From positions 1-34,358 of the forward strand of contig JAGQYO010000035.1 in the NCBI GenBank assembly GCA_020435995.1: a DNA stretch of 34,358 nucleotides, in the 5' to 3' direction. The notes beneath the pieces were generated by a model. That model was not told the origin of the DNA. It was given only the letters and a program-made list of their open reading frames with translations, and made no database searches. Origin of the DNA: Flavobacteriales bacterium (GTDB lineage: Bacteria > Bacteroidota > Bacteroidia > Flavobacteriales_G > Salibacteraceae). Both the position numbers and the translations under genes were made by a program. Position 1 is the stretch's first letter. Each line of letters starts with the position of its first letter. Positions 1-34,358 of this stretch are shown here, piece after piece.

Positions 1-48
1 ATGATATCATATAATGTGAATGGAGTTAAGACGAGCGCTCTACCGATC
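1..48 (+). pseudogene. possible 5' remnant of an exonuclease III-like gene
   Basis: Frame 1 reads MISYNVNGVKTS before running into the heptamer array and stopping at a TAA near base 84. ISYNVNG matches the conserved beginning of exodeoxyribonuclease III proteins (family consensus close to MKIISYNVNGIR). No other exonuclease III sequence follows. What is seen is a match of about eight residues; the inference is that only the first dozen codons remain and the rest was lost or displaced when the repeat array formed. The match is short and the window starts here, so chance similarity remains possible. Confidence 0.3.
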
Positions 49-146
49 ACTGGTAACTGGCAACTGGTAACTGGCAACTGGTAACTGGCAACTGGTAACT
101 GGTAACTGGCAACTCGCAACTGGTAACTCGCAACTCGCAACTAGTA
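49..146. repeat. 14-copy heptamer tandem array (ACTGGYA/ACTCGCA)
   Basis: Fourteen consecutive 7-base units fill exactly 98 bases. Most are ACTGGTA or ACTGGCA; the later units include three ACTCGCA, and the last is ACTAGTA. The array ends one base before the ATG of the polymerase gene at 148, so it replaces the normal leader and no separate ribosome binding site is visible. The units drift in sequence toward the gene, while the 7-base register is perfect throughout. Copy-number slippage here would alter the leader but not the coding frame. Confidence 0.95.
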
Positions 147-147
147 A

Positions 148-3100
148 ATGCATTTAAATTGTCACACATACTACTCCTACAAATTCGGAGCGATAGCGCC
201 CGAAGAACTCCTCGAGCAAGCGCGAGAGTGGGGAATTACCTCATTGGCCCTAACGGATGTAAATAGCACTTCGGCTTGTTTGAATCACGTGCGTATTGCC
301 CATCGGTATGGGGTGAAACCAATCCTCGGAATTGACTTTAGAAAAGGTGCCCAGCAGAAATTTATTGCCATTGCCAAAAACAACAAAGGCTTCGAAGAAA
401 TCAACCGTTACCTCTCTCAAATTCTGCACAAAAAGGAAAGGTTGCCCATCGTTCCAAAAGGTATTGGTTCGGTATTAAAACACGCATTTATTATCTATCC
501 TTTTACTTTAGATAATAAAATTGAATTACTTGATAATGAATTTATTGGAATTAAGTCTAAAGATTTAATTCGATTGCAGTTTTCTAAGTGGAAAAACGAA
601 GAAAACAAGCTGGTCGCCTTGCAAACGGCTACCTTTAGAAACAAGCGCGAATACAATGCACATCGCCTCCTTCGGGCAGTAGATAATAACTGTTTACTGA
701 GCAAACTTCCACCTGAAGAAGTATCACCGGCAACGGATTTGTTTTTACCTCCTGAGGCCATTAAAGAAGCGTTTAAGGATTTTCCACATCTCATCGAAAA
801 CGCTAACCGAATACTTGAGCAATGCTCCATCGATATTGATATGGGGCAAAATGGGCAGCCTGCCGTTCCCAAAAATCAAAAGACCTATTCAGGTTCTGCC
901 GAAAAAGATCAAAAACTCATTAGAAAACTGGCCTATGATGGACTCAATTATCGGTACGATAACCCAGAGAAACCCATTGTTGAGCGAATCGAAAAAGAAC
1001 TTGAAATCATTATCGACAGGGGTTTTGTTTCGTATTTCCTGATCAATTGGGATATTGTAAACTACGCTCGGCGCAAGGGCTATTTCTATGTGGGACGGGG
1101 CAGCGGGGCCAACAGCATTATTGCATACTTGCTGCGTATTACCGATGTAGATCCCATCGATTTGGACTTGTATTTCGAGCGGTTTATCAACCTCTACCGC
1201 CAAAATCCACCCGATTTTGATATTGATTTCTCTTGGCGCGACAGGCAGGATGTTACCGATTATATTTTCAAAAGGTTCCCAAATACGGCTCTATTGGCTA
1301 CTTACAGCACTTTTCAGTACCGAGCTGTGGTGCGCGAACTTGGGAAGGTATTTGGGTTGCCCAAGCATGAGATAGATCGTTTGGCTTTGGCCAGAGGAAA
1401 TATTGGGAAATTGGATGGCGTGTCGCAGTTGGTTATGAAGTACTCCATGCTTATTCAGGGTTTTCCAAGTCACTTGAGTATTCATGCTGGCGGAATCCTT
1501 ATTTCCGAGAAGCCGTTGGAGTGTTATACGCCCACATTTATGCCTCCAAAAGGATTCCCTACTACACAGTTTGATATGGTGGTGGCCGAAGATCTTGGAT
1601 TATACAAATTTGACATTTTAGGACAAAGGGGGCTAGGTAAAATAAAGGACGGGGTGGAATTGGTAAGAATCAATAATCCGCGAGATGAGCAGTTGGATAT
1701 CCATGACATGCGCCGTTTTAAGAAAGACGAAAAAGTTAAAGAATTGCTTAGAGAAGGGAAGGCCATCGGATGCTTTTATGTAGAGTCGCCCGCTATGCGC
1801 ATGTTGCTCCGTAAACTCAAGGTCGATAACTATTTGGGCTTGGTGGCGGCTAGTTCTATCATCCGACCAGGAGTGGCCAAAAGTGGAATGATGCGCGAAT
1901 ACATTTTGCGATATCGAAATCCCGAGCGGCGCAAGTTGGCTCATCCAGTTATGCTTAGCATCATGCCCGAAACCTATGGCGTGATGGTTTATCAAGAAGA
2001 TGTAATTAAAGTAGCACACTACTACGCTGGTCTTACTTTAGGCGAAGCTGATGTATTGCGCAGGGGTATGTCGGGTAAGTACCGATCTCGTGAAGAATTT
2101 CAAAAAGCGAAGGAGCAATTTTTTTCCAACTGTGCCGAAAAAGGTTATCCCGAAGAAGAAGTGGCCGAGATATGGCGGCAAACCGAGAGTTTTGCGGGTT
2201 ACGCGTTCTCTAAGGGTCACTCGGCCAGTTATGCGGTAGAGAGCTATCAGAGTTTGTTTTTAAAGGCTCATTACCCCTTAGAATTTATGGTGGGAGTGAT
2301 TAATAATGGGGGTGGGTTTTACCGAACTCAGTTTTATGTACACGAAGCCAGAATGCACGGAGCCAATATCGAAGCGCCTTGTGTAAACAAATCAGATTAT
2401 GAGTGCACCATTTTTGGGAAGGATATTTATCTGGGTTTAAATATGTTGCACGAGCTTGAAAGTAAAGTAGCGCAGCAACTTGTGGTCGAACGAAAGGTGT
2501 ATGGTGCGTTCAAAGATTTCGACGATTTTGTAGATCGTATGGCCATCAGCATTGAACAAATTTCGATTCTCATACGCATTGATGCGTTTCGTTTTACGGG
2601 CAAAAACAAACGCGAATTACTTTGGGAAGCACACATGAAACTGACCAAGGAAACCAAAAAGGAAATATTTAGAAACGAATTGTTTGAGGTAAGGAGAACG
2701 GAGTACCAAATGCCCAATTTGCTCGTGGAGCGAATGGAAATGATTTTTGATCAAATAGAACTTTTGGGATTTCCACTCACCAACCCTTTCGAGCTGCTTA
2801 GGGTGGACCACCCCAACAAGCTATTGGCTGCAGATATGCCCAATTATCTGGGGAAAACGATGGAAATATTGGGTTATATGGTTACGGTAAAGGACACAAA
2901 AACCACCAAGGGCGATCGCATGAATTTCGGAACGTTTATCGATCGGGAAGGCCATTGGATTGATACAGTTCATTTTCCTCAAGTTACTGCCATGTATCCC
3001 TTTCGTGGTCGAGGGGTTTATGTAATTACGGGCAAGGTGGTGGAGGAATTTGGGTTTTATAGTCTGGAAGTGGCCAGTCAAGTTAAGTTGGATAGGATAG

Positions 3101-3189
3101 AGGATCCCCGGTATGTAGACATTAAAAAGGCAAGTAGGATAGGGCTGGTGCATAGTGATCGGAAGAAAAGTGGCATAGTTGATTCTTAG
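148..3189 (+). CDS. DNA polymerase III alpha subunit, short second-copy (DnaE2/ImuC-like) type
   Basis: This is a C-family replicative-type polymerase of 1013 residues, shorter than typical housekeeping DnaE. The order is an N-terminal PHP domain (about 1-200), the polymerase core with VGRGSGAN near 315-323, the catalytic PDFDIDF with Asp356 and Asp358 and a third Asp in KFDILG near 489, helix-hairpin-helix regions, and a C-terminal OB fold (about 900-990). The PHP metal site is degraded: the usual HxH is NCH (residues 4-6) and the usual TDH is TDV. PHP-based proofreading is therefore unlikely. In Bacteroidota such short DnaE copies usually sit in damage-inducible dinB operons and do error-prone synthesis; dinB is not in this window, so that role is inferred. 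The ATG directly after the repeat array is the only sensible start. Confidence 0.92.
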   Translation: MHLNCHTYYSYKFGAIAPEELLEQAREWGITSLALTDVNSTSACLNHVRIAHRYGVKPILGIDFRKGAQQKFIAIAKNNKGFEEINRYLSQILHKKERLPIVPKGIGSVLKHAFIIYPFTLDNKIELLDNEFIGIKSKDLIRLQFSKWKNEENKLVALQTATFRNKREYNAHRLLRAVDNNCLLSKLPPEEVSPATDLFLPPEAIKEAFKDFPHLIENANRILEQCSIDIDMGQNGQPAVPKNQKTYSGSAEKDQKLIRKLAYDGLNYRYDNPEKPIVERIEKELEIIIDRGFVSYFLINWDIVNYARRKGYFYVGRGSGANSIIAYLLRITDVDPIDLDLYFERFINLYRQNPPDFDIDFSWRDRQDVTDYIFKRFPNTALLATYSTFQYRAVVRELGKVFGLPKHEIDRLALARGNIGKLDGVSQLVMKYSMLIQGFPSHLSIHAGGILISEKPLECYTPTFMPPKGFPTTQFDMVVAEDLGLYKFDILGQRGLGKIKDGVELVRINNPRDEQLDIHDMRRFKKDEKVKELLREGKAIGCFYVESPAMRMLLRKLKVDNYLGLVAASSIIRPGVAKSGMMREYILRYRNPERRKLAHPVMLSIMPETYGVMVYQEDVIKVAHYYAGLTLGEADVLRRGMSGKYRSREEFQKAKEQFFSNCAEKGYPEEEVAEIWRQTESFAGYAFSKGHSASYAVESYQSLFLKAHYPLEFMVGVINNGGGFYRTQFYVHEARMHGANIEAPCVNKSDYECTIFGKDIYLGLNMLHELESKVAQQLVVERKVYGAFKDFDDFVDRMAISIEQISILIRIDAFRFTGKNKRELLWEAHMKLTKETKKEIFRNELFEVRRTEYQMPNLLVERMEMIFDQIELLGFPLTNPFELLRVDHPNKLLAADMPNYLGKTMEILGYMVTVKDTKTTKGDRMNFGTFIDREGHWIDTVHFPQVTAMYPFRGRGVYVITGKVVEEFGFYSLEVASQVKLDRIEDPRYVDIKKASRIGLVHSDRKKSGIVDS

Positions 3190-3292
3190 TTTTTAGATGC
3201 TAACCATCTACTCGGGTATTTCACTTTCAAAATTGCTTTAGTATTATCGTATTTAAAGCTAAATAAGCGTCATAATAAACAAGAGGTATGTA

Positions 3293-4327
3293 CTACTTCA
3301 CTGACTCAAAAGGAAAGACAGTTTTCCAATCATTTTTCATGTTAACAATGGTCCAATTATTTGCTTCAGATGCTATCAATCCCTCCTTTAACCGACCAAC
3401 ATGAGAAAGGCTATCGTAAGCCCATTCTCGCTCAGTATCTGTATGATGAATAAAAAGGTTAAGGTAGGGCAGTGAGTTGCTTGCCGTGTACTGCATCATA
3501 GCCAAGTCGCCATCAGAGTTTCCAGCACAAAAAACTGGTTTTTTACCGATGATTTTATTAATATTTATGGGTTTACCCTCCTTGTCGTTGATAAAATCCA
3601 GCTCGGGCGTCCTTTCAATTACATACTTTCCGTTTTCCAATTTAAAATTTGTCGTAATTGTTGAGCCTATGATTTGCTCTGAAGGAATCTTGTAAACGTC
3701 GGAAACCAATGCTCGCATAAAATAAACTCCACCTCCGGAAACGATATAGGTTTTAAAACTATTCTGCTGTAAGTAGTCGAGCAATTCTAACATCGGTTTG
3801 TACACCAATTCCTTAAATGGTCTTTTAAACTTTGGGTGCTCAGAGCTGTTGTTCCAAGCAATTACTTCTTTTTGAAATTCCTCCTGGGTTAGCCCTCCAT
3901 GAGTGACCATTACAAGCGTTAAGATATCTTTGGTGTGGAAGGTTTTCATGGTTTCTTTGTCATTCTCGAGCACGGCTTTAAAAGGCTGTTCTACCCTCCA
4001 TTCGGGATGCTCTGGTGCCAAAGCTTTAATCTGGTCCATTGCAAAAATGAATTGAAAGTAGTTGGGCTGCTCAGCCCAGAGCGTTCCGTCATTATCAAAT
4101 ACCGCAATTCTGTCTTTAGGTTCGATGTAACCCGAATTGGATGAATCTGTAGCGCGAGTAACAAAATTCACAATGGCCTTTTTGGCTTTGCCTTCGTTCC
4201 ACGATTCTAAAACCGGTTGTTCTGAACCTTTTTTCTTAGCATCGTCAATTGATGTGCTTTCATTTGTGGAGGTACAGCTGCTGAATATCAAGAAGCTGGA
4301 GATAGTGAGAATGACTATAATTTTCAT
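3293..4327 (-). CDS. HAD-superfamily phosphatase lipoprotein
   Basis: A 344-residue exported hydrolase. The N-terminus is a lipoprotein signal peptide ending in FSSC, with Cys18 as the lipid anchor. The HAD nucleophile motif is FDNDGTLW (Asp78 and Asp80). Motif II lies in the segment containing VSGGGVYF, and the late acidic motif is GNSDGD. The pattern resembles phosphoserine-phosphatase-like HAD proteins, but the substrate cannot be read from sequence. It lies directly downstream of the arylsulfatase on the same strand, and this pairing suggests they are used together, for example to release inorganic groups from external polymers or metabolites. A strong intrinsic terminator sits only about 15 bases before its ATG and no separate promoter is obvious, so expression may depend on read-through. 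Confidence 0.85.
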   Translation of the reverse strand: MKIIVILTISSFLIFSSCTSTNESTSIDDAKKKGSEQPVLESWNEGKAKKAIVNFVTRATDSSNSGYIEPKDRIAVFDNDGTLWAEQPNYFQFIFAMDQIKALAPEHPEWRVEQPFKAVLENDKETMKTFHTKDILTLVMVTHGGLTQEEFQKEVIAWNNSSEHPKFKRPFKELVYKPMLELLDYLQQNSFKTYIVSGGGVYFMRALVSDVYKIPSEQIIGSTITTNFKLENGKYVIERTPELDFINDKEGKPININKIIGKKPVFCAGNSDGDLAMMQYTASNSLPYLNLFIHHTDTEREWAYDSLSHVGRLKEGLIASEANNWTIVNMKNDWKTVFPFESVK

Positions 4328-4341
4328 AACCTGAATTAAAA

Positions 4342-4365
4342 AAAGCGGGACAATTGCCCCGCTTT
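4342..4365 (-). terminator. intrinsic terminator after the arylsulfatase gene
   Basis: An 8-bp perfect stem (AAAGCGGG with CCCGCTTT, 8-base loop) is followed on the minus strand by a run of seven T. It begins 12 bases past the sulfatase stop codon and ends about 15 bases before the ATG of the HAD lipoprotein, so it lies in the leader of that gene. Confidence 0.85.
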
Positions 4366-4376
4366 ATAAAGTGTAA

Positions 4377-5930
4377 TTAATTGTTTGTAGGGGAAGCTAA
4401 TTGCTCCAATACCTGCTCGAGACTGAAGCTCGCTGCTTTTTGTCTGGGAGGGTACTCTTTAAATGTCATTAGAAATTGACCAACAATATCTTGTGCCGGA
4501 ACTAACATAAACGCGTGGTCTAATAACCAGTCGTAATACGTGTTTGACGTAATGGTGGCGAATTCATAGGGATCTCTTCGCAAGTTATAAATCATAGGTA
4601 ATCGAAGCGTTGTGAATGGTTCGCTCCAAGTTTTGAGCGTGCCTTGCGCGCGTTGCTCCATAAAAACCAACTTCCAATCGTTGTATCTGAAAGCAGTTAA
4701 ATCGCCATCGTCAGAAAAATAAAAGAGTTCTTTTCGCGGTGATTTTTTTTCTTTACCAGTCAACATAGGAAGCATGTTATAACCATCAAGGTGTACCTTG
4801 TAATCACGGCTCATAGCTTTGTGGCCTTTAAGTAATTTTTCTTTTACATCGGCTTCACCGGCTGCTGCAAGAAATGTGGGAAGCCAATCCATTCCAGAAA
4901 TCATCTCATTTGAAATTGAGCCAGCTTCTATCCCATTAGGCCATCTCACCATTGAAGGGACTCTCCAGCCACCTTCCCAATTGGTGTTTTTCTCTCCTCT
5001 AAATGGGTTTACCCCAGCATCTGGCCAAGTATTCTTATGTGGTCCATTATCAGTGCTGTAAGCTACAATCGTGTTTTCGGCAATTCCTAGTTCATCCAAC
5101 AATTCTAGAAATTTGCCAATGTGCATGTCGTGTTCAATCATTCCGTCTCCGTATTCATTTTGACCAGAAATCCCACGATTTTCTTCCTTTACGTGAGTTC
5201 TAAAGTGCATTCTTGTTGCATTCCACCACACAAAAAACGGTTTATCGTCGGCTACTGCTTTCTTAATGAATGCAATGGCTGCCTCTGATGTTTCATCATC
5301 TACTGTTTCCATTCTTTTTTTGGTAAGTGGCCCTGTATCTTCTACTTTACCACCAGCCCATGAATGAATAACACCTCGAGGTCCATATTTTTCTCTAAAA
5401 CCAGGAAATTGTTCCTCAGTTGGATAGTCAGGGAGTTCTGGCTCTTCCTCAGCATTTAAATGATAGAGGTTTCCATAAAATTCATCAAATCCGTGATTTG
5501 TGGGAAGATGTTCATCGCGGTCTCCCAAATGATTTTTTCCAAATTGGCCTGTAACATAACCATGTGGTTTTAAAAGGACAGCTATGGTAGGATCTTTCTC
5601 GTTCATCCCATTTTTTGCGCCCGGCAATCCCACCTTGCTCAATCCTGTTCGATACACGCTTTGTCCGGTAATAAAAGATGAACGACCTGCAGTACAGCTT
5701 TGCTCTGCATAATAATCGGTAAACATCATGCCCTCCTTCGCAATTCGGTCAATGTTAGGGGTTCTGTATCCTACCAATCCAAAGGTGTAGGCGCTGATAT
5801 TGGATTGCCCTATGTCATCACCCCATAATACCAAGATGTTCGGTTTTTTATTTTTTTGTGCTTGTGCTGAAATGGAGGCTGCACCCACCATCACTATGCT
5901 TATGAGGAGCATTAAACTTGTCTTTTTCAT
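4377..5930 (-). CDS. secreted arylsulfatase
   Basis: A sulfatase-family enzyme of 517 residues that would hydrolyse sulfate esters outside the cytoplasm. The start at 5930 is chosen over an in-frame ATG 39 bases upstream because it begins directly with a signal peptide (MKKTSLML..., cleavage near AQA). Metal ligands Asp38-Asp39 follow the NILVLWGDD motif. The formylglycine motif is C79-T-A-G-R83, a known variant of C-x-P/A-S-R, so activity needs a formylglycine-generating enzyme that is not in this window. GKNHLGD and STDNGPH match later conserved metal and substrate positions. The natural substrate (sulfated glycan or small aryl sulfate) is not evident. It is flanked by terminators on both sides. 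Confidence 0.93.
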   Translation of the reverse strand: MKKTSLMLLISIVMVGAASISAQAQKNKKPNILVLWGDDIGQSNISAYTFGLVGYRTPNIDRIAKEGMMFTDYYAEQSCTAGRSSFITGQSVYRTGLSKVGLPGAKNGMNEKDPTIAVLLKPHGYVTGQFGKNHLGDRDEHLPTNHGFDEFYGNLYHLNAEEEPELPDYPTEEQFPGFREKYGPRGVIHSWAGGKVEDTGPLTKKRMETVDDETSEAAIAFIKKAVADDKPFFVWWNATRMHFRTHVKEENRGISGQNEYGDGMIEHDMHIGKFLELLDELGIAENTIVAYSTDNGPHKNTWPDAGVNPFRGEKNTNWEGGWRVPSMVRWPNGIEAGSISNEMISGMDWLPTFLAAAGEADVKEKLLKGHKAMSRDYKVHLDGYNMLPMLTGKEKKSPRKELFYFSDDGDLTAFRYNDWKLVFMEQRAQGTLKTWSEPFTTLRLPMIYNLRRDPYEFATITSNTYYDWLLDHAFMLVPAQDIVGQFLMTFKEYPPRQKAASFSLEQVLEQLASPTNN

Positions 5931-5974
5931 AATTAAATGTAGATTTTCACAAGTATAAGTAGAGAACATAAAAA

Positions 5975-5993
5975 AGGCCGCATAAAGCGGCCT
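5975..5993 (-). terminator. intrinsic terminator after the small Spy-like gene
   Basis: A 7-bp GC-rich stem (AGGCCGC with GCGGCCT, loop ATAAA) lies 22 bases past the stop codon of the gene ending at 6016. T runs flank it on both strands (TTTTT on minus, ATTTTTTT on plus), so it could work in both directions, although only the minus strand has a gene to terminate. Confidence 0.85.
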
Positions 5994-6015
5994 AATTTTT
6001 TTATGAACTTATAAT

Positions 6016-6498
6016 TTATTTTGAAGGAGCTGCTGCCGGATTTATTGCCACAAGTGGAATTTCCATAGCTAAGGCAGCATCTACCATGATGTCAATCTTG
6101 TTTTCAACTTGATAGTATTTAACAACGACTCCTGCGGGAAGTACTTTCTTAAATTTTGGATAATAAGAGTTTAATAGCTTATTTCTTTCTGTTTGCGCAG
6201 CCGAAGCCTTGAGCCATAATTCATCAGCTTTTTCGTCAGTCATTTGGTCCATATTCGCTGCATAATCTAGGATGATTGTATATACTTTGCTTTCTACATC
6301 AAATAATTTTTGATTGAGCTCATTATATAAAGGCCAAAACACTTTAGACTGATCTTCAGTCAAATTCATGGCATCTGAAATAATACCTTTTTTCTCAGCA
6401 TTTAATACTGATCTTGAATATTCTAAATAATCTGCATCATTTTGAGCAAACAATGTACTTGCTAATAAAGTTAGACCTACAATAAGGAAATTTTTCAT
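6016..6498 (-). CDS. small helical periplasmic protein, Spy/CpxP-like
   Basis: A 160-residue protein with a clear signal peptide (MKNFLIVGLTLLASTLFAQ). The mature part is predicted to be mostly helical, with LTEDQSKVFWPLYNEL around residue 46, which resembles the LTxxQ motif of the Spy/CpxP/zinc-resistance group of periplasmic chaperones and metal sensors. It ends in an Ala/Pro-rich tail. It is monocistronic: a candidate promoter lies just upstream and a strong terminator just downstream. It is divergent from the copper operon, so an envelope or metal-stress role is possible, but this is only suggested by position and motif. Confidence 0.7.
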   Translation of the reverse strand: MKNFLIVGLTLLASTLFAQNDADYLEYSRSVLNAEKKGIISDAMNLTEDQSKVFWPLYNELNQKLFDVESKVYTIILDYAANMDQMTDEKADELWLKASAAQTERNKLLNSYYPKFKKVLPAGVVVKYYQVENKIDIMVDAALAMEIPLVAINPAAAPSK

Positions 6499-6527
6499 GT
6501 GATTTTAATTTTAAATTTTATTTGGCG

Positions 6528-6555
6528 CAAAAGTGCGCTAATTCTTAGGTTCAAA
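6528..6555 (-). promoter_or_regulatory. candidate Bacteroidota-type promoter for the Spy-like gene
   Basis: On the minus strand, TTTG (6552-6555) is followed after 16 bases by CACTTTTG (6528-6535), one mismatch from TAnnTTTG. A start near 6521 would give a leader of about 22 bases. The spacing is slightly short. A GCGC...GCGC hairpin overlaps the -7 element and could be an operator or chance. Confidence 0.4.
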
Positions 6556-6756
6556 CATTCAGAAAAAAAGATTATTTCATTTAATCGTTCTTATGAACTA
6601 TCCCTCGATAAAAAGCAAGAGGGCCATGTTCGTGCTGGAAGAAATGCAGCTACTTGAATCTTAAATGGTTCAGATTAGGTGGATGAACCCTGAAGATTTT
6701 ACAAAGAATAAATTAGGAGTAGTGCCGAATGAGATTCTTTTATAAATTTACACCCC

Positions 6757-7215
6757 TTGAAAGTTTGCTTCGATATATTGAAAAGTAAAAAGATATTTTT
6801 AAGAATGTCAGCTTTGGCCATGTCCTTTGTGATACTTGTTGCATCGGTCAATTGGTCAATAAATGTTCATTATTGCGGAGATACACTTATCAATTTTGCT
6901 TTCGTTGGAGAAGCTGAAGGGTGCGGAATGGAAGAATCGGATCAAATCTGCGATGTTGATGCAGAGAATTCGAGCTCTTCAGTTGGTAAAACCTGCTGCA
7001 CAAACAAAGATTTAGCTTTTAGCGGAGAGGATAATATACGCCGTATTGTATCGTCAGAATTGGTCAGTTTTTACCATTTTGCTTTTGTAAGTATACAAGC
7101 GGTTAGTGTTGTTTGGAGCGATTTAGGCGGAATTACTACCTATCCGATTTCAGGAAATGGCCCGCCATGGCTCAATGAAGATATTTTAATCAAGGCCCAA
7201 GTTTTTATTATTTAG
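6757..7215 (+). CDS. HYC_CC_PP family membrane/exported protein
   Basis: A protein of up to 152 residues carrying the three marks of the Bacteroidota HYC_CC_PP family: HYC after an N-terminal hydrophobic segment, a CC pair (KTCCTNK) in the middle, and PP near the C-terminus (NGPPW). Extra Cys residues sit in EGCGM and QICD. These conserved Cys/His residues on the outer face would suit metal or redox work; the biochemical role is not established. No ATG precedes the signal segment: TTG codons at 6757 and 6778 are both possible, and 6778 fits better if the -7-like TAAATTTAC at 6743-6751 is used. An ATG at 6805 would remove the positive N-region (KSKKIFLR). It leads the copper operon. Confidence 0.75.
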   Translation: MKVCFDILKSKKIFLRMSALAMSFVILVASVNWSINVHYCGDTLINFAFVGEAEGCGMEESDQICDVDAENSSSSVGKTCCTNKDLAFSGEDNIRRIVSSELVSFYHFAFVSIQAVSVVWSDLGGITTYPISGNGPPWLNEDILIKAQVFII

Positions 7216-7274
7216 ACCTACTTCGAACCTCCTACCTACCTTCCCTCATCAAGTTTTTTACTTATTCGATTGTT

Positions 7275-7772
7275 ATGAAAATTATCATTTTAATGTTAAT
7301 TGTTCCATTGTGGTTTGGGTGCTTTTCTCAAGAAGCAATAGGTGCCTTTCCAAATGTTGAACTTAGAACCTTGGATGGTTCAAAAATCAATACTTCGGAA
7401 ATCAAAAATGGAAATGCGCCTATGCTCATTATTGTTTGGGCCACTTGGTGTCACCATGCAATGGACGGAATGTCGAGTATTTCTGATGATTATTATAGTG
7501 ATTGGGTAGAAGAGTACAACCTAAAAATTATTGGGGTTTCGGTTGATGATATGCGCAATATACCAAAAGTGGCACCACTGGTAAACGGCAAGGGATGGGA
7601 GTTTGAACATTACATTGACCAAAATGCGGATTTTAAAAGGTCGCTAGGTATTAATGCACCTCCTCATTTATTTATTGTCAACGCGAATCGGGAAATTATA
7701 TGGTCATTCAATTCATTTAACCCAGGCGATGAATTGGAAATTTCAAAAATGTTAAGTCAAATAAAAAATTAA
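7275..7772 (+). CDS. TlpA-like thioredoxin-fold lipoprotein with CHHA active site
   Basis: A 165-residue extracytoplasmic thioredoxin-fold protein. The signal peptide ends in a lipobox-like WFGC (Cys16). The fold is shown by the WATWC strand and turn (55-59), GVSVDD, and the cis-Pro loop INAPPHLFIV. Where TlpA proteins have CxxC, this one reads C59-H-H-A62, followed by M63 and M66. It keeps only the first cysteine, so it cannot do ordinary dithiol/disulfide exchange. Cys, two His and nearby Met are all good Cu(I) ligands, so copper binding or delivery, as in SCO-type proteins, is a reasonable inference. It is 59 bases after the HYC_CC_PP gene and 4 bases before the metal-binding lipoprotein gene. 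Confidence 0.82.
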   Translation: MKIIILMLIVPLWFGCFSQEAIGAFPNVELRTLDGSKINTSEIKNGNAPMLIIVWATWCHHAMDGMSSISDDYYSDWVEEYNLKIIGVSVDDMRNIPKVAPLVNGKGWEFEHYIDQNADFKRSLGINAPPHLFIVNANREIIWSFNSFNPGDELEISKMLSQIKN

Positions 7773-7776
7773 AGTT

Positions 7777-7971
7777 ATGAATTGGAAATTATTGGTCCTC
7801 AGTGGAGGAATTATATGTGGGTCTCTTTTTATTGGTGGTTGTAATAGTGGAAAAACAGGCCAAAAGGTAGTGATGACGGAATATCAATGTCCTATGAATT
7901 GTGAAGAAGGTAAAACGTACAAGGCCGAAGGCAAATGCCCCGTTTGCAAAATGGATTTAAAAGAAATTTAG
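7777..7971 (+). CDS. small heavy-metal-binding-domain lipoprotein
   Basis: A 64-residue protein with a lipoprotein signal peptide (lipobox IGGC, Cys22) and one metal-binding domain of the type found at the N-terminus of CusB-like efflux adaptors and in free-standing copper proteins. The domain runs from YQCPMNCEEGKTY to GKCPVCKMDLKE, with four Cys and two Met as likely ligands. It starts 4 bases after the preceding stop and is followed 17 bases later by the MbnP-like gene, within one operon. It probably buffers or passes on copper at the envelope. Confidence 0.85.
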   Translation: MNWKLLVLSGGIICGSLFIGGCNSGKTGQKVVMTEYQCPMNCEEGKTYKAEGKCPVCKMDLKEI

Positions 7972-7988
7972 AACAAAGGAAAACAACT

Positions 7989-9005
7989 ATGAAAAAAGAA
8001 TTTTTACTGATAAATGCGCTTATTTTTATTCTGGCAGTATCCTATGCGCAGACTAATGTAAAGCTCAGAATTTTGCACAAATCTGGAAATCAAGATTTTA
8101 AATTAGGTGAAGTAGTTGTTACTCCTGACGGATACAACTTTAAATTTACCAGACTTCAATACTACATTTCCGGAATAACACTTATACATGACAAAGGGCT
8201 GGAGTCAAAAGCTCAGGATGTATATATTCTGGAAGATGCATCCTTAAGGCAAACCCACGATTTAGGCGTCCATAATGTTGAGTATATAGAAGGAATTAGA
8301 TTTCATATCGGCGTAGACAATGGGCCGAATCCGAATCCCAACGATCCCTCAACGAATACTACAAACCATGCAGACCCCGCTCTGTGGCCATCGGACCATG
8401 CATTGAGTCTAAAAAGTCCTGCAATGCACTGGGGTTGGGCTTCTGGCTATCGGTTTGTTTGTATGGAAGGTTTTTCTGGACCTAGCACTAATTTATCGTG
8501 CGAAATGCACGCCCTAGGGGACAAAAACTACAATGAGGTGAATTTGCTTGCAGGGGCGGTTAATAATGGCGGCGAAATGGTAATAGAAATTAATGCGGAT
8601 TACTTGCAGTCACTTAATAATGTCGATATGGCTACGGGTTTTTATTTGCATAGCCAAAATGGAAAGGCGGCTACTTTTTTAAATAACTTCAAAACGAGTG
8701 TGTTCACACCATTTATGGATCCCATTAAGAACACCACTTCCGTTGGCCAAGTTTCGGGTCACGATTATAGGATGAGTCTTTATCCTAATCCTTCAAAAGG
8801 AAATGTTCTCTTAAATTTTAATCCAATGCATCAGAAGGTATATAACTTGGTCATTTTCGATCTAAAGGGAGATAAAATACGAGAATATCAGTCTATCGAA
8901 AAAGGAAACCTTGTGATTCAAGAGTTGCCATTGGGAATCTATTCTGTCTCACTTTTTGAAAACGATGAGATAATTGAGAACAAGAAAATCGTGATTTCGA
9001 GATAG
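7989..9005 (+). CDS. MbnP-like copper-binding protein with T9SS sorting domain
   Basis: A 338-residue exported protein. The start at 7989 is set by an AAAGGA eight bases upstream and a signal peptide ending at SYAQ. The body (about 20-240) looks like the MbnP family: FTRLQYYISGITL, the variable Asn/Pro loop, and the core P-A-M-H147-W148-G-W150-A-S-G-Y154-R-F. In characterised MbnP/CorA-type proteins a Trp is oxidised to kynurenine and helps bind copper; which Trp would be modified here cannot be told. The C-terminal 80 residues (from about 258, YPNPSKGN... to KKIVISR) form a type A T9SS sorting domain, so the protein is probably exported across the outer membrane to the cell surface. The next gene encodes the likely modifying di-heme enzyme. 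Confidence 0.85.
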   Translation: MKKEFLLINALIFILAVSYAQTNVKLRILHKSGNQDFKLGEVVVTPDGYNFKFTRLQYYISGITLIHDKGLESKAQDVYILEDASLRQTHDLGVHNVEYIEGIRFHIGVDNGPNPNPNDPSTNTTNHADPALWPSDHALSLKSPAMHWGWASGYRFVCMEGFSGPSTNLSCEMHALGDKNYNEVNLLAGAVNNGGEMVIEINADYLQSLNNVDMATGFYLHSQNGKAATFLNNFKTSVFTPFMDPIKNTTSVGQVSGHDYRMSLYPNPSKGNVLLNFNPMHQKVYNLVIFDLKGDKIREYQSIEKGNLVIQELPLGIYSVSLFENDEIIENKKIVISR

Positions 9006-9012
9006 CAAGGAA

Positions 9013-10020
9013 ATGTCGTATTTACTTCTTTCATTCATAGCATTTTGGTCAATGGTTCCCATGTTGGATTTGGTTAAAACTCCTTATGAACTAGCTGAGT
9101 TAAATGTGCCTTCACATTTTCCTAAGGTTCCTTTTCCATCCGACAATGAACTTACTGAAGCTCGTTGGAAATTGGGAAAGAAACTGTTTTTTGATCCGAT
9201 TTTATCTAGAGATAGTTCTATAAGTTGCGGTTCATGTCATCTCCCTGATTATGCATTTTCGGACACGCTATCGTTTAGCCTTGGTGTTGAAAAAAGGAAG
9301 GGTGTGAGGAATGCACCTTCGTTGAGTAACATCGCGTACCATCCCTATTTTAATCGTGATGGAGGCACTCCTACCTTAGAAATGCAATTACTCGTACCTA
9401 TTCAAGAGCACTTGGAATTTGACTTCAATATTGTTGATATAGCGGATAGAATGTTAAGGGATAGTGCTTATCATCAAATGAGTGCAGATGCGTACAACCG
9501 CATTCCTGATCCCTACGTGATTTCGAGGGCTATTGCAACTTTTGAGAGAACACTTATAAGCTCAACCAGTAAATATGATCGAGTTATGCAGGAGCAGGAG
9601 GAGTTTTCTGAAAAGGAAAAAAAAGGGTTTGAATTATTTATGGGAGATAGAGCAAATTGTTCCTCCTGTCATTCGGGGTTCAATTTTACGAATTACTCAT
9701 TTGAGAACAATGGATTACAACTACAATACGCCGACTCGGGTAGAATGCGAGTTACGAAAGAAGAATCGGATCGAGCTAAATTTAAAGTTCCTTCATTGCG
9801 CAACATTGCTCTTACTGGGCCTTACATGCATGATGGTTCTATAGAAAGTTTAAAGGAGGTGGTAGAGCATTATTCTTTAGGAGTAAAACCAAATATCGCA
9901 TTAAGTCCACAGGTTCGGAATATTCAATTATCTGAAGAAGAAAAGGAATATTTAATTGCTTTTTTGAACACATTAAGTGATTTTAATTTTATTGAAAATC
10001 AAATATATAAGTCAGAATAA
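9013..10020 (+). CDS. di-heme cytochrome c peroxidase/MauG family protein, MbnH-like
   Basis: A 335-residue bacterial di-heme protein with two c-heme sites, C72-GS-C75-H76 and C216-SS-C219-H220, and the family signature LRNIALTGPYMHDG. Di-heme peroxidases carry a Met heme ligand in the helix after that signature; here the aligned position in LKEVVEHY is Tyr287, as in MauG. MauG and MbnH are not simple peroxidases: they form high-valent iron and oxidise Trp on a partner protein. With the MbnP-like gene ending 7 bases upstream, the substrate is probably that protein. The start has AAGGA just upstream. The N-terminal hydrophobic segment lacks a positive N-region, so its export signal is weak by eye, though heme attachment requires the periplasm. 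Confidence 0.88.
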   Translation: MSYLLLSFIAFWSMVPMLDLVKTPYELAELNVPSHFPKVPFPSDNELTEARWKLGKKLFFDPILSRDSSISCGSCHLPDYAFSDTLSFSLGVEKRKGVRNAPSLSNIAYHPYFNRDGGTPTLEMQLLVPIQEHLEFDFNIVDIADRMLRDSAYHQMSADAYNRIPDPYVISRAIATFERTLISSTSKYDRVMQEQEEFSEKEKKGFELFMGDRANCSSCHSGFNFTNYSFENNGLQLQYADSGRMRVTKEESDRAKFKVPSLRNIALTGPYMHDGSIESLKEVVEHYSLGVKPNIALSPQVRNIQLSEEEKEYLIAFLNTLSDFNFIENQIYKSE

Positions 10021-10059
10021 ATAAAAAATAAAGGCTTAAAATAAATACAATACTAGGTT

Positions 10060-10773
10060 ATGAAAATGTTTACTCATGTTATGTTATTTGTACTGTCGAT
10101 TACGCTTTCGTTTGGCGGTTATGCTCAATCATTTACTCTTTCAGATACCATAATCGTTGATAGCCTGTATATTAATGGCTATTCTGATAACGGAATCAAC
10201 TTGATGAACAAAACCAGCAATAAAATGCTCATTAAATGGCGTGTATTAATAAATACAATTGACACGGCTAATTGGCAGATTCTATATTGCTCATATCCTT
10301 CTTGTCGTGCATACATTGCCCCTGAGGAATTATGTGATACCATTGATGGTGGACAGCAAATAAGAATAAGTAATCTGAATATTGAGGCAGGAAACACCCC
10401 TAAAGATTGTAGGCTTACGATTGAATATTTTGATTTATTAGATTCTACTTATAGGGATACGGCCACCTATTTGTTTTTTGCAAGCTCTACCGATAAAGGT
10501 GAAACAGATGACAAAACATCCATTCAGGAGCATTCTGGTTTTGATTACATAAAGATTTATCCTCAGCCTGCCGTGCGAGATTTGTTTATATCAAGCCGGT
10601 TGGAAATGAAGTCGATTCGATTGGTCGATTATTCTGGACGGGTTTTTTTCGAAGATGCTTCATCATCCTTTGAAAGTGAAATAAATGTCTCCCAATTCTC
10701 AAAAGGACTCTACCTGCTTGAAGTAAAAACAGCAGATGGCACAATAAAAACAAGCAAAATTATTCTTCAATAA
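10060..10773 (+). CDS. T9SS-exported protein of unknown function
   Basis: A 237-residue protein with a signal peptide ending at GYAQ and a type A T9SS sorting domain from about residue 160 (IKIYPQPAVRD to KIILQ). The middle part is a predicted beta-sandwich with a short Cys-containing motif (WQILYCSYPSCRAY) and two further Cys (LCDT, DCR). Similar W...C....C modules occur in other Bacteroidota surface proteins, but I cannot name a function. It lies 39 bases after the di-heme gene and 19 bases before the cupredoxin pair, so it probably belongs to the same surface copper machinery, perhaps as a scaffold or metal ligand. Confidence 0.75.
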   Translation: MKMFTHVMLFVLSITLSFGGYAQSFTLSDTIIVDSLYINGYSDNGINLMNKTSNKMLIKWRVLINTIDTANWQILYCSYPSCRAYIAPEELCDTIDGGQQIRISNLNIEAGNTPKDCRLTIEYFDLLDSTYRDTATYLFFASSTDKGETDDKTSIQEHSGFDYIKIYPQPAVRDLFISSRLEMKSIRLVDYSGRVFFEDASSSFESEINVSQFSKGLYLLEVKTADGTIKTSKIILQ

Positions 10774-10792
10774 ATTCTAATTAAAAACGCAC

Positions 10793-11662
10793 ATGAAATT
10801 ACTTATATCATTTACTTGGATACTCGGTATTATTTTTCATTCGGTATCCTATGGCACTGTGGTCAACAAGACTTTGGTGCTGAATAAGGGCATTATTTAT
10901 ACAGTTGATTCAAATCAGGCTCCTTATTACTGTTTCAATTCTGATACGATTTTTCGTCAAACGAACGAACGGATTTTGGCAACAACGGGCGACAGCTTGG
11001 TTATTAGTGTACTCAACAATACATTGGATACTCAAAGCTTTGTGATTAAGGATTATCTAATTAATGAATTGATCTATCCGAATTCCACCAAACAAGTTTC
11101 GTTGGTGCCATCCAAAGCTGGAATTCATGTTTATTCATCAGGTGAAAATGGGAAAGAGATAAACCATTGGGGAGCTTCAGGAATGTTACTGGTTACAGAT
11201 GCAAATGATGCGAACAAAGCAACATATTACTGGAATATAAAGGAATTTGAGTTGGAGAAAGTTAAGCAACTCGATTCTGGAAAAACCGTGGACTGGAATA
11301 CATATTATCCAGATTACTTTACCGTAAATGGACTTGGCAAGGATCAATTGGTTGGAGATGTGGTTACCAATCCTACTGGCTTGGTTGGGGACTCTATCTT
11401 GATTGCAATTACAAATACAGGCAAAGCACTTCATCCGATTCACTTTCACGGATATCACTGTATAGCAAAGGAAGTAAACTCTAAAACGATACAAAAAGGA
11501 AGTAATAAAGACACATTTTCTATAAAATCAGGGGATGCCGTTTTATTGCTATTAATTCCCGATAAAATAGGGGTGTATCCAGTTCACGACCACAACCTCA
11601 TAGCGGTAGCAGGTGGGGGCAAGTATCCTAATGGCATATTCATGATAATAAATATTAAGTAA
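10793..11662 (+). CDS. two-domain cupredoxin protein lacking the type 1 Cys
   Basis: A 289-residue exported protein with a signal peptide and two cupredoxin-like domains. The second domain carries H214-PI-H217-F-H219-G-Y-H222 and V-H265-D-H267-N, which match multicopper oxidase motifs 3 and 4. The HCH Cys is Asp266 and the downstream His is missing, so a type 1 electron-entry copper cannot form, while trinuclear-type His ligands remain. The first domain shows no His cluster. There is no T9SS domain. Its stop codon overlaps the next start (TAATG), so it is translated together with the full-site cupredoxin that follows, and the two may act as one complex. A redox-inactive copper carrier is the main alternative. 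Confidence 0.8.
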   Translation: MKLLISFTWILGIIFHSVSYGTVVNKTLVLNKGIIYTVDSNQAPYYCFNSDTIFRQTNERILATTGDSLVISVLNNTLDTQSFVIKDYLINELIYPNSTKQVSLVPSKAGIHVYSSGENGKEINHWGASGMLLVTDANDANKATYYWNIKEFELEKVKQLDSGKTVDWNTYYPDYFTVNGLGKDQLVGDVVTNPTGLVGDSILIAITNTGKALHPIHFHGYHCIAKEVNSKTIQKGSNKDTFSIKSGDAVLLLLIPDKIGVYPVHDHNLIAVAGGGKYPNGIFMIINIK

Positions 11663-12855
11663 TGAAGTATTCAATTCTATTTTTTTTAGTCTCTTATATG
11701 GGGCTTTCAGGGTGGGCGCAGGCCGACACCTCTTTCAATATTTGGATGTGGACCACAGGAAAACATTATCTACACGATGGACAAACACTCAAGAACTATG
11801 GTTTTACTTTGGGAATTGGCACGCCAACTATCCCTGGCCCAGTACTTCGAGTGAAACAAGGTCAAAAAGTGCAATTGGACGTAAGGAACCAGAGCCAAGG
11901 AGCACCTCATACAATACATTTACATGGGTTAGATGCTGATCAAAACAATGATGGCGTTCCTCTTACAAGTTGGGATATAAAACATAAAGAAACCAAGGCT
12001 TACGAGTTTGTGGCTGAGCATCCGGGCACCTATCTTTATCACTGTCACGTGGCCTCTGTTATTCATGTTCAATTGGGTATGTACGGTTCGATTATCGTAG
12101 AGCCTACGGCTAATGAAGCTGCACCGGGTTATTTTTATGGTCGAGACTTTAACTTATTGATATCAGAGGCGGACAAATCGTGGTTTGATAACAAGCCCAT
12201 TCACTCCACTGGTGATTCTGTACACGCTTTGTTTTCTATACCGGCTTATGAGCCAGATTATTTTTTTGTAAATGGTCAGGGGCAGCAGCAGATCGACTCG
12301 TTGATCATGCGGCCAGATGAGAACGTGTTTCTCAGGTTATCCAACGTTGGTTATTTTGAAAATCTTGTCAAATTTCCTAGCAGTTTATCTGTTCGATTAA
12401 TTTCATCAGATGGAAGGCCGCTTCCGAATAAAACTATCATTGACAGTTTGTATATAGGAGCTGGGGAGCGTTATGGGGTTATGCTTTCGCCTATTGGAAA
12501 AAGTACAGGATCAATCGAAATACAGTATTTACACATGTTTACCGGAAATCGAGTACAGTCTGAGTTTGTACCTTATGGATGGGATGAAAGCTTGGGAATT
12601 GAGACCACTTCAATATATGATGGCTTTCAAGTTTATCCCAATCCGGTAATTGACAAAGTTCATATAAGTTATAAGACTGATGGCCCTTATCAAGTCAATA
12701 TTATTGATCTTGCGGGAAAGATACTCAACTCAGATTTCAGCATTGAAAAAAATGAAATAATTATGGATTTGAGCTCCCATAAACCAGGGGTATATTCTTT
12801 ACAGATTATGCAAAATGATAAGGTAGTTTATACCAATTCAATTATAAAGATGTAG
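11662..12855 (+). CDS. multicopper oxidase-like cupredoxin protein with T9SS sorting domain
   Basis: A 397-residue exported protein: signal peptide (to GWAQ), an N-terminal cupredoxin domain, a second cupredoxin domain without His ligands (about 190-305), and a C-terminal type A T9SS sorting domain (about 320-397, VYPNPVIDK). Domain 1 has H83-TI-H86-L-H88-G and H127-C128-H129, followed by H135 and M140, a complete type 1 site plus trinuclear-type His residues. The C-to-H spacing is longer than in laccases and shorter than in copper nitrite reductase. A three-domain oxidase would need a second set of trinuclear ligands; these are present in the overlapping upstream gene. Oxidation of Cu(I) or another reductant at the surface is a plausible role. 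Last gene of the operon. Confidence 0.85.
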   Translation: MKYSILFFLVSYMGLSGWAQADTSFNIWMWTTGKHYLHDGQTLKNYGFTLGIGTPTIPGPVLRVKQGQKVQLDVRNQSQGAPHTIHLHGLDADQNNDGVPLTSWDIKHKETKAYEFVAEHPGTYLYHCHVASVIHVQLGMYGSIIVEPTANEAAPGYFYGRDFNLLISEADKSWFDNKPIHSTGDSVHALFSIPAYEPDYFFVNGQGQQQIDSLIMRPDENVFLRLSNVGYFENLVKFPSSLSVRLISSDGRPLPNKTIIDSLYIGAGERYGVMLSPIGKSTGSIEIQYLHMFTGNRVQSEFVPYGWDESLGIETTSIYDGFQVYPNPVIDKVHISYKTDGPYQVNIIDLAGKILNSDFSIEKNEIIMDLSSHKPGVYSLQIMQNDKVVYTNSIIKM

Positions 12856-12951
12856 TAGACATGGAGAGTCTATAAGGAACTAGGCTGTTGTTTGTTTCAG
12901 ATCATTTATCAATCAACTGTTTTAAGCACTAGATTCTTCAGGAGCCTAGCC

Positions 12952-12959
12952 TATTTTTG
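12952..12959 (+). promoter_or_regulatory. candidate -7 element of the queE promoter
   Basis: TATTTTTG matches TAnnTTTG exactly. No convincing -33 TTTG is seen at the right distance. A start about seven bases downstream would leave almost no leader before ATG 12967. The same bases overlap the right arm of an inverted repeat (CTAGGCT 12880-12886, AGCCTAG 12943-12949), so this stretch could instead end the copper operon. Confidence 0.35.
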
Positions 12960-12966
12960 CGCTTGT

Positions 12967-13593
12967 ATGAAATTGGCTTCTACTTCGTTTTTAGAGTTTT
13001 CTTATCCAGTAATGGAACATTTCTATACCATTCAGGGAGAAGGAGCGCACGCAGGAAAGGCCGCGTATTTTATTAGAATAGGCGGGTGCAACGTGGGCTG
13101 TCCTTGGTGTGATGTAAAAGAAAGCTGGGAAGCAGAAGACCATCCAAATACTTCGGTTGCGCAGATTTTAGAATGGCTGCAAGATTCGGATGCCACAAAT
13201 GTGGTTATCACGGGAGGCGAACCCACGATGTACGATTTAAACCCAATTTGTACTGTACTAAAAAAAGCAGGGTATCAACTGTGGTTGGAGACATCAGGGG
13301 CATATCCCATTTCGGGAATGTGGGATTGGATTGTACTCTCGCCAAAAAGAAGAAAAATGCCGCTCGACGAAAATTACCCATTAGCGGATGAATTGAAGCA
13401 AGTGATTGTTAGGCTTCCTGATTTTGATTTGGCCCTTGCTGAATCTGAAAAAATGAACGAGCACGCAAGGCTATTTATGCAGCCAGAGTGGAGTAGGGAG
13501 GAAGAAGTGTTACCCGCCATTATCAACTTTGTAAAGAAAAACCCGAGATGGCAAATTAGTCTTCAAACCCATAAATACATGCAGATTCCATAA
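12967..13593 (+). CDS. queE: 7-carboxy-7-deazaguanine synthase (QueE)
   Basis: A radical SAM enzyme of 208 residues that contracts 6-carboxytetrahydropterin to 7-carboxy-7-deazaguanine, a step in queuosine biosynthesis. The FeS motif is C41-NVG-C45-PW-C48, typical for Bacteroidota QueE, preceded by FYTIQGEG and followed by the SAM-binding TGGEP. The C-terminus SLQTHKYMQIP is characteristic. The ATG at 12967 is chosen over an upstream TTG because it gives the usual short lead-in before MEHFYTIQGEG. Other queuosine genes are not in the window. It is 111 bases after the copper operon and convergent with the next gene. Confidence 0.95.
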   Translation: MKLASTSFLEFSYPVMEHFYTIQGEGAHAGKAAYFIRIGGCNVGCPWCDVKESWEAEDHPNTSVAQILEWLQDSDATNVVITGGEPTMYDLNPICTVLKKAGYQLWLETSGAYPISGMWDWIVLSPKRRKMPLDENYPLADELKQVIVRLPDFDLALAESEKMNEHARLFMQPEWSREEEVLPAIINFVKKNPRWQISLQTHKYMQIP

Positions 13594-13687
13594 CAAAAGG
13601 TCAGCTATCTATTAAAGATTTGAAGCGATAACCCTTATTTAAAGTGGATGATTTGTGAGTTTTATTATCGAAATCAAAAACTGCGTT

Positions 13688-14467
13688 TTACTTCTTTGAG
13701 CTTAAGTCTATTTTATGTTTCACTTGAAGCCAAAAAACATTCAAATACAAATAATCGGTGGCCACTCTCGTGCTTGAAATGAGGGTATTCCACGTAAATG
13801 AAATATCTAAGTTGTCGCTGTACCTGTAAGTTGGACTAATAAGGAACCTATTTTGATCAAACACCTGATTCACCGTTTGCTTACCCGCGTTTATAAAAAT
13901 TTCGTTGCCCAAGTTTAGTAAAACCGCTTTCCCTAGCTTTTCATTGGAAATGTTGAACAAAGGAATGCTCGTGGTAAACCCATATCTAAATCTGAAATTA
14001 TAGCTGTTTGGAGTTTGTATTTTGCCATTATAGGGATTGAAAAAACGCTCCTCAATTCTGAATCTATGGTTAAATCGCACCCTGCCAGAAGCGTGTTTTA
14101 ATACCATATCCTGATATATTCTGAATTCCACCCTAACAACTTGTTCTGACAAATAGGCTCCCGAATGGGCAATGCCCGCAGCAATGTTTATGTTTGGATT
14201 GATTGCATAGCCAGCTCCAGTTCGAATCTGGTATTGGGAGTAGTTGCTAAAACTATTTTTCCATCGAAAGCCGCCGTCAGTGAGCAACGACCATTTCTGA
14301 TTAAACTTTAATTGGTTATAGTATTGAACCCACTGCTGATTTCCTGAATGAAAGGTGTTTTTTTGAGCCAACAAGGGTGTGGAACCCACGAAAATGTAAC
14401 AAATGAGGAATGCGAATACGCGACCATACTGGAAATTGAAGTACTTATTTTTAAGGGCAAAAAACAC
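13688..14467 (-). CDS. DUF2490 family outer-membrane beta-barrel protein
   Basis: A 259-residue protein with a signal peptide (to PLLAQ) and repeated amphipathic strands ending in aromatic residues, as in outer-membrane barrels. The DUF2490 pattern is visible in QQWVQYYNQLKFNQKW near the start, RFNHRFRIEERF in the middle and the final Phe-Trp-rich strand. The function of the family is unknown. The gene lies 14 bases after the N-formylglutamate amidohydrolase-like gene on the same strand, so it may be co-transcribed with the amidoligase cassette and act as an outlet or receptor, although it could equally be an unrelated downstream gene. Confidence 0.75.
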   Translation of the reverse strand: MFFALKNKYFNFQYGRVFAFLICYIFVGSTPLLAQKNTFHSGNQQWVQYYNQLKFNQKWSLLTDGGFRWKNSFSNYSQYQIRTGAGYAINPNINIAAGIAHSGAYLSEQVVRVEFRIYQDMVLKHASGRVRFNHRFRIEERFFNPYNGKIQTPNSYNFRFRYGFTTSIPLFNISNEKLGKAVLLNLGNEIFINAGKQTVNQVFDQNRFLISPTYRYSDNLDISFTWNTLISSTRVATDYLYLNVFWLQVKHKIDLSSKK

Positions 14468-14481
14468 AGTTTCAAATTACT

Positions 14482-15162
14482 TCAAATTTCTGAGGTAGAA
14501 ACGAGGTGCAAAATAGAATTGAATACTTGGGTGTTCAATTTTTTAGTAATCTTATCATTTTTTACTTCCAATTCGATACCGCTATACCCAATTGGAAATT
14601 GCTTGCGCAAATATGTGGTAAACCCATCGGCGGTACCCAAATAAGGATAGTTAAATCGGACATGCAATTGTGGATTTTCTTTTTGTATTTCAATTTTAAA
14701 TTGTTTGGCAAAAACCTTTTCTGAACTCCGCTTGGGGTCGTACAACAAGCCTATGTGGGCATTGCGGATTTTGCCATTGAGCACGGGCGTAAAACTGTGT
14801 ACTGATAAATGAAGCACCTCGCCATGTTGCTTGATGAGTTGGGCGATTTCCATCTCTACCTTGTTTCGATAAGGCAGATAATATGAATTAACCAAGATTT
14901 CCTTTTTCTCCTTAGTTAGTGGCTTAGTGAATTCCGAAAACAATTTTGGGTGATGTAACGAACGATTAAGTTCGATGAACAACCGAGAATAGGGATAATG
15001 AAAATGTTTTTTTGATAAAGGAATAAGCTCTTTAAAAAGACTTTCGGCACCCAGATCATAGGCCCTATGAGTTTGTAAAACCCCTCGATCAGGGGCAAAT
15101 AAATAGGCAAACTCTTCAGGGATTTTGTTTCCGAAATGCTCGCAGCTTAAAAGCAGAATCAT
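14482..15162 (-). CDS. N-formylglutamate amidohydrolase family hydrolase
   Basis: A 226-residue cytoplasmic metallohydrolase of the N-formylglutamate amidohydrolase fold. Motifs are SCEHFGN at the start, the ELNRS segment, LSVHSFTP (metal-binding His) and IELEVKND near the end. In histidine breakdown this fold cleaves formylglutamate, but no histidine-utilisation gene is nearby. Members are also known by comparative genomics in operons with ATP-grasp and GCS2 ligases, where they are predicted to cleave or trim amide bonds. Its ATG overlaps the stop of the GCS2 gene by 4 bases, which argues for this second role. Confidence 0.85.
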   Translation of the reverse strand: MILLLSCEHFGNKIPEEFAYLFAPDRGVLQTHRAYDLGAESLFKELIPLSKKHFHYPYSRLFIELNRSLHHPKLFSEFTKPLTKEKKEILVNSYYLPYRNKVEMEIAQLIKQHGEVLHLSVHSFTPVLNGKIRNAHIGLLYDPKRSSEKVFAKQFKIEIQKENPQLHVRFNYPYLGTADGFTTYLRKQFPIGYSGIELEVKNDKITKKLNTQVFNSILHLVSTSEI

Positions 15163-16382
15163 GCGCCAAACATCTGGTTTCTTTTCAGACTTTCAATCAA
15201 CTGCACATTCATTTCGTCGATTCGTTCCAAGCTTGGATTTGGCCCACAATACTGAAGCATTCGTGTAGCTAACGTTCCACGAGTTAATAAAGCTTCAATC
15301 ATATCAATCTGATTACATTCTAATCCTCTGTGATGTTTATCCAACAAATGAATCCAGACTTCTTTTACCGAGCATGATTTTTTCTGAATACCTAACGCCT
15401 GAAGCAACTCCACATCTTCTACTACCGCATTTTCTCCATCTTTAATTACCTTCAAAAAGACTTGAGAAAGTTTTTGTTCTGAAAATTGTTTGATGACTTC
15501 AAGTTCTTTTGCAGGCAACGAGCACAAATGTTTCAATACCGAAACAATTAACTTGAGAATGGCTATGTCCATAGACGGACTTTCTTGAATGTCAATGATC
15601 CGAATTTCGATGGCTCCGCGGTCAAATCTGGCAATAGCCCCTCGGCTGTTTAAAAAATGGTGATCTAAAATGCCTTCCGTATCATAAGGTTTGATGGCTA
15701 GGTTAATGGGTTCAAAAATTCGTTTGTAATAATCTTCCTTGGTGTAAACAGCCTCTGGGACAACGAGTCCAGCTATCACGGGAATTTTCGCTTGATTTTT
15801 TCGGTAGTATTCTAAGCGTGTATCTACGTATCCTGATACTTTTCCATCTAGGATAGGGGTGCTGGCCGAAAGCGCTGGAATGATGGGAAGTAGAATTCTA
15901 ATGGCTGCATGCAATTTGGCAAATTCCTCGTTTCCTGTAAAAGGTAAGTTGATGTGTGTACTCTGTAGGTTGCTCCACCCATGTCCTTTGCAATTAAAAA
16001 CTCGGTTGTATAAATTGTACACCTCATTGTGCTCGTGAGGCCAAATTTGGGTTTCGGTGAGTGGGTCGGCAGTTGGGTGAGCACCACCAGGCATCAGCAC
16101 AGCTTTGTGTTTTTCTAGAATGTTGTTTATCTCTAATACATTTTTGTGAAAATGCTCATCTAAGCCATTCAAACTTGGAGCTGGTCCATTGGTTTTTATT
16201 TCTAGCACGTGCGAAACAAGTTCATTGCTCCAGGCCACTTCTCCGTTTTCATAATCGGCAATAAAAGAGCCTGTTTTTTCTTTAAATATTAAATCGGCAA
16301 TCGATCTTATTTTTCGTGTGTTTTGGTCTACAATCATGTATTCCAATTCTACACCATACACGTCAAAAAGGTGATAACTCAT
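15159..16382 (-). CDS. GCS2-type carboxylate-amine ligase
   Basis: A 407-residue ATP-dependent ligase of the glutamate-cysteine ligase type 2 family (glutamine synthetase-like fold). The N-terminus has GVELEYMIVD (metal-binding Glu), then the middle PGGAHPTADP and WSNLQSTHINLPF (nucleotide and metal binding), and late RFDRGAIEIRIIDIQESP. These enzymes join the carboxylate of Glu or a similar acid to an amine; GCS2 outside glutathione operons usually has an unknown substrate. Its start overlaps the ATP-grasp gene by 4 bases and its end overlaps the amidohydrolase gene by 4 bases. Two different ligases in tandem suggest a product with at least two amide bonds. Confidence 0.9.
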   Translation of the reverse strand: MSYHLFDVYGVELEYMIVDQNTRKIRSIADLIFKEKTGSFIADYENGEVAWSNELVSHVLEIKTNGPAPSLNGLDEHFHKNVLEINNILEKHKAVLMPGGAHPTADPLTETQIWPHEHNEVYNLYNRVFNCKGHGWSNLQSTHINLPFTGNEEFAKLHAAIRILLPIIPALSASTPILDGKVSGYVDTRLEYYRKNQAKIPVIAGLVVPEAVYTKEDYYKRIFEPINLAIKPYDTEGILDHHFLNSRGAIARFDRGAIEIRIIDIQESPSMDIAILKLIVSVLKHLCSLPAKELEVIKQFSEQKLSQVFLKVIKDGENAVVEDVELLQALGIQKKSCSVKEVWIHLLDKHHRGLECNQIDMIEALLTRGTLATRMLQYCGPNPSLERIDEMNVQLIESLKRNQMFGA

Positions 16383-17842
16383 TTGTTCAATTGTTCTTGT
16401 ATTCTACGTTTTAAACTTGCTATTACCCAAGTGTAAATTTCATTTCCTGCTTCGAGGTCTTCCACTCCAGAATCGATATTCGGGTTGTCATTTATTTCAA
16501 TGATGACCACCTTGTCGCCTATTTCTTTAATATCAACACCGTAAAGTCCGTCGCCTATCAATGCCGTCGCTTTTAAAGCGGCTTCTACCACTTGTTTTGG
16601 AACTTCATGTAGCGGCAGTGTAGCAAAGTTGCCCGATATCTCTCCCTTCTTTTTGCTGTCCCAATTATAGATTTGCCAATGGTCTTTTGCCATAAAATAT
16701 TTACAGGCATATATCACCTTGTTTTCCAGTACTCCTATACGCCAATCGTAGTCAGAGGGCATCCATTCTTGGGCGATAACCAAGTCAGACTCTTGAAGCA
16801 GGCCAGCGATTTTTTCAGCGTAATCTTCTGCTGTTTTGGCTTTTAACACACCTTGAGAAAATGACGAATCGGGAAGCTTAAGCACACACGGGAGTCCAAG
16901 CTCTGCTATCACCTCATTTTTATTGTCTTGATGTACAATAATGGTCTTTGGTGTTTTGATTTTATTGAGCGAAAGCAATTCGGCCAAATAGACTTTGTTG
17001 GCACATTTTAGAATTGAATCTGGGTCGTCGATTACGGCCATACCTTCACTTTGCGCTCTTCGAGCAAATTTGTAAGTGTAGTGGTTTACCGAAGTTGTTT
17101 CGCGGATGAATAGCGCATCGAACTCCACCAGCCTCGAATAGTCATCCTTGGTAATAAATTCCACATACATATTGAGCTTTTCGGCTGCTTCTTGAAACTT
17201 TTGAAGTGCTTTTTTGTCCGAAGGTGGGGCCTTTTCATCATGATTTACCAGAATAGCCAAATCAAATTGATAGGGTGTTTCTTTTTGTGATTCGTACCTG
17301 GTTTTGGTAAAAAAGTCCTTAGCCGAGGCCCACACAAACTCACGGTGAATGTCTGGAATATCTTTAAATGGAATTGTTTTAACGCCCTGTATTACCCATT
17401 TTTTGCCATTGAATGCAAATTTTGCGCGCATAAATGGGGTTCTGAACAGACGGTGTAATTCACGGCTTAACTTATCATACTGCTTCGCCAGATTTTTGCC
17501 AAAATAGATACTCAAAACAAATTCTTTTGATTTGATGGACTTAAAATTCTTTTGAATCAAATCATCCAATTCGTCTGAAACGCTTTTTACAATTTCCGAG
17601 GCTTTTATGTCTTGGATATTCTTCACGTTTGGAATCGGTTTGTGACCTCGCGCCTCAGCCATAAGCGAAACGTAATAGCCTTTTGACTGATAGCTATAAT
17701 CATTGGCCATGTTAAATACTCGTGCGTTTTTTTCGCTTGCCCACGTAGAATTTATGAGGTAGTCTTTGGATGAAATTACCACACATTCAGGGATGTCAAT
17801 ATCCCACATGGCAGGGTTTCCCACTACAAGAATCTTTTTCAT
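16379..17842 (-). CDS. RimK-type ATP-grasp ligase with RLAN N-terminal domain
   Basis: A 487-residue protein. Residues 1 to about 200 match the RLAN domain that precedes RimK-like ligases; the C-terminal half is ATP-grasp, with DDPDSILKCANKVY (pre-ATP-grasp junction), the VLKLPDSSFSQGV loop, and VVIIEINDNPN (Mg-binding Glu/Asn). RimK-like ligases add amino acids, often Glu, to a peptide or small molecule by way of an acyl phosphate. The acceptor here is not known. The gene is fused by 4-base overlaps to the peptidase gene upstream and the GCS2 gene downstream, and this gene order matches a predicted amidoligase operon type described by comparative genomics. Confidence 0.9.
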   Translation of the reverse strand: MKKILVVGNPAMWDIDIPECVVISSKDYLINSTWASEKNARVFNMANDYSYQSKGYYVSLMAEARGHKPIPNVKNIQDIKASEIVKSVSDELDDLIQKNFKSIKSKEFVLSIYFGKNLAKQYDKLSRELHRLFRTPFMRAKFAFNGKKWVIQGVKTIPFKDIPDIHREFVWASAKDFFTKTRYESQKETPYQFDLAILVNHDEKAPPSDKKALQKFQEAAEKLNMYVEFITKDDYSRLVEFDALFIRETTSVNHYTYKFARRAQSEGMAVIDDPDSILKCANKVYLAELLSLNKIKTPKTIIVHQDNKNEVIAELGLPCVLKLPDSSFSQGVLKAKTAEDYAEKIAGLLQESDLVIAQEWMPSDYDWRIGVLENKVIYACKYFMAKDHWQIYNWDSKKKGEISGNFATLPLHEVPKQVVEAALKATALIGDGLYGVDIKEIGDKVVIIEINDNPNIDSGVEDLEAGNEIYTWVIASLKRRIQEQLNK

Positions 17843-18555
17843 TTAGGTGTAATAATTAACAAGTTAGCATCATAAGTTATCATGCCAAGCAAAATAGATG
17901 TAATTAATTGAGTCGGCTCAACTTCATAATAGTTATTGTCCCCAAGGGGATTGCCCTTGTAAGGATCCGCCACCAAAATATTGCCTGTATCGGTTTGTCC
18001 CATCAGTACTACAAAGTGGCCCATAGGCTCTCCCTTTAGGTCATCATATATCGATTGCCCTTTGCTGTTGGCATATTCTCGTTTCGATTGATAGAGGTAT
18101 GTGGCCGACAAGCCTGTAAGCACTGGCGTTTTGTTTTCGAAAAAGGAGTAGAGGAGCTGTGGAGTGAGGTTTTCTGTTTTTATTTCTCCACCATTTTTAA
18201 GAAACTCCATATAGGCATGAGCCACATCTTTGAATTTCTTTCCGGTTTTAAACGCAAGCTGTTCTTTTAGTTTTTTGCGAAGACCTCTCGAATCCAAGTT
18301 CATCCAAGTAGGGTCAAACATTTTAAGATTGAAGGTATAAATGGTGGCATTGAAATTTTTATTTAATGCGTTAATACCTAAAAATACGGCCAGTGTTCCA
18401 CCATTCTGCAGGTATTTTACCTCATTGATAACTTCGTCTAAAGACAGGTTTAATTGATGATAATTGTAAACCGCGTGAAGGCTTGTAGGGCCGCAGGTGT
18501 TATCGTCGGGCTGCGTCATCATACGCACGCCTAAATTTTTATGTGGTATACTCAA
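17839..18555 (-). CDS. C39-like cysteine peptidase
   Basis: A 238-residue papain-fold peptidase of the C39-like group and first gene of the cassette. The catalytic Cys21 is in DDNTCGPTS, His180 in GHFVVLMGQ and Asp197 in VADPYKG, giving the full triad in the expected order. There is no signal peptide and no ABC transporter domain, so it is a stand-alone cytoplasmic enzyme rather than a bacteriocin exporter. In this context it could release a peptide precursor, act as an amide hydrolase or transferase on the ligase product, or recycle it. Its stop overlaps the ATP-grasp start by 4 bases. Confidence 0.85.
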   Translation of the reverse strand: MSIPHKNLGVRMMTQPDDNTCGPTSLHAVYNYHQLNLSLDEVINEVKYLQNGGTLAVFLGINALNKNFNATIYTFNLKMFDPTWMNLDSRGLRKKLKEQLAFKTGKKFKDVAHAYMEFLKNGGEIKTENLTPQLLYSFFENKTPVLTGLSATYLYQSKREYANSKGQSIYDDLKGEPMGHFVVLMGQTDTGNILVADPYKGNPLGDNNYYEVEPTQLITSILLGMITYDANLLIITPK

Positions 18556-18696
18556 TTTGCTTAGAATTAAAGTGCAAATTAAAATCGGAAAAACGTTTCT
18601 TTTACCGATTTAAATTAATTTGTAATGGCGGGCCACAAATTGTTTTTCTATTGAGTTTCTACGTCAGAAAAGCAAGGAGCTTTTTTGGCTAATATC

Positions 18697-20646
18697 CTAC
18701 TGCGCCTCGAGTTTTTCTATTTTTTCCCCTATTTTTTCCCACTCATTAAGTTTGCGATCGAGCGACGATTTGAGATTTGAGTGTTCAAAAAAGGCTTTTT
18801 TGGAGGCATCTTCATTTTCGTAGAACTCTGGATTGCTCATATTCGACTCCATCTTTGCGATTTGATCTTCTAATTCGGCAATCTTTTTTTCGCATTTACT
18901 CAAGTCATTTTTCAATTGCTTAAGCTCTTTATCTTGGTTCTTTCTGTTCTCAAAGTCTGCCTTTCCCGATGATGGTTTTTTCGTTGACTTTTCTTTTTCG
19001 GCTTTTTTATTCAGCTCGAATTCTCTGAAATGATCGAGTTTGTATTTGTTCAAAAACTCATCAATATCGCCTAGGTGTTCTTTAAGCCCGTCGGCAGTAA
19101 ATTCTAAGGTTTTAGAAGTTAACCCAGTGAGAAAATCCCTATCGTGAGATACCACGATTAAGGTTCCATCATATTGGATAAGGGCGTTTTTCAATACTTC
19201 TTTTGCGGCAATATCCAAGTGGTTAGTTGGCTCATCTAAAATAAGCAGGTTGTTCTCCTTAAGAAGCATTTTTGCCAATGCCAACCTCGATTTTTCACCT
19301 CCCGAGAGCACCTTCACTTTTTTGTCTACGTCTTCCTCTCCAAATAGAAATGCGCCTAAAAGACCTCTAATTCTGTGGTTTTTACTCCAATCTCCAACCG
19401 CTTCATTTTCGATGCTTTGCAGCACGGTGTCGTTCTCGTTCAGCGTTTTTTCCTGAATCTGGGCGTAGTAACCCATTTCTACATTGTGCCCCAGAATAAT
19501 TTCCCCGTCGCAATCGGTTTCTTTGGTAATAATTCTTATTAAGGTGGATTTGCCCATTCCATTTTTTCCGACAAATGCAATTCTTTCTCCTCGAAGAATT
19601 TTTTCATTCACATCGCGCAGCACTTGCTTGTCGCCGTAGGCTTTTGACAGTCCTTTTGCTTCCACCACTAGCTGACCACTTCGGGGTGCTGGCGGGAATT
19701 TAAATTGAATACTGGCCGTTTCAAATTCATCTAGTTCTACGCGGTCCACTTTTTCAAGCAGTTTTATTTTGGATTGTACAGCCTTGGCTTTCGACGCTTT
19801 GGCCTTAAATCGGGTGATAAACTTCTCTTGTTGGTCGATGTACTTCTGTTGGTTTTTCATGGTGGCTATTTGGTTGTCATAGCGCTCTTGGCGTAGGGTT
19901 AAATATTTGGTGTATGGGGCGGGGTAGTCATATATTTTACCAAATACAATTTCAATGGTTCGGTTGGTAATGTTGTCCAAAAACCTTCTATCGTGCGACA
20001 CCATCATTATGGCACCTGGGTAACTCATAAAGTACTCTTCCAGCCACATAATGGATTCAATATCGAGGTGGTTGGTGGGCTCATCTAAAAGCAAAAGACT
20101 TGGCTGTGTTAAAAGAATTTTGGCCAACTCCACCCGCATTTGCCAACCCCCGCTAAAGCTCGAAAGTGGCATATCGAATTCATCTCGGGTAAAACCTAAA
20201 CCTTTCAGTATTTTTTCTGTTTTCTGCTCGATTTTATCGGCATCTAAATGATCCAGCCGTATGTGAATGTCGTTGAGCCGATCTATCATGTTGTGATAGC
20301 TCTCGCTTTCGTAGTCGGTGCGTATGGTTAGCTGCTCGCCAATATATTTTTCTTCTTCCTCTAATTTATTGATTTCGGCAAATACCGTTATCGTTTCGTT
20401 ATACACCGACATGGAGGGTGCGAAATGCATTTCTTGAGGAAGATAGCCAACTGTTTTGTCATTTGAAATATCGATGCTGCCAGAGCTGGGTTCTTGAAAT
20501 CCAGCAATAATTTTGAGCATGGTTGATTTTCCAGCTCCATTTTTTCCTACGAGACCAATTCTGTCTTTTGGTTGAATCATAAAAGAGATGTCCTTGAACA
20601 AATCTTTTCCTGAAACGAACATGGATATTTTAGATACTGAAAACAT
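18697..20646 (-). CDS. ABC-F family ATPase
   Basis: A 649-residue soluble protein with two ABC ATPase domains in tandem and no membrane segments: Walker A VGKNGAGKST and VGKNGMGKST, signatures SFSGGWQMR and LSGGEKSR, and Walker B DEPTNHLD twice. The interdomain linker (about 250-320) is charged and helical, as in ribosome-binding ABC-F proteins, and the C-terminus (about 540-649) is a Lys/Glu-rich coiled coil like that of Uup. ABC-F proteins act on the ribosome to rescue or tune translation; a few give antibiotic resistance, but nothing here points to that. It starts 3 bases after the glycosyltransferase stop, so the two are co-transcribed. Confidence 0.93.
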   Translation of the reverse strand: MFSVSKISMFVSGKDLFKDISFMIQPKDRIGLVGKNGAGKSTMLKIIAGFQEPSSGSIDISNDKTVGYLPQEMHFAPSMSVYNETITVFAEINKLEEEEKYIGEQLTIRTDYESESYHNMIDRLNDIHIRLDHLDADKIEQKTEKILKGLGFTRDEFDMPLSSFSGGWQMRVELAKILLTQPSLLLLDEPTNHLDIESIMWLEEYFMSYPGAIMMVSHDRRFLDNITNRTIEIVFGKIYDYPAPYTKYLTLRQERYDNQIATMKNQQKYIDQQEKFITRFKAKASKAKAVQSKIKLLEKVDRVELDEFETASIQFKFPPAPRSGQLVVEAKGLSKAYGDKQVLRDVNEKILRGERIAFVGKNGMGKSTLIRIITKETDCDGEIILGHNVEMGYYAQIQEKTLNENDTVLQSIENEAVGDWSKNHRIRGLLGAFLFGEEDVDKKVKVLSGGEKSRLALAKMLLKENNLLILDEPTNHLDIAAKEVLKNALIQYDGTLIVVSHDRDFLTGLTSKTLEFTADGLKEHLGDIDEFLNKYKLDHFREFELNKKAEKEKSTKKPSSGKADFENRKNQDKELKQLKNDLSKCEKKIAELEDQIAKMESNMSNPEFYENEDASKKAFFEHSNLKSSLDRKLNEWEKIGEKIEKLEAQ

Positions 20647-20649
20647 AAT

Positions 20650-21690
20650 TTATGGAGTCCAATTAAAGTCGCTGAATTTTTTTGCTTTTTTTACGAAGTA
20701 TTGCCACACCATGCTATGCGGATAGATACCTGTATGGTTTCGGTTGGCCCATAGTTTTTTTGCCTCAATTCGTTTGGCGTGCCATTTACCAAACCTGAAT
20801 ACAAAATCTTGGTGTGCCTTCGAAACTGCCCAAATGGTTTTCCAATTGCCATCAAGGGCCATTTTTATCATGGTGAGGAAATCCATTACAAAGCGCAGTG
20901 GAATTTTCCAAAGTCCTTCATAAGGGGGTAGGTTTTTGAGTAGCATAATGAGGTTGTTCCGGTGGTTGCGATATACCTTGGCCGAGCTTCCGTATTTAAT
21001 GATAAAACCGCCCATGTGGAAAACCTTAGCATCGGGATGAAACATGATTTTATAGCCCATATTTTTCATTCTCCAGCAAAGGTCTATTTCTTCCATGTGG
21101 GCAAAATAGTCGTTGTCTAAGCCACCAGCTTTATGATACACATCGGCCCTTACAAACATGCAGGCGCCTGATGCCCAAAAAACCTCCTGAATATTATCGT
21201 ACTGTCCCTCATCAATTTCTACTTGATCGATGATACGACCTCTGGCAAATGGGTAGCCCAAATGGTCAATCATACCGCCAGCTGCACCGGCATATTCAAA
21301 TTCATTGCGGCGGTCCCAGCTCATTATTTTAGGTTGGCAAGCAGCAATGTTGCAATCACCTTCCATGAGGGTAATAATGGGTTCGGTAAAGTGGGGTGTT
21401 ACTTCAATATCTGAACTGATAAGGCAGTAATATTTTGCCTCTATTTGAGCCAGAGATTCTACGTATCCATTTGTGAATCCGTGGTTTTCGGCAAGTGTGA
21501 TCACCCGAATGTTTGGATAATTGTTTTTCATGAAGGTTTGGGTGTCATCCACAGAGGCATTGTCCACCAAGATGATTTGGTAATCATCGCTTTTTGGTGT
21601 GTATTCAATTATTTTAGGCAAGAATTGTTTGACCAATTCAAGGCTATTATAACTCAATAAAACAATCGCAAGTTTGGGGGTATTTGTCAT
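20650..21690 (-). CDS. family 2 glycosyltransferase
   Basis: A 346-residue GT-A enzyme: VLLSYNS at the start, the VDNASVDDT nucleotide-binding loop, a SSDIE motif in place of DxD, and the acceptor region with HMEEIDLCWRM (the ED motif of rhamnosyltransferase-like GT2 proteins). No long membrane segment is present except for a possible amphipathic helix late in the protein. Sugar donor and acceptor cannot be assigned; cell-surface polysaccharide or lipid glycosylation is likely. It is upstream of the ABC-F gene in the same unit. Confidence 0.9.
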   Translation of the reverse strand: MTNTPKLAIVLLSYNSLELVKQFLPKIIEYTPKSDDYQIILVDNASVDDTQTFMKNNYPNIRVITLAENHGFTNGYVESLAQIEAKYYCLISSDIEVTPHFTEPIITLMEGDCNIAACQPKIMSWDRRNEFEYAGAAGGMIDHLGYPFARGRIIDQVEIDEGQYDNIQEVFWASGACMFVRADVYHKAGGLDNDYFAHMEEIDLCWRMKNMGYKIMFHPDAKVFHMGGFIIKYGSSAKVYRNHRNNLIMLLKNLPPYEGLWKIPLRFVMDFLTMIKMALDGNWKTIWAVSKAHQDFVFRFGKWHAKRIEAKKLWANRNHTGIYPHSMVWQYFVKKAKKFSDFNWTP

Positions 21691-21748
21691 GAAAAAGGTG
21701 CTCGAAAAGCGGCGCCAAAGATATTTGAATTAGTGTACGAGTTGATGG

Positions 21749-23224
21749 CTATCTTGGGTCATTAAAATACATTCTGGCACGCGACCCAACCGAACCCGCG
21801 GGTTGAGTTTGATCGAGGTTGTATTGCGGTGTGGTACGACGCTGCAATTGCATGTCCCATCGCTCATTGTTGGGCTCACCAAATACAGTAGAATGCAATA
21901 GAACAAAATCATTGGTTACAAGATCTTCTGAATAAAACACAAATCGTCCATTGTTTTGTCTTCCTACTTTAAGGTACTGCCAAATTTCGTAGGGATATGA
22001 AACGGGTTCACTGGGAATTTCTACGCGCGTATTGGGTGGGCCATATTGCAGGTAAACTCGGCCCCTGTCGGTTTCATAACCTCGTTTGATGCTTGTGCTA
22101 AAGGCATCGTTTACTTTTTTTACTTCAAGCTCATATTTCCTCCATTCTTGTTCTGGGTCTAAGGTGTTGCGATTAACCCAAAAGGAGTAAAAATACTTCT
22201 GCAGGGTTTCCAGCTCTGAATCGCTTTTTCTGCTAGCACTGTTGTCTATAAATGTTCTTTCATTTTCGTGTGCAATTGGCCGCATGGAACGAAGGATTTC
22301 TTTTAAGGTATCACGGCTTTTATAGGCTTCTGCAAATGTGTGCGAAACGTCTACTTTAGATAAATCAAGTGGAAGTGTATCGACGGCCAAATTGGTCCGT
22401 TGGAAAAAGGTAGATTGATAGGTCATCAACACATTTTCTTTGTTTCGGGCTTCTACCACAATATAGTAGTTGCCGGTTCCCAATTTGGCAATATTAAATT
22501 CGCGCAACACTACATTAACGGGAGCTGCTGTTTGCCTAACAAACCCTGTGAATTCAGGAATGGGTAATTTGGTTTGAAAATCAGACAAATAATACTTTAC
22601 CAGGTACTTCTCGCTTTGCAGTTTATGCGAATTATAAATCTCTGTATAAAATTTTAATTTCGATACCTCGTCGGGGTAGTAGTCTACCACGTTGGGGATG
22701 ACATCGATTCCACTTTTATTAAAGATTCCTCCACTTGAATTGGGTTTATAGTCGCTTACCAGTTGAATGGAACTCATGGCCATTTTGGTAGAATCGTAAT
22801 TTATACTTATCTCTTGGGTTCCAGTAAAAGCAGCATTCTCGCTGTATTCATCCCTTATTTTTATTTCCAAAATGTACTTGCCATTGGGTATCGCAATGCG
22901 TTGTTGGTCCAGAAAGTTGGTTTTAGGTGAGCTGCTGTCGGCATTTTCTGGGCTAAGTAGGGTGTATTTGTCAAATTGCTTGATCTCTTCGGCTTGTTTA
23001 AATAGGTAGGTCACTTCAATTTTACTTTGGTACATCCCCTTTTCGTTTTTTTTGTAAACCGCCGAACTGCCATTTACCGACAAGTAAGTTTCTATATAAG
23101 GTCCTTTTTCGGGGTTATAGAAAGTGCAATATGAAAAGTAGGCTTGAATTTTATCTTGGGCCAAAGCTGAGTCGACGAAAAAAAACCACAAAAACAAGAA
23201 GGAAATGCTCACGAGTCTTACCAT
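21749..23224 (-). CDS. GWxTD domain-containing exported protein
   Basis: A 491-residue protein with a signal peptide (to SALAQ). The N-terminal part is beta-rich. The C-terminal part carries the GWxTD domain: KYFYSFWVNRN, then the GYETDRGRVYLQYGPP signature about 110 residues from the end, and PYEIWQYLK. In other Bacteroidota this domain occurs in exported proteins of unknown biochemical role. It lies 58 bases upstream of the glycosyltransferase and may start that transcription unit. It is divergent from the thioredoxin gene. Confidence 0.85.
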   Translation of the reverse strand: MVRLVSISFLFLWFFFVDSALAQDKIQAYFSYCTFYNPEKGPYIETYLSVNGSSAVYKKNEKGMYQSKIEVTYLFKQAEEIKQFDKYTLLSPENADSSSPKTNFLDQQRIAIPNGKYILEIKIRDEYSENAAFTGTQEISINYDSTKMAMSSIQLVSDYKPNSSGGIFNKSGIDVIPNVVDYYPDEVSKLKFYTEIYNSHKLQSEKYLVKYYLSDFQTKLPIPEFTGFVRQTAAPVNVVLREFNIAKLGTGNYYIVVEARNKENVLMTYQSTFFQRTNLAVDTLPLDLSKVDVSHTFAEAYKSRDTLKEILRSMRPIAHENERTFIDNSASRKSDSELETLQKYFYSFWVNRNTLDPEQEWRKYELEVKKVNDAFSTSIKRGYETDRGRVYLQYGPPNTRVEIPSEPVSYPYEIWQYLKVGRQNNGRFVFYSEDLVTNDFVLLHSTVFGEPNNERWDMQLQRRTTPQYNLDQTQPAGSVGSRARMYFNDPR

Positions 23225-23357
23225 GCTGCAAAATTACACTAATAGCTGTGCTTGCCACTTAAATTGAGTGAACGGCAAACTATTTTTGTTAAGACTCTTT
23301 AACCTTGTGAGGCGAAATTTGTCGACCTAAAAACAAAGCCACCCGAAAACGCTTCAC

Positions 23358-23365
23358 TACTTTTG
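23358..23365 (+). promoter_or_regulatory. -7 promoter element of the thioredoxin gene
   Basis: TACTTTTG matches TAnnTTTG. A start about seven bases downstream gives a leader of about 36 bases that contains a clear AAAAGGAG (23394-23401) six bases before the ATG. This is an unusually strong Shine-Dalgarno for this lineage and fits high thioredoxin expression. The -33 element is not clear. Confidence 0.55.
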
Positions 23366-23407
23366 TGTTTTAAATTTTAGATATCAATTCATTAAAAGGA
23401 GAATATA

Positions 23408-23725
23408 ATGGCATTTGAATTTACAGACGGAAATTTTGATGAGGTTGCCCTCGCGGGTGACAAGCCTGTAATCGTTGATTTTTGGGCAGAATGGTGCGGA
23501 CCGTGTAAAATGGTAGGGCCGATAGTTGAACAAATTGCGGAGGACTACGATGGACGTGCAGTAGTAGGTAAACTGAATGTCGATGAAAATCCTGAAACGG
23601 CTGGAAAGTATGGTATTCGATCTATTCCAACCATTTTATTCCTCAAAAACGGTGAAATTGTTGATCGTCAGGTAGGAGCAGTTCCAAAAGACGTATTAGT
23701 AAAGAAGCTTGAAGCGCAACTGTAA
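23408..23725 (+). CDS. trxA: thioredoxin
   Basis: A 105-residue cytoplasmic thioredoxin with the standard active site W29-C30-G-P-C33, the buried Asp in VDFWAEW, the cis-Pro loop RSIPT, and the GAVPK C-terminal helix start. The length is normal for TrxA. It would reduce disulfides in ribonucleotide reductase, peroxiredoxins and similar partners, using NADPH via thioredoxin reductase, which is not in this window. It has its own promoter and terminator. Confidence 0.96.
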   Translation: MAFEFTDGNFDEVALAGDKPVIVDFWAEWCGPCKMVGPIVEQIAEDYDGRAVVGKLNVDENPETAGKYGIRSIPTILFLKNGEIVDRQVGAVPKDVLVKKLEAQL

Positions 23726-23750
23726 GAATCAGAATAAATTGTAACATTAA

Positions 23751-23775
23751 AGTCCGGTTTTATCCGGACTTTTTT
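23751..23775 (+). terminator. intrinsic terminator of the thioredoxin gene
   Basis: A perfect 7-bp stem (AGTCCGG with CCGGACT, 6-base loop) is followed by six T. It ends only about five bases before the ATG of the DUF58 gene at 23780, so any message reaching that gene from the thioredoxin promoter must pass it. Confidence 0.9.
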
Positions 23776-23779
23776 CATT

Positions 23780-24703
23780 ATGGAGATTCTTCAAAAAGAC
23801 AGTCATCGCAATTTTTCTTCCCTAGAACTGTTTTCGCGTGAAGTAGTAGAAGGATTTCTGACTGGTCTCCACAAATCACCCTACCACGGATTCTCAGTAG
23901 AGTTTGCCGAACACAGGCAATACAACCGTGGAGAATCTACCCGCCATATCGACTGGAAACTGTATGCCAGAACAGAGAAATTATTTGTAAAAAAGTATGA
24001 GGAAGAAACCAACCTGCGGTGCCAATTGGTTTTGGATACTTCCTCTTCCATGCTTTTTCCATTTGACCTAAAGCCAGGTGAGCATAACAAATTGAATTTT
24101 TCCATTCATGCGGCAGCTTCGCTCATCCATTTGTTCAGGAAGCAGCGCGATGCAATTGGTCTATCTACTTTTTCTGATAAAGTAAACTTGCATTATCCAG
24201 CTCGGGGATCTCAAACCCATATAAGGATGGTTTTTAATGAGCTGGAGGCATTACTCGAATTGGGCGCAAAAAACAGAAACACCAGTGTAGTGGACGCCTT
24301 ACACGAAATTGCTGAAAGCATTCCCAAAAGGTCATTGGTTATTCTATTTACTGATATGTTTGATAACGCCGACAACGACCAAGAAAATCTATTTGCGGCT
24401 TTGCAGCATTTACGACACAACAAACACGAGGTGATATTATTTAACGTGCTAGATAAAAAGAAGGAATTGGATTTTGACTTTGAAAACCGTCCCCACACAT
24501 TTATAGATTCGGAAACGGGGGAACAAGTGAAGTTGAATCCATCAGCTATAAGGAGCCAATATCAAAAACAAATAGCGGACTTTGAACATCAGCTACAGGT
24601 TAAATGTGGTCAGAGTAGAATTGATTTTATCAATGCGGATATCGCCGAAGGTTTCGATAAGGTACTTCTTTCATACCTCATCAAGCGGAACAAAATGATG
24701 TAG
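23780..24703 (+). CDS. DUF58 family protein, MoxR-associated type
   Basis: A 307-residue cytoplasmic protein. The N-terminus has GLHKSPYHGFSVEFAEHRQY followed by RHIDWKLYART, the DUF58 signature; the second half is a von Willebrand A-like fold with DTSSSM (metal-site DxSxS). DUF58 proteins usually work with MoxR AAA+ ATPases and Bat-type proteins in envelope or stress functions; no moxR or bat gene is visible here, so the usual neighbours are missing. The start at 23780 agrees with family length even though a terminator lies just before it. Confidence 0.88.
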   Translation: MEILQKDSHRNFSSLELFSREVVEGFLTGLHKSPYHGFSVEFAEHRQYNRGESTRHIDWKLYARTEKLFVKKYEEETNLRCQLVLDTSSSMLFPFDLKPGEHNKLNFSIHAAASLIHLFRKQRDAIGLSTFSDKVNLHYPARGSQTHIRMVFNELEALLELGAKNRNTSVVDALHEIAESIPKRSLVILFTDMFDNADNDQENLFAALQHLRHNKHEVILFNVLDKKKELDFDFENRPHTFIDSETGEQVKLNPSAIRSQYQKQIADFEHQLQVKCGQSRIDFINADIAEGFDKVLLSYLIKRNKMM

Positions 24704-24710
24704 ATTCGGA

Positions 24711-24833
24711 TTAACCGAAAATTAGAACAGCGAGGATAATAAGAAAAGACACAATTGTAAAAACAATTGAAAAGCTTACAGCACCTGCATCTTCGTATTC
24801 TGATTCTGTTGTATGATCGTCGTGACTAGACAT
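24711..24833 (-). CDS. 40-residue single-span membrane protein
   Basis: A short reading frame not recognised as any known family. It encodes an acidic, His-containing N-terminus (MSSHDDHTTESEYEDAG) and one strongly hydrophobic helix (about 18-39) that ends at Gly40. The charge pattern and helix length are those of a real bitopic small membrane protein, and no better gene covers this strand. It is convergent with the DUF58 gene, seven bases away; a short hairpin (24705-24719) overlaps its stop codon and may separate the two messages. Small helper subunits of respiratory or transport complexes look like this, but no partner is evident. Confidence 0.6.
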   Translation of the reverse strand: MSSHDDHTTESEYEDAGAVSFSIVFTIVSFLIILAVLIFG

Positions 24834-24924
24834 GGAATATTATTTTGAAGCGGCTAAATTAAACAAGGAATATTTCATAGAGGCTAGCTCATTCATTGTT
24901 TTTCCACATTCACTTTTTTTTAAG

Positions 24925-26052
24925 CTATTTTTTTTGATTTTTAGACACAAAGAGCAAAGCAGCCGTTGAAAACACAACAAAGGCAATTACAAGCCACATA
25001 TAGAGGCTATAGTTATAGTTCGATACTTCTGATTCTTCACCGATCTCTTCTTCTTCCGATGCGCTGGAGCCCATCTGTGCCGTTTTTTCAATTTCGTAAT
25101 AAGTTGTCACCATTTCCGATGTATTTTCAACATTCCGAAGTTGATCTGAATACTTGGAAAATAACCTATGATGCTCCAAAGCTTTCAAGTTTTTACCCAT
25201 TTTTTGATAAGCTAAACTTAGAATTTTGTGATTGGAAGCCATGTACTCTTTAGTTCCTATTTTTTCAGACAAGGTCAACGAAGCTTCAGAATATTCGATG
25301 GCCTTTGAAAAATTTTCCAATTCCAAATAAGAGTTGGCCAAATTATTTAAGCCAATAGCTTGCCCATATTGATCGTCCACGGATTTGTCTATGAGGTAGG
25401 ACTTTTGATAATAGATAATGGCCTTTTTAAACTCTTTTAACTTGGAATATAAAATGCCGAAATTGTTATAATCAGCACTTATCGATCGCGGAACTCCCTT
25501 AATAGAATCGATTCCAATGGCTTTGTTGTAATACGCCAATGCCAATTCGTATTTTTCGATATCCAGGTAGATGTTTCCTATGTTGGTGTAACATGTTGAA
25601 AGCCCAGTTGAATCGTTAATTTCGGTAATAATCTTTAAAGATTTTAGGTTATACCTTAGCGATAATTCAGAGTTTTTCATTCGCTCAAAAATGACCCCTA
25701 TGTTTCCGTATATCGTGCCCATCTTACGAAGGTTGCCTTCCTTTTCAAAAATTTCGAGGGCTTTTTCAAAACTCTTAAGGCTTGCCGTGTAATCAGATGA
25801 TTCTAATAAAATATTGCCCAAGTACACATAAGAACTCGCTGTGAGGCTATCGTTGCCTACTTCGATGGCAAGATCGAGTGCTTTTTGCGCCTTAGCCTTG
25901 GCTTCTTTAAATGCGCCTGCATAAAATAGATCCAATGAAGAATTGAGGTGATGTTTGATCAGCTTTTCACTTTCTGATTGGTTTATGACTATGTTGTTGT
26001 CTTCGGATGAATAGACCATACCGCAAGCCAAGGGGACCGCCAGACAACTCAA
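24925..26052 (-). CDS. TPR-repeat protein with C-terminal membrane helix
   Basis: A protein of about 375 residues with six or seven tetratricopeptide repeats (about 40-310, for example SYVYLGNILLESSDY and ISADYNNFGILYSKLKEF), an acidic linker (EEEEIGEE), one C-terminal transmembrane helix (about 350-370) and a KNQKK tail. It looks like the sensor part of Bacteroidota TPR-type histidine kinases or regulators without the output domain, and probably acts as a protein-interaction scaffold at the membrane. Start problem: only a TTG opens the frame at 26052, but the in-frame codons upstream (RTLIKNIL) complete a signal peptide or lipobox ending in PLAC. The true start may be a rare codon upstream. 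Confidence 0.75.
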   Translation of the reverse strand: MSCLAVPLACGMVYSSEDNNIVINQSESEKLIKHHLNSSLDLFYAGAFKEAKAKAQKALDLAIEVGNDSLTASSYVYLGNILLESSDYTASLKSFEKALEIFEKEGNLRKMGTIYGNIGVIFERMKNSELSLRYNLKSLKIITEINDSTGLSTCYTNIGNIYLDIEKYELALAYYNKAIGIDSIKGVPRSISADYNNFGILYSKLKEFKKAIIYYQKSYLIDKSVDDQYGQAIGLNNLANSYLELENFSKAIEYSEASLTLSEKIGTKEYMASNHKILSLAYQKMGKNLKALEHHRLFSKYSDQLRNVENTSEMVTTYYEIEKTAQMGSSASEEEEIGEESEVSNYNYSLYMWLVIAFVVFSTAALLFVSKNQKK

Positions 26053-26164
26053 TAGGATATTTTTAATTAAGGTGCGAATAATAGGAAGTGTTATGCGTGT
26101 TTATGAAAAAAGAAAAATATAAAAGTCTGATGATAATGTTAGCAACTTTTAGAAGAAATTTCAC

Positions 26165-28744
26165 ATGATTTTTGTCAGCTCTTTTCTTTGTACTGTGAAA
26201 TTGTTTTTTTTCCTTGTTTTTATCATCCTTGGTGTGGGCAAGATAGGTTATGCCCAATCTCCTAATCAAGTAGTGGATTATAAAAACGTGGATTTGGCAT
26301 ACCTAGAGCATTTGGTAAAAGAGGAAGTAGATCAGCTTCGTGCCCAAAGAAACCTTGCTCCTTTGCTCAATGACTCCATTTTGTACTTGGCTGCGGGCAA
26401 CCAAAATTCTTATAATTTAAAGCAACAAAAATTATCGCATACACAACAAAAAAACAAGGCATTTGAAGATCCGCAATTGCGAATCGAGTACTATGGAGCG
26501 ATGAATGTGTATGCTGGTGAAAACGTGTTGTATTTCCCCGTGGGAATTCCAACGCAAGTAGCTTATCAAAAGGAAACCATCTCGCCATCAACTTATCTGG
26601 AGTACGCCCAGGCTATTGCTATGGGTTGGAAGCATTCTAAACATCATTATTCCAATATTGTTTCTCCGGATTACTCCATTACTGGTGTACATGTTTTATA
26701 TGATGAGGCTAACGAAACTCTGTGGGCTGCTCAAGTGTTTGGACAAGTAGTGGGTAAATATTCCTACACCAATCAATCGGCTATTTTTAAATACAGTACG
26801 GAAGCAAAAAAAAAAGATGATTCAGAATCCATCCTCAAAGCCCAATTCAAGTATCCGTTTGGATTAAAAAAACCTAGTGAATTTGATGATTGCCCTCCAT
26901 CGGCCTCCAAAAAGTGGGAAAACATGGAGATGAAGCTCAATATCACCCAAGATCAAATGATTTTGTGTGTGTATGATCTCAAGAGTTTTTCGCGAATGTT
27001 TGGATATGCTAAAGACGGCCTGGCTGTTGAGTTAATTGGGTTTTCTGAAGAATTTGCCTGTGGCTCGGAATTGAAACTAAAGCCAAATACAAGAAATGGT
27101 TATGGCTTGGTAGATGGTGAGTTGTTTAAGCCAGTATATCGCAACAATATTTTGAAACAAGTAGAAAAACTTGAAGCCATAAACCGTTCTCGGCCGCAAA
27201 GAAGAGGTGAGTTATCTTGTAATTATATCCAACTAGGGCCAACAACCGAACCCTTTAAAAACCATCCCCATGAGGCAGTGATGTTCTATATCAGACGAAA
27301 AAAACTCTGTACCAGAATTGCCACTTATGGATATTGCGGTGAGCTGCTTCAATACAAGCCGAAGGCCCTGCCTTATATTTTAAACATTCCTGATTATCAA
27401 TATATTCCAAAGGAATCATTCACTTGGATAGAATTTCAAATTGAATATAAAAAGAACCAAACTGTCCCAAATTCGGGAGAAGTAGATCGCATAAAAAAAC
27501 AATTAGGTGCTCAAGAATATAACATTGAAAAAATCGAAATTGAAGCTTTTGCCTCCATTGAAGGAACAGCAAATGACAATGAAAGACTTTTTGAGCGAAG
27601 GGCTCAAATAATTATCGATGAATTAGAAGAAATTCACGAAAAGAAAATTCCCTATTCTGTAGTAACCAAAGAGAATTGGCAAATGTTTAGATTCCAGATG
27701 GAGAGCAGTCAGGATTTTCAGTATTTGGCAAAAATGCCAGACGAAGAAGCCCGCAACAAGGTGAACGAATTGCTCAAAGCAAGTGATGCGTTGGAGGGGT
27801 ATTTACAACACGAACGCTACGCAAAAGTACGCATCAAGGTAACACCAAAACCCAGCACACAATGGAATATTTATCGCGCCCTTCGTGAATTAAAGACGCT
27901 TTTACAAGCCGAAGAAAAAAGCTACCAATTGATGAATGATTTGTATGGCTATGTACTCAAAAACAAGGGTTATGCATTTTACTATACCCAAGATGAGATC
28001 GATTGCCTTGAACTTGGAGAAGCTGATGAACTTGCACTGTCTAACTATCGAAAGTACATGAACAACCTTATGGAAAACCCCGAATACCATGATGGTGAGA
28101 TTATCGAAATGAAGCTGAAAAGATTTTCTAAAATTTTGAAATTGCCCGAAATAGAATACAACCTAAAAGCCACCATGGCTAATTACCCCGAAGCATATTC
28201 CGAAAAAGACCGGATTTTGCTGGCCAACAGTTTGTCGAAGCAAATGCTCAAAGATGGAATGGGAGCCGAGCTCGTTGAAGATGTTAACCTGTGGTACCAT
28301 TTTGAACTGGCGGCTTTGGTTTTTCGCTCGCAGTATTCTTCCGATATTGAAAAGGCGAATCCCTCTTTGGAATATATCCACGATTATTACTTGAATAACG
28401 AACCTGAGCTGGAGTTTAAGCTTCAGTTGGCGAAATTTTATTTGGCTTTTGACCGTGTAGAATGGGTAGCCGAACTGCTAGAGCCGCTTCTTTCGGATGA
28501 TAACTTTTCAGAGGTCGCGTACATACTTTATTTGAAACATTGCACCCAAGAGGAGCGAGAAAAATTCCCGAGCCGCTTTGCTGTGCGAATGACCGATGCC
28601 TACCAAAAATTGGGAGCGGACAAATGGTGTTCTCTGTTTATCGGAGATTGCAAAATTCCCATTTCGGCTTTTCAGAACCCGACATTAAGAAGCTTGTATT
28701 GTGAAAGTTGCGATGGACTTATTTACCATCCTGTAGCGGAATAG
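26165..28744 (+). CDS. large exported CAP-domain protein with OmpA-like region
   Basis: An 859-residue exported protein with a signal peptide (to GYAQ). Residues about 40-200 form a CAP (SCP/PR-1) domain: LEHLVKEEVDQLRAQRNLAPL, YAGENVLY, MGWKHSKHHYSNIVSPDY and AAQVFG. A Cys-containing beta-rich region follows. Around 415-570 lies an OmpA-like segment (ASIEGTANDNERLFERRAQ), the kind that can bind peptidoglycan. The rest is mostly helical, with a Cys-rich end (KWCSLFIGDC, YCESCDG). The function is unknown; CAP domains bind lipids or act in cell-wall interactions. It is convergent with the phosphatase pseudogene and overlaps its 3' end by 26 bases. Confidence 0.8.
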   Translation: MIFVSSFLCTVKLFFFLVFIILGVGKIGYAQSPNQVVDYKNVDLAYLEHLVKEEVDQLRAQRNLAPLLNDSILYLAAGNQNSYNLKQQKLSHTQQKNKAFEDPQLRIEYYGAMNVYAGENVLYFPVGIPTQVAYQKETISPSTYLEYAQAIAMGWKHSKHHYSNIVSPDYSITGVHVLYDEANETLWAAQVFGQVVGKYSYTNQSAIFKYSTEAKKKDDSESILKAQFKYPFGLKKPSEFDDCPPSASKKWENMEMKLNITQDQMILCVYDLKSFSRMFGYAKDGLAVELIGFSEEFACGSELKLKPNTRNGYGLVDGELFKPVYRNNILKQVEKLEAINRSRPQRRGELSCNYIQLGPTTEPFKNHPHEAVMFYIRRKKLCTRIATYGYCGELLQYKPKALPYILNIPDYQYIPKESFTWIEFQIEYKKNQTVPNSGEVDRIKKQLGAQEYNIEKIEIEAFASIEGTANDNERLFERRAQIIIDELEEIHEKKIPYSVVTKENWQMFRFQMESSQDFQYLAKMPDEEARNKVNELLKASDALEGYLQHERYAKVRIKVTPKPSTQWNIYRALRELKTLLQAEEKSYQLMNDLYGYVLKNKGYAFYYTQDEIDCLELGEADELALSNYRKYMNNLMENPEYHDGEIIEMKLKRFSKILKLPEIEYNLKATMANYPEAYSEKDRILLANSLSKQMLKDGMGAELVEDVNLWYHFELAALVFRSQYSSDIEKANPSLEYIHDYYLNNEPELEFKLQLAKFYLAFDRVEWVAELLEPLLSDDNFSEVAYILYLKHCTQEEREKFPSRFAVRMTDAYQKLGADKWCSLFIGDCKIPISAFQNPTLRSLYCESCDGLIYHPVAE

Positions 28745-30041
28745 CGTGGTTGTACAGTTCCTCTCCTTGCGAGTTGTAGAACGTAATAGAAAGTGCCCTC
28801 TTTTTTAACTTACCACTCACTTTTAAGGTGGCATAATTTCGTTCTTTGATTAGACTGCCTTTCACCAAATTATCATTTTTCTCCTTTACCGATCTGTGAG
28901 CCGAAGAGGTGAGGGGAGAGCTGGTTATTTCAGAAATATAAAGGTCATCGGATAATGCTAAATGATTGACCTCGCTGTGATGTCGGTCTCCAGATAGAAA
29001 AACTACATTCCTGATGTTTTCTTCCCTGATTCTTCTTAGAAGAAAGTCGCGCTCTGCTGCATAATTCGCGTGGTTTTCGTACACTTGAGCGGTGTTTAAA
29101 AATTGACCGCCAACCGCCACAAACTTAAATGAAGCCCGACTCGATTTAAGCCCTGCAATAAGCCATTCGATTTGCTTACTTCCCAATATCTCGCTCAATC
29201 CAGTGTCGTACAGCGGTGTTCTAAAAGTGCGGTTGTCCAGAAGAAAAAAATCGCAGTCGGCATAGGAAAATTTTCCAGCGCAAGCATCTGTTCCTTCAAT
29301 TCCATAATTTGGGTTTGGCCAAAAGTCTTGAAATGCTTTAAGTGTTAAGGCTTTATTATAAAATGAACCATTGGCGTCATTCGGCCCAAAATCGTGATCG
29401 TCCCAAATGGCATAGTGATGGGTATTGGCCAAAAGGGGTTGAAGTTCCTTCACGCTTCTGGTATGAGTCTGGCGGTAATAAATACCACTCTTTGTGGTGA
29501 AATCCGCTTCCCTAAAGTAGGTGTTGTCGCCAAGCCAAAGCATAAAATTTGGTTTTGACTTGTATATAGCTTCTAATATTTGATAATCACCGCCATAAGG
29601 TTTTCCCGGGCGGTCGTAAGGCTCATCGTTTATCTACAAACAGCTTCCAGCTACAAAAGTAAAGTCAGGTGGATCTTCTCGCCATTGCCAAAGCGCTTGG
29701 GTAGTAAATTCGAGTGGGTAGGTAAATTCTATTTTCTGTTGGTTCAAATACAAGGCGTATTCATATAGCTTACCAGGGCTCACTTTGTCGGCAATTAAGG
29801 TAATAGCAAACCCCGTTTCTTTGCTTGTAACTTGGCTTTCGGTGGTTGTGAGTGATTCCGGTCTACCTTTTTCCCAATAGGCAAGCTTTACATCCATGCT
29901 GTGAGTGGTTTGTACCCAAAGGGCCACCTCCCTCATTTCAGAATAGCCTACCATAGGGCCTGATTGTAAGCCAGATAGTTGTGCTAAACCTGTAAGCGAA
30001 ACTGCTAAAAATCCAAGAAGAACAAATAATTGGTTTTTCAT
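28719..30041 (-). pseudogene. PhoD-like alkaline phosphatase gene interrupted by an in-frame amber codon
   Basis: Both halves are in one frame (441 codons). The first 135 codons give a signal peptide and the beta-rich N-terminal domain and end at GSCL; codon 136 (bases 29634-29636 on the plus strand, CTA) is TAG; the frame continues INDEPYDRPGKPYGG, then LWLGDNTY, WDDHDFGPNDA and SGDRHHSE, all expected metallophosphatase motifs. Homologues usually have an aromatic residue, normally Tyr, at this place, so a single change from a Tyr codon explains it. Without read-through the protein lacks its whole catalytic domain. A sequencing error is the main alternative. It is two bases downstream of the barrel-protein gene, so the two were co-transcribed. 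Confidence 0.88.
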
Positions 30042-30043
30042 GC

Positions 30044-30757
30044 TTATTCTTTCGGGAGCTCATCCTTGCTTTTTGTTCCGATGGGTATGTTGGCGCTGGC
30101 TTGAATACTTCTGTTGTACATATCGCCACCCGCAAGCGTTCCATTGTTAATATTGGTAAATCCGTGGTAATAATTTAAGTTGATGCCAACTCCCTTACCT
30201 TTGAAAAGAATATACGAAAAGCCAATAAGCCCACCTACATCAATGGGGTTTAAATCATTTTTAATGGATTTAGAATAAACAATTTGATCGTCTCCAAGCT
30301 CTTCCAAATATCGGTCTGTTGACTCCTTTCTGAGCGAAGTTTGAAAGCCTACATTAACATACAATTGATCCCATGTCCGTACTTTTAACATTACTGGTAG
30401 CGAAAAATAATTGAGCAACCTCGTAATTTCAGCGTCCACTATACTCGAATCCACAAGGGAACTTCCCGTAGAATAAAACGGAATGTTTTGTTGGCCATAA
30501 CCCGAAGAAAACAAGAATTCCGGACTTAATATGAGTCGATCATTTAATTTAAAATTGAAAAATAGACCAAATTTTAAGCGGGCCGCTGTGCGTGAAAACT
30601 CGAATCCCTTGAGCGCAGATGAATTGAGTCCAGCGGTTAATCCAAAGCTCATTTTTTCGGATTGTAGCTTGTCGCCAAACACCAAGGCAATAAGAATTTG
30701 ACTTTGACTGGCATAGGGAAGCAAAAGCAAACCCAAGAATCCAATGATTTTATACAT
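30044..30757 (-). CDS. outer-membrane beta-barrel protein (PorT-like family)
   Basis: A 237-residue protein with a signal peptide (to SQSQ) and alternating amphipathic strands: FGLTAGLNSS, LKFGLFFNFKLNDRLILSPEFLFSSGYG, FSLPVMLKV, GFSYILFKGKGVGINLNYYHGF. This is the pattern of the outer-membrane beta-barrel families common in Bacteroidota, with the FSLP-type strand frequent in PorT-like barrels. No specific ligand can be named. It is followed two bases later by the phosphatase pseudogene. Confidence 0.8.
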   Translation of the reverse strand: MYKIIGFLGLLLLPYASQSQILIALVFGDKLQSEKMSFGLTAGLNSSALKGFEFSRTAARLKFGLFFNFKLNDRLILSPEFLFSSGYGQQNIPFYSTGSSLVDSSIVDAEITRLLNYFSLPVMLKVRTWDQLYVNVGFQTSLRKESTDRYLEELGDDQIVYSKSIKNDLNPIDVGGLIGFSYILFKGKGVGINLNYYHGFTNINNGTLAGGDMYNRSIQASANIPIGTKSKDELPKE

Positions 30758-30939
30758 ATCAAAAAAGTTTGCGGCGAAGTTACTTGTCTTTAATTGTAAT
30801 TAAAACTATTGTATCGCGTAATTAATACTGGCAAATTGTATGGCCAGCGATGCTTACTCCCTCGCGCTTGAAATATTGGCGAACAACGAGATTTTTCATC
30901 AAATATTAAATGGGTAGCGGGACAGCATTGGGCATCATT

Positions 30940-32727
30940 CTACGAATTTCGTCGTTTGGTTTTGGCTTTTTTTCTGAGCGATTTCTTTTCAACCTGTTCT
31001 TGCTTTTTCATGTGGTGGGTTTGGTGTTTAGGGCCAATATTTTTGATATCGTTGGGCGAATTATGCGATCCTATCAAAACATCAAAAAGGCCTTCTTGAA
31101 TAGTATTCCACAAAAAGGAAACAAATGAATATTCTGGCTTTTTTTCAAAATTCATTAACCCAACTTGATACCCTGAAGTATTGGGTTTGTTGGAAGAGCG
31201 TATAACCGTGTTGGCCGCAAAGCTAATCAGCTGATTTTTGAAAGAGGTCGTTTGTTCTTTGCCTAGAAACTCAATTTTAGCATCTTTATAATCAAGTTCT
31301 AAAGTGCCCCACATTCGGTACTTGTTACCCCTTAGTTTTATGTGTCCGTTGTTCAATTTACCTTCTTCTATATTCACGCCTGCCATGGGCAAAAGCATGG
31401 AATTGAATGTCTTCATTTTACCCGAGCTCAATTTGGCTACTAGGTTGAAGGCATCATTTTCCGAATGCATATCAAAAGCAACATTTCCCCTAAGGGTAAT
31501 TTTTTCGAACAGCTGCGCTTGTACAGTAAGTTCCATTGTTGGGTGTTTTTTCAAATAGGTAGGTGTGTTACCGATATGAAATAAGGAGGCAAAGAAATTA
31601 CCTAAGGTGAGGGTTCCTGTTTTGTTTTTTCCCGGGTTCTGCTGCTCATAAGCCAAATGTCCATTACCAAGCTCGAGAAGACCCACTTCAACATCAATAG
31701 GGATGTTGCGAACAAGCCTCGACAAAAACACCCGTTTCTTTTTGAAATCTATGGGTAAATTTTTGTTCATGTGAATATCAATGCGCGGCTCCTCAATTTT
31801 AATTTTTTCAATTTCAATTTTTTGGTCATACAGCAATGGATTTAGGTTAAATCCACTCACTTTCATCTTTTTTGTTCGAACAGTAATCCAAGGCTTTTGA
31901 AAAGTTTGCGCTTTGAAGAACTCATCTTTTTTTGTTTTTGGCAAATAAGAAAACTCTCCAATTTGAAGCGTGGAATCCCTATTGTTGAGTTCCACATCAC
32001 GTATCTGAATTGAATGGAAAGGGGAGGTGTTGTTGGTAATTTCTCCCACCTTGATATTGAGCTGCTCCAAATTCATTGGATAATTTGAACCAGACGAATC
32101 GAACTTAAAATCAGAGATACTGAGGTTGAAATTTTGTAGTGAAAGCCATACTTCACCCGGATGTTTCCAGTGATTAACCGATACCCGCCCCTCTTTAATG
32201 GAGATACCTTCAATGGTAGAGTTGTGCAATACAGATGAAAGTTCGTGAAGCGATTGTTTTAGGTCAATGGTGCTATCTGTTTTACTCGAATCTATTTTTT
32301 GAAACAAATCCAAATCAATTTCGGGTTTGTCAACCTCAACTGATTTGATCATTACTATCCGCTCCAAGAGCAGGCTTTTAAAATCGATGCCATAGAGGTG
32401 AATATCCTTTACACTCACTTGGGCTAGCGAATTGGGATGTAGGTTTATGGCCTTGAGGCTATCTAATATATGTTGGCGTGGAGCAACGCTCGCATTTTTA
32501 AGAAGGATTTCTCCTTTGAGGGGATGGAATCTGAATTTTTCAAAGTCAATAGAATAAAGCCGTTGCGGGTTTTTTGTTAGTTGATATCGTATTTCTTGCT
32601 CTACAAAATGGCTCAGTTGAGCTTTCACAATAATAAAAGCAAGCACCAAAAGAACCAGCAGCGAAGCCAGCAATACAAACCAAATACGTTTATAAAAGGG
32701 TTTTTTCACAACTTTTTGTACCCTCAA
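30940..32727 (-). CDS. AsmA-like/DUF748-type envelope protein
   Basis: A 595-residue protein anchored by one N-terminal transmembrane helix (about 15-36), with a long beta-rich periplasmic part made of repeated patterns such as IHLYGIDFKSLLLERIVMIKSVEVDKPEIDL and IEIEKIKIEEPRIDIHM. This is typical of AsmA/DUF748 proteins, which are thought to bridge inner and outer membrane and move lipids. The C-terminus is very basic (KKSLRKKAKTKRR). The start is unclear: the frame opens with TTG at 32727, and a GTG at 32709 gives a tidier MKKPFYKR N-terminus. No ATG is available. Confidence 0.8.
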   Translation of the reverse strand: MRVQKVVKKPFYKRIWFVLLASLLVLLVLAFIIVKAQLSHFVEQEIRYQLTKNPQRLYSIDFEKFRFHPLKGEILLKNASVAPRQHILDSLKAINLHPNSLAQVSVKDIHLYGIDFKSLLLERIVMIKSVEVDKPEIDLDLFQKIDSSKTDSTIDLKQSLHELSSVLHNSTIEGISIKEGRVSVNHWKHPGEVWLSLQNFNLSISDFKFDSSGSNYPMNLEQLNIKVGEITNNTSPFHSIQIRDVELNNRDSTLQIGEFSYLPKTKKDEFFKAQTFQKPWITVRTKKMKVSGFNLNPLLYDQKIEIEKIKIEEPRIDIHMNKNLPIDFKKKRVFLSRLVRNIPIDVEVGLLELGNGHLAYEQQNPGKNKTGTLTLGNFFASLFHIGNTPTYLKKHPTMELTVQAQLFEKITLRGNVAFDMHSENDAFNLVAKLSSGKMKTFNSMLLPMAGVNIEEGKLNNGHIKLRGNKYRMWGTLELDYKDAKIEFLGKEQTTSFKNQLISFAANTVIRSSNKPNTSGYQVGLMNFEKKPEYSFVSFLWNTIQEGLFDVLIGSHNSPNDIKNIGPKHQTHHMKKQEQVEKKSLRKKAKTKRRNS

Positions 32728-32801
32728 ATGTATTGAAAGCCCTTAAAGTAAGTGCATGAAATAGTGAAATGGTGATGCGGTGATAAAGCTGAATAATTTT
32801 C

Positions 32802-32831
32802 TTGGTGGAGATGAAAATTCAATTACTTTTG
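32802..32831 (+). promoter_or_regulatory. promoter for tRNA-Asp
   Basis: TTG at 32802-32804 and TACTTTTG at 32824-32831 are 19 bases apart, which matches the Bacteroidota consensus (TTTG, about 19 bases, TAnnTTTG). The start would be near 32838, giving a leader of about 114 bases before the tRNA. Confidence 0.65.
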
Positions 32832-32951
32832 CCGCTCGTTTGAAACGAACGAAAGTTCTTTAGCATAAACAAGAGATAATGTCTCTTATTAAATAGCAAA
32901 ATTGATTGATCGAAAGATGAGTCATTTTCGAAGTCCACAAGACTTTGAAAC

Positions 32952-33025
32952 GGTTTGGTAGTTCAGCTGGTTAGAATACATGCCTGTCACGCATGGGGTC
33001 GCGGGTTCGAGTCCCGTCCAGACCG
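32952..33025 (+). tRNA. tRNA-Asp (GTC)
   Basis: A 74-base gene that folds into a normal cloverleaf. The acceptor arms GGTTTGG and CCAGACC pair with one G-T; the D arm contains AGCTGGTTAGA; the anticodon loop CTGTCAC gives GTC (Asp); the T arm contains GGTTCGAGTCC; the discriminator base is G. CCA is not encoded. It is followed by a terminator and then an integrase gene, so its 3' part is a likely attachment site. Confidence 0.96.
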
Positions 33026-33059
33026 CTTATTAGCTTGATAATTCAAGCAAAACATTGAA

Positions 33060-33085
33060 AGCCTCACAGTTTGTGGGGCTTTTTT
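33060..33085 (+). terminator. intrinsic terminator after tRNA-Asp
   Basis: An 8-bp stem (AGCCTCAC with GTGGGGCT, one G-T pair, 5-base loop) is followed by six T. It lies 35 bases past the tRNA end and suits termination of the tRNA transcript. Confidence 0.85.
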
Positions 33086-33086
33086 G

Positions 33087-33131
33087 TTTTCCATAGTTTC
33101 GCTTTCACTTGTTTGCTGAGCTTTTCCATAG
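33087..33131. repeat. 10-bp direct repeat pair between tRNA and integrase
   Basis: TTTTCCATAG occurs at 33087-33096 and again at 33122-33131, 35 bases apart start to start. Position beside an integrase gene suggests recombinase or excisionase binding sites, but the repeat is short and may be chance. Confidence 0.45.
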
Positions 33132-33138
33132 CTCATTT

Positions 33139-33172
33139 CGTGTCCATTATGTTCCAAAAATTTATGGACACG
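33139..33172. repeat. perfect 9-bp inverted repeat upstream of the integrase
   Basis: CGTGTCCAT (33139-33147) and ATGGACACG (33164-33172) are exact inverse complements with a 16-base spacer. It lies 70 bases before the integrase ATG. It lacks the tight loop of a terminator, so an operator or recombinase site is more likely. Confidence 0.65.
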
Positions 33173-33241
33173 ATTTTTGGCCTTTCTTTTGTGTTTAAGT
33201 CAGACAATGCCTTGCTATTGTTAACTTATAGTATAATTCAA

Positions 33242-34358
33242 ATGAAAAGACATTCGCTCCGAATTCTATTCTACTTAAAAAAAAGTAGATTATTAAAAAA
33301 TGGAAACGCTCCTATTTATATGCGTATTACCTTAAATGGTAAATCCAAAGAAGCTTCAATTAATGAGCATGTTGACCCTAGAATGTGGGATCAAGACAAA
33401 AACAAATCGCGAGGCAAGACAACGGAACATATTGACCTTAACGAGTTATTAGAGGAAATTAAGACAACCATACGAAACCATTTGACGAATCTTAATAGTC
33501 TGGACAAGACGGTGAGTTGTGATTTACTCATGAGCAGATTTAAAGGTGAAGAGGAAAAGGCGGACAACCTGACATTAATAAACGCATTTAAAAAGCACAA
33601 TTCCGATATGTCGTCGTTGGTCGGTATTGATTATTCTCCTTCTACTCTGGGTCGTTATGAGACTTCCCTCAATCATTTGGTGAATTTTTGCAACTTTAAA
33701 TATGGTGTTTCGGATGTTTTCTTGAAGGATCTGAATTTTGATTTCATAACCGGTTTTGAGCATTATTTAAAAACAGAAATAAAGTGTTCGCACAATAGTG
33801 CAATGAAGCATGTAAAGTCTTTAAAAAAAATAACCAATATGGCTTTTAATTCTGGGTTGCTACTGAGACAGCCTTTTTCTCAGTACAAAGTAAAGATTGA
33901 AAAAAGCACCGTTAAGTATTTAACGAAAAAGGAACTAGATAGACTAATAAATAAGGAAATTGTAATCGAACGGTTGGCGTTGATTCGGGATCTGTTCGTG
34001 TTCCAATGTTTTACAGGTCTAGCTTATGTGGACCTTTCCTCATTAATGAAGAAGGATGTTGAAACTGACACTGATGGGTCTAAATGGATAACTAGAAACA
34101 GGCAAAAAACGGGTGTAGAATCAATAATACCATTGTGGCCAATACCACTAAAAATTATAGAAAGGTACAAGGATGATCCAAGGACAAGCGATGGAAAATT
34201 GCTTCCTGTTCCTTCTAATCAAAAGATGAACGGGTATCTAAAAGAGTTGGAGATTCTATGCGAGATTGATAAAAATCTACATACCCATCTTGCAAGGCAC
34301 ACTTTTGCAACAACTGTAGCTTTAGCGAACGGTGTTCAATTTCACACGCTATCTAAAA
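33242..34358 (+). CDS. tyrosine recombinase/integrase, cut by the window end
   Basis: The frame is open from ATG 33242 to the last base (372 codons). The N-terminus (SLRILFYLKKSRLLKNGNAPIY) is the arm-binding domain usual in Bacteroidota integrases; a SAM-like core-binding domain follows (about 125-215), then the catalytic domain. The first catalytic Arg, normally in TGLR, is Ala261 (TGLAYVD), as seen in several Bacteroidota conjugative-transposon integrases. The Lys turn (TRNRQKTG) and H349-LA-R352-H353-TFAT are present; the catalytic Tyr lies beyond the window. The gene points away from tRNA-Asp and probably marks the edge of an integrative element. Confidence 0.92.
   Translation, partial: MKRHSLRILFYLKKSRLLKNGNAPIYMRITLNGKSKEASINEHVDPRMWDQDKNKSRGKTTEHIDLNELLEEIKTTIRNHLTNLNSLDKTVSCDLLMSRFKGEEEKADNLTLINAFKKHNSDMSSLVGIDYSPSTLGRYETSLNHLVNFCNFKYGVSDVFLKDLNFDFITGFEHYLKTEIKCSHNSAMKHVKSLKKITNMAFNSGLLLRQPFSQYKVKIEKSTVKYLTKKELDRLINKEIVIERLALIRDLFVFQCFTGLAYVDLSSLMKKDVETDTDGSKWITRNRQKTGVESIIPLWPIPLKIIERYKDDPRTSDGKLLPVPSNQKMNGYLKELEILCEIDKNLHTHLARHTFATTVALANGVQFHTLSK

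Follow-up and report, generated by a model that had tools for sequence, protein, structure and literature searches.

Gene Content of the Locus

The window, that is, the whole stretch of 34,358 nucleotides analysed here, is part of a 3.76 Mb metagenome-type assembly from a Flavobacteriales-like member of the Bacteroidota. Positions 14482-18555 hold four minus-strand ORFs that encode, in this order, a C39-like (papain-fold) thiol hydrolase/transferase (17839-18555, 238 aa, Pfam C39_2), an RLAN-RimK ATP-grasp amide ligase (16379-17842, 487 aa, Pfam RLAN and RimK), a GCS2-family carboxylate-amine ligase of a distinct subfamily (15159-16382, 407 aa, Pfam GCS2) and an N-formylglutamate-amidohydrolase-like enzyme, FGase (14482-15162, 226 aa, Pfam FGase). 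The original prediction, made from the sequence alone, had described these genes as joined by exact 4-base overlaps, and the ORF coordinates bear this out on the minus strand at 17839-17842 (C39/RLAN-RimK), 16379-16382 (RLAN-RimK/GCS2) and 15159-15162 (GCS2/FGase). The arrangement is not due to chance: dozens of genomes from different phyla repeat the gene order, in many cases down to the overlaps.

The G+C content of the cassette (39.7%) is close to that of the window (39.4%), which led to rejection of a recent foreign island, and an RNA element was discarded since the sole RNA match within the window was a tRNA. A DUF2490 gene (13688-14467) follows the FGase gene on the same strand after a gap of 14 bases and could be co-transcribed with it; as a fifth member it was rejected, no homologue being found beside other cassettes. 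Elsewhere, the window encodes a short protein similar to multicopper oxidases that carries a secretion sorting domain (Por_Secre_tail) at its C-terminus (11662-12855), and a Pfam Radical_SAM protein (12892-13593), QueE-like by sequence reading, which probably starts at an ATG further downstream than the TTG given in the ORF list.

The RLAN-RimK Ligase

In the ligase, an RLAN domain (approximately residues 26-170; 156.5 bits, Pfam cut-off 25) is fused before a RimK-like ATP-grasp module (approximately residues 193-484; 40.2 bits, cut-off 21), an architecture that places the protein among the RLAN-RimK ligases. The scores remain far from the cut-offs for RimK proper (PRK10446, 31.8 versus 331; TIGR00768, 75.3 versus 143.4). 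In structure comparison the model of the ligase best matched LysX, ArgX and RimK (Z 26-28), with Ddl at Z 22-24; as for the RLAN fold, the full-length model gave mostly ATP-grasp matches. The ATP- and metal-binding residues K283, K322, D437, E449 and N451 are 99-100% conserved in 142 homologues.

The acceptor loop, which reads EFRSNLHRGG in Pseudomonas aeruginosa RimK, is replaced by MAKDHWQIYNW in the window ligase, and across 142 RLAN ligases of every type the HWQI motif is conserved at 99-100%. This invariance suggests that one amine or carboxylate substrate, unlike the glutamate acceptor of RimK, would be common to all versions of the enzyme, both those accompanied by GCS2 and those accompanied by a GNAT acetyltransferase (see below). 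Carriage of the cassette by phages was considered and rejected, the phage matches being limited to the ATP-grasp half.

The GCS2 Ligase and the FGase

The GCS2 ligase scored 91.2 bits (Pfam cut-off 21) and fell below every NCBIfam cut-off for YbdK/GshA (best, 50.8 versus 371; TIGR02050, 47.8 versus 176.4). Its ExE and E-R-D motifs align with those of YbdK in an otherwise distant alignment to the 1r8g structure, with catalytic residues E12, E14, E61, E259 and R261 intact. The FGase (78.5 bits, cut-off 28.9) likewise lies far under the HutG equivalog TIGR02017 (21.8 versus 278.75); its nearest solved structure is 2odf (Atu2144, E 2.6e-34), and residues E8, H9, H118 and H122 are preserved. Each of the two proteins is the only member of its family in the genome.

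Since GCS2, ATP-grasp and FGase proteins all score below the curated cut-offs, names such as YbdK, RimK or HutG should not be transferred to them, and the GCS2 ligase and the FGase are too distant from characterised enzymes for substrates to be assigned by homology. The expectation of intact catalytic residues was confirmed, these residues being near-invariant among the relatives of all four enzymes.

The C39-Like Enzyme

The first ORF of the cassette starts at a TTG (18555) or else at an internal ATG. Its product matched C39_2 with 38.1 bits (Pfam cut-off 24), and residues C21, H180 and D197 are invariant or almost so in 46 homologues. Pfam, alignment and an AlphaFold2 model (pLDDT 91.9) concur in the papain-like C39 fold with its Cys-His-Asp residues. 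In structure comparison the model matched, at tied Z scores of about 16-17, C39 peptidase domains, the pseudomurein endoisopeptidase PeiR and the primitive phytochelatin synthase Alr0975, whose structure is available in complex with glutathione. Because the phytochelatin synthase match ties with C39 leader peptidases, the modelled fold is silent on the chemistry and would suit a hydrolase as well as a transferase. At E 0.01 the cassette proteins gave no match to PF05023 (Phytochelatin), the similarity in fold (Z about 16) notwithstanding. The protein stands alone and in this differs from bacteriocin-leader peptidases, which are fused to an ABC exporter or share its operon and act on a double-glycine leader; no exporter or small peptide gene was found conserved near the cassettes, and the ABC-F gene at 18697 is not of the exporter type, judged by its domains.

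A homologous domain occurs in other RLAN loci. The profile of DUF3335, a domain found fused to GNAT acetyltransferases, aligns to the window C39 protein (hhalign probability, 96.8%) with the same Cys, His and Asp; DUF3335 is itself C39-like and homologous to the cassette enzyme. The domain has been placed in the papain-like superfamily, with its GNAT fusions noted and Iyer et al. 2009 cited (PMC10318531).

Conservation of the Cassette Across Genomes

A scan with one genome per species yielded 80 loci with related ligases, next to which GCS2 was encoded in 71, FGase in 56 and C39 in 45. Gene order was again C39, RLAN-RimK, GCS2, FGase, and the intergenic gaps were mostly near zero, with -4 as the commonest spacing. 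The hosts belong to Bacteroidota, Fibrobacterota, Ignavibacteriota, Desulfobulbaceae, Leptospiraceae and Legionella. In three rumen Fibrobacter, the FGase gene lies about 4.7 kb downstream. The four genes co-diverge, as judged from pairwise protein distances (Mantel r 0.67-0.89, against a maximum of at most 0.22 in 500 permutations), part of this correlation being the common descent of the genomes. The ligase tree mixes phyla, for example with Desulfobulbaceae inside Bacteroidota rows, which suggests that whole cassettes may have been transferred between hosts. Among the relatives of the window organism, the RLAN gene is patchy (8/60 genomes).

RLAN ligases were detected in about 11% of the sampled Bacteroidota (44/395 genomes), always as one gene per positive genome (1 of the 44 matches was sub-cut-off and in a broken frame), and in 19% of the sampled Pseudomonadota (56/299), where three genomes (G533, G537 and G621) have two RLAN genes each and the others a single copy. 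Two individual loci deserve a separate record. At L139 (G258:C1:2371000-2383000, in a single-contig genome that is 99% complete), frameshifts seem to affect the ORFs of both the RLAN ligase and GCS2, the latter being split into two overlapping frames, through either sequencing error or decay. L092 corresponds to a 9,073-base record of Legionella adelaidensis labelled as a plasmid (NZ_LR134436.1), with RimK-GCS2-FGase accompanied by fur, bamE, ratA/rnfH and dapF, neighbours that look chromosomal and perhaps indicate a mislabelled contig or an excised segment.

Both hydrolases are missing from some loci, and for this reason they are regarded as accessory, with the RLAN ligase and its amine-capping partner (GCS2 or GNAT) forming the core. 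For 13 tested loci without C39, from Flavobacteriaceae and kin, the rest of the genome had no C39 either, and the enzyme therefore is not essential; it was also missing genome-wide in most of the tested Fibrobacter whose locus is devoid of it. Replacement of the missing C39 by DUF3335 was rejected, this domain being absent from 24 genomes that included C39-less and GNAT-fusion ones.

Across the 80 loci, no additional gene was conserved beside the cassettes beyond genus level. A conserved small peptide gene, whose search near homologous cassettes had been proposed together with the original prediction, was not found either: no small ORF within 2 kb of the 80 cassettes was conserved beyond closely related genera, a search that diverged precursors could escape. 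A RiPP or graspetide precursor was thus rejected, given that small ORFs were conserved solely among Rufibacter-type relatives, where conservation reflects common descent of the DNA.

Exchange of GCS2 for an Acetyltransferase

In the sampled loci, the partner of an RLAN ligase is either GCS2 or a GNAT acetyltransferase, the latter fused to the ligase or encoded next to it, and never both. GCS2 adjoins 71 of the 74 unfused ligases, while the remaining 6 of the 80 loci encode longer GNAT-RLAN-RimK fusions (about 650 aa) that have no GCS2 nearby. The survey of 395 Bacteroidota genomes provided 12 further fusions, likewise without a neighbouring GCS2, so that overall a GNAT domain was present in 18/18 and a nearby GCS2 in 0/18. 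A whole-genome profile search for cassette-type GCS2 retrieved none in 15 GNAT-fusion genomes and recovered the GCS2-type positive controls (3/3).

In Pseudomonadota, 40 RLAN loci were examined with about 4 kb around each. A GNAT-DUF3335 gene was adjacent in 29, a GNAT without DUF3335 in 10 and neither in 1, meaning that GNAT was adjacent or fused in 39/40, and GCS2 or FGase were found within that distance in 0/40. Some of these GNAT genes are divergent, and the relation observed is therefore one of adjacency rather than co-transcription. Legionella is the GCS2-type exception within the phylum, and at two P. aeruginosa loci (L090 and L178) neither of the cap genes is close by. At L090, on plasmid pZYPA1927, a lone RLAN-RimK gene with no GCS2, GNAT or C39 in the vicinity adjoins genes for an aminotransferase, a gamma-glutamyltransferase and a glutamate/aspartate ABC transporter.

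The C39-like domain accompanies both kinds of ligase, whereas FGase occurs only with the GCS2 kind. On the final ligase tree, from which L139 was left out (its row covers only the last quarter of the gene), the GNAT label needs at least two changes, forced by well-supported branches; as a long branch leads to one of the two GNAT groups, the count of two is not beyond doubt.

Proposed Function and Alternatives

The reading favoured here, to which a probability of roughly one half is given, is that the cassette enzymes build and turn over a peptide-like metabolite that is small, soluble and N-capped, following a logic similar to that of glutathione synthesis. The substrates, the products, the order of the steps and the small-molecule nature of the product are what we infer as follows. 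The GCS2 ligase would activate a side-chain carboxylate with ATP, most likely the gamma-carboxylate of glutamate, and couple it to an amine on a building block X, producing gamma-Glu-X or a similar compound. The RLAN-RimK ligase would activate a carboxylate and add an amine Y, generating a glutathione-like tripeptide. In relatives devoid of GCS2, the GNAT acetyltransferase would provide the cap instead, yielding N-acetyl-X. The C39-like enzyme could cleave or transfer the ligase product via an acyl-enzyme, in the way that phytochelatin synthase acts on glutathione, and the FGase could hydrolyse the amide made by GCS2 or a by-product, the two hydrolases thereby trimming or recycling a small soluble peptide. 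By eye, the N-termini of C39 and FGase present no evident signal peptide, which makes a cytoplasmic product likely.

Of the unit of two ligases and two hydrolases initially envisaged, what stands is a real functional unit, as indicated by the intact residues and the co-divergence; the hydrolases turned out to be accessory, and the product is one that we infer. Similarly, of the two types of product contemplated, an amide-linked metabolite is retained as the probable one and a peptide tag is left without support, no conserved small peptide gene having emerged.

Tagging of a protein or peptide is an unlikely alternative. Here the RLAN domain would recognise a protein, the ATP-grasp and GCS2 enzymes would add amino acids to its C-terminus or a side chain, as RimK does on ribosomal protein S6, and C39 and FGase would remove the tag. 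The proximity of the ATP-grasp module to RimK, LysX and ArgX, which extend proteins or carrier proteins, is in line with this idea, as are the additional RLAN domain of about 150 residues, which could bind a protein, and the two hydrolases, which suit tag removal. However, no conserved gene for a tag or carrier was found near the cassettes, the invariant HWQI motif occupies the place of the RimK acceptor loop, and an acetyltransferase taking the place of GCS2 is more readily explained for a small molecule.

Somewhat less likely still is a low-molecular-weight thiol or metal-binding gamma-glutamyl peptide, meaning true glutathione or an analogue of phytochelatin, with C39 acting as the transpeptidase. 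The set of GCS2, ATP-grasp and papain-fold enzymes parallels the cyanobacterial set for glutathione and primitive phytochelatin synthase, and Alr0975 is among the closest folds to the C39 model. Against this, the Phytochelatin family is not matched, and gamma-glutamyl peptides are not expected from the GNAT version. The thiol role is moreover already filled: this genome carries the bacillithiol gene bshC, as do 61/61 Bacteroidota tested, with or without the RLAN gene, and so the product is probably not the main cellular thiol. Ordinary glutathione, an outcome recognised from the start as contrary to the prediction, was rejected, the GSH-S_ATP domain (PF02955) being absent from this genome and present in 9/14 controls.

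It is improbable that the product serves as an osmolyte or for storage, in the manner of N-acetylglutaminylglutamine-amide (NAGGN) or cyanophycin. The hosts include marine, soil and desiccation-prone bacteria, and the GNAT-ATP-grasp fusions call to mind the GNAT/ATP-grasp enzyme that reportedly takes part in NAGGN synthesis. Yet scanning of three GNAT-RLAN fusions reported no NAGGN model, no partner of the asparagine-synthase kind was noted, and rumen Fibrobacter are also among the hosts. Finally, it is very improbable that the four genes, although co-transcribed, act independently, for example in amide salvage alongside an unrelated ligase, as the absence of C39 or FGase from some lineages might suggest. 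The conserved gene order in different phyla, the co-divergence, the overlaps and the occurrence of FGase solely with GCS2 all favour the joint action foreseen in the original prediction.

If the preferred reading of an N-capped metabolite is extended beyond the window, RLAN ligases may, tentatively, define a widespread class of such peptides with an exchangeable cap, of gamma-glutamyl type (GCS2) in Bacteroidota, Fibrobacterota and relatives or acetyl (GNAT) in Pseudomonadota. Both versions would then have in common a thiol enzyme of the C39 type, acting in turnover or transfer, and the product would be distinct from glutathione and from any known thiol. The exchange narrows the search for the product, as both versions should yield related capped compounds that have the RLAN-built part in common. 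Common as these ligases are, the literature searched contained no paper assigning them a product, as originally stated, and no biochemical study of the cassette.

Comparison with Known Systems

Iyer et al. reportedly predicted, in 2009, the RLAN family together with its connections to GCS2, GNAT, C39-like peptidase and NFGAH. It thus appears that this class of cassettes was foreseen then and that the window adds a clear member; the counted exclusivity of GCS2 and GNAT, the ligase tree, the common C39-type domain and the altered acceptor loop come from the present analysis. Two later papers cite Iyer et al. 2009 (Mol Biosyst 5:1636; doi 10.1039/b917682a), one for the DUF3335-GNAT fusion (PMC10318531) and the other in connection with linked ATP-grasp, COOH-NH2 and GNAT ligases (PMC4431377).

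The cassette shares GCS2, ATP-grasp and papain-fold thiol enzymes with glutathione synthesis (GCS2-type GshA plus ATP-grasp GshB) taken together with Alr0975. It departs from that system in a GCS2 ligase far under the GshA models, in a second ligase of the RLAN-RimK rather than the GSH-S_ATP family, in a host that has bshC and in the addition of FGase. With RimK, LysX and ArgX, the cassette ligase has in common the fold and the ATP-site residues, and differs by its N-terminal RLAN domain, the HWQI loop and the GCS2 or GNAT partners. The BtrH/BtrJ system of butirosin synthesis combines an ATP-grasp ligase with a C39-related thiol acyltransferase. BtrH_N is C39-related (PMC10318531), and the cassette resembles this system in joining a ligase to a C39-related enzyme, but has no carrier protein or aminoglycoside genes. 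In the GNAT-DUF3335 and RLAN-RimK pairs of Pseudomonadota, both the RLAN ligase and the C39-like domain are homologous to those of the cassette, with GNAT in the place of GCS2 and without FGase.
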